Notes: generated from the sequence alone by a model not told the origin. A stretch of 64,000 nt of DNA from Rhodopseudomonas julia (GCF_030813515.1 NZ_JAUSUK010000002.1:620001-684000); one strand, 5' to 3'; shown: positions 1 through 64,000, numbered from the stretch's first letter. Numbers and translations: made by a program.

Positions 1-552
1 ATCCTCTTCCTCGGCGCCCATTCGGTGCGCCTTTGGGGAGAGGATTTTCGTGACCGCATGATCGCCGAGCGCGGCGACGGGATCTGGAAGGGCGTCTACT
101 CGCTCGCCTCTGTCGTCGGGATCGTTCTCATCGTGTGGGGATACGGCCTCACGCGTCTCAACCCGATCGATGTCTGGTATCCGCCGATCTGGACACGCCA
201 CCTTGCCATTCTGCTCAACGCGGTCGCCTTCGCCCTGGTGGCGCTCAACGGCTCCACGGGTCCGATCCGCGCGGCGGTCGGGCACCCGATGGTGCTCGGC
301 GTGAAGGTCTGGGCTTTCGCCCATCTCCTCGCCAACGGCCGTCTCGGCGACATCCTCTTGTTCGGCGCTTTCATGATCTGGGCGATCGTCGACTACGCCG
401 GTTCGCGCCGTCGCGACAAGCGCGAAGGCGTCGTGCGCATGGCCGGTCCGTGGAAGCCTGAGCTTATTCGTATGGGTATCGGGCTTGCGCTTTGGCTTGT
501 GTTCCTGCTCTTCCTGCATCAATGGCTGTTCGGCGTCTCGCCGCTTGGATGA
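1..552 (+). CDS. NnrU family membrane protein (5' end outside window)
   Basis: The reading frame is already open at base 1, where it reads ILFLGAHSVRL, a typical early segment of NnrU-family proteins. The true start therefore lies before the window, and the GTG at 25 is only an internal codon. The visible part has about five hydrophobic segments, a HAILLNAVAF-like stretch and a conserved GHPMVLGVKVWAFAHLLANG region, ending with a hydrophobic helix near the C-terminus. NnrU proteins are inner-membrane proteins first named in denitrifier nitric-oxide gene clusters. Their biochemical role is not established, and nothing nearby links this copy to denitrification. Confidence 0.8.
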   Translation: MLFLGAHSVRLWGEDFRDRMIAERGDGIWKGVYSLASVVGIVLIVWGYGLTRLNPIDVWYPPIWTRHLAILLNAVAFALVALNGSTGPIRAAVGHPMVLGVKVWAFAHLLANGRLGDILLFGAFMIWAIVDYAGSRRRDKREGVVRMAGPWKPELIRMGIGLALWLVFLLFLHQWLFGVSPLG

Positions 553-616
553 GCGCGGGCTGCGCTGGCGCTCTAAGAGGGCGCTCGAAGAGACAGTGAC
601 GGATTGAGGAGGCAGC

Positions 617-1444
617 TTGTCCAAACATACGGTTTCGCGCCGCCTGACGGCGGTCGATATCGCACGCCGCAAAGGCGGCGAGAAGGTTGTCTCGCTGACG
701 GCCTATCACGCCCATACGGCCGGGATCGTCGATCCTTATGTCGACTTCATCCTCGTTGGTGATTCGCTCGGCAATGTCATGCATGGGCTCGAGACGACGG
801 TTCCCGTCACCCTCGACATGATGATTTTGCAGGGGCTCGCCGTGATGCGCGGCTCGAAACGGGCGCTGGTCGTCGTCGACATGCCTTTCGGCTCCTATGA
901 GGAAAGCCCGCAGCAGGCGTTTCACAACGCGGCGCGCATCCTGAAGGAAACCGGTGCCGGCGCCGTGAAGCTCGAAGGCGGCACCCACATGGCGGAAACG
1001 GTCGCCTTCATGACCAAGCGCGGCGTGCCGGTGATGGGCCATGTCGGCCTGACGCCGCAATCGGTGAACACGATGGGCGGTTTTCGCGTGCAGGGGCGTT
1101 CCGAAGAGGGTCAGAAGGCGCTCGAGGACGATGCCATGGCGATCTCCGATGCCGGCGCCTTTGCCATCGTCATGGAAGGCATTGTGGAGCCGGTGGCGCG
1201 ACGCATCACCGAGAAGGTCCCTGCGGTGACGATCGGTATCGGTGCCTCGCCGGCCTGCGACGGGCAGGTGCTCGTGCTTGAAGACATGCTGGGCCTGAAT
1301 GAATGGGTGCCGAAATTCGTGCAGAAATTCGGTTCACTCAGGGCGCATATCGAGGAAGCGGTGACGGCTTATGCCGAGGCGGTGCGTGAAGAGCGCTTCC
1401 CGGGGCCGGAGCATGTCTACCAAGAGACCAAGAAAGAGGCGTGA
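617..1444 (+). CDS. panB: 3-methyl-2-oxobutanoate hydroxymethyltransferase PanB
   Basis: PanB transfers a hydroxymethyl group from 5,10-methylene-THF to 2-oxoisovalerate to give ketopantoate, the first step of pantothenate synthesis in the cytosol. The 275-residue length is usual for the family. The metal/substrate motif DSLGNVMHG sits at residues 49-57, a second conserved Asp is in [10 protein letters not shown] (D88), and VKLEGG and the catalytic-Glu segment IVMEGIVEP follow. The start is a TTG preceded by GAGGAGG about 5-7 nt upstream, which decides it over later ATG codons. panC is not adjacent, so this looks like a single-gene unit after the NnrU gene. Confidence 0.95.
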
Positions 1445-1569
1445 GGGCGATCCGGGACGGCCGTTGCGCGGTGTGCGCAAAGTGGCTAGGTTCCGGCGCG
1501 CTTCGCAAGGCTCAACGTCAATCCACTGAACAATAATCGGCAGGCCGGGACGATTCCCCGAAGAGGTAG

Positions 1570-2373
1570 ATGACCCACGACGACCGTACATCTGACCACT
1601 TCATCCGTGAAGTGGATGAGGAGATGCGCCGCGAGCAGCTGAAGACGCTTTGGGAGCGCTTCGGCCTCGTGATCATTGGCGTCTGCGTTTTGATCGTCGC
1701 CATCACTGCAGGCTATCGCGGCTATGTGTGGTGGCAGTCGAAGAAGGCCGCCGAGGAAGGCGACCGCTATCTGACGGCGCTCGAAGCCATCGATGCCGGC
1801 AATGAGGCGGAGGGCCGCGAAACGCTTGCGGCTCTCGCGAAGGACGGCGGCGGCTATGGCATGCTCGCCCGGCTGCGCGACGCTGAACTTCTGGCCAAGA
1901 CCGACGAGACGGCAGCGATCGCCGCTTATGACCAGGTCGCCAACGACGACAGCGTTGCGCCGGTGATGCGCGATCTGGCGCGCGTACGGGCCGGGTTCCT
2001 GGCGCTTGATGCCGGTGATCTCGACGGTGCGGAACGCCGCGTCGCCTCTCTGGACGAAGCCGGCAATGCCTGGCGCCACACGGCGCGGGAAATTCTCGGC
2101 ATGGTCGCCTATCAGCGTGAGGCGCTTGAAAAGGCACGCGATTATTTCGTGGCCATCGATCAGGATGTGCAGGCGCCGCAGGGCGTGCGCAATCGCGCCG
2201 GCTTGATGATCAGCGTGATCGACGGCCAGCTTGCGCCCTCGCCGGACGCTGCCTCTGGCGACGGAGCAGCCGAATCTGCGGCCCCGGCATCCGGGGAAGA
2301 GGGTGCGGAAAGTAGTGAAAACGGGTCTGTCGATGCGAACAGCGGCGAATCCGACACACAATCGACGCAATAG
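1570..2373 (+). CDS. TPR-like membrane protein, YfgM type
   Basis: 267 residues with a short cytosolic N-terminus rich in charged residues, one transmembrane helix at about 31-49, and a periplasmic alpha-helical TPR-like domain. The tail from about residue 220 is low-complexity, rich in Ser, Gly, Glu and Asn. This matches the tetratricopeptide repeat-like family of E. coli YfgM, an ancillary partner of the SecYEG translocon. Gene order supports the call: as in E. coli, it precedes bamB and der. bamB starts 36 bases after its stop, so the three genes probably form one operon for envelope protein traffic plus ribosome assembly. The acidic tail is probably lineage-specific. Confidence 0.8.
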   Translation: MTHDDRTSDHFIREVDEEMRREQLKTLWERFGLVIIGVCVLIVAITAGYRGYVWWQSKKAAEEGDRYLTALEAIDAGNEAEGRETLAALAKDGGGYGMLARLRDAELLAKTDETAAIAAYDQVANDDSVAPVMRDLARVRAGFLALDAGDLDGAERRVASLDEAGNAWRHTAREILGMVAYQREALEKARDYFVAIDQDVQAPQGVRNRAGLMISVIDGQLAPSPDAASGDGAAESAAPASGEEGAESSENGSVDANSGESDTQSTQ

Positions 2374-2409
2374 AGCCGTTTTGAGCGAGCGAGAAAGCGG
2401 GCGGGAATC

Positions 2410-3726
2410 ATGACCACGCAGACGAAATTCGCGGTCCGACTTGCGGGCCTCGCTCTAACGGCGGCGCTGCTTGCCGGTTGCAGCAACTTCATCAACCCCT
2501 TCAGCAGCAAGGAGGAGGTTCTGCCGGGCGAACGCCGCGCGATCGTTGGCGTCGACGATGCAGACCGCGCCGACGGCTCTCCTGCGGTCGGGGGGGCAAG
2601 CGCAATGCAAGACTGGACGCAGCCCGGCGGCAACGCCGCCAATGCGCCCGGCAATGTCGCGCTTTCAGGCAATGCCTCGCAGACGGTCTTCCGTGCGCGG
2701 GTGTTCGGCAGCGGCAAGCGCGCGGCGCGCGCCTCAGCCGCGCCACTGATCGTCGGCGGAAACATCTACATCTATGATGCGGCCGGGACCGTCACGGCCC
2801 TTTCGACGGGTGGCGGCAAGGCCTGGTCGGTCTCGCTCGCTCCGGAGAAGGAAAACAGCCGTTCGCCGGGCGGCGGCATCGCCTTTGCCAATGGCATGTT
2901 GATCGCTGCGACCGGCTATGGCGAGATGGTTGCGCTCGATCCGGCAACCGGTGGGCGCGCCTGGTCGTATGATCTCAAGGCGCCGGCACGCTCGGCCCCG
3001 ACGGCGGCCGGGGGCAAAGCCTATGTGGTCACCTCCACCAATGTTCTTCATGCCGTCAATCTGGCCGACGGCTCGGAAGCCTGGACCTATCCTGGTATTC
3101 CGGAAAATGCCGGCGTGCTCTCGGGCGCGAGCCCGGCCGTTGTCGGCAATACGGTCGTCGTGCCCTATTCGTCGGGCGAAGTGATCGCGTTCGACGCCAA
3201 TAAGGGCGATCTCAAATGGGCGGATGCGGTCATCCGCTCGACGCGGACGCTCGCGGTTTCGGGCCTCACCGATGTCGCTGCGAGCCCGGTCGTTTCCGAC
3301 GGTGTCGTCTATGCCACCGGCGTTTCCGGGCGGACGATCGCCGTCAGGCTCTCCAACGGCGAACGGCTCTGGGAGCAGAATCTCGGTGGCTCGTCGACGC
3401 CGGTCGTCTCCGGCAATGCGCTCTTCCTGATCGATCTGCAGGATCATATGGTGGCGCTCGACCGGCGCACCGGCAAATTGTTCTGGGAGACCGAGCTGCC
3501 GGTGGTGCGTAAGAAGCGCTTCTTCTCCACCTGGGTCGGGCCGATGCTCGCGGGTGGGACGCTTTGGGCGGTTTCGAACGATGAAAAGCTGATCGGCGTC
3601 GATCCGGCGAGCGGCAAGATCGTCGGCGAGCGCGCCATCCCGGCAAAGGGTCTCCAGCGCCCCATCGCCGCCGGTGGCAGGCTCTATATCGTGACCAGCG
3701 ACGGATCCCTGTCGGCGCTGCAATAG
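2410..3726 (+). CDS. bamB: outer membrane assembly lipoprotein BamB
   Basis: BamB is a lipoprotein of the BAM complex that helps insert beta-barrels into the outer membrane. The N-terminus is a lipoprotein signal: a positively charged start, hydrophobic core and lipobox LAGC with the lipidated Cys at residue 24. The rest consists of repeated PQQ-like blades with AxD..TG..W patterns (for example [15 protein letters not shown] and [12 protein letters not shown]), as expected of an eight-bladed propeller. At 438 residues it is a little longer than E. coli BamB because of a Ser/Ala/Gly-rich linker after the lipobox. It lies between the YfgM-like gene and der. Confidence 0.92.
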
Positions 3727-3746
3727 AAGAGACGGTGCGCTCCGCG

Positions 3747-5153
3747 ATGTCATTGACCGTCGCCCTCGTCGGGCGCCCGAACGTCGGCAAATCGACGCTC
3801 TTCAACCGCCTCGTCGGACAGAAGATCGCGCTCGTCGACGATCGGCCCGGCGTCACGCGCGACCGGCGCGAGGCTCCGGCCAAGCTCGGCGATCTCGACT
3901 TCATCCTGATCGATACGGCCGGCCTCGAAGACGCCGCCGACGAGACGCTCCAGGGGCGCATGCGTGCGCAGACGGAGCGGGCCATCATCGATGCCGATAT
4001 CTCCGTTTTCATGGTCGATGCGCGCGTCGGCATCACGCCCGACGACGAGCATTTCGCCCGGCTGATCCGCCAGGGTGGCAAGCCGGTCGTCCTCGTCGCC
4101 AACAAGGCGGAGGGGCGCGCGGCGGAGTCCGGGCTCCTCGAAGCCTATTCGCTCGGCTTTGGTGAGGCCGTCGCGGTGTCTGCCGAGCATGGCGTCGGGC
4201 TTCCCGATCTTTATGAGGCCGTCGTTGCGACGCTCGGCGACAAGGCTGCCGATTATCTTCCAAAAGACGAGGTGGAAGAGGACGACGAGGGTGAACCCGT
4301 CGAAGGCGCTGGCGAAGAAACCCGGACGCTAAAACCTATTCGGGTCGCCATCGTTGGGCAGCCGAATGCCGGCAAGTCGACCCTGATCAATCGGATGATC
4401 GGCGAAGAGAGACTTCTGACCGGGCCGGAAGCCGGGATCACGCGCGATTCGATCGCCGTCGACTGGACCTGGCGCGGACGTCCGTTCCGGCTCATCGATA
4501 CGGCCGGGATGCGGCGCAAGGCGAAGGTCATCGACAAGCTCGAAAGGCTGTCGGTCGGCGATGCGCTGCGCGCGATCCGCTTTGCGGAGGTCGTGATCAT
4601 CGTCATCGACGCGACCATGCCGTTCGAAAAGCAGGATCTGCAGATCGCCGACCTCGTGGCACGCGAGGGGCGGGCCTTGGTTCTCGCGCTCAACAAATGG
4701 GATGAGGTACGCGATCCTGACGGGCTGCGCCGCGAATTGCAGGCCGATCTCAGCGAGACTCTTGTTCAGGTGCGCGGCGTGCCGCTCATCCCGATCTCGG
4801 CGCTTACCGGTTCCGGCATCGATCAGCTGCTCGAAGGGGTGTGCCGGATCTACGAGACGTGGAACCGGCGCGTGGCGACGGCGGCGCTCAATCGCTGGCT
4901 CGATCACCTGATTTCGCGCCATCCGCCTCCTGCGGTGGCCGGTCGCCGCCTGAAGATCAAATATCTGACGCAGTCGAAGACCCGGCCGCCGACGTTCTTC
5001 CTCGCCTGTTCGCGGCCTGAGGCGTTGCCGGAGGCGTATAAGCGCTATGTCGTCAACGGGCTCAGAGAGGATTTCGACCTGAAGGGCGTGCCGATCCGGC
5101 TGATGACGCGCGGCGCAAAGAATCCATACGAGGGAAGAGGCAGGAAAGGCTGA
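3747..5153 (+). CDS. der: GTPase Der (EngA)
   Basis: Der is a double-GTPase needed for 50S ribosomal subunit maturation. Two G domains are visible: P-loop GRPNVGKS at residues 9-16 with DTAG and NKAE downstream, and P-loop GQPNAGKS at 204-211 with DTAGM and NKWD. They are joined by an acidic linker ([12 protein letters not shown]) and followed by a KH-like domain ending in a basic tail ([11 protein letters not shown]). I prefer ATG 3747 ([11 protein letters not shown]), which matches the usual start of rhizobial Der. A GTG at 3735 is in frame with a GAAGAG-like upstream signal and cannot be excluded. The gene converges on the SDR gene after a 37-base gap. Confidence 0.96.
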
Positions 5154-5190
5154 GAGCCGACCGGCCGCTTCTCAAGCTCGGTTTCTGATG

Positions 5191-5937
5191 TCAGGCCGGG
5201 GTGTGGAAGTTCTGAAAAGCCTTTGAGCGGAAGTCGAAGAGGACATCGGTCCGTTCGAAATCCGGTGCTGCGAGCTTCACGAGGTCCGGTGCGATCTCCG
5301 AAGGGTGGGGCAGCGTTTCGGGATCTTCCCCCGGCATCGCTTGCGCCCGCATCGCCGTGCGCATGGCGCCCGGATCGACCATTACCACCTTGATCGGCGA
5401 CTTCTGCGTCTCGTGCGCATAGGTGCGCGCCAGCGCCTCAAGCGCTGCTTTGGAGACGGCGTAGGGCCCCCAGAACGGCTTCAGACTGTGGGCGACGCCC
5501 GACGAGATGAAGATCGCCCGTCCGGCCTCGGAGCGCTTCAGAAGCGGATCGAGTGAGCGGATGAGACGCCAATTGGCGGTGACGTTGATCGCCATCACCT
5601 TGTCCCAATCTTTCGCCTGCACGTGACCGAGCGGCGACAGGGTGCCGAGGATGCCGGCATTGGCGAGGAGAATGTCGAGGCGCCCCCAGCGCTCGTTGAT
5701 GGCCCCGCCCAGGCGGTCGATGCCCGGCCCGTCGGTCAGGTCGAGCGGCACGAGGGTGCAAGCACCACCGGCCGCGCGAATCTCGTCGTCGAGCTCCTCA
5801 AGCGCGCCTTGCGTGCGGGCGACGGCGACGACATGGGCGCCGGCTTCGGCCATGGCTTTTGCCGCGAAATAGCCGATGCCGCGCGTCGCCCCGGTGACGA
5901 CGGCGATACGGCCGGCGAGCGATTTTTTGTCAGTCAT
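5191..5937 (-). CDS. SDR family NAD(P)-dependent oxidoreductase
   Basis: Classical short-chain dehydrogenase of 248 residues. The cofactor motif TGATRGIG lies at residues 15-22, NAG is in LLANAGILG, and the catalytic Ser...Tyr-x-x-x-Lys is seen in FISSGV...YAVSK. The substrate cannot be read from sequence. The start is the ATG at 5937, two bases after the purF stop, so translation is probably coupled to purF. Longer upstream starts would run into purF and are unlikely. Conserved purF-SDR adjacency occurs in other Hyphomicrobiales but gives no function. Confidence 0.85.
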   Translation of the reverse strand: MTDKKSLAGRIAVVTGATRGIGYFAAKAMAEAGAHVVAVARTQGALEELDDEIRAAGGACTLVPLDLTDGPGIDRLGGAINERWGRLDILLANAGILGTLSPLGHVQAKDWDKVMAINVTANWRLIRSLDPLLKRSEAGRAIFISSGVAHSLKPFWGPYAVSKAALEALARTYAHETQKSPIKVVMVDPGAMRTAMRAQAMPGEDPETLPHPSEIAPDLVKLAAPDFERTDVLFDFRSKAFQNFHTPA

Positions 5938-5939
5938 GA

Positions 5940-7409
5940 TTACCCGGCTTCCGACAACAGGTTGAGCTGGCGGACGGTGCCGACCGATTCGCGATCGGTG
6001 AGGCGCGTCGGATATTCGCCCGTGAAGCACGCATCGCAATATTGCGGCTGCTCCGCATTGCGAGCCTCTTCGCCGACGGCCCGGTAGAGCCCGTCGATCG
6101 TCAGAAAGGCGAGGCTGTCGACGCGGATGAAATCAGCCATCTCTTCGATCGACATGCGCGAGGCGAGGAGCTTTGCCTTTTCCGGCGTATCGACACCGTA
6201 GAAGCAGGGGTTGGTCGTGGGCGGGCTCGCGATGCGCATGTGCACTTCGGCGGCGCCTGCATCGCGCACCATTTCCACGATCTTGAGCGAAGTCGTTCCG
6301 CGGACGATGGAATCGTCGACGAGCACCACGCGCTTGCCCTTGAGGATCGCCGAATTGGCGTTGTGCTTCAGCTTTACGCCCATGTGGCGGATCGAATCGG
6401 AGGGTTCGATGAAGGTCCGGCCGACATAATGGTTGCGGATGATGCCGAGCTCGAAGGGGATGCCGCTCTCTTTGGCAAAGCCGATGGCGGCCGGATTGCC
6501 GGAATCCGGCACGGGGACGATGAGATCGGCTTCGGCCGGCGCTTCGCGCGCGAGTTCCATGCCGATCTTCTTGCGCGATTCGTAGATCGACGCGCCGGCG
6601 ATGACGGAATCGGGCCTGGCGAAATAGACATGCTCGAAAATGCAGAAGCGCGGGCGCTCCCGCTTAAAGGGCCGCAGCGAATCGATCGAATGGTCGGTGA
6701 TGACGATCATCTCGCCCGGCTCGATCTCACGCACGAACCGCGCACCGATGATGTCGAGCGCGCAGGTCTCTGAGGCAAGAACATGGGCGCCGTCGAGATC
6801 GCCGAGGACGAGGGGACGCACGCCGAGCGGATCGCGGCAGCCGATCATCTTCTTTTCCGATAGGGCGACCAGCGAATAGGCGCCCTCGACCTGGGTGAGC
6901 GCATCGATGAGACGGTCGATCAGCGGCGCCTTCTGGCTCGTGGCGATCAGATGGATGATCGTCTCGGTGTCGGAGGTCGACTGGAAAATCGAGCCGCGGT
7001 TTTGCAGGTCGCGCTGCAAGGTGCGGGCATTGGTGATGTTGCCGTTGTGCGCGACCGCGAAACCGCCGCCGGCGAATTCGGCAAACATCGGCTGAACGTT
7101 GCGCAAAACCGGCGCACCGGTGGTGGAATAACGGTTGTGGCCGATCGCCTTGTCGCCCTGCAGGCGCGCGATCACCTCCGGCGCAGTGAAATTGTCGCCG
7201 ACATGGCCGATGTGGCGCTCCACATGGAACTGGCGCCCGTCATAGGAGATGATGCCCGCCGCCTCCTGGCCGCGATGCTGGAGCGCATGCAGGCCGAGCG
7301 CGGTCAGCGCTGCTGCCTCGGGATGACCGAAAATGCCGAAGACGCCGCATTCCTCGTGGAATTTGTCGTCGCCGGCGGCCTGGAAGGGATGTGCGGGAAG
7401 GATCTGCAT
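5940..7409 (-). CDS. purF: amidophosphoribosyltransferase PurF
   Basis: PurF makes 5-phosphoribosylamine from PRPP and glutamine, the committed step of purine synthesis. The N-terminal nucleophile domain starts at Cys21 in HEECGVFGIFG, so a 20-residue propeptide must be removed, as in the Bacillus-type enzymes. LQHRGQEAAGI and the glutaminase segments follow. The PRPP-binding motif VVLVDDSIVRGTTS is in the second half. A Cys-containing C-terminal segment (YCDACFTGEYP) could belong to the iron-sulfur cluster of this subtype. It starts four bases after the cvpA stop, the classic cvpA-purF pair. Confidence 0.96.
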   Translation of the reverse strand: MQILPAHPFQAAGDDKFHEECGVFGIFGHPEAAALTALGLHALQHRGQEAAGIISYDGRQFHVERHIGHVGDNFTAPEVIARLQGDKAIGHNRYSTTGAPVLRNVQPMFAEFAGGGFAVAHNGNITNARTLQRDLQNRGSIFQSTSDTETIIHLIATSQKAPLIDRLIDALTQVEGAYSLVALSEKKMIGCRDPLGVRPLVLGDLDGAHVLASETCALDIIGARFVREIEPGEMIVITDHSIDSLRPFKRERPRFCIFEHVYFARPDSVIAGASIYESRKKIGMELAREAPAEADLIVPVPDSGNPAAIGFAKESGIPFELGIIRNHYVGRTFIEPSDSIRHMGVKLKHNANSAILKGKRVVLVDDSIVRGTTSLKIVEMVRDAGAAEVHMRIASPPTTNPCFYGVDTPEKAKLLASRMSIEEMADFIRVDSLAFLTIDGLYRAVGEEARNAEQPQYCDACFTGEYPTRLTDRESVGTVRQLNLLSEAG

Positions 7410-7412
7410 GGC

Positions 7413-8036
7413 CTATTGCGAGAGCTGGCGGTTGAGGGCGTTCTGGTCGTCGGCATCATAAGTACCGGCCGAGCCGGTGGCGTCGCTGCTGTTGCCCGCG
7501 GGCTGGGCGCGGCGTTCGGCGTCTTCCTGACGGAAGCGTTCGATGATCTCCGCTTCCGGATCTTCCGGCAGCGCATTCATCAGATCCTGACCCATGGAAT
7601 CGAGCCAGGGTTTGGAGCGCGCATCGGCGATCCAGGTCGGCTGATGCTCGGGTGATATGAAGAAGTTGAGGAAAAGCACCGCGATCACGACGAGAAGGAG
7701 GCCGCGTGCTGCTCCGAAAATGAAGCCGAAGGTGCGGTCGAGAGGACCGGCCTTGGAATCCAGGATGAAGTCGGAGATGCGCATCGTCACCAGCGAGACG
7801 ACGATCAAGGTGATGAAGAAGATGCCAGCCACCGTCAGGCCGAGCGCCACGGTGCGGTCGTCCACATATTGCTGGGTGTAGGGCAGGAGGTCCTGCCAGA
7901 ACATATAGGTGACGACCGCTGCCACCACCCAAGAGGCGATGGAGAAGACCTCACGGGTGAAGCCGCGGATCATGGCAAGAACCGCGGAAATGAACATGAT
8001 CAGCAGGAGAACGCCGTCGAGTAGCGTTATCGGCAT
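7413..8036 (-). CDS. cvpA: CvpA family membrane protein
   Basis: Inner-membrane protein of about 207 residues with four hydrophobic helices in the N-terminal 150 residues (first helix in ITLLDGVLLLIMFISAVLA) and a polar C-terminal tail. CvpA proteins, first linked to colicin V production, are encoded directly upstream of purF in many proteobacteria; their molecular role is unresolved. I chose the ATG at 8036 because MPITLLDG is the typical family start. The 35-residue upstream extension in the same frame is polar and unlike the family. Confidence 0.88.
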   Translation of the reverse strand: MPITLLDGVLLLIMFISAVLAMIRGFTREVFSIASWVVAAVVTYMFWQDLLPYTQQYVDDRTVALGLTVAGIFFITLIVVSLVTMRISDFILDSKAGPLDRTFGFIFGAARGLLLVVIAVLFLNFFISPEHQPTWIADARSKPWLDSMGQDLMNALPEDPEAEIIERFRQEDAERRAQPAGNSSDATGSAGTYDADDQNALNRQLSQ

Positions 8037-8091
8037 TGCAGGTGGTTCCCTCGTCCGCGATAGATGACGGCGCGTCGTGGCATCGCCGAGC

Positions 8092-9483
8092 TCACTGATG
8101 GTTGCGGTCCCGGCCGCTTTGTTCCTGGGCGCGTGCCGCAAAGGCGGCCACCATATCGGCCAAGGTCGCGATCTTGTCCAGAGCCAGCCCGGTCACTGTG
8201 TCCTCGCTGCCCGCTTCGGGCAGAAATGCTGTGCGAAAGCCAAGTTTTTCCGCTTCCTTCAGCCGCTGTTGGCTTTGTGCGACGGCACGGATGGTGCCTG
8301 AAAGGCTGACCTCGCCGAAATAGATACTGTCGGGCGGCGTCGCAACCCCGGTGCGCGAGGAGATGAGCGCGGCCGCAATCGCCAGATCGGCAGCCGGTTC
8401 GGCAATACGAAGTCCGCCGGCGACGTTGAGATAGACGTCGAACTGGCCGAAACGAAGGCCGCAACGCGCTTCGAGCACGGCCAGAAGCATGGCGAGGCGA
8501 TTGGGGTCCCAGCCGACGACGGCGCGCCGCGGCGTGGCGAGGCTCGATTGGGAGACGAGCGCCTGCACCTCGACGAGAAGCGGACGCGTGCCTTCCATGC
8601 CGGCGAAGATCGCCGTTCCCGGGCTTCGTGCATCGCGTTCGCCGATGAAGAGGTCGGACGGATTGGCGACCTCGCGCAGGCCGTCGCCCGCCATCTCGAA
8701 GACGCCGATTTCCGAGGCCGGGCCGAAGCGGTTCTTGACGGCACGCAGAAGACGGAAGCGGTGGCCGGCATCGCCTTCAAAGTAGAGGACCGCATCGACC
8801 ATGTGCTCGACGACGCGCGGTCCCGCGATCTGGCCGTCCTTGGTGACGTGACCGACGAGAATGACGACGGCGCCAGTCGATTTGGCGAGGCGGATGAGGT
8901 TCTGCGAGGCAAGCCGCACCTGCGTGACGGTGCCGGGCGCGCTTTCGGCGAGATCCGTCCACATCGTCTGGATGGAATCGACGATGACGACATCGACCTT
9001 CGGGCCGGTCTTCAGCGTCGCCAGAATGTCCTCGATATGGGTTTCGGCGGCGAGCTGGACGGGCGCATCGACAACGCCGAGGCGTTCGGCACGCAACCTG
9101 ACCTGGTCGATCGCCTCCTCACCAGAGACATAGATGACATGCCTTCCGTCTCGGGCGAGCGAGGCCGCAGCCTGGAGGAGAAGGGTCGATTTGCCGATAC
9201 CCGGATCACCGCCGACGAGGAGGGCCGAGGCCGGTACAAAGCCACCGCCGGTCACGCGGTCGAGCTCGGCGATGCCGCTCGTCAGGCGCGGCGGGCTCTC
9301 CGTCTTGCCCGAAAGCGGACGCAGCGCAACGACATTGCCACGCCCGGCTGCCGTGGAGGCGGGGGCGGCCGGACCTTCCTCCTGCAACGTGTTCCACTCT
9401 CCGCAGGCGTCGCAACGCCCCTGCCAGCGCGGCCAGACGGCCCCGCAATTCACGCAGACATATTGCGTCTTCGGGCGCGCCAT
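8092..9483 (-). CDS. radA: DNA repair ATPase RadA
   Basis: RadA (Sms) is a RecA-like ATPase that promotes branch migration during recombination. The 463 residues hold the N-terminal zinc finger (C10, C13, C24, C27), Walker A GDPGIGKST at 92-100, the family hallmark KNRFG at 250-254, and a C-terminal Lon-protease-like domain without a visible catalytic site. It overlaps the end of alr by one base. The order dnaB-alr-radA-cvpA-purF on one strand with tight spacing suggests a single long operon. Confidence 0.96.
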   Translation of the reverse strand: MARPKTQYVCVNCGAVWPRWQGRCDACGEWNTLQEEGPAAPASTAAGRGNVVALRPLSGKTESPPRLTSGIAELDRVTGGGFVPASALLVGGDPGIGKSTLLLQAAASLARDGRHVIYVSGEEAIDQVRLRAERLGVVDAPVQLAAETHIEDILATLKTGPKVDVVIVDSIQTMWTDLAESAPGTVTQVRLASQNLIRLAKSTGAVVILVGHVTKDGQIAGPRVVEHMVDAVLYFEGDAGHRFRLLRAVKNRFGPASEIGVFEMAGDGLREVANPSDLFIGERDARSPGTAIFAGMEGTRPLLVEVQALVSQSSLATPRRAVVGWDPNRLAMLLAVLEARCGLRFGQFDVYLNVAGGLRIAEPAADLAIAAALISSRTGVATPPDSIYFGEVSLSGTIRAVAQSQQRLKEAEKLGFRTAFLPEAGSEDTVTGLALDKIATLADMVAAFAARAQEQSGRDRNHQ

Positions 9484-10652
9484 CAGGACGGGCCGCCGCT
9501 TTCGACGCCGCCGATATAGCGGCGATGGGCGCGGCGGGAGAGATTGGTCAGGAGTTCGTAAGAGATGGTGCCGGCATGGCGGGCGACGGCGTCGATATCG
9601 ACATTCGGACCGAAGAGCTCTGCCTTTTGCCCCGGCAGGGCGAGGCCTTCCGGAATGTCGGTGACGTCGACGGAAATGAGATCCATCGAAACCCGCCCGA
9701 GCAGAGGCGCAAGATGTCCGCCGATGGAAACGAGAGCACCTGACGCCGTGTCGGAGGAGCCGGCGGCGCGCAGATAGCCGTCGGCATAACCCGCGGAGAG
9801 GATCGCGATGCGGGTCGTCCGCCGCAGCGTTTCAAGCGCACCATATCCCACCGTCTCGCCGGTATGGCCGGTGCGCACCTGCAGGATGCGTGCGTGCGCG
9901 GTGACCACCGGGTCGGAGATCGCCTCCGGATGCGAGGCGCCGCCATAAAGGGCGATGCCCGGCCGGCAGAGCTCGTGGTGGTAGGCACGACCCATATGGA
10001 TGCCGGCCGAATTGGCGAGCGAGGCCCGTGGCAGGCCGAGCAGTGCCTTGGCATGCGCAAAGCGCTCGCGCTGCTTCTCGTTCAAGGGCTTTTCGGGTTC
10101 GTCGGCGCAGGCGAGATGGCTGATCATGAGATCGATGCCGGGTCCCGGCCCACCGGCCTCGGCAAGGGCCTCGGTGTCCGCGAGCGAGAGGCCGAGGCGG
10201 TTCATGCCGGTATCGACGTGGAGCGCGGCCTTGTCGCGGTCCTGCCATTTGCGCCAGCTCTGAAGTTCGCCGAAATGGCCAAGCACCGGATAAAGGCGGG
10301 CCTCGCGGTAGAGCTCGGCCGCGTCCGCGAAAAAGCCGGCGAGCACATAGATCGCCGTGCTCTCAGAGGGATCCTGGTCTGCCAAAGCCGCGCGCAGAGC
10401 CGCACCTTCCTCGGGAACAGCGACGAAAAAGGTCCGGCAACCGGCTGCAAACAGGGCCGGCCCGGTCATCGCAATGCCCGTGCCATAGGCGTCGGCCTTG
10501 ACAACGCCGGCACATTCGGCCGGCGCGACGCGTTCCTTCAGCCGCCGCCAATTGCCGACGAGGGCGTTCAGATCGATGGTCAGGCAAAGCCCGGCGGCCG
10601 CCTCTTCGCTCACGTTTCCAACCTCACGCAAACTGGAATCATCAAGGCTCAA
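9483..10652 (-). CDS. alr: alanine racemase
   Basis: PLP-dependent racemase that supplies D-alanine for peptidoglycan. The PLP-binding lysine is K52 in VVKADAYGTG. The catalytic tyrosine segment TVGYGALE and the C-terminal beta domain motif ISYELLTNLSRR are both present. The 389-residue length is normal. The start overlaps the dnaB stop by four bases (ATGA), so the gene is translationally coupled to dnaB, and its last base is shared with the radA start. The first 20 residues are a little longer than in many homologues, so the start could be slightly downstream. Confidence 0.95.
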   Translation of the reverse strand: MSLDDSSLREVGNVSEEAAAGLCLTIDLNALVGNWRRLKERVAPAECAGVVKADAYGTGIAMTGPALFAAGCRTFFVAVPEEGAALRAALADQDPSESTAIYVLAGFFADAAELYREARLYPVLGHFGELQSWRKWQDRDKAALHVDTGMNRLGLSLADTEALAEAGGPGPGIDLMISHLACADEPEKPLNEKQRERFAHAKALLGLPRASLANSAGIHMGRAYHHELCRPGIALYGGASHPEAISDPVVTAHARILQVRTGHTGETVGYGALETLRRTTRIAILSAGYADGYLRAAGSSDTASGALVSIGGHLAPLLGRVSMDLISVDVTDIPEGLALPGQKAELFGPNVDIDAVARHAGTISYELLTNLSRRAHRRYIGGVESGGPS

Positions 10653-12136
10653 TCGTAGCGTACCGGAAGCCGCTCTTCATGGGCCAGCGACGAGAAGCGC
10701 GTCACGTCGGCCTCGAAGGCGAGATCGATCGTCCCGGTCGGGCCGTGGCGCTGCTTGCCGACGATGACTTCGGCGCGGCCTGCGACGCCTTCCATCTCCG
10801 CCTGCCATTTGAAGAACTCCTCGGTGCCTTCCTTCGGCTTCTTGTTCTTCAGGTAATATTCCTCGCGGAAGACAAAGATGACGACGTCGGCATCCTGCTC
10901 GATGGAACCCGATTCGCGCAGATCCGAGAGCTGCGGGCGCTTGTCGTCGCGCGCCTCGACCTGACGCGAGAGCTGGGAGAGGGCGAGCACCGGAACGTTG
11001 AGCTCCTTGGCGAGGGCTTTGAGGTTCGTGGTGATCTCGGTGATCTCCTGCACGCGGCTGTCGGAGGAGCGTTTCGAGGAACCCTGGATGAGCTGAAGAT
11101 AGTCGATGACCAGAAAATCGAGACCGCGCTGGCGCTTCAGACGACGGGCGCGGGCCATGAGCTGGCCGATGGAGATGCCGCCGGTCTGGTCGATGTAGAG
11201 CGGCATTTTCTGCATTTCCTGCGCCGCGACGACGATCTTGTCGAATTCTTCCTCGTGAATGTCGCCGCGCCGGATCTTCGATGAGGGGACGGCAGCCTGC
11301 TCGGCGATGATACGGGTGGCGAGCTGTTCCGATGACATTTCCAGCGAGAAGAAGCCGACGATGCCGCCATCGATGGTTTTCATCGTGCCGTCGCCCTGCT
11401 GCTCCCCGCGCCAGGCGCGCGCGACGTTGTAGGCGATGTTGGTGGCAAGCGCCGTTTTGCCCATGCCCGGGCGACCGGCGAGGATGATCAAGTCCGAAGA
11501 CTGCAGACCGCCCATGAGGCGGTCCATGTCGTCGAGACCGGTGGCGATGCCCGACAGGTGGCCGTTTCGCTCGTAGGCGGCGGCGGCCATGTCGATGGCG
11601 GTCTTCAGCGCGTCGCCGAACCCCTGGAAGCCGGTTGCTCCGCGGCCCTTTTCGGCGAGTTCGAAGAGCGATCTTTCGGCATCTTCGATCTGGTGGCGGG
11701 GCGTCATGTCGACCGGCGCGTCATAGGCGACGTTCACCATGTCCTCGCCGATGGTGATCAGCGAACGGCGCAGCGCCAGATCGTAGATCGTGCGGCCGTA
11801 ATCCTGGGCATTGATGATCGTCGCCGCCTCGTAGGCGAGGCGGGAGAGATATTCAGCGATGGTGATCTCGCCGACCCGCTGTTCCTCGTTGAGGAAGCTC
11901 TTGAGCGTTCGCGGATCGGCGATCTTGCCGACACGGATCAGCTGGCGTGCGACTTCGTAAATCCGCTGGTGTAGGGGATCGTAGAAATGAACGGGTTCGA
12001 GGAAATCGGAGACCCGGTCGAGCGCGTCGTTGTTGATCAGGATGGCGCCAAGAAGCGCCTGCTCGACTTCAATATTATGAGGCACCTGGCGAGGCGAAAT
12101 GGATTCGGCATCGCGTAAACGGGCTGCGGCTGTCAT
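10649..12136 (-). CDS. dnaB: replicative DNA helicase DnaB
   Basis: Hexameric helicase that unwinds DNA at the replication fork. The N-terminal DnaB domain (IEVEQALLGAIL) runs to about residue 160. The RecA-like motor carries Walker A GRPGMGKT at 221-228, a Walker B region (LDFLVIDYLQLI), and the conserved SQLSR and R-finger segments. The C-terminal part includes the KQRHGPTG motif. No intein or insertion is seen at 495 residues. It is the first gene of the dnaB-alr-radA run, and its upstream region holds the nested inverted repeats described at 12203-12297. Confidence 0.97.
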   Translation of the reverse strand: MTAAARLRDAESISPRQVPHNIEVEQALLGAILINNDALDRVSDFLEPVHFYDPLHQRIYEVARQLIRVGKIADPRTLKSFLNEEQRVGEITIAEYLSRLAYEAATIINAQDYGRTIYDLALRRSLITIGEDMVNVAYDAPVDMTPRHQIEDAERSLFELAEKGRGATGFQGFGDALKTAIDMAAAAYERNGHLSGIATGLDDMDRLMGGLQSSDLIILAGRPGMGKTALATNIAYNVARAWRGEQQGDGTMKTIDGGIVGFFSLEMSSEQLATRIIAEQAAVPSSKIRRGDIHEEEFDKIVVAAQEMQKMPLYIDQTGGISIGQLMARARRLKRQRGLDFLVIDYLQLIQGSSKRSSDSRVQEITEITTNLKALAKELNVPVLALSQLSRQVEARDDKRPQLSDLRESGSIEQDADVVIFVFREEYYLKNKKPKEGTEEFFKWQAEMEGVAGRAEVIVGKQRHGPTGTIDLAFEADVTRFSSLAHEERLPVRYD

Positions 12137-12202
12137 GGGACCGTCGTTGGTTAATCGCCCCTTACTAGCAGGCCTGCCGGGCGTCGGGGCGAGACGGTGC
12201 AG

Positions 12203-12297
12203 GGTATGAGTCTTTTCCTAGTTGTTCCTCTCGAGGAACCACAAAACACGACTTGAGGCTTGACCGCGATGTTGTGGTCGCAGCGCCGACTCATACC
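12203..12297 (-). ncRNA. possible structured leader RNA upstream of dnaB
   Basis: A perfect 10-bp inverted repeat (GGTATGAGTC at 12203-12212, GACTCATACC at 12288-12297) encloses two smaller pairings. One is a 7-bp hairpin with a two-base loop (GTTCCTC at 12224-12230 with GAGGAAC at 12233-12239). The other is a composite stem (GGC 257-259 with GCC 285-287, and GACC 262-265 with GGTC 276-279, each plus 12000) that stacks directly on the outer stem. Together they would fold as a three-way junction. It lies between the rplI terminator and dnaB, so a dnaB leader RNA is the simplest reading. I do not recognise a known family, and expression is unproven. Confidence 0.35.
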
Positions 12298-12309
12298 GAA
12301 CAAAAGAGC

Positions 12310-12341
12310 AACAAAAAAGGGGCGCCCGCAAGCGCCCCTTT
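12310..12341 (-). terminator. Rho-independent terminator of rpsF-rpsR-rplI
   Basis: A 10-bp stem (AAAGGGGCGC paired with GCGCCCCTTT, loop of six) lies 24 bases after the rplI stop. Read on the minus strand it is followed by a run of six T, the classic intrinsic terminator layout. Confidence 0.85.
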
Positions 12342-12364
12342 CGGAAATCCTCAAAAGAAGGCGA

Positions 12365-12979
12365 TTACTCGCGCTCCTCGTCCTCCGCGTCGACCTCGGT
12401 CGGCTCGAGCTGCAGATCCTCGGGATTCTCGAAGACTTCTTCGAGAGCCGCGGCCTCCGTATCCTCGGTCTCTTCGTCATCGAAGCGATCGCGGCCGGAG
12501 AGATTCTCGCCACGTGCCTGACGCTCGGCCTCATCGGCGTTGCGGGCGACGTTGAGCGTGATCGGAGCCTCGACCTCGGGATGCAGCGAAATCAGGATCG
12601 GATGCAGACCGAGCGTCTTGATCGGACGATCGAGCCAGACCTGGCTGCGCCCGACGGTGAAGCCGTCCTCGCCGAGAATATCGGCGATGTCGCGGGTCGA
12701 GACGGAGCCGTAAAGCTGGCCCGTTTCGCCGGCGGAGCGGATCACGCTGAAGGTCTTGCCGGCGAGCTTTTCGGCCACCGCATCGGCTTCCTTCTTGGCT
12801 TCCAGGTTGCGCGCTTCGAGCTGCGTCTTTTCACGCTCGAAACGGGCCTTGTTGGCCTCGGTGGCGCGCAGAGCCTTGCCTTTGGGCAGGAGGAAGTTGC
12901 GGGCGTAACCGTCGCGCACGCGCACCTCGTCGCCCATCTGGCCGAGCTTGGCAACGCGCTCCAGAAGAATGACTTGCAT
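12365..12979 (-). CDS. rplI: 50S ribosomal protein L9
   Basis: L9 binds 23S rRNA and bridges to a neighbouring ribosome. The N-terminal signature is complete ([19 protein letters not shown], then [13 protein letters not shown]), followed by the long connecting helix and the C-terminal domain. At 204 residues it is longer than the roughly 150 of E. coli L9, because of an acidic C-terminal tail of about 50 residues rich in Glu and Asp, common in alphaproteobacteria. It is the last gene of the rpsF-rpsR-rplI operon and is followed by a strong terminator. Confidence 0.96.
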
Positions 12980-13058
12980 TTCTATCTCCTTGCTGTCCCG
13001 CCGGATCTGGCCGGCGGTTAGAGGCGTCAGGCAGACTGACGCCCCAACGGGTTGGATC

Positions 13059-13307
13059 TTACTTCAGGACGTAAGGCAGCAGGCCCAGGAAGCGGGCGCG
13101 CTTGATGGCCTTTGCGAGCTCACGCTGCTTCTTTGCGGAAACGGCGGTGATGCGCGAAGGAACGATCTTGCCACGCTCGGAGACATAACGCTCCAGAAGC
13201 TTGACGTCCTTGTAGTCGATGCGCGGCGCATCCTCTCCCGAGAACGGGCAGGATTTGCGACGACGGTGAAAGGGCCGACGGGTCGGCAGCTGTGCGATAT
13301 CGACCAT
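13059..13307 (-). CDS. rpsR: 30S ribosomal protein S18
   Basis: S18 binds S6 on the platform of the small subunit. The sequence [20 protein letters not shown] is the usual alphaproteobacterial start, followed by [18 protein letters not shown] and the conserved [13 protein letters not shown] end, giving 82 residues. I use ATG 13307, with GGAG 9-13 bases upstream, rather than earlier codons that overlap rpsF and read as a basic/Ala tail. It begins four bases after the rpsF stop. No DUF2232 gene separates it from rplI, unlike in several related genomes. Confidence 0.95.
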
Positions 13308-13311
13308 GTGC

Positions 13312-13689
13312 TTATTCTCCATCCTCGCGGCGGCGTTCGCGCTCGCGACGGCGACGCTCATCGCGCTCACGCTTCTGCATCTGCACGGAGGGCTCTTCCT
13401 CGTGCTCGTCGACGCGGATCGTCATGAAGCGGATGATGTCTTCATTGTAGCGCATCTGACGCTCCATCTCGGCCACCACCGGGAAGGGGGCATCGATGTT
13501 CATCAGCGCGAAATACGCCTTGCGGTTCTTTTCGATGCGGTAGGTGAGGGACTTCATGCCCCAGTTCTCCGTCTTACCGACAGAGCCACCACCCTGCTCG
13601 ACGACACCTTTGTAGTGTTCGACGAGCTCATCGACCCGCTGGCCCGACACATCCTGTCGGACCAGGAATACGTGCTCATAAAGTGACAT
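13312..13689 (-). CDS. rpsF: 30S ribosomal protein S6
   Basis: S6 forms a heterodimer with S18 in the 30S platform. The start [15 protein letters not shown], the central [15 protein letters not shown] and the basic C-terminus ([17 protein letters not shown]) are typical of alphaproteobacterial S6 with its charged tail; length is about 125 residues. ATG 13689 is preceded by GGAAAGG at good spacing; an in-frame start five codons earlier is less likely. The leader upstream is long (about 200 nt from the proposed promoter) and is a place where S6:S18 autoregulation could act, as known in many bacteria. Confidence 0.95.
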
Positions 13690-13892
13690 AACTGGCCTTT
13701 CCATTCAGCGACCCGCCTGGCGCGGAGCCTCACCGAAGCCTCGGCCGGATCTTTCGAAAAAGCCGGAGAAAGGCTCAAGAGTGCGTCTTCAGGAGCGGAG
13801 ACACCGGGAACCGACCGGTCTTGCCGGTCTCGGCCACCTTTTCGGGCAGCCGTCCCCATTCAGCCCCCGGCCGAAGCCGGTCGCGTCGCTGC

Positions 13893-13920
13893 GTTATAGG
13901 GATTTTTCCTTGCGGTGCAA
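13893..13920 (-). promoter_or_regulatory. sigma70-type promoter for rpsF-rpsR-rplI
   Basis: On the minus strand TTGCAC (13920-13915) is followed after 16 bases by TATAAC (13898-13893), a near-consensus pair. Transcription would start near 13886, leaving a leader of about 195 nt before rpsF. The rest of the 390-base gap between rpsF and the channel gene holds no gene I can support. Confidence 0.6.
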
Positions 13921-14079
13921 GCCTGTGGGTGACCTGCCGGGGACATCTGCGGGGCAAAGAGCTCAATTGCGGGCATTCATGCCCCTTGCCCTTACAGCCG
14001 GCTGCCTCATTCTAGTCCCATCCAACGCCCATGAGGCGGCTTTCCGCCACTCGCCCATGCCCTTTCCGACCGGACACCG

Positions 14080-16866
14080 ATGCTTTTGACCGATCTCTTT
14101 CCCGCGCGTCTCCTGCGCCTTTCCGCCGTCCTGCTTGTGCTTTTCACGCTCGCAGGCCTGGCGCCGAGCAGTGCTGGCGCACAATCCCTGTCGATGCCGA
14201 CCGTGTCTGGCACGTCTGATACGTCTGGCGCTTCGGATACAGCGGGTGAAGGCGAGGGGGAGACGAGCGGTGACAGCGCTCTCCGTGCCAAGCTGCTCGC
14301 CGACATCTTGAAGGACGAGAAGGCGCGCCAGGCCCTCATCGACCAGCTCGAGCAGCTCGCAAACCCGCAGTCGCCAGCGGCAGAGGCTGCCGCGCCGCAG
14401 GAAGAGGAAGACCAGTCGCTTGCCCGGCAGCTCGCCGACGCCACCAAGGGTGCGGCCGAGGCAAGCTACGGGGTGGTCGAGCGCCTGTTTCGCGATCTCA
14501 GAGGGCTTGGGGCTCTCGCCGAGCAGGCGGGCAATCTCGATTGGGGTGCCCTGCAGGTCGCTATTTTGCGTCTCCTCGGAACGATCGCGGTCACTGGTGT
14601 GGGCCTCGTCGTCTTCAGTTACCTCCTGCAGCGGCTCACGCACCTTGTGACGCGACGATTGTCCGGCCCGCACGCGGTCATAAAAAGCGTCTCCTTCGTC
14701 GTTGAGACGCTTGCCGACATTCTTGCCTTGGCGATCGCCTATGCTGTCGGCAGCGGGCTTGCGGTCGGTGTCTTCGGCGATGGCGGGCAGATGCAGATCG
14801 AGCAGTCGCTCTATCTCAACGCCTTTCTCATCGTCGGCGGCGTGCGCGTCTTCCTGCGTGCGATCATCGCCTCGACGCCGGAGACGACCTCTCTCATCCC
14901 CTATCGGGAAGGCATCACCGACTACGCCTATGTCCGGCTGATGGTCGTGGCGGCGCTGCTGATCACCGGCATCGCCTTCCTGGTGCCGGTCGTGAATACC
15001 AGCCTCTCTTTCGTGGCCGGGCGCGGGCTGCGGGTCACCGTCATGCTGGTGGCGGCCTTCCTCGCGCTGACCTCCATGCGGACGCTTGCCGCACGCATCA
15101 AAGAGCAGCGCGGGCCGGACACGCAAGGCATGGGCGGTCAGGTCGTGACCATGTTCGTGCAGCTCTGGCCCTGGATCGGCACGCTTTACGTGCTGGCCGT
15201 TCTCTCGATCGGGATTACCCGGCCTTACCTGCTCGTCTCGTTCGTCGTCGGCGCTTCCGTGCGCACGGCAGTGGCGATCGGAATCGGTGTGGCGCTGGTG
15301 GCGTTGGTGAAACTCGCCCTTCGTCGTGGCGTGCGCCTGCCGCAATGGATGGCGCGCGAAGTGCCGGTTCTGGAGCGGCGGCTCAACACACTGATTCCGG
15401 CGATCCTGAAGATCGTCCGCACGCTCGTGATCGTCGCCGTGATCCTGGCGATCATCGATGCCTGGCAGGTGCTCGACATTTCCGGGTGGATTGCGACCGA
15501 ACGGGGCGCCGATCTCGTCGCGCGGATCATCAGCGCCCTCATCATCGTCGTCGTCACCTATCTTCTCTGGATCGGCATCTCTTCCTGGATCGAGCATCGG
15601 CTGAATTACGGCAAGCAGGGAGCGATGCCGAGCGCGCGTGCGCGCACGATCCTCTCGCTCATGCGCAACGGGCTTTCCATCACGCTCTTCGTGATTGCGG
15701 GCATGCTCGCCTTGTCGCAGCTCGGTGTGAATATCGGACCGCTTCTCGCCGGTGCCGGTGTTCTTGGCCTCGCCGTCGGCTTCGGTTCGCAGAAGCTCGT
15801 TCAGGACGTCATCACGGGCGCCTTCATCCAGTTCGAGAACGCCATCAACGAGGGGGATGTCGTCACGGTCGCCGGTATTTCCGGCGTCGTGGAGAAGCTG
15901 ACGGTGCGCTCGGTCGGTATTCGCGACCTGGCGGGCGTCTATCACATCGTGCCGTTCTCGTCGGTCGATGCCGTCTCCAACTTCATGCGCAAATTCGCCT
16001 ATCACCTCGCCGAGATCGGCGTCGCCTATCGCGAGAATATCAGCGAGGTGAAAGAGGCGATGCGCGAGGCCTTCGATCGTCTCAAGGCGAGCGAATACGG
16101 CACTGACATCATCGATGATTTCGAGATGCACGGCGTGACCGAGCTCGGCGATTCGGCGGTCGTGGTGCGGGCGCGCATCAAGACGCTGCCGGGCAGCCAA
16201 TGGGCGGTCGGTCGTGCCTATACGGAGATCGTCAAAGAGGTCTTCGACGAGCGCGATATCGAGATCCCGTTCCCCCATCGCACACTCTATCTCGGCGTCC
16301 ACAAGGACGGGCGTACCGATACCTTGCCGATTGCGATCGAAGAGCAGGCCCGCCGCAAAGCGATGGAAGAGGTGGGCAAACCGCAGATCGAAGAGACGGC
16401 CATTTCGTCCGACGGCGAGAAGGCGGGCGAGAAGGCGATCGAAAATGCCGGAGAGGGGCAAACAGCGAAAGCCGCCGAGCCCTACAAGGTGCCGACGCAG
16501 GATCTGCCGGCAGAGGAGGGGCAGGCGAAAGCTGCGGCCCTCAAGGCTGCGGCCTTGTCCGGCGGCAAGGTTTCCGAGGGTGAGCCGTTTGCGGACCAGT
16601 TCACGCCGGATCAGGTGCCCGATACCGACGATTCGCGGAAGGCTGCGGCCTCCGTCGATCAGCCGACCGAGGACAAACCGGCAGAGGAGAGGCGAGACGA
16701 CGAGAAGACGTCCGAGAAAACGCCTGCAAGCCGGCGCGCGAACGGTGAGAGCGGGAAGAGCTCGCGCTCGCAAAATCGCAACCGCAGACCGCGCCGCCGG
16801 CGCAAGGACGAGCCGAAGCTGCCCGATCCGAAAAGGGATGCGGAGGACGATTCCGACGAGCAATAA
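14080..16866 (+). CDS. mechanosensitive ion channel, MscS family, large form
   Basis: 928-residue channel predicted to relieve osmotic stress across the inner membrane. A cleavable signal peptide (about residues 1-30, ending SAGAQ) is followed by a periplasmic helical region and about ten to eleven transmembrane helices. The MscS pore and beta domain is clear near residues 545-640 (GAGVLGLAVGFGSQKLVQDVI, then GDVVTVAGISGVVEKLTVRS) with the usual FMRKFAYHLAEIG segment. The last 170 or so residues form a low-complexity Lys/Glu/Ala/Pro tail ending in an Arg-rich then acidic stretch. That tail is unusual and may bind partners or nucleic acid. The gene stands alone between the ribosomal operon and fabD. 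Confidence 0.9.
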   Translation: MLLTDLFPARLLRLSAVLLVLFTLAGLAPSSAGAQSLSMPTVSGTSDTSGASDTAGEGEGETSGDSALRAKLLADILKDEKARQALIDQLEQLANPQSPAAEAAAPQEEEDQSLARQLADATKGAAEASYGVVERLFRDLRGLGALAEQAGNLDWGALQVAILRLLGTIAVTGVGLVVFSYLLQRLTHLVTRRLSGPHAVIKSVSFVVETLADILALAIAYAVGSGLAVGVFGDGGQMQIEQSLYLNAFLIVGGVRVFLRAIIASTPETTSLIPYREGITDYAYVRLMVVAALLITGIAFLVPVVNTSLSFVAGRGLRVTVMLVAAFLALTSMRTLAARIKEQRGPDTQGMGGQVVTMFVQLWPWIGTLYVLAVLSIGITRPYLLVSFVVGASVRTAVAIGIGVALVALVKLALRRGVRLPQWMAREVPVLERRLNTLIPAILKIVRTLVIVAVILAIIDAWQVLDISGWIATERGADLVARIISALIIVVVTYLLWIGISSWIEHRLNYGKQGAMPSARARTILSLMRNGLSITLFVIAGMLALSQLGVNIGPLLAGAGVLGLAVGFGSQKLVQDVITGAFIQFENAINEGDVVTVAGISGVVEKLTVRSVGIRDLAGVYHIVPFSSVDAVSNFMRKFAYHLAEIGVAYRENISEVKEAMREAFDRLKASEYGTDIIDDFEMHGVTELGDSAVVVRARIKTLPGSQWAVGRAYTEIVKEVFDERDIEIPFPHRTLYLGVHKDGRTDTLPIAIEEQARRKAMEEVGKPQIEETAISSDGEKAGEKAIENAGEGQTAKAAEPYKVPTQDLPAEEGQAKAAALKAAALSGGKVSEGEPFADQFTPDQVPDTDDSRKAAASVDQPTEDKPAEERRDDEKTSEKTPASRRANGESGKSSRSQNRNRRPRRRRKDEPKLPDPKRDAEDDSDEQ

Positions 16867-16998
16867 AGGCTGCGACGATGTTCTGGAGGGGCGTGAGCGC
16901 GGGCGTCATGGCGCCTTGACAGTCCACGCGCACCGTGATCACACCCGCTCAACTGACGTAGCGGCCTTTTGGGCGGCGAGAACAAAATAGGAGAAGCC

Positions 16999-17952
16999 AT
17001 GGCCACCGTGTTCGCTTTCCCGGGGCAGGGCAGCCAGGCCGTCGGCATGGGAGCTGCGCTCGCAGACGCTTTTCCGGAAGCGCGCGCGGTTTTTCAGGAG
17101 GTCGACGACGCGCTCGGTGAGGCTCTTTCCAAAACCATTTTCGAGGGGCCGGAAGACGCGCTCACTTTGACGCGCAACGCGCAGCCGGCGCTGATGGCGG
17201 TTTCCATGGCGGCATTGAAGGCGCTGGAAACGAAGGGAATTTCCGTTTCGGCGCATGCCGATTTCGTCGCCGGGCATTCGCTCGGAGAATATTCCGCGCT
17301 TGCGGCGGCCGGCAGCCTTTCGATCGCCGATGCGGCCAGGCTCTTGCGCATTCGCGGCGATTCCATGCAGGCGGCGGTGCCGGTCGGGGAGGGGGCCATG
17401 GCGGCCATCCTCGGTCTCGACATCGAAGCCGTGCGCGAGATCGCCAACGAGGCGGCGCAGGGCGACGTCTGCGAGGCCGCGAACGACAATGCGCCGGGGC
17501 AGGTCGTCGTCTCCGGCACGAAGGCGGCCGTCGAGCGGGCGGCGGAGATCGCCAAGGCAAAGGGCGCAAAGCGCGCCATGCTTCTGCCGGTTTCTGCGCC
17601 CTTCCATTGCGCCTTGATGCAGCCTGCGGCCGAACGTATGGCCGAGGCGCTCGCCCAAACCGAGATTGCGCCGCCCTCGGTGCCGGTCGTGGCGAATGTC
17701 ACGGCGCGCCCGCTGACGGAGGTTTCGGACATTCGTCAACGGCTCGTCGAACAGGTGACGGGCGCCGTCCGCTGGCGCGAATCAGTTGCCTGGATGGGTG
17801 AGAACGGTGTGACGCTTCTGGCCGAGATCGGCGCCGGGCGCGTGCTTTCCGGTCTCGTTCGTCGTATCTCGCCTGGAATCAGCGCGCTTGCCGTCGGCAA
17901 GCCCGAGGAGGTCGAGGCGGCCGTGGCGGCTCTGAAAGCCGCGAAAGAATAG
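16999..17952 (+). CDS. fabD: malonyl-CoA:ACP transacylase FabD
   Basis: FabD loads malonyl groups onto acyl carrier protein for fatty-acid elongation. The N-terminal FPGQGSQ motif (residues 7-13), the catalytic Ser94 in GHSLGEYSA and the active-site His in PFHCALM are present; length is 317. ATG 16999 has AGGAG eight bases upstream and gives the standard start; an upstream in-frame codon has no such signal. It is the first gene of fabD-fabG-acpP-fabF, all on the plus strand. Confidence 0.97.
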   Translation: MATVFAFPGQGSQAVGMGAALADAFPEARAVFQEVDDALGEALSKTIFEGPEDALTLTRNAQPALMAVSMAALKALETKGISVSAHADFVAGHSLGEYSALAAAGSLSIADAARLLRIRGDSMQAAVPVGEGAMAAILGLDIEAVREIANEAAQGDVCEAANDNAPGQVVVSGTKAAVERAAEIAKAKGAKRAMLLPVSAPFHCALMQPAAERMAEALAQTEIAPPSVPVVANVTARPLTEVSDIRQRLVEQVTGAVRWRESVAWMGENGVTLLAEIGAGRVLSGLVRRISPGISALAVGKPEEVEAAVAALKAAKE

Positions 17953-17994
17953 GCGCCGCGAGAGAATAGACAGAGAAAGAAGAGGGGAGAGGGC

Positions 17995-18732
17995 ATGTTC
18001 AGCCTCGAGGGAAAACGCGCGCTCGTCACCGGTGCGAGCGGGGGAATCGGCGGCGCGATCGCGCGTGGGCTTCACGCTCAGGGCGCGACGGTGGCCCTGT
18101 CGGGCACCCGTGAAGAGCCGCTGAACGCGCTTGCCGCCGAGCTCGGCGACCGCGCGCATGTGCTGCTTGCCAATCTCTCAGATTCGGCGGCCGTCGATGC
18201 GCTTATCGGCCAGGCCGAGGCGGCGATGGGCGGGCTCGACATTCTCGTCAACAATGCCGGGCTCACGCGTGACGGCCTTGCCATGCGTATGAAGGATGCC
18301 GACTGGGAGATCGTCCTCAAGGTCAATCTGGAGGCGGCGTTCCGCCTGTCGCGCGCTGCGCTCAAGGGCATGATGCGCCAGAGGGCCGGGCGGATCATCA
18401 ACATCACCTCGGTCGTCGGGGTGACCGGCAATGCCGGGCAGGCGAATTACGCCGCCTCGAAAGCCGGCCTCATCGGCATGTCGAAGGCACTGGCGCAGGA
18501 GGTGGCGAGCCGCGGTATTACCGTGAATTGCATCGCACCCGGATTCATCAGTAGCGCCATGACCGATCAGCTCAATGAGAAGCAGCGCGAAGGAATTATG
18601 TCGAGCATTCCGGCCGGCCGGCTCGGAAGCGGCGAAGACATTGCTGCGGCTGCAGTTTTCCTGGCGAGCCAGGAAGCCGGCTATGTCACGGGGCAGACGC
18701 TGCACGTCAATGGTGGCATGGCCATGATTTGA
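17995..18732 (+). CDS. fabG: 3-oxoacyl-ACP reductase FabG
   Basis: NADPH-dependent SDR enzyme that reduces beta-ketoacyl-ACP. Cofactor motif TGASGGIG at residues 12-19, NNAG at 86-89, and the catalytic Ser139, Tyr152 and Lys156 (NYAASKAG) are in place; the end (GGMAMI) is typical of FabG. At 245 residues it matches the family exactly. It lies 42 bases after fabD with GAGGGGAGAGGGC just before the ATG. Its position between fabD and acpP separates it from the many other SDR paralogues. Confidence 0.96.
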   Translation: MFSLEGKRALVTGASGGIGGAIARGLHAQGATVALSGTREEPLNALAAELGDRAHVLLANLSDSAAVDALIGQAEAAMGGLDILVNNAGLTRDGLAMRMKDADWEIVLKVNLEAAFRLSRAALKGMMRQRAGRIINITSVVGVTGNAGQANYAASKAGLIGMSKALAQEVASRGITVNCIAPGFISSAMTDQLNEKQREGIMSSIPAGRLGSGEDIAAAAVFLASQEAGYVTGQTLHVNGGMAMI

Positions 18733-18911
18733 CGCCAAAGAACCGCACGACCACCGTCTTTCGACTGCTGGTCAAGGCCATAGAAACATGATAACGGACC
18801 GCGCGACCATCCCCGTTCGACCCCTCGACCGCGCGGCAAACCGGGTTTTTCAGGGGATAAGGACTGTTTTTCACGGTCGCACCAGACCAGGCAATCGAGG
18901 AAGCTGAGGCT

Positions 18912-19154
18912 ATGAGTGAGAGCAATATCGAGGAGCGCGTCAAAAAGATCGTCGTGGAGCACCTTGGCGTTGAGGAAGAAAAGGTCACCAAGGAAGCCAG
19001 CTTCATTGATGACCTCGGCGCCGACAGCCTGGACACGGTCGAGCTTGTGATGGCGTTCGAAGAAGAGTTCGGCGTGGAAATCCCGGACGATGCCGCAGAG
19101 ACCATCCTTACGGTGGGCGATGCCGTGTCGTTTCTTGAGAAGAACGCCGGCTGA
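18912..19154 (+). CDS. acpP: acyl carrier protein
   Basis: 80-residue acidic carrier protein. The phosphopantetheine attachment site is Ser39 in [12 protein letters not shown], with the flanking four-helix pattern and C-terminal VGDAVSFLE. It is the shared scaffold for all steps of fatty-acid synthesis and supplies lipid A acyl chains. A 179-base gap from fabG probably contains its own promoter, as acpP is usually expressed above its neighbours. GAGGAAGCTGAGG lies just upstream of the ATG. Confidence 0.98.
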
Positions 19155-19183
19155 CCTTCACTCGTGATTTTCGGTACAGTGGA

Positions 19184-20446
19184 ATGAGGCGCGTCGTCGT
19201 CACGGGTCTCGGCATGGTCACTCCCCTCGGTTGTGGGGTGGAGGCGAATTGGTCGAGACTTCTTGCTGGTGAGAGTGGTGCTGCACGCATCGGGACCTTC
19301 AAGGTCGACGATCTTGCGTGCCAAATCGCTTGCCAGATCCCGCGTGGCGACGGCTCCGAGGGCACCTACAATCCGAACGATTGGATGGAGGTGAAGGAGC
19401 AGCGCAAGGTGGATGAATTCATCACCTTTTCCATGGCCGCTGCTGCCCAGGCACTGAAAGATGCCGAGTGGGAACCCGACGAATACGAGGACCAGATCCG
19501 CACAGGCGTGCTGATCGGGTCCGGTATCGGCGGGATTCGCGGCATCGTTGAAGGCGGGCTGTTGTTGGAGGAGAAGGGACCGCGACGCGTGTCTCCCTTC
19601 TTCATCCCAGGCCGCCTCATCAACCTTGCGGCCGGTTACGTCTCCATCCAGCATAATCTCAAGGGCCCGAATCATGCCGTCGTGACGGCGTGCTCCACGG
19701 GTGCCCATGCTATCGGTGACGCTTCGCGCCTCATCGCGCTGGGTGACGCCGAGGTGATGGTGGCCGGCGGTACCGAATCACCCCTCAATCGCGTCTCGGT
19801 GGCCGGCTTTGCCGCCTGCCGGGCGCTATCGACGAATTTCAACGAGGCGCCGACGAAGGCATCGAGACCCTATGATCGCGACCGTGACGGCTTCGTCATG
19901 GGCGAGGGGGCGGGTGTCGTCGTTCTGGAAGAGCTCGAGCACGCCAAGGCGCGCGGCGCGCGCATCTATGGCGAGATCGTCGGCTATGGCATGTCGGGCG
20001 ATGCCTATCACATCACGGCTCCGGCCGAAGATGGCGACGGTGCCTATCGCTGCATGGCTGCCGCTTTGAAGCGGGCCGGGGTTACGCCGGACGAGATCGA
20101 CTATATCAACGCGCATGGCACGTCGACACCGCTCGGTGACGAGATCGAGCTGCGTGCGGTGGAGCGCCTGACAGGACAGCATGCGTCCGAGATGACGATG
20201 TCTTCGACCAAGTCGGCGATCGGTCATCTTCTCGGAGCTGCCGGCGCGGTCGAAGCGATCTTTTCGATCCTCGCCATTCGCGACAATGTCGCGCCGCCGA
20301 CGATCAATCTCGACAATCCGTCGGTCAACACGCCGATCGATCTCGTGCCGCATCAGCCGAAGGAAAAGCCGATCAATGTCGCGCTTTCCAACTCTTTCGG
20401 GTTCGGCGGCACGAACGCCTCGCTCGTCTTCCGGCGTTTCAATTAG
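19184..20446 (+). CDS. fabF: beta-ketoacyl-ACP synthase II FabF
   Basis: Condensing enzyme that elongates acyl-ACP with malonyl-ACP. The catalytic Cys170 is in VVTACSTGAHAI and the two catalytic His are in INAHGTSTPLGD and AIGHLLGAAGA; the Gly-rich FGFGGTNASL end is complete. 420 residues is the usual length. It follows acpP by 29 bases. FabF also makes cis-vaccenate and helps adjust membrane fluidity with temperature. Confidence 0.97.
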   Translation: MRRVVVTGLGMVTPLGCGVEANWSRLLAGESGAARIGTFKVDDLACQIACQIPRGDGSEGTYNPNDWMEVKEQRKVDEFITFSMAAAAQALKDAEWEPDEYEDQIRTGVLIGSGIGGIRGIVEGGLLLEEKGPRRVSPFFIPGRLINLAAGYVSIQHNLKGPNHAVVTACSTGAHAIGDASRLIALGDAEVMVAGGTESPLNRVSVAGFAACRALSTNFNEAPTKASRPYDRDRDGFVMGEGAGVVVLEELEHAKARGARIYGEIVGYGMSGDAYHITAPAEDGDGAYRCMAAALKRAGVTPDEIDYINAHGTSTPLGDEIELRAVERLTGQHASEMTMSSTKSAIGHLLGAAGAVEAIFSILAIRDNVAPPTINLDNPSVNTPIDLVPHQPKEKPINVALSNSFGFGGTNASLVFRRFN

Positions 20447-20525
20447 CTGATCGGCCGGCAGCGGCCCTCTTTCGCCATATTCGAGCTTAGTTGTCGGATC
20501 GACGGCGACGTGGGAAAAGCGGGCA

Positions 20526-21794
20526 ATGAACGAAAAAGTGCCGAGCGAGGAAACAGGGATTCCTGCGGCTGACGCCGCCAACGGCGACGCGCGGCCTGCG
20601 GACCACAATGGCGCACGCTCAGGGCGCCGAATCAATCCGAAGAGCCCGCGCCAGGCAATCCAGCCGGAGCCGGCACCGCCGCCTCCGCCGCGGTCCAAGC
20701 AGGCCAGACACCCGCTCGTGGTGACGCTCAACTTCTTTCTGATGACTGCCGTGCTCGCCGTCCTGTTCATCGGCGGTGCGCTTTATTTCGGCAAGCAGCG
20801 CTTCGTTGCCGATGGGCCGCTCGAAGAGCCGCGGACCGTGCTGATCACACGCGGTTCGGGCGTCGATGCGATCGCCGCGCAGCTGAAGCGCAACAACGTC
20901 ATCGACAGTCCGCTCATTTTTAACGTCGGAGTGCGCCTCAACGAGGCGGCGAGCCGGCTGCAATACGGCGAATATCTCTTCCAGCCGCATGTCTCGATGC
21001 GTGAGGTGATGGAAATCCTCACCTCCGGCAAATCGATCCTGCATTCCGTGACGATTCCGGAGGGTCTCACCAGTCAGCAGATCGTCGACAAGCTCCAGGC
21101 CGACGATGTGCTCGTCGGCGATATCGAGACTGTGCCGCCCGAGGGCTCGCTGCTGCCTGAAACATACAAGTTCACACGCGGGGCGACGCGCCAGAAGATC
21201 CTGGAGCAGATGGAGCGGGCGCAGGACAGGCTTCTGGAGGAGGTTTGGGGACGGCGCTCGCCGGATCTGCCCATCGAAACCCCGGAAGAGCTCGTCACAC
21301 TCGCCTCGATCGTGGAGAAAGAGACGGGCAAGGCCGATGAACGGCCGCGCGTTGCCGCGGTCTTCATCAATCGGCTGAAGCGCGGGATGCGTCTGCAATC
21401 GGATCCGACGATCATCTATGGGCTTTTCGGCGGCAAGGGAAAACCGTCCGACCGCCCGATCCTGGCCTCCGATCTGGAGAAGGAAACGGATTACAACACC
21501 TACCAGATCAGCGGGCTGCCGCCGGGCCCGATCGCCAATCCCGGTCGCGCGGCGCTGGAAGCGGTGGCCAATCCTTCACGCACGGACGATCTCTACTTCG
21601 TTGCCGACGGGACCGGTGGCCACGTCTTCTCGACGACGCTCGCCGATCACAATCGCAATGTCGCGCGTTGGCGGCGCATCGAGCGCACGCAGCGGGCGGC
21701 CGAGGAGGCGGAAGCCGCGGCCGAGGTTCTTCAAGAGGAGCCGATGCCCGGCGCGGAAAAGCTCATTCCGCGTCCGCGTCCTCAACCGGAATGA
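20526..21794 (+). CDS. mltG: endolytic murein transglycosylase MltG
   Basis: MltG cuts nascent glycan strands in the inner membrane and so sets their length. A cytosolic Pro-rich N-terminus of about 62 residues precedes one transmembrane helix (about 63-87), then a LysM-like segment and the YceG domain with the catalytic Glu in LASIVEKETG and the hallmark FINRL...MRLQSDPTIIYG and YNTYQISGLPPGPIANPG. The C-terminal Glu/Ala-rich tail is poorly conserved. 422 residues is longer than E. coli MltG mainly through both tails. Location after fabF is common in alphaproteobacteria. Confidence 0.93.
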   Translation: MNEKVPSEETGIPAADAANGDARPADHNGARSGRRINPKSPRQAIQPEPAPPPPPRSKQARHPLVVTLNFFLMTAVLAVLFIGGALYFGKQRFVADGPLEEPRTVLITRGSGVDAIAAQLKRNNVIDSPLIFNVGVRLNEAASRLQYGEYLFQPHVSMREVMEILTSGKSILHSVTIPEGLTSQQIVDKLQADDVLVGDIETVPPEGSLLPETYKFTRGATRQKILEQMERAQDRLLEEVWGRRSPDLPIETPEELVTLASIVEKETGKADERPRVAAVFINRLKRGMRLQSDPTIIYGLFGGKGKPSDRPILASDLEKETDYNTYQISGLPPGPIANPGRAALEAVANPSRTDDLYFVADGTGGHVFSTTLADHNRNVARWRRIERTQRAAEEAEAAAEVLQEEPMPGAEKLIPRPRPQPE

Positions 21795-21862
21795 TGGGCA
21801 AGGCTTGTCCGGGCGGCGCGCCCGCGCTACGCCCCTCCCACACCTACAGCTGATTACGGCAC

Positions 21863-22744
21863 ATGCGCATTCAAAGCATGACGGGTTTCGCCCGTCAGGT
21901 CTTCACCGTCGGCTCGTCGAGCTATGTCTGGGAACTGAAAAGCGTCAACGGGCGCGGTCTGGAGCTGCGCTTTCGTCTGCCGCCCGGCTTCGACGGTCTC
22001 GAGCCTGCGGCGCGAGAAGCCGTGCGCAGCCATCTTTCACGCGGCTCGTGCTATCTGAACCTTCAGGAAGAGGGCGGTGGCGCGGAAGCCGGGGTGACGA
22101 TCAACGAGGCGGCTCTGCGTCTTGTTCTGGAGCGGGCGAAGCGCCTGGCGCAGGAAGACGAAGTGCAGCCGGCGCGGGCCGACGGACTTCTGGCGCTGCG
22201 CGGCGTGATCGTTCAGGGCAGCAACAGCGAAGGAGCTGCCGATGGGCCGATCGCCGAGGCGGCAGTCGCGGCCTTGCATGAGGCGCTCGAGGCGCTCGTG
22301 ACGACGCGGCTTGAAGAAGGCGAAAGGCTGCGCGCGCATCTCACGGAGATCATCGACCGTATCGAAGGGCTGGTCGAGGCCGCAGAAGCGCGTCTGGGCG
22401 GCATGGTGGAGCGTCTGCGGGCGCGGCTTCGCGAGCAGGTGGAGTTCATTTCCTCCGAGACCCAGCTCGACGAGGGGCGCCTCTATCAGGAAGCGCTCAT
22501 GACCGCGACGAAAGCCGATATCCGCGAGGAGATCGACCGGCTCAAGGCGCACACCGCCGAGGCGCGCACGCGGCTTGCGGAAGGCGGCGTCATCGGGCGC
22601 AGGCTCGATTTCCTGTCTCAGGAGTTCAACCGCGAAGCCAACACGTTGTGCTCCAAATCGAGCGATCACGAAACGACGGCGATCGGCCTCGATCTCAAAT
22701 CCGCGATCGATCAGTTCCGCGAGCAGGTGCAAAATCTCGAATGA
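21863..22744 (+). CDS. YicC family endoribonuclease-like protein
   Basis: 293 residues with the family start MRIQSMTGFAR, the N-terminal YicC domain (SVNGRGLELRFRLPP) and the C-terminal DUF1732 region ending GRRLDFLSQEFNREANTLCS and [15 protein letters not shown]. Members of the family have been reported to act as endoribonucleases in RNA turnover; the physiological role here is inferred from homology only. The stop overlaps the gmk start (ATGA), and yicC-gmk pairing is widespread. Confidence 0.9.
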   Translation: MRIQSMTGFARQVFTVGSSSYVWELKSVNGRGLELRFRLPPGFDGLEPAAREAVRSHLSRGSCYLNLQEEGGGAEAGVTINEAALRLVLERAKRLAQEDEVQPARADGLLALRGVIVQGSNSEGAADGPIAEAAVAALHEALEALVTTRLEEGERLRAHLTEIIDRIEGLVEAAEARLGGMVERLRARLREQVEFISSETQLDEGRLYQEALMTATKADIREEIDRLKAHTAEARTRLAEGGVIGRRLDFLSQEFNREANTLCSKSSDHETTAIGLDLKSAIDQFREQVQNLE

Positions 22745-23439
22745 CCGCCGATCCGATCAAGCTTGTCCGTCGTGGCCTCATGTTCGTCCTGTCCTCGCCT
22801 TCGGGGGCAGGCAAATCGACACTCGCGCGGCAGCTTCTTGAAGCCGACAGCGGCCTCGAATTGTCGGTTTCGGTGACCACGCGTCCCCGCCGGCGCAGCG
22901 AGCGCGAAGGCGTCCATTACCATTTCATCGATGATGTGCATTTCAACCGCATGGTGGAGCGCGGCGATCTTCTGGAATGGGCGACGGTGCACGGCAATCA
23001 CTACGGAACGCCGCTCGAACCCGTCGAGGACGCCTTGTCCGGGGGGCGGGACGTGCTTTTCGACATCGACTGGCAGGGGACGGCGCAGATCGCCGAGAAG
23101 CTTCCCGACGATCTCGTCCGGGTGTTCGTGCTACCGCCTTCCATGCGCGAATTGAAGGCGCGCCTGGAGCGGCGGGCCGAGGATTCACACGAAACCATCG
23201 GCCGGCGGCTCGTGGGATCGCTCGAGGAAATCGAGCAGTGGAGCCGCTACGATTACGTCATCGTCAATGACGATTTGCAGCGGGCCTTCGAGGCGGTGAA
23301 GGGCATCCTGACCGCCGAAAGGTTGAAGCGCGAGCGCGTGTTGGGCCTGCGGGCCTTCGTCAGCCAGCTCCTCTCGGAGGGGCGCGATCTTGTCGATCAT
23401 CTTCAGGCTCAGGACGAAGAGCGGCCGAGCTCCTCGTAA
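22741..23439 (+). CDS. gmk: guanylate kinase
   Basis: Phosphorylates GMP to GDP, feeding nucleotide and (p)ppGpp pools. P-loop SPSGAGKST is at residues 19-27, followed by the GMP-binding segment [19 protein letters not shown] and [11 protein letters not shown] take the ATG at 22741, overlapping the yicC stop by four bases, which gives 232 residues; the family is usually 200-220. The 3' end overlaps the convergent rsmA gene by 31 bases, so the extra C-terminal residues ([16 protein letters not shown]) are read from both strands. Confidence 0.96.
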
Positions 23440-24275
23440 ATCCGCGCCAGATCGAGAAAACCCGCGACCGGGATTTCTTCGGCGCGCTGCGTCGGCGCGA
23501 TGCCGCATGCTTCCAGAACCGCTTCCGGCTGCCGAAATGCCTGCTTCAGGCTTTGGCGCAGCATTTTGCGCCGCTGGCCGAAGGCCGAGGCGGTGACCGC
23601 CTCAAGCGCCGAGGGCGCGACCGCAACGGCATCGGGTCGCGGTTCCAGCCGTACGACGGCAGACGTGACTTTGGGCGGCGGCAGAAAGGCGCGCGGCGGC
23701 ACCTCGAAGAGGATATGGGCGTGGCAGCGCCACTGAGCGAGCACGGCGAGGCGTCCGTAGGCCTTGGAGCCTGGCGCCGCGACGATCCTCTCCGCCACCT
23801 CCTTCTGGAACATGAGCGTCAGACTGCGCCACCAGGCCGGCCAGTCGGGCGGCGTCAGCCAGCCGGTAAGAAGAGGTGTTGCGACATTGTAGGGAAGGTT
23901 GGCGACGATGCGGCCGCCATCCGGCCCGACGAGATCCGGATAATCGGTTTCAAGCGCATCGCCCTCGATCACCTCGAGGCGACCCTGCGCAGCGGCCGCG
24001 ATTTCCTCAAGGGCCGGAAGCGCCCTGTGGTCGCGTTCGATCGCGATCACCTTTGTCGCGCCTTCAAGAAACAGGGCTCTCGTAAGGCCGCCGGGTCCCG
24101 GGCCGACCTCGACGATCGTCTCACCCCTGGCGCTCCCCTCGCGGGCGATGCGGCGCGTCAAATTGAGGTCGAGCAGAAAATTCTGGCCGAGGGACTTCTG
24201 CGCCCAGAGCTCGTATTTTGCGAGAACGTCGCGCAGCGGCGGCAGGGCCGCCACGCGTTCGATGACGTCGCTCAC
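23409..24275 (-). CDS. rsmA: 16S rRNA dimethyladenosine transferase RsmA (KsgA)
   Basis: Dimethylates two adjacent adenines in helix 45 of 16S rRNA, a late 30S assembly checkpoint. The N-terminal [21 protein letters not shown]-binding motif [13 protein letters not shown] and catalytic NLPYN are present. The best start is GTG 24275, which overlaps the pdxA stop as GTGA and gives 288 residues; a longer in-frame reading would run deep into pdxA. The 3' end overlaps gmk by 31 bases in convergent orientation. Confidence 0.95.
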
Positions 24276-25279
24276 GCCTGGACGGGAGAACGGCTCATCT
24301 CGGCTGCCATATGCAGCGCCGCCATCAGGCTCGACGGACGTGCACGGCCTGTGCCGGCGATCTCCATGGCCGTGCCATGATCCGGCGACGTGCGCACGAA
24401 AGGCAGACCAAGCGTCACGTTGACCGCATGATCGAAGGCGAGGGCCTTGACGGGGATGAGCGCCTGGTCGTGGTACATGCACAGCGCCAGGTCGTAGCGG
24501 CGGCGGGCCGCGGGATGGAACATGGTGTCGGCCGGCAGCGGCCCCTCCGCTTCGATGCCAGCCTGGCAGAGCAGGTCGACGGCCGGACGGATGACCTCGA
24601 TGTCTTCCTTGCCGATGACGCCCTTCTCACCGGCATGCGGGTTCAGGCCCGACACGGCGATGCGGGGGGAGGAAATGGCAAAGCGGCGCTTCAGCTCCTC
24701 CGCGGCGATCTTGCCAGTTTCCACGATGAGTTCGGTGGTCAGAAGACGCGGCACGTCGCAAAGAGGCACATGAATGGTGACGGGCACTGCACGCAGGTCG
24801 GGCCCGGCCAACATCATGACCGGCCGGCGCTTCTCCCCGAAGAGCTGCTCGCCGAGATCGGCGAGATATTCGGTGTGACCCGGATAGGCGAAGCCCGCTT
24901 CGTTGAGCGCGTGCTTGGCGATCGGATTGGTCACCATCGACGAGCAGCGGCCATCGGCCACGAACTCCGCGGCCTGACGGATCGACTGGATCGTCAGCGC
25001 TGCGTCTTCGCGTGCGATCAGGCCGGGCTCGGCCTTCGCCTCCGGGAAGCCCGGCAGGCACGGTAGAGCCATCGGGAACACGAGAGCGGCTTCTTCCGGC
25101 TCCACTTCGCGGGTCGGGCAGTCGATGCCGAGGAGGATCGCTCGCTCGGCAATGTTGGCGGCCGAGCCGAGAAAAATAAACGGCGGCAGGCGTTCGCGCT
25201 CGCGCCGCGCCCAGGCTGCAATGGTGATGTCGAGGGCGACGCCAGCCGCCTCTCCGAGGGTCAGTGCAATTGGAAGCAT
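24272..25279 (-). CDS. pdxA: 4-hydroxythreonine-4-phosphate dehydrogenase PdxA
   Basis: NAD-dependent enzyme of the DXP-dependent pyridoxal phosphate route. It has the family features [10 protein letters not shown] near the start, [16 protein letters not shown] with the GHTEYLA metal region, [10 protein letters not shown], and [16 protein letters not shown] with metal-binding His residues before [17 protein letters not shown]. Length 335 is normal. It sits between surA and rsmA, the same order as in E. coli. Confidence 0.95.
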
Positions 25280-25285
25280 CGGTTC

Positions 25286-26239
25286 CTAACGGTACTCGAT
25301 TATCGCGTCGGATTTCAGATCGCGCAGATAGCGTCGGGCGAGAAGCTGACCACGCTCATTGGTCAGCTCATCGCGGACCTCGTCGGCCGCCTGTGTTTTG
25401 CCGGCGACCGCCTTCTTGTTGCAGATGCCGAGAACCTGGAAACCCTCATCTACCTGCGTCGGTGGAAGCGCCGTACCAACCTTGGCTTTGCTGAGGCTGC
25501 CCTGCAGGGAATCGGGAAAATCGCCGCTCTCCCGGCGAACCGTCGGTTTCACGAAGACGCCGGCCATGCCGCGGGTCTGTTCCAGTGTCGCGTCGCAGTT
25601 CCTGAAGCGGCTGCGGAAGGCTTCGGCTTCACGCTTGCGCTGAGCAGCGATGCCGCTCTTGCCCTTTTTGGGGACGATGAAAAGAACCGGCTGAACGTCG
25701 TATTCGGTGACGGTTCCAGACGCCTCGGCGTCGTCGTCGCGGCCGAGCATGGCCTGGGCGACGTCCGATTCTGTGATACGCACCGTGGCGCGGAAGCGGG
25801 CACGGACCACGTCACGCCAGGCGAGCTCGGCACGAATGCGGTCCTTGAGGGTGTCTGGATTGACGCCGTTCTGACGCAACGCCGCCTCGAGCTTGGACGG
25901 CGGCAGCTTGGCGCGGCTCGCAATGGAGGCGAAGGCGCGGTCGACTTCGCTTTGCGAAACTGTGACATTGCGGCGCTTGGCTTCCTGCAGTTTCAGCGCT
26001 TCTTCGATCAACTCGTCCGTCGCCTGTTTCGCACCCGCCTGGCCACGTGAGGTCAGGCGAAGGAATTTGGCACGGTTGTTGATGTCGTAGGTCGTGATCG
26101 GCTGATCGTTGACCAGAATCTTGATGGAGCTTTGAGCCTGCGCGCTGTCGGCGACGGGCAAAGTGGCCATGGCCATCAAGGCGCTTGCCGCAACAAGCCA
26201 AGCGGTTTGCGTGAGGGTTTTAAACATCGATGTTCGCAT
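25286..26239 (-). CDS. surA: periplasmic chaperone, SurA-like peptidylprolyl isomerase
   Basis: Secreted protein of 317 residues with a signal peptide ending near ADSAQAQ (residue 36). A SurA N-terminal chaperone domain follows (IKILVNDQPITTYDINNRAKF, and later DELIEEALKLQEAK and VDRAFASIA), then a C-terminal region with a weak parvulin-like pattern. It is shorter than E. coli SurA (428 residues, two parvulin domains), so it probably carries at most one PPIase domain. Position between lptD and pdxA mirrors E. coli and fits a role in delivering LptD and other barrels to the BAM complex. Confidence 0.85.
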   Translation of the reverse strand: MRTSMFKTLTQTAWLVAASALMAMATLPVADSAQAQSSIKILVNDQPITTYDINNRAKFLRLTSRGQAGAKQATDELIEEALKLQEAKRRNVTVSQSEVDRAFASIASRAKLPPSKLEAALRQNGVNPDTLKDRIRAELAWRDVVRARFRATVRITESDVAQAMLGRDDDAEASGTVTEYDVQPVLFIVPKKGKSGIAAQRKREAEAFRSRFRNCDATLEQTRGMAGVFVKPTVRRESGDFPDSLQGSLSKAKVGTALPPTQVDEGFQVLGICNKKAVAGKTQAADEVRDELTNERGQLLARRYLRDLKSDAIIEYR

Positions 26240-26293
26240 CGTTCCGTTGCAGCTTCTGATGGCGCTCTTAAGCGCGAATTATGGCGCTAATTT

Positions 26294-28726
26294 TTAAAAG
26301 AGCCCAGAGTAGAGGTCTTCCTCGTCATCGTCGTAGTCGTCGCCCGATGCGGCGAAGCTCACCTCGCTGTCGCCAAGGGTGCGCAGATTGAAGCGCACAA
26401 ACACCTCACGGCCGGAGACGATGTCCGTATAGCGGTCGCGCGTCTCGCTGTAGACCACCGATAGATTGAAGCATTCGTCGTCATAGGCAAGGCCCAAGGC
26501 GTGCTTGACGCGGCTCATCTGGTCGATGTCGAAGGTGATGCCACCCTTGACGGACCAGAAATCGCTCACCGCGAACTGGCCGGTCGTCGAGATCTCCGAT
26601 TGATCATCGTCGATGCCGAGCTCGGGAACCTCGCGACGATAGAAGTAGGTGAGGGCGGCGCTGTTGCGCCGTCCCTTGGATACGCGCGCCGTCGCTTCCG
26701 CACGGTTGACGTCGAAGGTGTCGTTGTCGAAGCGGCCGCGGGCCGTCAGCGTGAGCCCCTCGCCTGAATCCAGGGTGACGCGTCCGACATAGTCGGAATC
26801 GTCGGTCGAAAGCCCCGAGCCGATGCCTGTCAGCGTCACGTTGCTCTTGGAGAAGGAATTCGCTCCGGCGAGCTGGAAGGATTGGCCGAAGAGGGCGTCG
26901 ATGCTCGCCTTGCCCAGCATCGCATGATAGGTGAAGCCCACATTGGCTCGGGTGCCGCCCTCCTGGCGGTCATAGCCGGAGAATTTGTCCCATTCGAACA
27001 AGTTCGTGTCATCGAAGACGAGGCTCTGCGCGTCTTCGTTCGGCAGATCGTTGATGTGCTGTTCGTCGGGACGAACGATGATTTGGGCAACCGGGCTGAA
27101 TGTCTGCGAGATCGGACCCATCTGCGCCAGGAACGGATAGCGGTATTCCAGGCCGACGGCGGGCATGCCGCGCAGATAGGTCTCGTCGCCCGCCAGACCC
27201 GTATCGGTGTCATCGGCCTGGACGTTGTAAATGTCGCCTTTGAAATAAGCGAAGGGCGTGAAGACCTGCCCGAGCGGACCGACGATCTTGCTCTTCCAGG
27301 TTACGTCCGTGCTGGCCCTCGTGAAGGTGCCGGCCACGCCCGCATAATACTCTTTCTGCGTCCGATTGCCCGCATCGTCATACTGGAAATAGGCACGCTC
27401 ATCGGTGTCGCCGCGGGTGAGGCTCGTGAAGTTCGAGGTCAGGCTGAGTTCACCGCCCAATATCGGCTGGTCGAAAATGTAATTGTGGTCGAGCACCGGG
27501 TGCACGACGGCCTGCTCGTCCTGATAATTGCGGGTGGAATTCACCGGGTCGTTGCGCTGGATGCGGAACGCATAACCGCGCAGGTCGAAGAAGTTGCGAT
27601 CGCTGAGGCCGGTCAGGAAGATGGTGTTGACGACTTCCGTGTCGGTCAGCCCGCGAATGTCGTAATCGCGCCCAAAAGTGCGGTCCGTAGTCGTGGCGAG
27701 ATCCCAACCCCAGTTCCAGCGCGAATTGATGTTGAAGCGGCCCTTCGTGGCGACACTGCCGCGGAAGTCCCTGACGCCGGAGGAGACGAAATTGCCGAGC
27801 TCGAACTCGTCCTTGTTCTGCTGCAGAATCCCGGCGAGGCGAATGCTGTAGGAGCCGTTCATCAGCCGATGCCGCCATTCCGTCTCGGCGAGCAATCCCT
27901 GCTTTGAATAAACGGTCGGGGTGAAGGTGATGTCGTAGTTCGGTGCGAGGTTCCAGAAATACGGCGTGCCGACGCCGTAGCCGAGGGGCGAGCTTTGATG
28001 AAAGTGCGGCGGCAGGAAGCCGCTCTTGCGCTTTACCGTCGGGTCCGGATGGTAGAAATAGGGAATGTAGACCATCGGAATGCCGAAGAATTCCAAGCGG
28101 GCATTGCGATAGTAGACGGTCTTTTCTTCCTTATTGTGGACAATTCGCGAGGCCTTGATCTGCCACAGGGGCGGGCGGTCCGGATTCTCGCGGCACTGCT
28201 CGCAGGCGGTGTACACGCCCTGGCGGAAAATCAAGAGGTTGTTGCCCCGCCGCTCGGCGCTGTTGGCGGCGAAGCGGGCGCGGTCCACCGTGAGGACGTT
28301 CAGGCTCTCGATGAAGCCGTCGCTGAACGTGTCGGTGATGTCCATTTCGCGGGCGGTGATGACGTTGCCGCCAGGCTCCGTCATGCTGACGCCGCCTGAG
28401 GCGATGAGCCGGCTGTCGCTCTCGCGGTAGGTCACCTGCGGCGCACGCAGCGTATAGCCTTCGTAATAGATTTCGACGCCGCCGCGGGCCGTGACGATGT
28501 GCCGGTCGAAATCGTAGACGAGTTCGTCCGCCTCCAGGAGCATCTTGGCGTTGGGGTTTTCCGTGACCTGCTCGGCGAAATTCAAATCCTGCGCCAGGGC
28601 AGCAGGCGTCCACGGATTCGCCGCAAAGGCGACCAATGCCAAAGCGGAGACGGCCGCCAGCCGTCGCGCAAGCCCCCAGCCTGCGCGCCTGCGCGTCACC
28701 CTTTCTCGTGTGTGGACGGGAATCAT
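26294..28726 (-). CDS. lptD: LPS-assembly outer membrane protein LptD
   Basis: LptD is the 26-strand barrel that, with LptE, inserts LPS into the outer leaflet. The 810 residues include a basic N-terminus and signal peptide (cleavage near PAALAQ), an N-terminal beta-jellyroll of the OstA type (LLEADELVYDFDRHIVTARGGVEI), then the long barrel with YFWNLAPNYDITFTPTVYSKQG and repeated aromatic strands. Two Cys in YTACEQCREN are visible; the E. coli inter-domain disulfide pattern is not clearly kept. The start overlaps the lptG stop by four bases. Confidence 0.95.
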   Translation of the reverse strand: MIPVHTRERVTRRRAGWGLARRLAAVSALALVAFAANPWTPAALAQDLNFAEQVTENPNAKMLLEADELVYDFDRHIVTARGGVEIYYEGYTLRAPQVTYRESDSRLIASGGVSMTEPGGNVITAREMDITDTFSDGFIESLNVLTVDRARFAANSAERRGNNLLIFRQGVYTACEQCRENPDRPPLWQIKASRIVHNKEEKTVYYRNARLEFFGIPMVYIPYFYHPDPTVKRKSGFLPPHFHQSSPLGYGVGTPYFWNLAPNYDITFTPTVYSKQGLLAETEWRHRLMNGSYSIRLAGILQQNKDEFELGNFVSSGVRDFRGSVATKGRFNINSRWNWGWDLATTTDRTFGRDYDIRGLTDTEVVNTIFLTGLSDRNFFDLRGYAFRIQRNDPVNSTRNYQDEQAVVHPVLDHNYIFDQPILGGELSLTSNFTSLTRGDTDERAYFQYDDAGNRTQKEYYAGVAGTFTRASTDVTWKSKIVGPLGQVFTPFAYFKGDIYNVQADDTDTGLAGDETYLRGMPAVGLEYRYPFLAQMGPISQTFSPVAQIIVRPDEQHINDLPNEDAQSLVFDDTNLFEWDKFSGYDRQEGGTRANVGFTYHAMLGKASIDALFGQSFQLAGANSFSKSNVTLTGIGSGLSTDDSDYVGRVTLDSGEGLTLTARGRFDNDTFDVNRAEATARVSKGRRNSAALTYFYRREVPELGIDDDQSEISTTGQFAVSDFWSVKGGITFDIDQMSRVKHALGLAYDDECFNLSVVYSETRDRYTDIVSGREVFVRFNLRTLGDSEVSFAASGDDYDDDEEDLYSGLF

Positions 28727-29796
28727 CCGTCCTCCTGATAAAGCAGCGCCGTGGCTCCGAACAACATCGCGAGAACGGCAGGACTCCAGGCAGCCAAGAT
28801 AGGATCCAGGATCCCGTTGCTGCCCATATCGCTGACGATCTCGGTGGCGACATAAAGCAGAAAGCCGATGATGATGCCAGTCAGGGCGAGCTTTCCCACG
28901 CCACCGTAGCGGGAAAGCCTCAGGCTGACGGTGGCGGCGACGGTGACCATGGCCATCAGGAAGAGGGGGCGAGCGAGAAGGCTATGGAACGCCAGAGTGA
29001 AGCGTGCGGTGTTCAGCCCGGTCTGTGCGGCCGTGTCGATGAAGCGGCGTAAAGTCCAGACGGAGAGGCGATCGGGGCGCAGAAGCGTCAAATTGACCTG
29101 ATCGGGCGTCAGCGATGTCGGCAGGATGTAGCGATCGAATCGATCCGAGGCGCCTTCGCCGGAAATGTACCGAGTTTTGGCAAAGATCCACCGGCCCGGA
29201 CGGTAGCTGGCGGAGAGGCTGACGAGCTTGGCTTGAAAGCTGCCGTCGGGATTGAAGAGGAAGGCGGTGACGCCGCGCAATTCCTTCGCGGAACTGTCGT
29301 AGTTTGCCGCACGGATGATCGACGGCCCGTCGAGACCTTCCTGGCGGAACCAGATGGCGTCGGAGGAACTCGCCGCGATGCCGTCGGAGAGCGAGGCCTC
29401 GATTCGATCCGAGCGCTCTTTGAGTTCCGTCGCGAGCGGGTTGAAGAGGAATGTCGACGCCAGACCGATCACCAGAGCGAGAAAGAACGGCGCGCGCAGG
29501 AACCCCCACACAGAGACCCCGGCACCGCGCGCCACCACGAGCTCCAGCTTTCTAGACAAATTGAGGAAACAGATCGTTGCCGAAAACAGGAAAAGGAAAG
29601 GAAGGATATCTTCCAGCAATGCCGGTGCGCGCATCAGGGCGAGCTTGAGCCCGAGAAGGGAGGTGAACGCCTCCGCATCGGAGAAGCGGCGCAAGAGTTC
29701 GACGTAGTCGACCAGAAAGACCAGGGTGAGAAGGGCGATCAGGATCGTGCCCAGGGAGACGAGGAAGCGGCGGCCGATATAGGTTGCAAGGATCAT
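28723..29796 (-). CDS. lptG: LPS export ABC permease LptG
   Basis: YjgP/YjgQ-family permease that with LptF and LptB extracts LPS from the inner membrane. 357 residues with three transmembrane helices at each end (first YIGRRFLVSLGTILIALLTLV; last pair near LTGIIIGFLLYVATEIV) around a periplasmic jellyroll. The start is ATG 29796, overlapping the lptF stop as ATGA; longer readings in the same frame run across lptF and are not credible. It is the second of two adjacent permease genes, hence LptG. Confidence 0.93.
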   Translation of the reverse strand: MILATYIGRRFLVSLGTILIALLTLVFLVDYVELLRRFSDAEAFTSLLGLKLALMRAPALLEDILPFLFLFSATICFLNLSRKLELVVARGAGVSVWGFLRAPFFLALVIGLASTFLFNPLATELKERSDRIEASLSDGIAASSSDAIWFRQEGLDGPSIIRAANYDSSAKELRGVTAFLFNPDGSFQAKLVSLSASYRPGRWIFAKTRYISGEGASDRFDRYILPTSLTPDQVNLTLLRPDRLSVWTLRRFIDTAAQTGLNTARFTLAFHSLLARPLFLMAMVTVAATVSLRLSRYGGVGKLALTGIIIGFLLYVATEIVSDMGSNGILDPILAAWSPAVLAMLFGATALLYQEDG

Positions 29797-31007
29797 GCGT
29801 GCCCGGTGCTCTTGCGGTGAAACAAAGCAAGGGGCGAAAGCTTCAAGAGCTTGCGGCCCTGCCGGGCGAGAGTGTCGAGAAAGCGCGCAATGCCGACCGG
29901 GGTGCGCCAGCGATAGCCGCGCTTGAGCGCGAGTGCCGACACGACAATGCCGGAGATGGGCACGGCGTAGAGAAGCGGAATGAGGTTCGCGTCGTTGGTT
30001 GCGGCGGCCAACACGCCGAATCCGAGGCCGCGCAGCGTGAAGCCTGAGACCACCGCGAGCGCCGTCGCATAGCCGCGATCCTGTCTGTTGGTGCGCGCGC
30101 GCCCGCAAAAGAGAAGTGCGATAAACGCGAAAGCGATGGTGTAGAGCGGTGCGGTGATGCGGTCATGCAGCTCCGCCTTCCAGCGCGTTGGAAACTCCTC
30201 GCGGTACGGATTGTCGGGGGCCGGGCTGAGGAGCTCGCGCGTCGTCAGCTCGCGCGGCTTGCGTGTGGCGTTGACCTCGCCTGCCTTGAATTGGCTGAGG
30301 TCGAAACCGTAGGTGTCGAACTCGACGACGCTCGTCTCGCCCTTCATGCGGTTGTCGCGGACGAGCTCGCCATCCTTCATGATGAGATAGGCATTGCCGC
30401 CGCTTTCCACGAGCACGCCGGATTTGGCGATGTATTGGGTGGAATCGCTCGGGATGCGATCGTCGCTGACGAAGATATTCTTGAAGCTCCCATCCGGCGC
30501 CTTGGCACGGATGTGAAGGGTGAGGCCGTTGTCGACCGTGCGGAAGCCGCCGTCTTTGACGAGAGTGGCGAGAAGATCGGCGCGCACATGCGCCACGATC
30601 TCCCGCAAGGCGCCGAGGCTTGCCGGAGCGACGATGTGATAGAGCAGGGTGACGGCGACGAAAATGACGGCGCCCAAGACGATGATCGGTCGGGCAACGA
30701 CCCTGCTTGAGGCACCCGCCGCCGCCATCACCGGCAATTCGCTGTCGGCGTTGAGATTGTTTAAGGTGACCGTCGCTGCAATGAGGTAGGCGATCGGGGC
30801 GATCACCTGAATGAGGGCGGGCAAAGCCAGGAGCGTCATGAAGACGAACATCCAGATCGCCTGGCCCTTGGCCGTTACCACGTCGAGCTCGCGCAGCACC
30901 TGGGTCATCCACATGGTGGCGACGAGCGCCCCCAGAACGAGCAGGAGCAGCATCAATGCGCGACGAAAAACGTAGCGTTCCAGAAGGGGAAGCCTGAAGA
31001 TTTGCAT
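29793..31007 (-). CDS. lptF: LPS export ABC permease LptF
   Basis: First of the paired YjgP/YjgQ permeases. MQIFRLPLLERYVFRRALM opens the first membrane helix, and the same six-helix plus periplasmic-domain plan as LptG is seen, ending in a basic cytosolic tail. ATG 31007 gives 404 residues, the family norm; the much longer in-frame reading covers the pepA promoter region and lacks family features. It is the first gene of lptF-lptG-lptD-surA-pdxA-rsmA and is divergent from pepA. Confidence 0.93.
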   Translation of the reverse strand: MQIFRLPLLERYVFRRALMLLLLVLGALVATMWMTQVLRELDVVTAKGQAIWMFVFMTLLALPALIQVIAPIAYLIAATVTLNNLNADSELPVMAAAGASSRVVARPIIVLGAVIFVAVTLLYHIVAPASLGALREIVAHVRADLLATLVKDGGFRTVDNGLTLHIRAKAPDGSFKNIFVSDDRIPSDSTQYIAKSGVLVESGGNAYLIMKDGELVRDNRMKGETSVVEFDTYGFDLSQFKAGEVNATRKPRELTTRELLSPAPDNPYREEFPTRWKAELHDRITAPLYTIAFAFIALLFCGRARTNRQDRGYATALAVVSGFTLRGLGFGVLAAATNDANLIPLLYAVPISGIVVSALALKRGYRWRTPVGIARFLDTLARQGRKLLKLSPLALFHRKSTGHA

Positions 31008-31179
31008 CCGGTCCTTGTTCGGCAAGATCGGGCTCGCGAGGTCAAGCCTTACGCAGGCATGGATAAAATTCACCCAACAAGCATGGTTAACGGGAATTGG
31101 CCTTGACGGCCCGGCTCTCACGGCTAATCCAAACCCACCCCCACTTTCCATGACAAAAGCCGAGGATCGAGGCAACAGC

Positions 31180-32673
31180 ATGGTCGCCAACACCACCATC
31201 ACTTTTAAGAAACCTGCCGTTCCCGAAAAGGGAACCGCCGTCCTTTTGACCGGCAAAGAGCTCGCTCTTGGGCCTGTTGCAAGCTCGCTCGACGAGGCTG
31301 CCGGCTCGCGATTTGCGGTGGCGGCGAAAATCAAGGGCTACAAGGGCGCCCTGCGCAAGACGCTCGAACTCGTCGCTCCGTCCGGTGTCGATGTGGAACG
31401 AATCATCTTCGTCGGCCTCGGCGACGTCGATTCCGACATCGACTGGCTGCGCCTCGGCGGTGCGACGGCCAAGGCCTTGCCGGATGAGGGGGAGGTGACG
31501 GTCGTCCTGCAGGATGCGGAAGGCCGTGGCCCGAACGGCGAAGATGCGGCCGCCTTCGCTCTCGGCCTGGTGATGCGCCGCTACCGCTTCGACCGCTACA
31601 AGAGCCGCAAGGACGACGAAGATTCGCCTCGCGGGCCGATGACGGTCACGATCGGTGTCGACAACCCGGAGGCTGCAGAGGCGGCCTGGAAGGATGCTTC
31701 TGCCGTTGCCGAGGGCGTGGAACTTGCACGCAATCTCGTCAATGAGCCGGCCAATATCCTGGGTCCGGTCGAATTTGCCGACCGTCTCGGCGAACTCAAG
31801 GCAAAGGGGCTCGACGTCGATGTGCTCGACGAGAAGGCGCTGACAGACTTGAAGCTCAACGCGCTTTTGGGAGTGGCGCAGGGCTCGGTGCGTCCGCCGC
31901 GGGTCGTCATCCTGCGCTGGAATGGCGCTGGCGACGAGGCGCCGATCGCCTTCGTCGGCAAGGGCGTCGTCTTCGATACGGGCGGCATCTCCATCAAGCC
32001 GGCAGCCGGCATGGAAGACATGAAGGGCGATATGGGCGGCGCGGCAGCCGTCTCCGGCGTCATGCTGGCGCTCGCCGCCCGCAAGGCCAAGGTGAACGCC
32101 ATCGGCATCGTCGGCATCGTGGAGAACATGCCCGACGGGAACGCGCAGCGGCCGGGCGATATCGTGACTTCGCTCTCCGGCCAGACGATCGAAGTGATCA
32201 ACACCGATGCCGAAGGCCGGCTGGTGCTCGCCGATATCCTGACGCATGTGCAGAATGTCGCCAAGCCGAAGGCGATGATCGATCTGGCGACCTTGACCGG
32301 CGCCATCATCGTGGCACTCGGCCACCATTATGCCGGGCTCTTCTCCAACGACGATGCGCTCGCCTCGGCTCTGCTCGATGCCGGGCAGGCGACCGGGGAA
32401 AAGGTGTGGCGCATGCCGCTCGGCGAGGAATACGACAAGCTCATCGATTCCAAGAACGCCGATATGAAGAATGTCGGCGGGCGCTGGGGCGGTTCGATCA
32501 CGGCCGCGCAATTCCTCAAGCGTTTCGTGGAAAACGACACGCCCTGGGCGCATCTCGACGTCGCGGGAACGGCGATGGGATCGCCTTCGAGCGACACCAA
32601 CGATTCGTGGAGTTCGGGCTTCGGCGTCCGGCTTCTCGATCAGCTGGTGAAGTCGAGTTACGAAAAGGCCTGA
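31180..32673 (+). CDS. pepA: leucyl aminopeptidase PepA
   Basis: M17 family cytosolic zinc/manganese aminopeptidase, in some bacteria also a DNA-binding protein. The metal-binding and catalytic segments GKGVVFDTGGISIKPAAGMEDMK (shown here only by its ends, around residue 265) and NTDAEGRLVLAD are complete. ATG 31180 has GAGG about 8 bases upstream and gives 497 residues, the usual size; an ATG at 31150 lacks a ribosome site. pepA upstream of holC is a conserved pair, and the divergent lptF gene shares its upstream region. Confidence 0.95.
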   Translation: MVANTTITFKKPAVPEKGTAVLLTGKELALGPVASSLDEAAGSRFAVAAKIKGYKGALRKTLELVAPSGVDVERIIFVGLGDVDSDIDWLRLGGATAKALPDEGEVTVVLQDAEGRGPNGEDAAAFALGLVMRRYRFDRYKSRKDDEDSPRGPMTVTIGVDNPEAAEAAWKDASAVAEGVELARNLVNEPANILGPVEFADRLGELKAKGLDVDVLDEKALTDLKLNALLGVAQGSVRPPRVVILRWNGAGDEAPIAFVGKGVVFDTGGISIKPAAGMEDMKGDMGGAAAVSGVMLALAARKAKVNAIGIVGIVENMPDGNAQRPGDIVTSLSGQTIEVINTDAEGRLVLADILTHVQNVAKPKAMIDLATLTGAIIVALGHHYAGLFSNDDALASALLDAGQATGEKVWRMPLGEEYDKLIDSKNADMKNVGGRWGGSITAAQFLKRFVENDTPWAHLDVAGTAMGSPSSDTNDSWSSGFGVRLLDQLVKSSYEKA

Positions 32674-32702
32674 GGCCCTGGGTGACGATGTGAGGGAGCG
32701 CC

Positions 32703-33152
32703 TTGCCTGAGATCCTCTTCTACCATCTGGAGACGAGGCCTCTCGACAGGGCGCTTCCGGACCTTTTGCAGCGCTCGCTCGATCGCGGCTGGCGGGCGGT
32801 CGTGCAGGCCGGCAGCGACGAGCGGCTGGCTTCTCTCGATGCGGCGCTCTGGACGTTCGATGACGCGTCGTTTCTGCCTCACGGAATGGCCGAAGACGGC
32901 CGTTCGGAAGATCAGCCGGTCTTCCTCACCACGACGCCGGAAAACCCGAACGGGGCGGCGATCCGATTTCTCCTCGATTGTGCCGAGGAGGGCGATTTTT
33001 CAGGCTATCAGCGTGTCGTCTATCTTTTCGAGGCAGCAAACGAGGCCACCATGCAGTGGGCTCGGCAGGCATGGAAACGTCTCAAGTCCGAAGGCGCCGA
33101 GATGACCTATTGGAAACAGGATTCCGACGGCCGCTGGAAGAAGCAGGGTTAA
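32703..33152 (+). CDS. holC: DNA polymerase III chi subunit
   Basis: HolC links the clamp loader to single-stranded DNA-binding protein. 149 residues with the family pattern EILFYHLETRPLDRALPDLLQ at the start, LTTTPENPNGA in the middle and ARQAWKRLKSEGAEMTYWKQD near the end. The start is a TTG preceded by GAGGGAG. The gene follows pepA by 29 bases, as in many proteobacteria. Confidence 0.92.
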   Translation: MPEILFYHLETRPLDRALPDLLQRSLDRGWRAVVQAGSDERLASLDAALWTFDDASFLPHGMAEDGRSEDQPVFLTTTPENPNGAAIRFLLDCAEEGDFSGYQRVVYLFEAANEATMQWARQAWKRLKSEGAEMTYWKQDSDGRWKKQG

Positions 33153-33181
33153 GCCGCGCAGCCGTCGAGGGCTTTCGCCCG

Positions 33182-34165
33182 TCAGCTGGTTTCGGCGCGC
33201 TCGTCTTGCGCAGCCGATGTCGCCAGATGCTCGCGCGGCTTCTGCGCTTCCTCTTTTGCCGCCTCCCAGTAGGAGACCATGCGCGCTGAAAGAGCGTTGG
33301 GGGATTCCGCACAAAGCTTGGCGCCGATATCGAGAGCGGCGGAGCGCAGCTCGCTCTGACGGCGGTCGAGGAGTGCGAGCAAAAGCTCCTGGACCTTCTT
33401 CTTGCCGAAGAGTTTCGGCTCCTCAAGCAGTGTGCCGCGATAGACTGCAAGATCGTGCTCGTCTCCGAGGATATCGGCGAGCGCCTTGGCTTCGGCCCGG
33501 CGCGCCTTCATCGGCTGCGGCCAGATCTCGCGCAGAAGCTTGAGATGCACCCAGTGATATTTGGCGCGCTTGCGCCAGTCGTGAAACACCGCTGAATCTT
33601 CAGAGGTCTGTGCCTTGCGGTAGCCTTTGTCGAGCCGCTTGTAGGTCTTCGCAAAACCCTCTGCGATCGTCTCGAAATCATCGGGGAAGGAAAGTTCGTC
33701 GAGCCGCTTTTCACCGGCATCGAGCGCTTTCATCGTGGCTTTGATGCGCTCGTCGAGATCGGTGACCTCGTCCGTCATTTCCGCCCGGCGGTCGTCCAGC
33801 CTCTGGCGTGTGCCGTAGAGAATGCCGTCTTCGATGCGGTCACCGAAATGGCTGGTGAGGGCGTCATGCGTCTCAAGGAGAGCGGTTGCGTCGCGGATGA
33901 CGGAGAGCTCTCGTGCGATGTCGCGCCAGCGGGCATTCTCCTCCGCATAATCCTCTCCGAGGCCCGGCCGTGCGAGGCGCAAGAGACCACGAAGTTTCTT
34001 GAACCGTTTGCGCGCCAGATGCACCGCTTCGTGGCGATCCTCGGCCTCGTCGGACAGCTCGGCGCGCGCCCGCTCGATCTGTTCGGCGGCGGCGCGCTTC
34101 AGTTCTTCGGCAATGGACGCGGAGGGATTTAGAGAAAAGCTCATGACATCCATATGGGTGCGCAC
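33182..34165 (-). CDS. CHAD domain protein
   Basis: 327-residue, largely alpha-helical protein with repeated charged helices and conserved His residues (EAVHLARKRFKKLRGLLRL; VFHDWRKRAKYHWVHLKLL), the pattern of the CHAD domain, which binds inorganic polyphosphate. GTG 34165 has GAGG at eight bases, better than the ATG codons at 34153 and 34144. It follows the CYTH gene by 15 bases on the same strand. CHAD and CYTH are often fused or adjacent, so the two probably act on polyphosphate together; exact role unknown. Confidence 0.88.
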   Translation of the reverse strand: MRTHMDVMSFSLNPSASIAEELKRAAAEQIERARAELSDEAEDRHEAVHLARKRFKKLRGLLRLARPGLGEDYAEENARWRDIARELSVIRDATALLETHDALTSHFGDRIEDGILYGTRQRLDDRRAEMTDEVTDLDERIKATMKALDAGEKRLDELSFPDDFETIAEGFAKTYKRLDKGYRKAQTSEDSAVFHDWRKRAKYHWVHLKLLREIWPQPMKARRAEAKALADILGDEHDLAVYRGTLLEEPKLFGKKKVQELLLALLDRRQSELRSAALDIGAKLCAESPNALSARMVSYWEAAKEEAQKPREHLATSAAQDERAETS

Positions 34166-34180
34166 CCAGTGCGCCTCAAG

Positions 34181-34651
34181 TCATGTCCAGTCGTGATAAG
34201 GGTGCTGCGACAGAGAGGCATTGGTGTAGCGGCCGTCGCCGGTGACCTCTTCGCCCAACCATTCGGGATGTTCGAATTCCTGATCGGGATGGTCGAGCTC
34301 GATCTCTGCCACGACGAGGCCGGCATTGCGATCCTCGAAGACGTCGATTTCCCAAGCGAGATGACCGTGACGGATAATGTGGCGGGTCTTCTCGATCAGG
34401 CGTCCGGCGCATTTGGCGATCAGCTCCTCACCGTCTTCGAGCGGGATCGCGTATTCGTATTCGTCGCGGCTGATCGCCGCCTTGCCGCTCTTGATGGTGA
34501 GATAGGCCTTTTCGTCATCCACGATGCGAACGCGCAGGCTCGCCCGCTCGTCATTGCACAGATAGCCCTGCCGGATATGCCGGGTTTCGTTGACGGACTT
34601 CCGCCAGTCATCGCTGGCAAGAAGGAATTTGCGTTCAATTTCGAGTGCCAT
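34181..34651 (-). CDS. CYTH domain protein (inorganic triphosphatase-like)
   Basis: 156 residues with the diagnostic ExExK motif at the start (EIERKF, residues 4-9), then KSGKAAISRDEYEY and a C-terminal EIDVFEDRNAGLVVAEIEL with the acidic metal ligands of the triphosphate tunnel. The family includes inorganic triphosphatases and class IV adenylyl cyclases; without the long cyclase features, triphosphatase activity is the better guess. It is the first gene of a two-gene unit with the CHAD protein. Confidence 0.9.
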   Translation of the reverse strand: MALEIERKFLLASDDWRKSVNETRHIRQGYLCNDERASLRVRIVDDEKAYLTIKSGKAAISRDEYEYAIPLEDGEELIAKCAGRLIEKTRHIIRHGHLAWEIDVFEDRNAGLVVAEIELDHPDQEFEHPEWLGEEVTGDGRYTNASLSQHPYHDWT

Positions 34652-34834
34652 GTCTCTGCAAGCTCAAACGTGCCCTGGCGGTTCCCCGCTTTGACGATTC
34701 GTCGCGGCAAAATCTTGTCCACCGGTCGGATGCTTGTCGAATGGCTCGGAGCGAGGATGCGCCATTCGGTTGGAATTTCATTCGTGCGCCGGTTATGGAG
34801 CTAGGTAAATAAGCTTTATCGAACAAGGATCGGG

Positions 34835-35629
34835 ATGATCGGCTTCGTTCCCGCCCCGCTCATGGGGTTCATTGTTGTCGTCGGGACGATAGCGATCGCT
34901 TTTGCGAGCTATTTTGTTGCGCGCACCTTGCTTTCCTCGCGCGGCCCGGAGGAATCGAAGGATCTCGCCGGTTCCGTAGTGATCCGGGTGTCGGCGCTGC
35001 ACGGACTCATCCTGGCGCTGGTTTTCGCTCAAGAACTGGCGAATTTCGACCAGATCGGAGACGGGCTTTCGACAGAGGCGGCGCTGATCGGCGATGTCTT
35101 CCACGACCTCGAGCGCTTCGATGCCGACCTCACCAAAGAGGTGCGGGACGATCTTGCGACTTACACAAGGATCGTTCTCGACGAGGAGCTGCCGGCGCTG
35201 GCGGACGGCAAGCCTCTGCTTCGTAAGGCCTGGGAGAGCTGGGACGACGTCTATAATGCCATCCTCGATCTCGAGCCGCAGAATGTGCGCCAGACGGCTT
35301 TGAAGCCGATACTCATCAAAAATGTGGGGGAGGTGTCGCAGCTGCGGCTGAAGCGGGAGGAAGCCGCAGAGGACGGTGTGAACGGGCTTTTCATGCTGGC
35401 AGCGCTCCTCGGTGTCGCGCTGACGGCCGCCGCCTATTTCGCTTTTCCGCCCACTGTCCCTAACCTTTTGCTCCTGACGATCTTCGGCACGTATACGGGG
35501 CTGATCGTGTTTTTCGTCATCGCCTTCGCGTATCCCTATTCGGAGCCGGGGGAGGTGCGCCCGGTCGGGCTCCAAAAACTCTACGCTTCTGAGATGCAGG
35601 GACGTTTACCTGGTCAATCCTACCCATGA
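34835..35629 (+). CDS. DUF4239 (bestrophin-like) membrane protein
   Basis: 264 residues with four predicted transmembrane helices: two at the N-terminus (about 4-26, and a weaker one near 50-68) and two at the C-terminus (about 185-205 and 212-235), separated by a helical soluble region. This layout and segments such as HGLILALVFAQEL fit DUF4239, a family of unknown function. The stop overlaps the start of the LysE-type exporter gene (ATGA), suggesting a two-gene unit. No catalytic motif is apparent. Confidence 0.75.
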   Translation: MIGFVPAPLMGFIVVVGTIAIAFASYFVARTLLSSRGPEESKDLAGSVVIRVSALHGLILALVFAQELANFDQIGDGLSTEAALIGDVFHDLERFDADLTKEVRDDLATYTRIVLDEELPALADGKPLLRKAWESWDDVYNAILDLEPQNVRQTALKPILIKNVGEVSQLRLKREEAAEDGVNGLFMLAALLGVALTAAAYFAFPPTVPNLLLLTIFGTYTGLIVFFVIAFAYPYSEPGEVRPVGLQKLYASEMQGRLPGQSYP

Positions 35630-36225
35630 ATGCAGCACTTGCCGGCTTTTCGCTCGGGCTCGGCCTCATTTTGGCGATCGGCGCGCAGAATGCCTTCGTG
35701 TTGCGCCAGGGCCTGGTGGGTCGCCACGTTTTCGCCGTCTGTCTCGTCTGTGCGCTTTCCGATGCGGTTCTGATCTCGGCCGGGGTCGCTGGCGCATCAG
35801 GCTTGATGAAGGTTTTGCCGTGGCTCGAGATGGTGATGCGCTATGGCGGCGCGTTGTTTCTCATTACCTATGCGCTGAAGAGCTTTTACTCCGCGCTGAA
35901 GCCGGGGCCAGGGCTGCAGCCACTGGATGCCAATGGACGGGGCCTCGGTGCGGCCGTGGCGACCTGTCTCGCCTTTACCTGGCTCAACCCGCATGTCTAT
36001 CTCGATACGCTCGTGCTCCTCGGCTCGGTGTCCTCGCAATATGAGGGGGAGAGACCGGCCTTTGCTTTGGGCGCGGTGACGGCGTCCTTCTCATTCTTCT
36101 TCGCGCTCGGTTATGGCGCGCGCTTCCTGCGGCCGATCTTCGCCGATCCGCGCGCCTGGCGGGTGCTCGATCTTCTGATCGGCATCATCATGGGTGTGAT
36201 CGCGGTGAGCCTCCTGCGGGGATGA
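35626..36225 (+). CDS. LysE/ArgO family amino-acid exporter
   Basis: 199 residues with six hydrophobic helices and the LysE-family signature LGLILAIGAQNAFVLRQGL, plus FTWLNPHVYLDT. These carriers export basic amino acids, lysine or arginine, to prevent toxic build-up; ArgO-like length and sequence favour arginine/lysine. It overlaps the DUF4239 gene by four bases. No adjacent LysG/ArgP regulator is seen, though arginine-related enzymes (DDAH, agmatinase family) lie about 7 kb downstream. Confidence 0.88.
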   Translation: MNAALAGFSLGLGLILAIGAQNAFVLRQGLVGRHVFAVCLVCALSDAVLISAGVAGASGLMKVLPWLEMVMRYGGALFLITYALKSFYSALKPGPGLQPLDANGRGLGAAVATCLAFTWLNPHVYLDTLVLLGSVSSQYEGERPAFALGAVTASFSFFFALGYGARFLRPIFADPRAWRVLDLLIGIIMGVIAVSLLRG

Positions 36226-36266
36226 GCGGCGAAGGGGCCGATGGCGAAACGCGGACGGCGGACATG

Positions 36267-36292
36267 AAAATGCGGGACGTAAAGTCCCGCAT
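36267..36292 (-). terminator. possible terminator of the pio operon
   Basis: A perfect 9-bp stem (ATGCGGGAC with GTCCCGCAT, five-base loop) lies about 65 bases after the HiPIP stop. On the minus strand it is followed by only four T, so the tail is short. It also lies after the LysE-type gene on the plus strand, where no T run follows. Confidence 0.5.
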
Positions 36293-36356
36293 GGATTGAA
36301 TGGTGAGGCGAGGAGCCCTGAAGAGGCTGTCACGCCTGTTCCGGGTTCGGCCCGCG

Positions 36357-36635
36357 CTACTTCTTGGCGTAGAGGCGGCACCAGCCCTTCGGTGAAATCG
36401 GCCCCTGCACGACCTGACAGGCGTCCGGCGCCTGGAAGTGCCGGCAGTTGTCGCATTCCTGCCGGCCCTTCGGCGTAGTCTGATAGCCGGCGATGCTCTG
36501 CTTGGCCTTGTTGGCGATTTGCGCATTCGCTGCACCCGTCCCGACCAGAGCCAAAGAGCCGGCTGCGATCGCGCAGGCCCCGAGAAGCTCGCGCCGGGAC
36601 ATGCCATTGTTCGATGTCTTTGAGTCGTCTCTCAT
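36357..36635 (-). CDS. pioC: high-potential iron-sulfur protein, PioC type
   Basis: 92-residue precursor. A twin-arginine signal (SRRELLG, Arg14-Arg15) with hydrophobic core ends near AANAQ (about residue 39), so the folded protein is exported by Tat. The mature part has four Cys (C61, C64, C73, C86) in ECDNCRHF...DACQ...GWCRLY, the HiPIP cluster pattern. Mature size of about 54 residues matches the very small PioC of Rhodopseudomonas palustris, which carries electrons from PioAB across the periplasm to the reaction centre. GGAGG precedes ATG 36635. Last gene of the pioABC-like operon, 72 bases after pioB. Confidence 0.9.
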   Translation of the reverse strand: MRDDSKTSNNGMSRRELLGACAIAAGSLALVGTGAANAQIANKAKQSIAGYQTTPKGRQECDNCRHFQAPDACQVVQGPISPKGWCRLYAKK

Positions 36636-36707
36636 TTTGGGTTTCCCTCCTTGGTTTTTCTTTGAATGTGCCCTGATGCGTCGTGTCGATGGCGCTGGGG
36701 GCTTTCC

Positions 36708-39029
36708 TCACCAGCGGTAGACCAGCGAGGCCATGACGGCGTGGACGTTGTAGTTGGTGTCCCAAAAGCCCATCGCGTAGCTCGTGGTCACGCCGTCCTC
36801 GATGAGATGCTGATAGGGCGTGTCGAGCTCGTCCTGCCAGTTGTCGACGAAGTTGCGTTCCCAGGAATATTTCAGCGTCAAAGTCAAATCGCCGTCGAGG
36901 CCAAGAATACCTCCCGCTTCCGGGTGATAATTCAACGCCGCGTCGAAGCGATTGTAGTTTGTCACCACGTCTGGGAAGGGCAGGCAGTTGGTGTCGCCCG
37001 GGCAAAGAGGCGTGGCGATCGGCGTGCGTGAGCTTGCGGTCGCGGTCCATTTGGAGACGCCGCGGGCGAAGCTGTCATAGAGCTCAAGGTCCAGAACGCC
37101 CGGGATGATCTCGATATTGGCGCCGGCGACAAGCGTGTGCACCTGTTCGGTCATCTTGCTGTCCCAGCCGCCGGTGACGAGGGCTGCGCCGCCGCCGGTG
37201 ATGCTGGCGCCGACCATGTCACGGTCGAAATCCTCGTAGACATAGGCGGCCATCAGGTTGATGCCGGGGGTAGGCGAGAATGCCACCTCGATGCCACCGT
37301 CCCAGCTGTTGTCCTTCAAAAGCCCGTATTCCGGGATGGCGGGATCGGTCAGGTAATCGTCGAAGCGCAGGCCGAACGACGGCGTGATGACGAGATTTTC
37401 AAGGGCTTCGTATTCCAGCGAGACCTTCGCCTTGTGACGGTCCCGGTCGGCCATGTCATATTTGCGCACGCCCGGATCGGAATTGGTGCCGAGCGGAGCG
37501 CTCACCATGGCATCGAGCACTGGCCCCAGATCGTAGCTGTCGTAGCGGCGCTGCGAATACTGGTAGCTGGAACGCAGCTGCGCGCGATCCGTGATGCGGG
37601 CGTCGAGCGTGACCTTGCCCAGATATTCGTCGGTCACGTTGACGGAGCGCCTGTCACGGTCCCATCGCTCCCAACCGAACTCGCTGCCAAGCGTGATGCG
37701 GTTGGTCGCGAGCCAGCTCACCTCGGCGGAGGCGTTTTGCTTGGTGTATTGATAGGCGAGGGCTCTCAAGCCACCGGTTGCCGGTGTGGCCGTCGTTGAA
37801 TCGCCCATGATGTACTGGTCGATCAGCCATTCGGGCGTGCGATTGTCGAGATCGTAATAGCGGTAGCGCAGCGTCGTGGAGACATCCTCGGCGATCTGCG
37901 TGCTGATCTTGTTGTTGATGAGGAGCGTGTTGATCTTCGCTCTGGCATCCGTGGTCGGCAGTGACAGCGCCGGGGCGTTCGGGTTGATCGTATACGGGAT
38001 GAGCGTGTCGCTCTGCTCCATCGTCGTATAGGAGACCGTGCCCATGTAGCGGCTCTTCCAGGGCAGATCGATGCCGGTCGTGACGCCGAGCGAATAGGCT
38101 TCGTTGTCCGGCGCGAGGCTGACGCGGCCATATTGCGGAAAGGTGGTGCCGGGGACCTGGTAGTACGGATTCTGGAAGGTGAAGGAATCGTACTTGTTCT
38201 CGTAAGTCGAGGCGTGGCCCGTCACCGATACGTTGAAGCGACCTCCCCAAGGTGTCTTGGAAAAATACTCGCCGCTTGCCTTGAGGTTTTGCGTCACGTC
38301 GTCGACCGGACGGGGCACGTCGACGCGATGCACCTCGCCGGCGCCAAAGCCGTTCATCAAGATGCCGGCGGGCTGCGTTCCCTCGCGATGGTCGTTGAGG
38401 TAGCTCGCCTCAAATTCCCAATTCGGACTTGGCGTGTATGTCTGGTCATAATGGATGCGGCGGCGGTCGATGCCGATGTCGATCGGATGGACGGCACCCG
38501 AGATCGCCGCATCGTATTCTGACGGACTTGGCGGGCTCTCCGGAAACGACACGTCGGTCGACAGGAAGTCGGTGCCGACGCCCTGCCAGATGCTCTGCGC
38601 GGTCGTCGAGTAGAGATGCGGGATCTCGTCCCACATGAAGGTGCCGTTTAAAAGCCCGGTTCGCGACCAGTCGAAGATATAGCGGCCGTTGTTCTGGCCG
38701 ACGTTTTCGGCCCGAACCTCGCCGGAATAGAGGCCGTCGCCCGATTGCCAGCCGAACATCACCTTTTCAAGGAGCAGGCCGGAAGGCACATCGCCATATT
38801 CCTCGAACTTGGCGGAGCTGTACCTTTGCGGCGACAGGATGCTCGGCGTGTCCCAGACGGTGGCGTGATCGGGCGCCTCGTCGATGAAGACGCGGACGCC
38901 CAATTCGATCTCGCCCCAGGTGACCGCCTCGGTGTCTTTGTCGTCCTGTGCCTTGGTTGCCTGCGGCAGCGCCGCGCCACCGGCGAGGAGCGCCATCGTG
39001 GCCAGCGTCAATCGGCGTTGAACCTTCAT
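36708..39029 (-). CDS. pioB: outer-membrane beta-barrel, PioB/MtrB family
   Basis: 773-residue barrel predicted to hold the decaheme cytochrome in an outer-membrane pore, as MtrB does for MtrA. The signal peptide ends near ATKAQ (about residue 28). The mature part is rich in alternating aromatic and polar strands with Tyr/Trp/Asp turns (for example YKDVDFSRTG-like turns, LRYRYYDLDNRTPEW, WGGRFNVSVTGH) and the last residue is an aromatic Trp in SLVYRW, a BAM insertion signal. ATG 39029 has GGGAGGAAACG immediately upstream, deciding it over a longer in-frame reading. Family members are about 700-810 residues. Located between the decaheme and HiPIP genes. Confidence 0.9.
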   Translation of the reverse strand: MKVQRRLTLATMALLAGGAALPQATKAQDDKDTEAVTWGEIELGVRVFIDEAPDHATVWDTPSILSPQRYSSAKFEEYGDVPSGLLLEKVMFGWQSGDGLYSGEVRAENVGQNNGRYIFDWSRTGLLNGTFMWDEIPHLYSTTAQSIWQGVGTDFLSTDVSFPESPPSPSEYDAAISGAVHPIDIGIDRRRIHYDQTYTPSPNWEFEASYLNDHREGTQPAGILMNGFGAGEVHRVDVPRPVDDVTQNLKASGEYFSKTPWGGRFNVSVTGHASTYENKYDSFTFQNPYYQVPGTTFPQYGRVSLAPDNEAYSLGVTTGIDLPWKSRYMGTVSYTTMEQSDTLIPYTINPNAPALSLPTTDARAKINTLLINNKISTQIAEDVSTTLRYRYYDLDNRTPEWLIDQYIMGDSTTATPATGGLRALAYQYTKQNASAEVSWLATNRITLGSEFGWERWDRDRRSVNVTDEYLGKVTLDARITDRAQLRSSYQYSQRRYDSYDLGPVLDAMVSAPLGTNSDPGVRKYDMADRDRHKAKVSLEYEALENLVITPSFGLRFDDYLTDPAIPEYGLLKDNSWDGGIEVAFSPTPGINLMAAYVYEDFDRDMVGASITGGGAALVTGGWDSKMTEQVHTLVAGANIEIIPGVLDLELYDSFARGVSKWTATASSRTPIATPLCPGDTNCLPFPDVVTNYNRFDAALNYHPEAGGILGLDGDLTLTLKYSWERNFVDNWQDELDTPYQHLIEDGVTTSYAMGFWDTNYNVHAVMASLVYRW

Positions 39030-39162
39030 CGTTTCCTCCCCCCAGAGAAATGTCTTCAGGCCTTGGTGTGTGAGCGAAGCTCCTTGCGTGTCGTTGCTGT
39101 TCGGGTGGCTGCGGGGCGGTGCTTGCGAAACCTGCACGCACCCCGCGCCTCCCCCCCTAAGG

Positions 39163-40248
39163 CTAGCGGTGCCAGCGCCTTCCGGACGGGCTGTTGGAGC
39201 CATGGATGTTCGTGTGGCAGTTCTGGCAGGCGCTGTTGACCATGTAGCGGTTGGAGCTGATGCCGAGCGCGGGGTTGCCGAGATGGCGACCCGGCGTGTG
39301 GCAGCGCTGGCACAGCCGCGGCCGCATCACCGTCAGAAGATTGCGGTTCATGGAGCCGTGCGGTTCGTGGCAGTTGAGGCAGTTCTCGCGCACCGGCGGA
39401 TGCTCGAACAGGAACGGCCCGCGCTTGTCGGCATGGCAGGTGTAGCAGACGTCGTTGACGGTCGCTTCCTTCAGCATCTTGTCGTGCGGACCGCCGTGTG
39501 GGTTGTGGCAGCTGCCGCAATCCATCTTGCCCTCGCGCATCGGCATGTGGGCGGTGCGCACCGAGTGGGCGCGGCGATCCTTGTGGCACTGAAAGCAGGT
39601 GTCCATGACGTTGCCCTTGGCCATCTGCATGCGGGGCGAGGTTCGACGCATCACCGTGTGGCAGCTGGTGCAGGCGACACCGCGGGTTTGGTGGACGGAG
39701 CCGCGCCAGTAGGTCCGATCGCCCTTTTCGTGGCAGGACAGGCAGATACCGTTGATGTCGGCCGCCGAGGAACGCGGGTCGTTCGCACGGAAGGAACGAA
39801 TGACGCCGGTGCCGATGTCGTTGCGGCCGCCGCCGGCGTTGACATGCGAAGAGCCGGGTCCGTGGCAGCTCTCGCATTCCATCTTGCCGCCGACAGTGTG
39901 ATGGCCGGTCTCCAGGAGGCGGCCCATCACCGTCAGCTTGAACTCGTCGAAGGAACCCGCATGGCAAAGGCGGCACGGCTCGGAGCCGACGTAATGGGCC
40001 CCGATCGCGGCACCGCTCCCCTTGACCTGCAGCACGTCCTGGCGCGGCAGGTCCTTCAGCGTGTCTTCACGCGAAAGAAGATCCATGGCCATTTGGGCGG
40101 TGTCTGCCGTCTGCGTTTTAGCGGAATCCGGGACGAATACCGCTGCAGCGAGCAAGACGATCGGAATCAGGAAAACAGCAATCGCTGGTCGCCGACCTGC
40201 CGATAAGGCAATAGAGATCGCGCGGCCTACACCGCTTCCAAGTATCAT
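39163..40248 (-). CDS. pioA: decaheme c-type cytochrome, PioA/MtrA family
   Basis: 361 residues with exactly ten CXXCH motifs, at Cys 92, 125, 169, 193, 218, 244, 268, 290, 313 and 341, spread over the mature protein like MtrA/PioA. A basic N-terminus and hydrophobic helix (about 21-40) serve as Sec signal or anchor. The function inferred is periplasmic transfer of electrons from extracellular Fe(II) or an electrode through the PioB pore. It is much shorter than PioA of R. palustris (about 540 residues with a long N-terminal extension) and close to Shewanella MtrA (about 333). ATG 40248 is preceded by GGGGGGAAA. First gene of the operon. Confidence 0.92.
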   Translation of the reverse strand: MILGSGVGRAISIALSAGRRPAIAVFLIPIVLLAAAVFVPDSAKTQTADTAQMAMDLLSREDTLKDLPRQDVLQVKGSGAAIGAHYVGSEPCRLCHAGSFDEFKLTVMGRLLETGHHTVGGKMECESCHGPGSSHVNAGGGRNDIGTGVIRSFRANDPRSSAADINGICLSCHEKGDRTYWRGSVHQTRGVACTSCHTVMRRTSPRMQMAKGNVMDTCFQCHKDRRAHSVRTAHMPMREGKMDCGSCHNPHGGPHDKMLKEATVNDVCYTCHADKRGPFLFEHPPVRENCLNCHEPHGSMNRNLLTVMRPRLCQRCHTPGRHLGNPALGISSNRYMVNSACQNCHTNIHGSNSPSGRRWHR

Positions 40249-40265
40249 CGATTTCCCCCCTCATC

Positions 40266-40281
40266 TAGCGCTTGAGCGCTA
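40266..40281. promoter_or_regulatory. inverted repeat 17 bases before pioA start
   Basis: Perfect palindrome TAGCGCT-TG-AGCGCTA, 7-bp arms with a two-base centre. It could be an operator or a leader hairpin controlling pioA; no known regulator site matches with confidence. Confidence 0.4.
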
Positions 40282-40337
40282 GGGCAATTCTGTCCAGACT
40301 TATTTTATCTGCGAAAAAACATGCAAAAAGACACAGT

Positions 40338-40361
40338 TTATCCGCAGGCTTTTCTGGATAA
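40338..40361. repeat. inverted repeat in pioA leader
   Basis: TTATCC and GGATAA, perfect 6-bp arms 12 bases apart, in the AT-rich region upstream of pioA. If the promoter at 40380-40408 is used, it falls early in the 5' leader. A chance match is possible. Confidence 0.25.
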
Positions 40362-40379
40362 GATTGCCGTTTCATTGCA

Positions 40380-40408
40380 GGTTAAGGGGCGTAGTTTGGA
40401 ATTGTCAA
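40380..40408 (-). promoter_or_regulatory. candidate pioA promoter
   Basis: On the minus strand a consensus -35 TTGACA (40408-40403) is followed after 17 bases by TTAACC (40385-40380), a weak -10, as expected of an activator-dependent promoter. Transcription would start near 40373, giving a leader of about 125 nt. A second AT-rich TAAAAT (minus strand, near 40306) lacks a -35 but is closer to the gene. Confidence 0.35.
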
Positions 40409-40425
40409 TTGTGAAATTAGAAAAT

Positions 40426-40439
40426 TTGTATGTTCGCAA
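40426..40439. promoter_or_regulatory. FNR/FixK-like half-symmetric site upstream of pioA
   Basis: TTG-N8-CAA (TTGTATGTTCGCAA), the invariant triads of FNR/FixK sites, centred about 60 bases before the proposed transcription start. The inner bases differ from TTGAT-N4-ATCAA, so the match is partial. FixK control of pioABC is established in R. palustris TIE-1, which makes the site worth testing. Confidence 0.3.
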
Positions 40440-40863
40440 GTGCAAAATGGAGTTTCTTGGTTATGTCGCGTAGAAACTTTGATGAATTCTAAGAATATAT
40501 ATAAAGAGCTCTATGCCGTCAGCGCGTTGTGTTTGTTTCACAAGGGTTTGGCGGCGTGTGCGAGAGCGACTGAGCCTGCGAGGAGAGGCGTTTCTGGTGG
40601 CTCGTTTTCCCCCGGAGGGGGGGGCGGCGCGCAAAATTTCGGGCCACGAGATGGGGCAGGGTCGCGTCCGCGCCGCGCCGGGGCCGAACTCGCCCGATTT
40701 CACGCCTTCCTCGATCGCCGCCGTCGCCGCGCCGAGCGTTTCTTCAGAGAGTCCAAACACTTCGGTGTGGATGGCGAGCTTTCGGGAAAAGCGAGGCCAA
40801 AGGTCTCGCTCTCGGCAAGCGCGCTTGCCTCAAAAAATTGGATTCGGGCTCGGAATCGGCCGC
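40440..40863. other. gap between pio operon and ABC-F gene, no confident gene
   Basis: No convincing gene. The half nearest pioA is AT-rich compared with the surroundings (for example AATATATATAAAG at 40493-40505). The other half is GC-rich. A minus-strand reading from about 40760 downward (starting VFGLSEETLGAA) has plausible codon use for some 40 residues but no ribosome site and a disordered Arg/Ser tail; it could be a decayed gene end. A CCCCC-GGA-GGGGG hairpin at about 40611-40623 lacks a T tail on either strand. Confidence 0.4.
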
Positions 40864-42750
40864 TTAGGCCGCATCGGGCTCTCGGCCGAGCTCCTCCAGC
40901 ATCGCGCCAAGTTCGATCCAGCGCTCTTCCAGGCGTTCCAGCATGGCCGCTTTTTCACCGCGCTTCTTGGCGAGCGTCGCGGCCTTTTCGGGCATGGCGC
41001 GATGCAGCGCGGTCGATGCGAGTTCCTCGTCCAGGGCTTCGATCTCGCTCGTGAAGACGTCGATCAGCCGCTCGCATTCCTTGAGCTTCTGGCGCAGGGG
41101 TGCCGAGGTGCGGCGTTTGTCGGCCTGTTTCTGGCGGCCGGCCGCCGGGGCCGCAGCGGTCTTTTCCGCTGCCGGCTTCTTCGCCGGACCTTCGAGCACT
41201 TCGCGGCGATAATCTTCGATGTCGCCGTCATAAGGGGCGACGGTGCCTTTCGAGGTCAGCCAGAGCCTGTCGACGGAGGCTTCGATCAAATGGCGATCAT
41301 GGCTGATCAGAATCACTGCGCCGGAATAATCGTTGAGGGCATGGATGAGCGCCTCGCGGCTGTCGACGTCGAGATGGTTGGTCGGCTCGTCGAGGATGAG
41401 GAGATGCGGCCGGCCCAGCGTGGCGAGGCCCATCAACAGGCGCGCCTTTTCACCGCCGGAAAGATCCTTCGCCTTGGTGTCCATCTTCTGCGTGGCGAGC
41501 CCCATCTGCGCGACGCGGGCGCGAAGCTGCGGCTCTGAAAGGTCGGGGAGGCGCGCGCGGATATGCTCCACGGCCGACTGGCCCGGAATGAGCTCGTCGA
41601 GCTGGTGCTGAGCGAAAAAGCCGATCTTGAGCTTGTTGGAGCGCTTGAAGGTTCCGGCTTCGGCTTCGAGCTGGCCTGAAATCAGCTTGGCGAAGGTCGA
41701 TTTGCCGTTGCCGTTGGCTCCGAGGAGCGCGATGCGATCATCGTCGTCGATCCTGAGGTTGAGGTTCGTCAGGATCGGGTGGCCCGGCTCGTAGCCGACC
41801 GAAACGCCCTCGAGCTGCAGGATCGGCGGGGCGGCGCGCTTTTCCGGATCCGGGAAGCGGAAGGGCAGGACCGTCTCGTCGGCGATGGTGGAGACCGGCT
41901 GCAGCTTGGCGAGAGCCTTCAGGCGCGACTGCGCCTGCCGCGCTTTCGACGCCTTGGCGCGGAAGCGGTCGACGAAAGCCTCCATGTGCTTGCGTTGCGC
42001 TTCCTGCTTGTCTTTGAGCTTGGCCTGCAGGGCCTGACGCTCGGCGCGCTGGCGCTCAAAACTGTCATAGCCGCCGGAATAGGTGGTGAGCTTCTGCTCC
42101 GACAGATGCACGATCATGCGCACGGCGTTGTTCAGGAGATCGCGGTCGTGCGAAATCAGGATCGCCGAATGCCGATAGCGGGCGATGTAGCGCTCCAGCC
42201 ACAACGAGCCTTCAAGGTCGAGATAGTTCGTCGGTTCGTCGAGGAGGAGAAGGTCAGGCTCGGTGAAGAGAACCGCGGCGAGGGCCACGCGCATGCGCCA
42301 GCCGCCAGAGAATTCCGAGCAGGGCCGGTTCTGCGCCTCTTCGTCGAAGCCGAGGCCTTTCAGAATGCGCGCGGCGCGAGCCTCCGCCTCATGGGCGCCG
42401 ATTTCGGCAAGGCGGGTGTGGATCTCGCCGATGCGCCCGCCTTCCTTGGCGGTTTCGGTTTCGGCCAGAAGCCGGCTGCGCTCTTCGTCGGCAGCAAGCA
42501 CGGTTTCAATCAGTGTTTCCGGGCCGCCCGGCGCTTCCTGCAGCACGCGGCCGATGCGGGCGCGCTTGGGAAGGATGATTTCGCCCTCGTCGGGGGCGAT
42601 GTCGCCCGCAATGGCACGAAAGAGCGTGGTCTTGCCGGCACCATTCTTGCCGACGAAGCCCACCTTCGAGCCCGCGGGAAGGTTGAGGCTCGCCTTGTCG
42701 ATGAGGGTGCGTCCGGCAATGCGGAGCGTGATGTTTGAAAGCTGCAGCAT
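40864..42750 (-). CDS. ABC-F family ATP-binding protein
   Basis: Soluble protein with two ABC ATPase domains and no membrane helices. Walker A GKNGAGKTT (residues 34-42) and a second GANGNGKST, signatures FSGGWRMR and LSGGEKARL, Walker B LLLDEPTNYLD and LILDEPTNHLD. A charged linker joins the domains (KDKQEAQRKHMEAFVDRFRA region) and a C-terminal coiled-coil Lys/Glu-rich domain is present, as in Uup/YheS-type proteins. Such factors act on the ribosome; resistance function is possible but not shown. MLQLSNITLRIAG at ATG 42750 is the standard start, although no strong ribosome site is visible. About 628 residues. Confidence 0.92.
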   Translation of the reverse strand: MLQLSNITLRIAGRTLIDKASLNLPAGSKVGFVGKNGAGKTTLFRAIAGDIAPDEGEIILPKRARIGRVLQEAPGGPETLIETVLAADEERSRLLAETETAKEGGRIGEIHTRLAEIGAHEAEARAARILKGLGFDEEAQNRPCSEFSGGWRMRVALAAVLFTEPDLLLLDEPTNYLDLEGSLWLERYIARYRHSAILISHDRDLLNNAVRMIVHLSEQKLTTYSGGYDSFERQRAERQALQAKLKDKQEAQRKHMEAFVDRFRAKASKARQAQSRLKALAKLQPVSTIADETVLPFRFPDPEKRAAPPILQLEGVSVGYEPGHPILTNLNLRIDDDDRIALLGANGNGKSTFAKLISGQLEAEAGTFKRSNKLKIGFFAQHQLDELIPGQSAVEHIRARLPDLSEPQLRARVAQMGLATQKMDTKAKDLSGGEKARLLMGLATLGRPHLLILDEPTNHLDVDSREALIHALNDYSGAVILISHDRHLIEASVDRLWLTSKGTVAPYDGDIEDYRREVLEGPAKKPAAEKTAAAPAAGRQKQADKRRTSAPLRQKLKECERLIDVFTSEIEALDEELASTALHRAMPEKAATLAKKRGEKAAMLERLEERWIELGAMLEELGREPDAA

Positions 42751-42850
42751 GCCGAGGGCATAGAGGCTCCGCTGGGCGGAAGGCAAGCGGTTCGCGTCAC
42801 GCGCGCTCTTGGCGCTTGCAATGCGCATGAGCGGCGGCTACCGCCGTTGC

Positions 42851-43630
42851 ATGTCACACGATCCTTTCCCTGCTTACCGTTTCTCTCGCGCGCTTCTGCG
42901 CGAGCCGGCGGCAAGCGTCGTTTGCGGTCTGCGTGCGGTCGACCGCGGCGATCCGAGCCTTGAACTTTTCCATCTCGAGCATGCCGCCTATCGGGCCATC
43001 CTCGAGAATGCGGGAGTTGAGACGCATCTCCTGCCGGCGCTTTCCGACTGGCCGGATTCCGTCTTCATCGAGGATCCCGCGATGGTGCTGCCGGAAGGCG
43101 CCATTCTCTTCCGGATGGCGGCGCCGAGCCGTGCCGGCGAGCCGGACACGGTGCGCGAGGCGCTTGAGGCGTTCGTGCCGGTGACGCCGCTCGACAACGG
43201 GCATGTGGACGGCGGCGACATCCTCGTCACCGGGCCCAAGATCTTTGCGGGCCTTTCCAAGCGCACGGACAGGGAAGGGCTCGATGCGATGGGGGCGATC
43301 GTGTCCGGCTGGGGCTATGAGCTCGTCGGCGTCGACATGCCGGAGGGGCTTCTGCACCTGAAGACCGGTTGCGCGCTTCTCGACGAAGAGACGATCCTAG
43401 CGGTTGAGCCGCTCAAGGAGACGTTTTCAGATTTCCGCGTCCTGACGTTGCCGGAAGGCGAGGAGGCGGCGGCAAACGCCATCCGCGTCAACGATATCGT
43501 GCTTCTCGCTGCCGGTTATCCGCGTACCGAGGAGCTGTTGAACCGCTGGGGCTACAATGTGCGCACCACGAAGGTGAGCCAGGCGCAGCTTCTCGACGGC
43601 GGGCTGTCCTGTCTGTCGATCCGGTTCTGA
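42851..43630 (+). CDS. dimethylarginine dimethylaminohydrolase-like amidinotransferase family enzyme
   Basis: 259 residues of the DDAH/guanidino-group modifying superfamily. The substrate-binding NGHVDGGDIL, the catalytic His169 in GLLHLKTG and the nucleophile Cys254 in LLDGGLSCLSIRF match the DDAH pattern. DDAH converts methylarginines to citrulline and methylamines; related enzymes act on arginine or other guanidines, so the substrate is inferred. ATG 42851 gives the typical start; an earlier in-frame ATG overlaps the divergent ABC-F gene. Convergent with the agmatinase-family gene. Confidence 0.88.
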   Translation: MSHDPFPAYRFSRALLREPAASVVCGLRAVDRGDPSLELFHLEHAAYRAILENAGVETHLLPALSDWPDSVFIEDPAMVLPEGAILFRMAAPSRAGEPDTVREALEAFVPVTPLDNGHVDGGDILVTGPKIFAGLSKRTDREGLDAMGAIVSGWGYELVGVDMPEGLLHLKTGCALLDEETILAVEPLKETFSDFRVLTLPEGEEAAANAIRVNDIVLLAAGYPRTEELLNRWGYNVRTTKVSQAQLLDGGLSCLSIRF

Positions 43631-43632
43631 GG

Positions 43633-43655
43633 TTCCGGGCGCTCAGCGCCCGGAA
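43633..43655. terminator. GC-rich hairpin between convergent genes
   Basis: A 10-bp perfect stem (TTCCGGGCGC with GCGCCCGGAA, three-base loop) lies just after the DDAH-like stop. No clear T run follows. The motif GCGCCCGG recurs twice more at about 17-base intervals up to the end of the agmatinase-family gene, so the block looks like a repeated terminator element. Confidence 0.4.
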
Positions 43656-43676
43656 TATTCTCGCGCCCGGATAATC

Positions 43677-44630
43677 TCAGCGCCCGGCGCGTTTCAGAGC
43701 CAAGAGGCCGAGATAGTGCTGCGCCACCGTGGAGGCGGCGATCGCCGTGATGTCGGCGTGGTCGTAGGGCGGTGAGACCTCCACGACGTCGCCGCCGACA
43801 AAGTTCACGGTCTTGAGGCCGGCGAGCGTCATCAAGGCCTGGGCGGAGCTCGGTCCGCCGGAGACTGGCGTGCCGGTGCCCGGCGCAAAGGCCGGGTCGA
43901 GGCAGTCGATGTCGAAGGTGAGATAAGCGGGCTGGTCGCCGACGCGCTCGGCGATGCGATCCGCCGTTTCGTCGGCATGCATGCGCTGCCAGTCATAGGC
44001 GGAGATGATCTCGATGCCGCAGGTCTCCGGCGCATGCGTGCGGATGCCGATCTGGATCGATCTTTCGGGGTCGATGATGCCTTCGCGCACGGCGCGCAGC
44101 ACGAACGAACCATGCGAGAGTTTCGAGCCGTCGTCGTCCCAGGTGTCCTGGTGGGCATCGAACTGGATGAGGGCGAGCGGTCCGTGGCGTTTGGCATGCG
44201 CCTTCAGGAGCGGCCAGGTGGAATAGTGATCGCCACCGAGGGTGAAGAGATGCACGCCCGCCGACAGGATCGTCTCGATCTCCGCCTCGATCGCGGCCGT
44301 GAGCTTCTCCGGATGATGCAGTGGCAGATCGACATCGCCGTAATCGACGACGGCGAGATTTTCGAAAATATCGATGCCCCACGGATATTGCGGATCGCCG
44401 TCGAAGATCGCCGAGGCGCGACGGATCGCCTGCGGGCCGAAACGGGCGCCCGGACGGTTCGTCACGGTGATGTCGAGCGGTATACCGAGGATGGCGACAT
44501 CGACATTCGTGAGGTCGCGCGAATACTTCCGCCGCATGAAGGAGAGGGCGCCGGCGTAGGTCGGGTCGGCAGCGCCGCCTTTCAGGTCCGTGGCGCGGAA
44601 GGCGTGGTCGATTGAAGGCTTCTCAGACAT
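43677..44630 (-). CDS. speB: agmatinase / ureohydrolase family enzyme SpeB
   Basis: 317-residue manganese ureohydrolase. Metal ligands are seen in GGDHYST, DAHQDTWDD and DIDCLDPAFAPGTGTP, and SFVLRAVREG is agmatinase-like. Agmatinase makes putrescine and urea from agmatine; related guanidinobutyrase or guanidinopropionase activity cannot be excluded. The gene follows two tiny membrane-protein genes by 110 bases on the same strand and converges with the DDAH-like gene, so guanidino-compound breakdown may be a local theme. Confidence 0.9.
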   Translation of the reverse strand: MSEKPSIDHAFRATDLKGGAADPTYAGALSFMRRKYSRDLTNVDVAILGIPLDITVTNRPGARFGPQAIRRASAIFDGDPQYPWGIDIFENLAVVDYGDVDLPLHHPEKLTAAIEAEIETILSAGVHLFTLGGDHYSTWPLLKAHAKRHGPLALIQFDAHQDTWDDDGSKLSHGSFVLRAVREGIIDPERSIQIGIRTHAPETCGIEIISAYDWQRMHADETADRIAERVGDQPAYLTFDIDCLDPAFAPGTGTPVSGGPSSAQALMTLAGLKTVNFVGGDVVEVSPPYDHADITAIAASTVAQHYLGLLALKRAGR

Positions 44631-44739
44631 GGCTCGCCTCTAGCAGGTGTGGGCGCCGGAAACCAGCGGCGGCGCCGCCAAGAGAGAGGAAACCGGAAAC
44701 GGAAGCTTTGTTTCGGTCCAACGCGGGATGTCCGTCCGA

Positions 44740-44877
44740 CTATTCGGCGGGGCCGTGGCGATGGCGCAGCTCTGCCTCGCGCCGGTCGAGCCGGCGGCCC
44801 CAGACCCAAAAAACGAACAGGCCAACAAACCCAAAAATGACGGCCGCAATCGGCGGCCAGAGCGGGAGATCAGACAC
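44740..44877 (-). CDS. 45-residue single-helix membrane protein
   Basis: Small gene with start GTG 44877, overlapping the end of the preceding gene by eight bases. It reads VSDLPLWPPIAAVIFGFVGL then FVFWVWGRRLDRREAELRHR to HGPAE. One transmembrane helix (about residues 9-26) is followed by a strongly charged cytosolic-type tail. Not recognised. The tight overlap and the clean hydrophobic-then-charged pattern support a real gene, perhaps a small subunit or regulator working with its 79-residue partner. Confidence 0.55.
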   Translation of the reverse strand: MSDLPLWPPIAAVIFGFVGLFVFWVWGRRLDRREAELRHRHGPAE

Positions 44878-45109
44878 TTCCTTCCTCCGCAGGCATCAGC
44901 CGGATCACGCTCTGCGCGACCATGTGTAATGTAATGCTTAGGGCGATCCAGGACCAGCGAATGGTAGGACTTGGGTCGTGCGCTATTAAAGGCTGGATCA
45001 GCCCGCCGCCGAAGATGACAAGACCGATTGCGTTCACCGTCGACGAGAACAGTTTTACATGCTCGTTGAAGCGCTTCGCCTGAAGCTTCATCTGGGTTTC
45101 TGCGCTCAC
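44870..45109 (-). CDS. small two-helix membrane protein
   Basis: About 79 residues from GTG 45109, which is preceded by AGGGGG at good spacing. Starts further upstream (45166) fall close to the rpsI terminator and are less likely. Two hydrophobic segments are visible (NAIGLVIFGGGLIQPLIA and WSWIALSITLHMVAQSVI) after an amphipathic, basic N-terminal helix (MKLQAKRFNEHVKLFSS). No family recognised. Its stop overlaps the following 45-residue membrane protein gene, so the two are probably co-translated, possibly also with speB downstream. Confidence 0.6.
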   Translation of the reverse strand: MSAETQMKLQAKRFNEHVKLFSSTVNAIGLVIFGGGLIQPLIAHDPSPTIRWSWIALSITLHMVAQSVIRLMPAEEGSV

Positions 45110-45170
45110 CGGTTCGCCCCCTGAACCTGCTCCATCGGTGAATAACAGGCGAGGGGAAGTCTTCACAACA

Positions 45171-45199
45171 AAAAGGGCGGGTCCGAAGACCCGCCCTTT
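45171..45199 (-). terminator. Rho-independent terminator of rplM-rpsI
   Basis: A 12-bp perfect stem (AAAGGGCGGGTC with GACCCGCCCTTT, four-base loop) 25 bases after the rpsI stop. On the minus strand the tetraloop is TTCG and a T run follows. Confidence 0.9.
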
Positions 45200-45223
45200 G
45201 AGAACCCAAAAGAGAAACGCCGA

Positions 45224-45703
45224 TTAGCGCTTGGAGAACTGGAACGAACGACGTGCCTTGGCGCGGCCGTACTTCTTGCGCTCGACCACGCGGGAGTCGC
45301 GGGTGAGGAAGCCGACCTTCTTCAGAATGGCGCGCAGCTCCGGCTCATAATACGTGAGCGCCTTGGAGATGCCGTGACGCAGTGCGCCCGCCTGGCCCGA
45401 CAGGCCGCCGCCGGAGACGGTCGCCATGATGTCGTACTGGCCGTTGCGGTCGGCGACGAGGATCGGCTGCTCGATGATCATCTGCAGCACCGGACGACCG
45501 AAGTAATCCGTGTAGTCCTTGTCGTTGACGGTGATGCGGCCGGAACCCGGCTTCACCCAGACGCGAGCGACGGCGTCCTTGCGCTTGCCGGTGGCATAGG
45601 CGCGGCCGAATTCGTCCAGCTTCTGGACATGGACGGGAGCCTCCGGCTGGGCCGCAGCCTCGGTACCGGCGAGCTCCGAGAGGTCTTGAAGCGTTTCAGC
45701 CAT
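45224..45703 (-). CDS. rpsI: 30S ribosomal protein S9
   Basis: S9 contacts the P-site tRNA through its C-terminal tail. [40 protein letters not shown] and the invariant end [17 protein letters not shown] are all present. The N-terminal extension of about 30 residues (acidic, Glu/Ala-rich) is common in Hyphomicrobiales. Its ATG follows the rplM stop with no spacer (TAAATG), the standard L13-S9 operon. 159 residues. Confidence 0.97.
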
Positions 45704-46168
45704 TTAGAAAACCCTCACATTTTTCTTGGAGAGGGTGGCGACGTCGAGCGTCTCCGGCTGCTGGGCGGCATGGGGATGCTCCGGCCCTGCATAGACCCTC
45801 AGATTCTTCAGCTGCTGGCGCCCGAGCGGGCCGCTCGGAAGCATGCGCTCCACGGCCTTCTCCACGACGCGTTCCGGGAAACGACCTTCGATCAATTTGC
45901 GCGCGGTGCGCTCCTTGATGCCGCCCGGATAACCCGTGTGCCAATAGTACTTCTTCTGGTCGAGCTTCTTGCCGGTGAAAACGACCTTGTCGGCGTTGAT
46001 CACCACGACATTGTCGCCGTCGTCCATATGCGGCGTGTAGCTCGGCTTGTGCTTGCCGCGGAGATGCATCGCGACGATGGTCGCCAGACGACCGACGACC
46101 AGGCCGTCGCCGTCAATGACGATCCACTTCTTCTCGATGTCCGCCGCTTTTGCGGAATAGGTTTTCAT
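45704..46168 (-). CDS. rplM: 50S ribosomal protein L13
   Basis: L13 is an early assembly protein of the 50S subunit. [19 protein letters not shown] at the start, [19 protein letters not shown] in the middle and [20 protein letters not shown] with the [12 protein letters not shown] end are all family signatures. 154 residues. First gene of the rplM-rpsI operon, with a good promoter 88 bases upstream. Confidence 0.97.
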
Positions 46169-46255
46169 CTTCGTCCTCTTTCGGGGAACCTCAGCAATGA
46201 GGTAAGGGCGACCTCAGCCGGCCGGTGAGCCGATGGCTGGCGCCCGATCGCGCGG

Positions 46256-46285
46256 CAGATAGGCGGAGAGGCCCGTCATTGTCAA
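46256..46285 (-). promoter_or_regulatory. sigma70-type promoter for rplM-rpsI
   Basis: On the minus strand TTGACA (46285-46280) and TATCTG (46261-46256) are 18 bases apart, with transcription expected near 46249, giving a leader of about 80 nt. Confidence 0.55.
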
Positions 46286-46329
46286 GCGCTACTGGAGAAA
46301 AAGCCCAAAAATCAGAAGCTTGCGGAGGT

Positions 46330-46343
46330 GGTATTATAATACC
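46330..46343. repeat. 14-bp AT-rich palindrome after thioesterase gene
   Basis: Perfect palindrome GGTATTATAATACC directly after the thioesterase stop. It contains TATAAT on both strands but no -35 at the right distance, so it may be a protein site or a chance feature. Confidence 0.3.
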
Positions 46344-46781
46344 CTAAGTGCGATCCGGAGGAATCGAATAGGTGGCGGTGGCATGTGCGACAAGAGCGTC
46401 GTCGTCGGGTGGGGCGATTGCGATCTCGGTCACGGCAAGTCGTTTGCCGAGCTTCAGAATCCGGCACGTGCCGAGGAGTGCGCCGGGTGACGGCATGCGC
46501 AGGAAATTGATCGAAAGGTTGGTCGTGACGGCGAGCGCGACAGGGCCGATATGGGCGAGAATTGCGGCATAGGCGGCCAGATCGGCGAGCGAAAAAAGTG
46601 TCGGACCGGACACCGTGCCGCCCGGTCTTAGGTGGGCTTCCGACGCGTCGAGGCGCATCACCGCTTCCCCCGGCGCGACTTTGACGACCGTAAAGGCGCG
46701 CCCATGCAGATGGATCTGCGGGAATTCCTTTTCCAGGAAGGCTTCGACCTCCGCTTCGTTCATCACTGGCGCAAAATTCAT
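46344..46781 (-). CDS. PaaI-type hotdog thioesterase
   Basis: 145-residue protein of the PaaI/YdiI hotdog thioesterase family: LHGRAFTVVKVAPGEAVMRL, then RPGGTVSGPTLFSLADLAAY, the helix region carrying the usual catalytic site (Thr/Ser/Asp in GPTLFSLAD), and NLSINFLRMPSPG. It hydrolyses acyl-CoA substrates in the cytosol; which one is unknown. It is divergent from the CoA-binding protein gene, with a 200-base gap. Confidence 0.85.
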   Translation of the reverse strand: MNFAPVMNEAEVEAFLEKEFPQIHLHGRAFTVVKVAPGEAVMRLDASEAHLRPGGTVSGPTLFSLADLAAYAAILAHIGPVALAVTTNLSINFLRMPSPGALLGTCRILKLGKRLAVTEIAIAPPDDDALVAHATATYSIPPDRT

Positions 46782-46984
46782 TCTTCCTCCCCTTCCACGT
46801 CTTCTTTGCAGAAGGAGAGTAGGTCACGACAGCGGGCCTGCGCCAGCGCGGCGAGACATTTGATGGAAGCCAGGCCGAGATCCGGGCGGGACCGGCCCTG
46901 TCGTGCAGGCAAGATCGATCACAGGCTCACCTGGATGGCGAGCCAAGGCTTGCCGTGGCGTTTGCGTAGGCCAGATGAAGAGGC

Positions 46985-47413
46985 ATGAGCCAGCTTTCCT
47001 ATTCCGACGAATTCATCCGCTCCATCCTCAAGGACACAAAGACGATTGCTGTCGTCGGCGCCTCGCCGAAGGCGGTGCGGCCGAGCTACGGCGTCAGTCA
47101 GTTCCTGATCCGTCAGGGCTACGAGATCTATCCGATCAATCCCGGCGAGCCGGACGAGACGATCGAAGGGCGGGAGTTTCTGCCGTCACTCGCCGATGTG
47201 CCAGTGGCGATCGATATGGTCGATGTCTTCCGCCGCTCGGAGGCTGTCTGTGGTGTCGTCGACGAGATCCTGAAACTTCAGCCGCTGCCGAAGGTGATCT
47301 GGATGCAGCTCGGGGTGCGCGACGATGAGGCGGCCGCGCGCGCCGAGGCGGCCGGGATCAAGGTCGTGATGGACCGCTGTCCGAAAATCGAGTGGCCGCG
47401 TTTGCTCGGCTGA
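46985..47413 (+). CDS. CoA-binding protein (YccU type)
   Basis: 142-residue single Rossmann domain: IAVVGASPKAVRPSYGVSQFL, GYEIYPINPGEPDETIEG, and the segment KVIWMQLGVRDDEAAARAEAAG followed by MDRCPKIEW. This is the stand-alone CoA-binding domain found in many bacteria, similar to the CoA-binding part of succinyl-CoA synthetase. No catalytic partner domain is present. It lies upstream of and convergent to a GNAT acetyltransferase gene, which could suggest a link to acyl-CoA sensing, though that is inference. Confidence 0.88.
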   Translation: MSQLSYSDEFIRSILKDTKTIAVVGASPKAVRPSYGVSQFLIRQGYEIYPINPGEPDETIEGREFLPSLADVPVAIDMVDVFRRSEAVCGVVDEILKLQPLPKVIWMQLGVRDDEAAARAEAAGIKVVMDRCPKIEWPRLLG

Positions 47414-47435
47414 GGCTCTTCTCTATGGGGCGCGA

Positions 47436-47918
47436 TCAGCCGCGGTCTTCGGCAAGGTCGAGGAGGGCTGCGCCTTCCGAGCGATAATAGACCTTTGCGA
47501 TCGGCGTCATGCCGACGCGTACGTAGAAGCGCTGCGCCGCCTCGTTGTCGCCCGCCGTCGTCAGGTCGAGCCTGGCCCCGCCTTCCGCCAGAGCAACGCG
47601 AGCGGCTTCTCGCAGCAAAGCCTCGCCGATGCGCCGCCCGCGCGCGGAGGCGGCAACGTAGAGTTCCTTCAACAGCCATGCCGGCAGCATGTGCGGGCCC
47701 GGAAAGACCTCGTAGAGGCAGGCAAGGCCCAGCGCCTCGTCTTCGAAGGCGCCGAGGATGGCGCGGCCGGGCATGGGCTTCAGGGCCGCGAGAAGTCGCG
47801 GCCGCGCCGTCTCGGCGTTGATGGCGGCTCCCCCTTCGTAATGGTGCTGCATTTCCACGAAGAGTGGGAGAAGCGTGTCGGTGTCGGTTTCCTCGGCACG
47901 GCGGATGGTAACGGTCAT
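47436..47918 (-). CDS. GNAT family N-acetyltransferase
   Basis: 160 residues with the GNAT fold: MTVTIRRAEETDTDTLLPLF at the start, the acetyl-CoA loop ASARGRRIGEALLREAARVA (R/Q-x-x-G-x-G/A type) and the NEAAQRFYVRVGM beta-bulge region. Substrate not identifiable. ATG 47918 has GGGAGC eight bases upstream; a longer in-frame reading is not supported. Single gene, convergent with the CoA-binding gene and divergent from metY. Confidence 0.85.
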   Translation of the reverse strand: MTVTIRRAEETDTDTLLPLFVEMQHHYEGGAAINAETARPRLLAALKPMPGRAILGAFEDEALGLACLYEVFPGPHMLPAWLLKELYVAASARGRRIGEALLREAARVALAEGGARLDLTTAGDNEAAQRFYVRVGMTPIAKVYYRSEGAALLDLAEDRG

Positions 47919-48065
47919 CTTTTGCTCCCAAGCCCCGGATTTCGGCTGCCTTAGCAACATTTCCTCTTTGCGGCAGTCTCTCACAGAAAATCCGTCCTTT
48001 GCTCCGCCTGCCGCTTGCCGCTAAATCGGCTGACCGCGATCAACGAGAACGAAACGGGGAAGATC

Positions 48066-49346
48066 ATGTCCGAAGACCGCACGCCCGGCTTTCACACACT
48101 TGCCATTCATGCCGGGGCGCAGCCGGATCCCACCACGCATGCGCGCACGACGCCGATCTACCAGACGACCTCCTATGTCTTCGACGATGCCGAACACGCC
48201 GCCAATCTCTTCGGGTTGAAGGCCTTCGGCAACATCTACACCCGCATCATGAACCCGACGACGGCAGTGCTGGAAGAGCGCGTCGCCGCGCTCGAGGGCG
48301 GCACGGCCGCGCTGGCCGTCGCTTCCGGCCATGCCGCGCAGATGCTCGTCATGCACACCTTGATGCAGCCGGGCGATGAGATCGTCGCGGCGAAGAAGCT
48401 CTACGGCGGCTCCATCAACCAGTTCGGCTTTTCCTTCCAGAATTTCGGCTGGAAGGTGAAATGGGCCGACACCGACAATCTGCAGAGTTTTGAAGAGGCG
48501 ATCACGCCGCGCACGAAGGCGATCTTCATCGAATCGATCGCCAATCCGGGCGGCGTCGTCACCGATATCGAGGCGATCTCGGCGATCGCCAAACGGGCCG
48601 GCGTGCCGCTCGTCGTCGACAACACGCTGGCGAGCCCGTATCTCTGCCGGCCGATCGAACACGGCGCCGACATCGTCGTGCATTCGCTGACGAAGTTCAT
48701 GGGCGGCCACGGCAATTCGATGGGCGGCGTGATCGTCGATGCCGGCACCTTCAACTGGTCGCGCGAAGGGCGCTACCCGATGCTGTCGGAGCCGCGGCCG
48801 GAATATCACGGCCTCGTCCTGCACGAGACGTTCGGCAATTTCGCCTTCGCCATCGCCTGCCGCGTGCTCGGCCTGAGAGACCTTGGACCGGCGCTGTCGC
48901 CCTTCAATGCCTTCCTGATTTTGACCGGCATCGAGACGCTGCCGCTCAGGATGCAGCGCCATTGCGACAACGCGCTCAAGGTGGCGGAATGGCTTTCGGG
49001 TCGGCCGGAGGTGTCCTGGGTCTCCTATGCCGGCCTGCCGGGCGACCGCTATCACAATCTGCAGAAGAAATACGCGCCGAAAGGGGCGGGTGCCGTGCTC
49101 ACCTTCGGGCTCGAAGGCGGTTACGATGCGGGCGTGAAGCTCGTCGAAAGCGTGAAGCTCTTCTCGCATCTCGCCAATATCGGCGATACGCGCTCGCTCA
49201 TCATCCATCCGGCCTCGACGACGCACAGCCAGCTCACCGAAGAACAGCTTCGCGCGGCGGGCGCCGGCTCCGATACGGTGCGCCTGTCGATCGGGATCGA
49301 GGATGTCGAAGATATCATCGCCGACCTTGAGCAGGGGTTGAAGTAG
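48066..49346 (+). CDS. metY: O-acetylhomoserine sulfhydrylase-type enzyme MetY
   Basis: 426-residue PLP enzyme of the Cys/Met metabolism family. The PLP lysine is K210 in HSLTKFMGGHG, with YTRIMNPTTAVLEERVAALEGG and the YGGSINQF and ETLPLRMQRHC segments typical of O-acetylhomoserine aminocarboxypropyltransferase. It makes homocysteine from O-acetylhomoserine and sulfide in methionine synthesis. ATG 48066 is preceded by CGGGGAAG. Upstream bases show GCTAAA but no full SAM-II riboswitch pattern. Convergent with ndk across a bidirectional-type hairpin. Confidence 0.93.
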   Translation: MSEDRTPGFHTLAIHAGAQPDPTTHARTTPIYQTTSYVFDDAEHAANLFGLKAFGNIYTRIMNPTTAVLEERVAALEGGTAALAVASGHAAQMLVMHTLMQPGDEIVAAKKLYGGSINQFGFSFQNFGWKVKWADTDNLQSFEEAITPRTKAIFIESIANPGGVVTDIEAISAIAKRAGVPLVVDNTLASPYLCRPIEHGADIVVHSLTKFMGGHGNSMGGVIVDAGTFNWSREGRYPMLSEPRPEYHGLVLHETFGNFAFAIACRVLGLRDLGPALSPFNAFLILTGIETLPLRMQRHCDNALKVAEWLSGRPEVSWVSYAGLPGDRYHNLQKKYAPKGAGAVLTFGLEGGYDAGVKLVESVKLFSHLANIGDTRSLIIHPASTTHSQLTEEQLRAAGAGSDTVRLSIGIEDVEDIIADLEQGLK

Positions 49347-49375
49347 AGCCTCCAAGCTCTTCTTCGTAGAATCAA

Positions 49376-49403
49376 AAAGGGCGAGGCCGCGGCCTCGCCC
49401 TTT
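49376..49403. terminator. hairpin between convergent metY and ndk
   Basis: A perfect 28-base palindrome (AAAGGGCGAGGCCG with its complement) at the shared 3' ends. On the minus strand it is followed by TTTTTGATT, so it most clearly terminates ndk; the plus-strand T run (TTT) is short. Confidence 0.8.
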
Positions 49404-49427
49404 GCATGTCTGGAGAGCCGTCTGGCG

Positions 49428-49850
49428 TCAGCCGACGATCTCGTTGCCGGCGAAGAACTGGGCGATCTCGACGGCGGCCGTCTCCGGCGCGTCGGAGCCG
49501 TGCACGGAATTCTCGCCGACCGATTGCGCATGCGCCTTGCGGATGGTGCCTTCGGCGGCGTTCTCCGGATTGGTGGCGCCCATGACCTCACGGTATTTGG
49601 CGATCGCGCCTTCGCCTTCCAGAACCTGGACGACGACCGGGCCCGAAATCATGAAGTCGACGAGCTCGCCGAAGAACGGGCGTTCCTTGTGCACGGCGTA
49701 GAAGGTCTCCGCCTGCTCGCGGGTCATCTTCACGCGCTTCTGAGCGACGATCCTGAGGCCGGCAGCCTCGATCATGGCGTTGATCGCGCCGGTGAGGTTG
49801 CGGGCGGTGGCATCGGGTTTGATGATCGAAAAGGTGCGTTCTAGCGCCAT
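49428..49850 (-). CDS. ndk: nucleoside diphosphate kinase
   Basis: 140 residues, complete family pattern: [18 protein letters not shown], the [14 protein letters not shown] segment, [19 protein letters not shown], and the phospho-histidine H117 in [12 protein letters not shown]. Balances NDP/NTP pools. Stands alone on the minus strand between metY and oxyR. Confidence 0.97.
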
Positions 49851-49919
49851 CGGTGCATGTCCTTGCGGGGTTCGAAAAGGAGAAAGGAAGCGGCTCTATA
49901 GCCTTGCCGCGCGCTCCGC

Positions 49920-50837
49920 TCAACCGGTGGCCGAAACGGGGCTTTCGCTCAAGCCGGCATGCCATCCGGCAATCTGTGCCGCAAGGTCGCGAAACTGTGC
50001 CGCGCCCGGATGGCTCGCACGCCAGGCCAGCCCGATCTGACGCTTGGGTGCCGGCTCGGCAAAGGGAAGAAGGCGAACGCGGCGGCTCTCAAGCCCGTTC
50101 GAGGACGTGAAGAGGGCCGGCAACAGCGAAACGCCGCCGCCCGTTTCGACGAGCTCGATGATGGTGGTGAGGTTGGTGACGCTAAGCTGCTCGGTATCCG
50201 GCGGAATGCGGCAGAAGGAGAGGATCTGGTCGCGCAGGCAATGACCTTCCTCGAGCAGGATCATCTCCACATCTTCGAGCGCGGCCATGTCGGCGCTTTG
50301 CTTGCGCCCGAGAGGGCTGTCGGCGGCGACGGCGAGATAGAAGGGATCGTTGAAGAGGGGCGCCGCTTCGAGCCGCGGCTCACCGGTCGGAAGGCTGATG
50401 ATGACGCAGTCGAGCCGGTCGGCGAGAAGCTCGCGCATCAAGGTTTCGGTGATCGTCTCGCGCAGGCGGAGTTTCAGCTCCGGCAGGTTGTCTTTCATGA
50501 AGGGGAGAAGGCGCGGCAGAAGATACGGTCCGACCGAGGGGATGATGCCGAGGCGCATTTCGCCCGACAGCGGACCGCGGTAGCGTTCAGACAGGCCTTC
50601 GATGGCGCGCACCTCTGCGAGGACCGAAGCGGCACGCTCCACGACCTCTTTCCCGAAGCCCGTCAGGCGCGCGCCAGAGGACAATCTCTCGACGAGATCG
50701 AGGCCGAGTTGCTCTTCGAGCTCGCGGATCTGTGCCGACAGGGCCGGCTGCGTGACGCCGACGCGTCCGGCGGCCCGGCCGAAGTGCTCAGTCTCTGAAA
50801 GTGCTTGCAGGTAGCGCAATTGGCGAAGGGTGATCAT
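49920..50837 (-). CDS. oxyR: hydrogen peroxide-sensing LysR regulator OxyR
   Basis: 305-residue LysR regulator. The helix-turn-helix is at residues 1-60 (LRYLQALSETEHFGRAA, QPALSAQIRELEEQLG). The redox pair that defines OxyR is in EEGHCLRDQILSFCR, Cys200 and Cys209, matching E. coli C199/C208. Oxidation by peroxide is expected to activate catalase and peroxidase genes. No catalase gene is next to it. A GATAG-N7-TAATC site starts two bases before the start codon, suggesting autoregulation, and no ribosome site is visible there. Confidence 0.92.
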   Translation of the reverse strand: MITLRQLRYLQALSETEHFGRAAGRVGVTQPALSAQIRELEEQLGLDLVERLSSGARLTGFGKEVVERAASVLAEVRAIEGLSERYRGPLSGEMRLGIIPSVGPYLLPRLLPFMKDNLPELKLRLRETITETLMRELLADRLDCVIISLPTGEPRLEAAPLFNDPFYLAVAADSPLGRKQSADMAALEDVEMILLEEGHCLRDQILSFCRIPPDTEQLSVTNLTTIIELVETGGGVSLLPALFTSSNGLESRRVRLLPFAEPAPKRQIGLAWRASHPGAAQFRDLAAQIAGWHAGLSESPVSATG

Positions 50838-50838
50838 C

Positions 50839-50855
50839 GATAGGGAAATCTAATC
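50839..50855. promoter_or_regulatory. OxyR-like binding site at oxyR start
   Basis: GATAG-N7-TAATC resembles the OxyR half-site pattern GATAG-N7-CTATC, with outer GAT/ATC symmetry. It overlaps the expected oxyR ribosome-binding region. Confidence 0.4.
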
Positions 50856-50923
50856 GGCGTTGTTTGGATTAAGCATTGGACATTATGACGATCCGGGTTC
50901 ATAAGAACAGTTAAAATCTGCAA

Positions 50924-51063
50924 GCTCCAGGAAGGCGAACCAGGCTAAGACCCGAATGCCTGATCGATCGATGGAGCAGGCCGAAGATTTCAGCCGAATA
51001 AGGCTCTTCACGCCCCCCGAAGAGCCCTTGGCCGCGGAGAGCAATCTCCGCGGCCTTCTTTTT
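50924..51063 (+). ncRNA. candidate OxyR-divergent small RNA
   Basis: The 224-base gap between oxyR and the AbrB-family gene has no plausible plus-strand gene, yet it ends with a strong plus-strand terminator. Upstream lies a -10-like TAAAAT (50912-50917). The transcript, about 140 nt, would contain a stem GGCTCTTC/GAAGAGCC (51002-51009 with 51019-51026) and the terminator hairpin. The layout, divergent from oxyR, resembles OxyS of E. coli, but no sequence similarity is claimed. The start site is a guess. Confidence 0.45.
51030..51063 (+). terminator. strong Rho-independent terminator (plus strand)
   Basis: An 11-bp perfect stem (GGCCGCGGAGA with TCTCCGCGGCC, loop GCAA) followed by TTCTTTTT. 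No plus-strand gene precedes it, so it probably ends a non-coding transcript. On the minus strand no T run follows the hairpin, so it does not look like the AbrB-family gene's own terminator. Confidence 0.85.
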
Positions 51064-52177
51064 AGGCTACAGGCGGTGCCGTCTTTCCCCGTTTGTCGAT
51101 GCGCTCGGCGATCAGGCGCGCGAGACTTGGGCCGACCAGCAAGACCGCGATGAAGCGGGCGATCTGCATGGCCATGACGAAGGGCATATCGACGTCGGTC
51201 GAGGCCGCGATGATGGCGACGGAATCGGCGCCGCCCGGGCTGGTGGCGAGATAGGCCGTGAGAGGGTCGATGCCTGTTGCCAGCGACAAGACAAAGGCGA
51301 AGAGCCCGCAGATGACGATCAGCGCGACGATCGCTGTGATCAGCCAGGGAAGGGCGCGCAGGGCGTAGAGCAGAAGAGGCCGCGTAAAGCGCAGGCCGAT
51401 CCCCCATCCGACGAGAAAATAGCTGATGGCGAGAAGCCAGGGTGGCAGCTCGATCTGAAGGAGGCCGAAATCCTGCAGGAGGACACCGAAGAGCATCGAC
51501 AGGATGAGGCCGCCCGCCGGGATGTTGAAGGCGAGCGCGAGGCCGGCGCTGACGACAGCCAAGGCGAGGGTTTCGCCAAAAGCCAGCCAATGGATTGCTG
51601 GAAACCAGACTTTTCCCGCAAGCGCGGCCTCAGCCGCCTGCGGCACCCAGATTTCCGCCACCAGAGACGCGACGACGACGACGCAGACGACCCGCAGATA
51701 TTGCATGAAGGCGACGAGGCGGGAGTCGGCGCCATAGGCATCCGCCATCAGCACCATGGCTGTCGCGGCTCCTGGAAATGCGCCCCAGATCGCCGTGGTG
51801 CCGGGAAGGATCCTGAACCATGTAAGTGCTGCACCGAGCGCGACGCTTGCGCCAACCACCGCAATGAGCGTCACCAGAAAGACCGGCCAATTGAAGAGCA
51901 TCTCGCGCAAAAGCGGCGGCGTGATGCTGGTGGCGATCAGACATCCGATGGCGCCTTGCGCGAGATAGAAGGCGGTGCGCGGGACGTTGAGATTGGCCCC
52001 CGCCGCCGCCAGGAAAATGGCGCCCGCCATCGCCCCCATCAAAACGCCGGCGGCAAGATCAAGGCTCTCCAGGCCGGCCGCGAAGACGAGAGAGAGGACG
52101 AGGAGCGCCAGCCATTGAGCCGAGGGCGGCCACCCCGCGAGGTGGAGAAATCGGGACTGACTGGAGCGCTCTGGCAT
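51062..52177 (-). CDS. AbrB family (PF05145-type) membrane protein
   Basis: 371 residues from ATG 52177, with about ten hydrophobic helices arranged as two similar halves, each carrying a GA-rich segment (WGAFPGAATAMVLMADAYGAD and YLATSPGGADSVAIIAA). This is the pattern of the membrane family that databases call AbrB and sometimes mislabel as transcription regulator or ammonia monooxygenase; transport is likely but the substrate is unknown. A longer in-frame reading starts upstream but is polar and unlike the family. The gene converges on the candidate sRNA terminator. Confidence 0.8.
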   Translation of the reverse strand: MPERSSQSRFLHLAGWPPSAQWLALLVLSLVFAAGLESLDLAAGVLMGAMAGAIFLAAAGANLNVPRTAFYLAQGAIGCLIATSITPPLLREMLFNWPVFLVTLIAVVGASVALGAALTWFRILPGTTAIWGAFPGAATAMVLMADAYGADSRLVAFMQYLRVVCVVVVASLVAEIWVPQAAEAALAGKVWFPAIHWLAFGETLALAVVSAGLALAFNIPAGGLILSMLFGVLLQDFGLLQIELPPWLLAISYFLVGWGIGLRFTRPLLLYALRALPWLITAIVALIVICGLFAFVLSLATGIDPLTAYLATSPGGADSVAIIAASTDVDMPFVMAMQIARFIAVLLVGPSLARLIAERIDKRGKTAPPVA

Positions 52178-52339
52178 GAAGGGTCCGGCCTTGGCAGCGC
52201 CTGGAGGGGAAGGCGCGAAAGGGGAAGCGGCGGGGTCGTATGCTTCTGAATAGAGTGGGGTATTGCGGGCTATTTCAAGACCCGCGGGTTTCTTTGGTGT
52301 CGATCGCGCATGCAAGGAGCCTCGGCGAGGCTTGTGCGC

Positions 52340-53407
52340 TCAGCCGTCCAGGTCGCGGACGAGATCGGCGATCAAATCGGCGGCCGGAAGAGCCCGGGCA
52401 AGCGGGGCGCCCTGGCCGGCCCAATATGCGCCGAAGCTTGTGTCTCCGGCCGCTTTCGCGGCAGCATTGAGCGCCTTTCCGGCGTCGTAGGCGATCGGAT
52501 AATCTGGGATCTCTTCCGGAGCGATGGTCTCGCCAAGCCTTGTGAAAGCGTTGGCCATGGAGCGCGCGGGGCGACCCGAAATGGCACGCGTCATGACGGT
52601 GTGATGGGATTTGTCGCTCAGAAGCGCTGCCCGATAGGCGGCGTCGGCAGATGATTCCGGACAGGCGATGAAGGCGGTTCCAAGCTGTGCCGCCGCGGCA
52701 CCCAGTGCCAAGACCGCGCGGATGCCCGCACTGTCCATGATGCCGCCGGCCGCGACGATGGGAACATCGAGCGCGTCGACAAGCTGGCGCGTGAGGACGG
52801 AGGTCGGCAGGCATTCGTCTTCGCCGTCCGCATCGAAGATGCCGCGATGACCGCCCGCCTCGTAGCCCTGGGCCACGATCACGTCGATGCCGGCCGCCAC
52901 CGCGGATTGTGCCTCCGGCAGGCAGGTAGCTGAGGAGAAGAGCAGAATACCTGCGTCTTTCAGTGCGGTGATGAATTGCGCCGGGGGCAGGCCGAAATGA
53001 AAGCTGACGACAGCCGGCCGCTCCTCCACGAGCATGGCGAGGAGGTCGGGATTTGCGGCAAAGCTCGGATAGACCGCGCGCAGCGCCCGCGGCGGTTCGG
53101 CGCCGAAGCGGTGGAATTCTCGCCTCAGACGATCGACCCAGCCGCTTTCGCGTGCTGGATCGGCACGCGCGGGCCGATGGCAGAAGACGTTGACATTGAA
53201 GGAAGCGCCGGTGGCGGCGCGCGTTTCGCCGATCATCTGCTGGGCGGTTTCCCGGTCGGCGGCGCCGATGCCGAGCGAGCCGAGGCCGCCGGCATTCGAG
53301 ACGGCAGCCGCCATAGCGGGCGTGGAAACACCCGCCATCGGCGCCTGAATGATCGGCCATCTGAGGCCGAGCTGATCTTTCAGGCGAGGGTCGGTGACGT
53401 GCGGCAT
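52340..53407 (-). CDS. nitronate monooxygenase-like FMN enzyme
   Basis: 355 residues of the 2-nitropropane dioxygenase/nitronate monooxygenase family: [27 protein letters not shown] at the start (quoted in parts), [15 protein letters not shown] with the conserved His, and [27 protein letters not shown] ending the TIM-barrel FMN site. It oxidises nitroalkane anions; some relatives act as enoyl reductases. ATG 53407 is preferred; a TTG at 53446, right after the BLUF gene stop, is possible and would couple it to that gene. Confidence 0.85.
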
Positions 53408-53448
53408 GGATAGCAGGGTTGTTCGTCTTTTCTCGAAGTCCGGCAATC

Positions 53449-53901
53449 TCAGGCTTCGATAAGCTCCTCATCGATTGCGATCTCGCGCATGATGGAGAAG
53501 AGCCGCTCGCCTTGAAGCCGCGCTTCTTCGAAGCCGGTCTTGTCGGCGAGATCTGCAAAGAGGTTCTGGCCTCTGCGAGACCTGCCGATAAAAGCCATCG
53601 ACCAGTTCGGAAAGGCGCGTTCCGGCACGGGAAAGAAAAAGAGCACGTGCACGTCGCTGTGGCGAGGATCGCGCTGGATGCGTTCGAACCCCTTTTCGAT
53701 CGCAGATCTGCGCCCCTCGAGGACTTGCGCAAAGACGCCGGAGTTGAAGATCAACGCTCCGGTGAGTTCGTCTGCGGTATTGTTGATTTGAGAAATTTCT
53801 AAAATGGCCGCTATTTCCCGGCTGACGACATCATCGGAGCCTTCGATGCGGTTGCGGCTGTAATAGACGAGACGATAAAGGTCTTTATTGTCCGCTGTCA
53901 T
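53449..53901 (-). CDS. BLUF domain blue-light photoreceptor
   Basis: 150-residue stand-alone BLUF protein. Key residues of the flavin photocycle are all present: Tyr13 (LVYYSR), Asn41 ([13 protein letters not shown]), Gln59 (GVFAQVLEG), and Trp100/Met102 (NWSMAFIG), matching AppA Tyr21, Asn45, Gln63, Trp104 and Met106. Blue light should change the hydrogen bonding around FAD and pass a signal to a partner. Its start overlaps the stop of the upstream GGDEF-EAL gene by four bases, the obvious partner, and the C-terminal capping helices are present. Confidence 0.93.
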
Positions 53902-55577
53902 TCGCTTTCAGCTAAGCCGGCGTTTCCTTCGGATTGATCGGTCCACATGTTGAAGCTTCGCATCGCCTCCTCGGCCAGAAAAGCTCCAATGCGCTCAGGA
54001 GGCAACGGATAGCTGACGAGAAAACCCTGCGCCGCCGTGCAACCGGAAGCGATAATCCGCCGCCATTGTTCCTGCGATTCCACACCTTCTGCAAGAGTCA
54101 TCATGCCGAGGCTTCGCCCGAGTGCGGCGATTGCGCTGACAATTGCATTACAGCTTGAATCTTGAGGATCGGCGCGGACGAAGGACTGATCGATCTTGAT
54201 CTTATCGAAGGGGAAACTGCGCAGATACGACAGCGACGAATAGCCCGTGCCGAAATCATCCATGGAGACACGCACGCCCATCTTGCGGGCGAGATGCAGT
54301 GTCTCCAAAGCCGCCGGATGATCGGCGATGAGGGCGCTCTCCGTGATCTCCAGTTCCAGACGGTGCGCGGGAAGCTCCGAGGACTTAAGGGCCTGTTTGA
54401 GCGTATCGGCGAAGTTGGGCATGCCGATCTGGATGGCCGAGACATTGACGGCAACGGTGAGCGGCTCCTGCCAGCCCGCGGCTTCGTGGCAGGCCGTGCG
54501 CAGAACCCATTCTCCGATCGGGACGATCAACCGCAATTCTTCAGCGATTGGAATAAACTCCGCCGGCGACACGGAACCGCGTGTCGGGTGATTCCAGCGC
54601 AAGAGGGCTTCGAAACCGCTGGTACGGCCTGAAGCGAGATCGCGCTGGGGCTGATAGACCAGCGAGAACTGGCGCAGGCCGAGCGCGCGGCGCAGATCGG
54701 TCTCCAGCTCGCGGCGGGCCTGCATCTGTCGGTCCATTTCCGGCTCGAAGAAGCAATAGCTCCGGCTTCCAGTGCTGCGGCTGCGGCGCAGGGCAAGGTG
54801 GGCGTTCTTCACAACGTCGTTGGGAGAAGTCCCATCGGTCGGCAGAAGCGCAATGCCGATGCTGACGTCGATGTCGATCAAATGCCCGTTGATGAGATAG
54901 GAGCGAGCCAGGAGATCGACGAGACGCTTCGCCAGTCTGTGGGCCGATGCCGGTTGCGGCACCTTTCGCTGCAACACGACGAACTCGTCGCCTCCAAGCC
55001 GGGCGGCGAGATCGTCTTCTCCGAGAGCCGATCGGAGGCGCTCTGCCACCAGCGCGAGAAGCGCGTCGCCGTAGGACTGTCCCAGGGATTCGTTGATGGT
55101 CTTGAAGCGCTCCAGGTCGATGGCGATGACGGCTGCCGTGCCCAAACCCTGCTCGCCAGACGACAGCTCGGTCGTCAGAGCCTCGCGTATGGCAAGTCGG
55201 TTCCCGAGACCCGTGATCGGGTCTGTTCGGGCGATCTTTGCGGCCCTGGCAATCTCCGCCATGCGCTCCGACGTGTCCTGGGCGACGACGAGCCAGCCAT
55301 CCGGGAGCTGTTTGCGCTCCAGCACATAGGTCCGACCATCATCGGCCTCGAATGAGCGACTTTCGCCTGACGCGAGGAGCGCTGAGGCTTCGAGGCGGAT
55401 CCGCTCGCAATTTTGCGGAAAGCTCCGGTCGAAGGCGGAATTGGTGATCGTCAGTCGGCCGTCAAGGTCGAAAACGGCAAGCGCGCAGGGAATGTTGTTC
55501 AGGACGCTCAATGCCAGTTCGCCGCCTTCGCGGTCAGCGGGCCTGGTACAGTCGTCTGATCGTGAAAGGGCGGGCAT
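53898..55577 (-). CDS. GGDEF-EAL cyclic-di-GMP enzyme with PAS-like sensor
   Basis: 559 residues, soluble. A PAS-like domain (about 22-108; LNNIPCALAVFDLDGRLTITN) is followed by an intact GGDEF (residues 195-199, with LTDPITGLGNR-like IARTDPITGLGNR) and an intact EAL domain (EAL at 323-325, then DDFGTGYSSLSYL and AEGVESQEQ). Both diguanylate cyclase and phosphodiesterase activities are possible. No membrane helix. ATG 55577 is preferred; a TTG 32 codons upstream lacks PAS-like sequence. It overlaps the BLUF gene by four bases, so blue light probably tunes its output in a complex rather than a fused chain. Confidence 0.93.
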   Translation of the reverse strand: MPALSRSDDCTRPADREGGELALSVLNNIPCALAVFDLDGRLTITNSAFDRSFPQNCERIRLEASALLASGESRSFEADDGRTYVLERKQLPDGWLVVAQDTSERMAEIARAAKIARTDPITGLGNRLAIREALTTELSSGEQGLGTAAVIAIDLERFKTINESLGQSYGDALLALVAERLRSALGEDDLAARLGGDEFVVLQRKVPQPASAHRLAKRLVDLLARSYLINGHLIDIDVSIGIALLPTDGTSPNDVVKNAHLALRRSRSTGSRSYCFFEPEMDRQMQARRELETDLRRALGLRQFSLVYQPQRDLASGRTSGFEALLRWNHPTRGSVSPAEFIPIAEELRLIVPIGEWVLRTACHEAAGWQEPLTVAVNVSAIQIGMPNFADTLKQALKSSELPAHRLELEITESALIADHPAALETLHLARKMGVRVSMDDFGTGYSSLSYLRSFPFDKIKIDQSFVRADPQDSSCNAIVSAIAALGRSLGMMTLAEGVESQEQWRRIIASGCTAAQGFLVSYPLPPERIGAFLAEEAMRSFNMWTDQSEGNAGLAESE

Positions 55578-55708
55578 GAAGGGGCACGATCCGGAGGGAT
55601 GGAGTTTCTCAGAAAAGGTGTTCCTGCGGGAACGTTGCCTGAAGCTGGAGAGATCAAAATTCGTGTGCTTCAAGGTAAACGAAGTCTGAAACTCCTCCTG
55701 GCCCTTTT

Positions 55709-57472
55709 TTACCGCGGGTCGTTTTCCTGCGCCTGGAATGCCTCTTTGGTGTTTTCTGCGCTTCGTCTTTGCAGGTGGCGAACAGCACTTTCTGGTGTGC
55801 GACCGAAGCGCGTCTGCGGCGGGCGGACGCCGTGGGTGAAAAGTGTTCGGCGGATCGCGGGTGAGGTGCCGGTGATGAAGAGTTCGACACCCGCCTGGTG
55901 CGCCTTGCGCGCCGCCCCGGCGATGGTGTTCGCCGCCGTGGAATCGAGCACCGGCACGGCCGAAAAATCGAGGACGAGCGCCTTGCGCTGATCGGCGATG
56001 CGGTCGAGGACGGCGCCGACGGTCGATGCCGCGCCGAAGAAGAAGGCGCCCGAGATGCGATAGACGACGATGTCGGGATCGGTGACCAAGCTCGGATCGT
56101 AGGGAACGCGCTCGCGGGCGCTGTCGGCCACATCCGGATCGATGAGCGGCGTCTGGTATTCCACGGTGATCGTTTGGGCCATGCGGTTGATGAACAGCAT
56201 GGCGCCGAGTGCGAAGCCGACCACGATACCTTCGGTGAGATCGCGGAAGACGGTGAGAAGAAATGTCGCCAGGAGAACGAGGGCATCGCCGCGGGAAGAT
56301 CTGATCAGCGCCGCGAAAGCGTGCTTTTCAATCATGTTCCAAGCGACGACGACGAGCACACCGGCGAGGGCTGGCAACGGGATATAGGCCGCAAGCGGGG
56401 CCGCCAGCAGCATGAAGAGAAGCAGAAAGACGGAATGCGCCATGCCGGCGATGGGACCGCGCGCGCCGGCGCGGACATTGGTGGCCGTGCGGGCGATCGT
56501 CCCGGTCGCTGGAACGCCGCCGAAGAGCGCGGAGAAGATATTGGCCGTGCCCTGCGCGGCAAGCTCGCAATTGGAGCGGTGGCGGCGCCCCGTCATGCCG
56601 TCTGCGACGACGGCGGAGAGAAGCGATTCGATCGCGCCGAGAAGCGAGAAGGCGAGGGCGCTCGGCAGCACGGCCTGGATTTTCTCGATGGATAGAGGTG
56701 GCAGGGCAGGCATCGGCAGCGTGCGCGGAATGCCGCCGAAGCGGCTGCCGATGGTTTCGACGGGAAGGCCGATGGCGAGTGCCAGAAGCGATGCGATGAC
56801 CACCGCCATGAGCATGCCTGGCCAGCCGGGCCGCCACCGCTTCGCCAGAACGATGATGGCAACCGTCACCACGGCGAGAAGGAGTGCGGCGGGGCTCGCC
56901 GTCGGCACTGCGGCTGCAAGGACTTCGAGCTTGTCGAGGATCGGTCCGGGCTCCGGGCCGGCGAGCGTGAGGCCCAGAAAATCCTTCAACTGGCTCGTGA
57001 AGATGATGATGCCGATGCCGGCGGTGAATCCGACCGTGACCGGATAGGGAATGAACTTGATGTAAGTGCCCAGGCGCAGAAAACCGGCGATGACGAGGAA
57101 GATGCCGGAAATGAGCGTGGCCAGAAGGAGCCCGTCGATGCCGTGCAGTTGCACCGTCGTGGCGACGAGAACGATGAAGGCTCCGGCCGGGCCGCCGATC
57201 TGAAAGCGGCTGCCGCCGAGCATCGAAATGAGGAAGCCCCCGACGATCGCCGTGTAGAGCCCGCGATCGGGCGTGACACCGCAGGCAATGGCAATCGCCA
57301 TAGAGAGGGGGAGGGCGACGATCGCGACAGTCAAGCCGGCGATGAGATCGCTCTTGAATGCCGTGAGCCCGTAACCTTCACGCAGCACCGTGATGAGCTT
57401 CGGCGTGAACAATTCGGCGAAACTCGGCTCGGCGAAATCGACGGGAATGCGCTTGTCGGCGTTTATGGTCAT
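55709..57472 (-). CDS. SulP family anion transporter with STAS domain
   Basis: 587 residues: about 10-12 transmembrane helices of the SulP fold (DLIAGLTVAIVALPLSMAIA, the GLYTAIVGGFLISMLGGSRF signature, PGPILDKLE loop) and a C-terminal STAS domain (ALVLDFSAVPVLDSTAANTI). SulP proteins carry sulfate, bicarbonate or related anions; substrate not decidable here. ATG 57472 gives a normal start; a longer in-frame reading adds 19 unlike residues. Located between the GGDEF-EAL gene and kdsD with no shared regulation visible. Confidence 0.9.
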   Translation of the reverse strand: MTINADKRIPVDFAEPSFAELFTPKLITVLREGYGLTAFKSDLIAGLTVAIVALPLSMAIAIACGVTPDRGLYTAIVGGFLISMLGGSRFQIGGPAGAFIVLVATTVQLHGIDGLLLATLISGIFLVIAGFLRLGTYIKFIPYPVTVGFTAGIGIIIFTSQLKDFLGLTLAGPEPGPILDKLEVLAAAVPTASPAALLLAVVTVAIIVLAKRWRPGWPGMLMAVVIASLLALAIGLPVETIGSRFGGIPRTLPMPALPPLSIEKIQAVLPSALAFSLLGAIESLLSAVVADGMTGRRHRSNCELAAQGTANIFSALFGGVPATGTIARTATNVRAGARGPIAGMAHSVFLLLFMLLAAPLAAYIPLPALAGVLVVVAWNMIEKHAFAALIRSSRGDALVLLATFLLTVFRDLTEGIVVGFALGAMLFINRMAQTITVEYQTPLIDPDVADSARERVPYDPSLVTDPDIVVYRISGAFFFGAASTVGAVLDRIADQRKALVLDFSAVPVLDSTAANTIAGAARKAHQAGVELFITGTSPAIRRTLFTHGVRPPQTRFGRTPESAVRHLQRRSAENTKEAFQAQENDPR

Positions 57473-57780
57473 GGAACGTGGCTTGTGAAAGTGCCTTGCA
57501 TACGCCCCTGGGCAGCCGCCGCAATCCAATTTTCGTCGGAGCCCAATTTGGTCGGAGACTGTTCCCTCACGCGGAACGGGGCGTTGCGACGGTCAGTGAA
57601 CTGGTGGCGCAAGAGGGCGTATCAGGCGAGAACCCTCAAGCGCGAGCCTGATGCCGCGACGGCCGAGGCGCCCTCAATCCGGGTCGTTCGCCGCGGTTTG
57701 CAGGGCCGCTCTGCATGCCCTTGCCATTGACCCGCTCAATGCCGCGCAATAGAGCGGCGAAAAGGATCGGCGGAGTACCT
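57473..57780. other. gap between divergent sulP and kdsD genes
   Basis: No gene seen. A 7-bp inverted repeat (ATCAGGC / GCCTGAT, near 57618-57651) and a kdsD promoter candidate (TTGACC at 57727-57732, 17 bases, TAGAGC) are the only features noted; neither is strong. Confidence 0.4.
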
Positions 57781-58773
57781 ATGCTGAAGCTCTCAGCCAC
57801 CTCCCACGACGCGCTCGATGCCTCGATCAAGAAGACGATCGAAATCGCAGCCGCAGGTCTCGGCGAGGTGCAGAACCAGATTTCCGAGGGGCCGCTCGGC
57901 GACCAGATCGAAAGCGCGGTGCGCTTGATCTTGTCTCTGAAAGGCCGTGTCATGGTGGCCGGTATCGGCAAGAGCGGCCATATCGGTCGCAAGATCGCGG
58001 CGACCCTCGCCTCGACCGGAACGCCCGCCTATTTCGTTCATCCGACCGAGGCAAGCCACGGCGATCTCGGGATGATCACCCGCGAAGATGCGATCCTGGG
58101 CCTTTCCTGGTCGGGAGAGACTTCGGAATTTGCGAGCCTTCTTGCGTATTCCGAACGCTTCTCCGTGCCTTTGATCGCGCTCACCTCCGGCGGGAATTCG
58201 ACGCTTGCGAAGGCGGCGACGATCCCGATCGTCCTGCCGAAGGTGACGGAGGCCTGCCCGCACGGGCTCGCGCCGACGACCTCCACGCTCATCCAGCTTG
58301 CCGTCGGCGACGCCATCGCCATGGCGCTCCTGGAGGCACGCTCTTTCGGCGCGCAGGACTTCAAAGTGTTTCATCCCGGCGGGCAAATCGGGGCGCAATT
58401 GCGCCAGGTCGCGGAAATCATGCATGGCGAGGAGAGCCTGCCCCTGTGCGGCCTCGGCTCCGGCATGGGCGATGCGATCCTGACCATCACCGAAAAGGGC
58501 TTCGGTACGGTCGGCATCGTCGATGAGGCTGGCAAGCTCGTCGGCATCATCACCGATGGTGATATCCGCCGTCACATGGCCGACAGGCTCGTCGACAAGA
58601 AGGTCGAGGAGGTGATGACGCGCACGCCGAAGACGGTCGCGGCGGACGCTCTCCTGGCGACTGCCATGCGCGAGATGGAAGGCAAGAAGATCAACGTGCT
58701 TTTCGTCGTCGACGAGGGCCGGCCGATCGGCATCGTGCATATGCTCGATCTTCTGCGGGCGGGGGTCGCCTGA
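57781..58773 (+). CDS. kdsD: arabinose-5-phosphate isomerase KdsD
   Basis: Isomerises ribulose-5-phosphate to arabinose-5-phosphate for Kdo, the sugar linking lipid A to core. 330 residues: SIS domain with GIGKSGHIGRKIAATLASTGTPA and HGDLGMITREDAILGLSWSGET (Ser-rich sugar-phosphate site), then two CBS domains (GIITDGDIRRHMAD). The KpsF/GutQ length fits. ATG 57781 has GGCGGAG upstream; longer in-frame reading is unsupported. Fits the LPS theme of the window (lpt genes, opgGH). Confidence 0.95.
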   Translation: MLKLSATSHDALDASIKKTIEIAAAGLGEVQNQISEGPLGDQIESAVRLILSLKGRVMVAGIGKSGHIGRKIAATLASTGTPAYFVHPTEASHGDLGMITREDAILGLSWSGETSEFASLLAYSERFSVPLIALTSGGNSTLAKAATIPIVLPKVTEACPHGLAPTTSTLIQLAVGDAIAMALLEARSFGAQDFKVFHPGGQIGAQLRQVAEIMHGEESLPLCGLGSGMGDAILTITEKGFGTVGIVDEAGKLVGIITDGDIRRHMADRLVDKKVEEVMTRTPKTVAADALLATAMREMEGKKINVLFVVDEGRPIGIVHMLDLLRAGVA

Positions 58774-58812
58774 GCTCACATGAGAGCTGTCACCTGCTCC
58801 AAGGCCCGCTGA

Positions 58813-60606
58813 TCAGCCCTCGAGCGGCCAGATCAGCGGAATGGTGAGGATGCTGGCGAGGCCGACGATAATGTTCATCGGCAGGCCGATCTTGACGAAA
58901 TCCGTGAAGCGATATCCGCCGGCGACGTAGACGAGCGTGTTGGTCTGGTAGCCGATCGGCGTGGCGAAACTCGCGCTCGCGCCGAACATGACGGCAACCG
59001 CAAACGGGCGAGGGTCAAGCCCGAGCTGCGCTGCGAGGCCGATGGCGATTGGGGTGATAACGACCGCCACCGCGTTGTTGGTCACCATCTCTGTCAGGAT
59101 CGAGGTGAGTGCATAGACGGCCGCCAACAGGACGATTGGCGGCAGCACCTGCAAATAGGGCAGCGTCGTATCGATGATGAGCTTGATGGCGCCCGACCTG
59201 TCGATGCCTTCGCCGACCGCGAGCATGCCGAAAATGAGGATGAGAATGCGCCCGTCGATGGCGCCGAAGGCTTCGTCGGGATCGATGCAGCGGCTGAGGA
59301 GGACGGCCGCGACGCCGAGGATGGCGAGGCCGGCGATCGGCATCAGATCGAAGGCCGCGGCGGCGACCACGAGGGCAAGGACAAGCCCTGCCACAGGCGC
59401 CTTTGTGCGCCGATAGGGGCGGGCCTCCGGCTGATCGATGTTGAAGATCCCGCCCTCTCTGACGAGCTCCGCAAGACCCTTGGTGTTGCCTTCAAGAAGC
59501 AGCGCGTCGCCCGGCTGGAGCGCGACCGCGTTGAGATTGTGGCCGAGCCAGCGGCGGTGGCGGCTGACGGCGAGAGCCGATACGCCATAGCGGCTGCGCA
59601 AAGCGAGATCGGGAATACGCAGGCCGGCATATTGGGAATCCGGCGAAATCAGCGCTTCGACCAGTTCCGGCGGCTTGCCTTCTTCGTCCGGCTTGGGCGG
59701 TTCGCTCGTTCCCATGCGGATGCCGGAGGTCTGGCGAATGCCGAGGAGTTCGCTGAGGGAGGCGCTGACGGCGACACGGTCCCCCTCCTGCAACGGTTCT
59801 TTTTGCAGGTTGCGACGCAGGACCCGGCCGCCGCGACGGATCGCGAGCAACGCCACGCCAGGTTCGTTGAGGCTCGCGATCTCGCCAAGCGTCCGACCGA
59901 TCAGCGAGGAGTCTTTCGGAATGCTGAAGTCGCTGATGAAGGCTGCACCCTCCTGCGCGCCCATCACGTCGCCGAAGGTCGGACGTTCCGGCAGAAACCG
60001 TTGGGTCACGAAGAGATAGAAGCTGCCGACGGCGGCGACGACGAGCCCGACCGGGGCGAGCGAAAAGATGGTGAAGGGTTCAAGGCCCAGATCGCGTGCC
60101 ACACCATCGACCAGAATGTTGGTGGAGGTGCCGATGAGCGTGCAGGTGCCGCCGAGAATGGCCGCGTAGGAGAGGGGTATGAGGAGCTTCGAGGGAAGCG
60201 AGCCGACGGAGCGAGCGAGCCCCATCACGACGGGGATCAAGACCATCACCACGGGGGTGTTGTTCAGGAAAGCCGAGGCGGCGATCGTTGCGCCCAGAAC
60301 GCCCACGATCGCGTAAACCGGTCGCCGTGTCGCCCGGCTCAGAATGAAGCGGGACATGGCATCGAGCGCACCGGTGCGAACGAGCGCTCCGGAAAGAACG
60401 AACATCGCCCCGATGGTGATTGGAGCCGGATTGGCAAAAACGCTCAAGACCGTCTTCGTGTCGAGGATGCCGAGAGCGAGAAACGTGGCGGCGCCGAGGG
60501 TTGCGACCACTTCCGGAGAAAACCGCTCCCACATGAAGAAGACGAACATCATCGCCAGGATCGCGAGAGCGATGACGGCCTGATTGGCGTGCAGAAACTC
60601 CATCAT
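58813..60606 (-). CDS. SLC13/DASS family permease with two RCK_C domains
   Basis: About 597 residues: N-terminal membrane block (HANQAVIALAILAMMFVFF onward), two central RCK_C/TrkA-C nucleotide-type domains (ISDFSIPKDSSLIGRTLGEIA and GLRIPDLALRSRYGVSALAVSRHR regions), and a C-terminal membrane block with the SLC13 motif LTEMVTNNAVAVVITPIAIGLA. Such carriers move sulfate, dicarboxylates or other anions; the substrate is unknown. Two adjacent ATG codons (60606, 60603) are both possible. Convergent with kdsD. Confidence 0.87.
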   Translation of the reverse strand: MMEFLHANQAVIALAILAMMFVFFMWERFSPEVVATLGAATFLALGILDTKTVLSVFANPAPITIGAMFVLSGALVRTGALDAMSRFILSRATRRPVYAIVGVLGATIAASAFLNNTPVVMVLIPVVMGLARSVGSLPSKLLIPLSYAAILGGTCTLIGTSTNILVDGVARDLGLEPFTIFSLAPVGLVVAAVGSFYLFVTQRFLPERPTFGDVMGAQEGAAFISDFSIPKDSSLIGRTLGEIASLNEPGVALLAIRRGGRVLRRNLQKEPLQEGDRVAVSASLSELLGIRQTSGIRMGTSEPPKPDEEGKPPELVEALISPDSQYAGLRIPDLALRSRYGVSALAVSRHRRWLGHNLNAVALQPGDALLLEGNTKGLAELVREGGIFNIDQPEARPYRRTKAPVAGLVLALVVAAAAFDLMPIAGLAILGVAAVLLSRCIDPDEAFGAIDGRILILIFGMLAVGEGIDRSGAIKLIIDTTLPYLQVLPPIVLLAAVYALTSILTEMVTNNAVAVVITPIAIGLAAQLGLDPRPFAVAVMFGASASFATPIGYQTNTLVYVAGGYRFTDFVKIGLPMNIIVGLASILTIPLIWPLEG

Positions 60607-60702
60607 GATCGAGCACGCGATCTCAGATCGCATGGATCGGCAGGGCCCATATGACCCGGCACGGATGGCACCTTCATGGGATGGTCCGGTATCAGGGTGA
60701 GG

Positions 60703-62859
60703 TCAGGCTGCTTCTTCGCGCGAGCGACTTGCCGCTGCGAGCTTCGCCAGCCGCTCCATCTCTGTCGGATGCGCGGCGACGGCGAGGCGCTCTTGCGGGT
60801 CGAGCCAGGCGAGTGCTTCGGACAGATTTGTGGCATCCGAGATCTTCTTGGCGGCGCTCAGGAGGAAGCGGTCGACCTGACCGCGGTCCTTGGGGGCCGG
60901 GGGCGTCAACCATGCGACATAGGCCTGACGCAGATCGGTCGATTGCGCGATCGCGGCCAGCGGGTCGTCACCGAGATCGGGCTTTTCGGAAAGAATGGCG
61001 TCGCGCGCGCAGGCGATCTCGGGCCGCTCGACCTCTTCCGGAATGAGGAGAAGCTTCATTTCGCGAAGGGCGTTGCCGATATCCTCACTGGCACTCCAGC
61101 GCGACAAAAGCGGCGAGAAGACGAGGCCGATGACGATCGGCGACAGCCAGGCGAGGATGGCAGGCGAGACGAAAATCGCGGCGGCGGTGAGGAAGATGCC
61201 GAAGAGAACATGGGTGCGGTGCGTCGCCCAGAGCGCCGACCAGGCCTCGGCATTGCCGCCTTTGCGGCTTTGCGGCGCCCAGCCGGAATCCTTGCGCCGC
61301 AAGATGTCCCAGACATGCCGGCTCTGCAGGAGCATCATGATCGGCGCGTAAAGGGTGGAGGCGGCGATTTCGAGGAGCATGCTAAGCGTGACCGCCGCAG
61401 CGCCGCCATGGGCGCGCCGCAGGCGCCGGGAGAAAATCACACGCAGCGTACCGAAGATTTTGGGAATGAACAAAATCACGAGCGTGAAGACGAACAGCGT
61501 CAACATGCGCTCCGAATCGAAGACCGGCCAGTTCGGAAACAGCTGATGATCGTCGCCGAAATAGACCGGCGTCACGAGCTTCGCCTGCACGGCGAGGACC
61601 AGGCCGACAAGGATCAGGAGCAGCCACAAGGGCGAGGAGAGGTAGCTCATGATGCCGATAAAGAAGTGCAGCCGAGAGGGTGCGGCAAGGCCCTTGGCGC
61701 CGATCACTTTGGAATGCTGCAGATTTCCCTGCGCCCAGCGCCGGTCGCGTACGGCTGTCGCCAAGAGAGAAGGCGGGCTCTCCTCCCACGAATCCACGAG
61801 GTCGGTCGCCATCTCGACCTTGTAGCCGGCACGGCGCAGAAGCGCCGCCTCGACGAAATCGTGGCTCAGAATATGACCACCGAAGGGCGGGTCGCCCGGC
61901 AGAGGCGGGAGGCCGCAAGCCTTGGCGAAAGCCCGGGTGCGGATGATCGCATTGTGGCCCCAGTAATTGCCGTCGGAGCCCTGCCACGCCGCCATGCCGC
62001 CGGCGACGACCGGGCCATAGACCGCTCCGGCGAATTGCTGCATCCGCGCGAAGAACGAGTTTCCGTCGAAGAGCCGCGGTACGCTCTGGAAGAGGGCGAG
62101 ATTGGGATCCTCCTCCATGCGCGCCACCATGCGCAGGACGGTGTCCGCCCGCATCAGGCTGTCGGCATCGAGGACGAGCATGAAATCGTAGCGTCCGCCC
62201 CAATTGGCGACGAACTGCTCGATGTTGCCGGCCTTCTTGGCCGAGTTGATCGCGCGTCTGCGATACCAGACCGGCAAGGTGCCGGCGAGCGCGTCGGTCA
62301 GCCGGTGCATGGCCAGCGTCTCGCGCACCAGGGATTCGGCGCGGTTGGAATCCGATAAGACGACGATTTCGAAGGCGTGCGCCTGGCCTGCGCGCGCAAT
62401 GTCCTCGGCCATCGCCTGCAGGCTGGCGGCGACCATGTCGGCATCTTCGTTATAGACCGGCATGACGATCGCGGTGCGACTGGAGAGCGGGCGCTGCGGG
62501 ACCGGCGGGGTCGGCTTCTGGCGTGGGGCCAGGAGCCCGGCGACGGCAAAGCTCGTCGACATCGCGATCCAGGAATAGGTGATGGCGAAGAGGATCGTCA
62601 TGATCCCCTCAAGGATGGTGACGCCGCCAGCCGAGACGACGGCGATCATCTCGTGCACGCCGTAGTAAATCAGGCCGCCCGCGGTCAGGATCGCAATCAG
62701 CCGCGCATAACGTGCCGCGGCAGGATTGCTGCGCGGCAAAGCATCGACCGGCTCCTTCGAAAAGTCTTGCTGCGGCATCGCCAGCGGATGCTGCGGCGGC
62801 ATCGGCCCGAAGGGCCGCAAGACCCGCTCGTCAGGATGGTCGTGCTTCTGCTCGCTCAT
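60703..62859 (-). CDS. opgH: glucans biosynthesis glucosyltransferase OpgH (MdoH)
   Basis: 718-residue membrane glycosyltransferase of family GT2 that makes the beta-1,2 backbone of osmoregulated periplasmic glucans. Pro/Asp-rich N-terminus, two helices (about 50-110), a cytosolic catalytic domain with IVVLSDSNRAESLVR, DFMLVLDADSLM and the RRWAQGNLQHSK box, and several C-terminal helices. Starts at ATG 62859 overlapping the opgG stop by four bases; opgG-opgH is the standard pair. Confidence 0.92.
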   Translation of the reverse strand: MSEQKHDHPDERVLRPFGPMPPQHPLAMPQQDFSKEPVDALPRSNPAAARYARLIAILTAGGLIYYGVHEMIAVVSAGGVTILEGIMTILFAITYSWIAMSTSFAVAGLLAPRQKPTPPVPQRPLSSRTAIVMPVYNEDADMVAASLQAMAEDIARAGQAHAFEIVVLSDSNRAESLVRETLAMHRLTDALAGTLPVWYRRRAINSAKKAGNIEQFVANWGGRYDFMLVLDADSLMRADTVLRMVARMEEDPNLALFQSVPRLFDGNSFFARMQQFAGAVYGPVVAGGMAAWQGSDGNYWGHNAIIRTRAFAKACGLPPLPGDPPFGGHILSHDFVEAALLRRAGYKVEMATDLVDSWEESPPSLLATAVRDRRWAQGNLQHSKVIGAKGLAAPSRLHFFIGIMSYLSSPLWLLLILVGLVLAVQAKLVTPVYFGDDHQLFPNWPVFDSERMLTLFVFTLVILFIPKIFGTLRVIFSRRLRRAHGGAAAVTLSMLLEIAASTLYAPIMMLLQSRHVWDILRRKDSGWAPQSRKGGNAEAWSALWATHRTHVLFGIFLTAAAIFVSPAILAWLSPIVIGLVFSPLLSRWSASEDIGNALREMKLLLIPEEVERPEIACARDAILSEKPDLGDDPLAAIAQSTDLRQAYVAWLTPPAPKDRGQVDRFLLSAAKKISDATNLSEALAWLDPQERLAVAAHPTEMERLAKLAAASRSREEAA

Positions 62860-64000
62860 TGGGGGACCCAACGGTAGAGCCAGGTTTCGCTGGCGGGCTC
62901 GCCGTTTGCGGCGAGACGCACGCGGAATTCCGTCAACTGATCCTCCGGCTCAAAGAGGAACGTCGCTCTGACACCCCCGACAAGGGGGTTGGGCTGCAAC
63001 ACCTGTCCCTTGATGGTGCCGTGATTGGCAGAGACCTCCAACGACAGGCCGTCAAACGCCGGAAGAGTGCCCTCTTCGGGAATGAAATCGATGACATAAA
63101 GGTTGCTGGTGTCGTGAAAGTTCCGTCCGGCGCGGCTGTCGGCGGCATAAAGCGAGCCGGATGGAGCTTTCGGCCGGTCGGTCCAGCGCATGCGGTAGGC
63201 GAAGGAATAGGGCGCACCCGGGCTGACGTCGTAAGACGGACGCCAGAAGGTGACGATATTGTCGTGGATTTCCTTGTCGGTGGGGATTTCCAGAAGCTCC
63301 ACCTGACCGTTTGCCCAGGTGCCGATCGGCTCGATCCAGACGCTCGGGCGGCGCTCGTAGCGGGCTTCCAGATCCTGGAAATCCTGAAAGTCGCGCGCGC
63401 GCTGGACGAGACCGAAGCCGCGTGGGGCGGGATCCATAAAGGACGAGGATTGCAGCGTCGGATAGTTCGAGAGCGGCCGCCAGATCCACTCGTTGTTGCC
63501 AGTCAGCATCTGCAGGCCGTCGCTGTCATGGACCTGCGGGCGGTAATCGTTGAAGCCCGTGCGGTTGAGCGGTCCGAAGAGGAACATCGATGTGAGCGGC
63601 GCAAGGCCGACATGATGCAAGGGCTGGCGCGGGAAAAGCTCACCCGTCACCTCGATCACCGTGTCGCGGCCCGGACGCACGACAAAGCGATAGGCCCCCG
63701 TCGTCGACACGCTGTCGAGGAGCGCATAGATGTTCAGAACCTCTTCACCAGGCTCAGGCTTCTCGATCCAGAACGCGGTGAAACGGGGAAATTCTTCGCC
63801 TTCCGGATCGCCGGTCTTGAGGGCGAGGCCGCGCGCAGACAGCCCGTAATATTGCCCCTGGCCGACGGCGCGGAAGTAAGTCGCGCCCTGAAAGACCAGG
63901 AACTCGTCCCACACATTCGGGCTGTTGATCGGATTGTGGACGCGGAAACCGGAGAAGCCGATATCGACACCTGCGGGTGGCTGCGGCGCCTGACGGAAAT
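62856..64000 (-). CDS. opgG: glucan biosynthesis protein OpgG (MdoG), 5' end outside window
   Basis: The frame is open to base 64000, so only the C-terminal 381 or so codons are seen; the GTG at 63914 is internal. FSGFRVHNPIN...VWDEFLVFQGATYFRAVGQGQ and YGLSARGLALKTGD, PLTSMFLFGPLNRTGFNDYRP, RPLSNYP and the MdoG barrel segments are present. OpgG is a periplasmic protein that adds branching beta-1,6 glucose to the glucans made by OpgH. Stop overlaps opgH. The signal peptide would lie upstream and cannot be checked. Confidence 0.9.
   Translation of the reverse strand, partial: FRQAPQPPAGVDIGFSGFRVHNPINSPNVWDEFLVFQGATYFRAVGQGQYYGLSARGLALKTGDPEGEEFPRFTAFWIEKPEPGEEVLNIYALLDSVSTTGAYRFVVRPGRDTVIEVTGELFPRQPLHHVGLAPLTSMFLFGPLNRTGFNDYRPQVHDSDGLQMLTGNNEWIWRPLSNYPTLQSSSFMDPAPRGFGLVQRARDFQDFQDLEARYERRPSVWIEPIGTWANGQVELLEIPTDKEIHDNIVTFWRPSYDVSPGAPYSFAYRMRWTDRPKAPSGSLYAADSRAGRNFHDTSNLYVIDFIPEEGTLPAFDGLSLEVSANHGTIKGQVLQPNPLVGGVRATFLFEPEDQLTEFRVRLAANGEPASETWLYRWVPQ

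Follow-up and report, generated by a model that had tools for sequence, protein, structure and literature searches.

The pio locus

The window analysed is a stretch of 64,000 nucleotides, positions 620001-684000 of contig C2 in a genome of 3.79 Mb (G000). Its minus strand carries, from 40248 to 36357, a complete pioABC operon in the gene order A-B-C, as read from the open reading frames in the window. The features of the locus and its surroundings are as follows.

32703..33152, plus strand: holC (DNA polymerase III chi), flanking gene (Pfam PF04364, 9.9e-34)
33153..40863, no strand assigned: Afifella-specific block, containing CHAD, CYTH, bestrophin-like, LysE, pioC, pioB and pioA genes (genome comparison)
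36357..36635, minus strand: pioC, Tat-exported high-potential iron-sulfur protein (HiPIP), 92 amino acids (match to 6xyv_A, TAT signal)
36708..39029, minus strand: pioB, outer-membrane beta-barrel porin of the MtrB/PioB family, 773 amino acids (PF11854, AlphaFold2 model)
39163..40248, minus strand: pioA, periplasmic decaheme c-type cytochrome, 361 amino acids (ten CXXCH motifs, TIGR03508, tree clade)
40249..40863, minus strand: intergenic region upstream of pioA, presumed promoter (box scan)
40864..42828, minus strand: ABC-F family ATPase, flanking gene and conserved neighbour (Pfam ABC_tran twice, ABC_tran_Xtn)

The intergenic gaps are 133 bp between pioA and pioB and 72 bp between pioB and pioC. 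The start of pioB was placed at the ATG at 39029 and not at 39203, where the longest open reading frame begins. The first-pass annotation had described a ten-heme cytochrome, an MtrB/PioB barrel and a Tat-exported HiPIP in the order of the pio genes, and the three same-strand reading frames are indeed present. Its span of 36357-40281 is correct at the 36357 end, whereas 40281 lies 33 bp upstream of the pioA start at 40248.

The genes and their order are conserved in the window and in three further Afifella genomes. Comparison of the window with three other Afifella gave dN/dS ratios of 0.05-0.20 for PioA, 0.07-0.31 for PioB and 0.16-0.31 for PioC, showing that the pio genes have been kept as working proteins. 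The arrangement is thus not due to chance.

Relatives of the three proteins

PioA has exactly ten CXXCH motifs, the first heme cysteine being residue 92. It matches the Pfam paired-CXXCH family and exceeds the cut-off of TIGR03508 ("DmsE family decaheme") with 238.9 bits. Its best solved relative in a sequence search of the PDB is MtrA (6r2q_A, 4.8e-57), a chain wrongly labelled "cystathionine beta-synthase" in the sequence set used; entry 6r2q is the Mtr complex. An AlphaFold2 model of PioA by itself had a pLDDT of 45.7 and was set aside.

The gene for the MtrB/PioB-type barrel lies directly 3' of the cytochrome gene and is the only copy of its family in the whole genome. PioB matches the Pfam family MtrB_PioB (PF11854) at 1.7e-119 and TIGR03509 with 408 bits, the cut-off being 240. 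A phmmer search of PioB against PDB sequences gave no match, and the link to MtrB comes solely from fold comparison. The AlphaFold2 model of PioB (pLDDT 79.5) has MtrB (6r2q_B) as its best match in the PDB, with TM-scores of 0.75/0.88 and a Z-score of 24.3; the next chain has a Z-score of 16.9.

PioC begins with a twin-arginine signal (MSRRELL) and is above the cut-off of TIGR01409. Its best solved relative is PioC of Rhodopseudomonas palustris (6xyv_A, 3.2e-14). The four cysteines already recognized in the first reading of this protein as a HiPIP are C61, C64, C73 and C86; they and the RR motif are invariant across 12 homologues. The HIPIP Pfam profile found zero matches in the whole genome, but this search also missed PioC itself, and hence gives no information on further HiPIPs.

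Phylogeny of PioA and occurrence of PioC

A maximum likelihood tree of the heme domain of PioA was calculated with IQ-TREE for 60 homologues. PioA of Afifella falls into a clade with those of Rhodopseudomonas, Rhodomicrobium and Blastochloris (support 100/98). In this clade it is sister to the proteins of Rhodomicrobium, Blastochloris, "Rhodovulum sp. PH10", a Bradyrhizobium MAG and Rhodopseudomonas (100/98). Diverged alphaproteobacterial homologues and those from Elusimicrobia are situated outside the clade, and Shewanella MtrA and the gammaproteobacterial homologues are on the far side of the tree.

A PioC-type gene is found 3' of pioB in those members of the PioA clade whose contig extends far enough (that of L010 ends before pioB). 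No PioC-type HiPIP was found beside the deeper PioAB relatives examined, except for one weak match in L087. The position of PioA, the distribution of PioC and the match of the PioB model to MtrB together uphold the earlier pioABC identification: PioA belongs to a purple-phototroph clade with support of 100/98, and the HiPIP is nearest to that of R. palustris. The best matches might instead have been respiratory DmsE/MtrA paralogues, as the first-pass annotation had considered. The tree does not bear this out, MtrA lying on its other side.

Some of the other loci have features of their own. Two Elusimicrobia MAGs (L018, L019) carry PioAB-like pairs of 38-47% identity that branch near the alphaproteobacterial PioA clade, which suggests either transfer between phyla or mis-binned contigs. 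In a Xanthobacteraceae MAG (L017:10750-13927), pioAB is followed by multiheme reading frames with seven and four CXXCH motifs in place of the HiPIP.

The host and its relatives

The host is a marine purple non-sulfur bacterium of the genus Afifella, its genome being close to that of A. marina. Its PioA shares 98% identity with the protein of Afifella marina DSM 2698 and 79% with that of Afifella sp. IM 167; over the heme domain, its identity to the protein of A. pfennigii is 83%. The genome encodes PufL, PufM, the adjoining tetraheme PufC and RuBisCO, showing that the phototrophic context is real. The puf genes are on the same contig about 0.87 Mb from pio. An outer-surface cytochrome of the MtrC/OmcA type was not found in the genome using TIGR03507, the one model searched; the Pio complex of R. 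palustris also has no extracellular cytochrome (PMC6831781).

Each of the five Afifella genomes contains puf as well as pioA. Over 60 relatives the distribution of pioA is patchy, being confined to the Afifella genomes, G039, which groups with Rhodomicrobium, and G008, where the copy is diverged. Two genomes of one other genus in the same family (G007, G010) have puf and lack pioA, while G008, also of this family, has pioAB with no puf or HiPIP found. The pio operon is therefore not simply tied to phototrophy. The G008 copy (L085, contig C130) encodes a PioA that is about 51% identical and has no N-terminal extension.

A search for literature linking Afifella to pioA, to photoferrotrophy or to electron transfer outside the cell gave nothing relevant, which is no proof of absence; it likewise gave no report that Afifella oxidises Fe(II) or takes up electrons from a cathode.

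The N-terminal region of PioA

PioA of R. palustris has a signal of 40 amino acids and an N-terminal region of 200 amino acids with a processing site at Ala243; proteolysis removes this region, giving holo-PioA (PMC6831781). The extension and an internal hydrophobic region have been reported to be conserved in phototrophs, and a "PioA-like" subgroup has been described by its large N-terminal extension and by an internal, hydrophobic processing region ahead of heme 1 (PMC6831781).

The extension of about 200 residues is missing from PioA of every Afifella examined. Between the first methionine and heme 1 there are 81-100 residues in Afifella, but 191-312 in every other member of the clade. Afifella PioA has one main hydrophobic segment, at about residues 22-40 in the window protein (the signal), with 36-63 residues between it and heme 1. 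This length is close to that remaining after processing in R. palustris. The protein is thus a PioA by its position in the tree and is not "PioA-like" by its N-terminus.

The difference between short and long N-termini amounts to one change on the tree of the phototroph PioA proteins and the two outgroups nearest to them. As both outgroups carry the extension, it is simpler to assume that Afifella has lost it, although the direction is not provable; PioA of G008, which is deeper in the tree, is likewise short. The laboratory delta-200 mutant of R. palustris has a natural counterpart in Afifella. Fe(II) oxidation persists in this mutant, though its level of holo-PioA is lower and its lag is longer (PMC6831781). 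The short PioA of Afifella would hence be expected to work, but might be less active.

Most of the extensions are rich in histidine (5-15 residues), and many contain up to 8 S/N/K-P-H-G-like repeats, which are absent from Afifella. That the extension helps to handle heme is no more than a guess. The pioA N-termini of L007-L015 are mostly His-rich and many bear S/N-P-H-G-like repeats, although the published account describes the extensions as lacking sequence conservation. Two further alphaproteobacterial PioAB loci (L083 and L084, in G305 and G379) have about 177 residues before heme 1; no PufL/M and no nearby HiPIP were found there. A long PioA N-terminus is therefore not restricted to phototrophs.

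The upstream region

Expression of pio in R. palustris is controlled through FixK boxes, TTGA-N6-TCAA (PMC3050613). Exact boxes were found upstream of pioA in all four Rhodopseudomonas loci, using the same scan as for the window. Upstream of pioA in the window (40249..40863) there is no such box with one mismatch or less. Look-alikes with two mismatches near pioA are weak and were not accepted as sites. The scan also found none at the pioA loci of Rhodomicrobium, Blastochloris and PH10, so that control by FixK looks specific to Rhodopseudomonas within this set.

The genomic site and its history

The gene order in Afifella is lptD-lptF/G-pepA-holC-[CHAD, CYTH, bestrophin-like, LysE, pioC, pioB, pioA]-abcF. 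The bracketed genes, flanked by holC and the ABC-F gene, make up a block of 7.7 kb that is kept with small variations in the Afifella genomes examined. In the window, the CYTH gene adjoins the bestrophin-like and LysE genes (34181-36225) within this block. A. pfennigii has no LysE or bestrophin match at the block, indicating that these genes came or went separately.

The ABC-F gene has a single strong match in seven of the seven relatives searched. The spacing between holC and abcF, approximate because it was taken from tblastn ends, is about 40-75 bp in G006, G007 and G010 (two genera) and 0.7-0.9 kb in G005, G008 and G009. Between these genes, no match to the block genes was found in the six genomes, which represent five sister genera, one of them phototrophic. 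Since the sister genera have the same housekeeping neighbours without the block, its probable origin is an insertion at this site in an ancestor of Afifella. This gives substance to the earlier suggestion that a location beside housekeeping genes may tell of how the operon was acquired. No tRNA was found at the site, nor anything in the block resembling insertion scars or flanking repeats, and the GC content is unremarkable; the insertion is therefore not obviously recent.

The history might also have run the other way, with a pio operon ancestral to the family and lost from the sister genera. The diverged pioAB on another contig of G008 agrees with this, as does the tree, in which Afifella PioA branches as sister to the rest of the phototroph proteins instead of within a donor genus. 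However, a separate loss would be needed in each of five genera, and holC is separated from abcF by about 40-75 bp in three genomes (two genera) and by at most 0.9 kb in three others, with no pio match between them. An ancestral operon is thus unlikely, and insertion in the Afifella ancestor is preferred.

Proposed function

Most probably, the locus is a functional pioABC operon for phototrophic extracellular electron uptake, with a PioA free of the pro-region and a probable ancestral insertion. With gene sets of this kind, other purple bacteria obtain electrons for photosynthesis from dissolved iron or from electrodes. In R. palustris, PioAB oxidises Fe(II) and PioC passes the electrons to the reaction centre, which PioA can also do directly (PMC10304953). 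By analogy, the PioB barrel in the outer membrane of Afifella would hold decaheme PioA, which would accept electrons from extracellular Fe(II), or possibly from a mineral or a cathode, and hand them to the periplasmic HiPIP PioC. PioC may then re-reduce the photosynthetic reaction centre, probably via the bound tetraheme PufC, and the electrons would serve light-driven CO2 fixation. PufC is the likely point of entry because Afifella possesses it, unlike R. palustris TIE-1, which is reported to have no multiheme reaction-centre cytochrome (PMC10304953). PioA would be secreted by an ordinary N-terminal signal at about the length of mature holo-PioA, with no pro-region of about 200 amino acids to be cut off. 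The donor, the direction of flow, the step from PioC to PufC, the signal cleavage site of PioA and the expression of pio in Afifella are all inferences here.

The same components might form a respiratory conduit of the MtrAB/DmsEF type that exports electrons to extracellular acceptors. PioA passes the TIGR03508 cut-off and aligns to MtrA of 6r2q, and conduits of the MtrAB type can in principle run in either direction (PMC8805035). Nevertheless, PioA falls into the phototroph clade, a PioC-type HiPIP adjoins, the genome is phototrophic, there is no terminal reductase among the neighbouring genes and no MtrC match in the genome, all of which make an outward conduit highly improbable. Somewhat less improbable, yet still distinctly doubtful, is that the operon serves detoxification of Fe(II) or redox poising with a weak energetic benefit, and not true photoferrotrophic growth. 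This would accord with the missing FixK boxes and with a PioA lacking the extension that keeps holo-PioA high in R. palustris (PMC6831781). On the other hand, RuBisCO and PufLMC are present, and the operon is intact and under purifying selection in the Afifella genomes examined. Light-driven electron uptake is thus the preferred function, and it seems reasonably probable that Afifella has a second kind of phototrophic Pio conduit that needs no pro-region, the PioA extension having been lost or never present, with working PioABC proteins that probably feed electrons in via PufC.

Comparison with known systems

The operon resembles pioABC of R. palustris TIE-1 in its A-B-C order, ten hemes, MtrB/PioB barrel, Tat-exported HiPIP, lack of MtrC and phototrophic host with RuBisCO. 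It differs in having no pro-region of about 200 amino acids or processing site in PioA, no FixK boxes and a reaction centre with PufC, which is reported absent in TIE-1 (PMC10304953). Rhodomicrobium and Blastochloris, whose PioA proteins are among the nearest from other genera (heme domains 67-71% identical), share the operon plan, but have about 190-250 residues before the first heme compared with 81-100 in Afifella.

The decaheme-in-barrel architecture is common to MtrAB/MtrCAB of Shewanella, MtoAB of Sideroxydans and DmsEF. Afifella PioA is about as short as MtrA, and the PioB model matches MtrB. However, Shewanella MtrA is in a separate clade, and MtrCAB includes an outer cytochrome that was not found in the Afifella genome. 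MtrAB/MtrCAB and DmsEF are not known to have a PioC-type HiPIP. The mtoAB locus of Sideroxydans also has none (PMC10654088).

The Afifella operon is ordinary in its parts and their order, and unusual in its short PioA and its well-defined, lineage-specific site. With it, a marine genus joins the few predicted photoferrotrophs. Set against the sister genera, the operon is also a clear case of apparent gain at one identifiable chromosomal site. The short PioA runs counter to the published generalisation that the extension and internal hydrophobic region are conserved in phototrophs, and Afifella offers natural short-PioA operons for testing the role of the pro-region. If Afifella does have a working conduit of this kind, a maturation step of PioA held to be conserved in phototrophs would be dispensable in nature.
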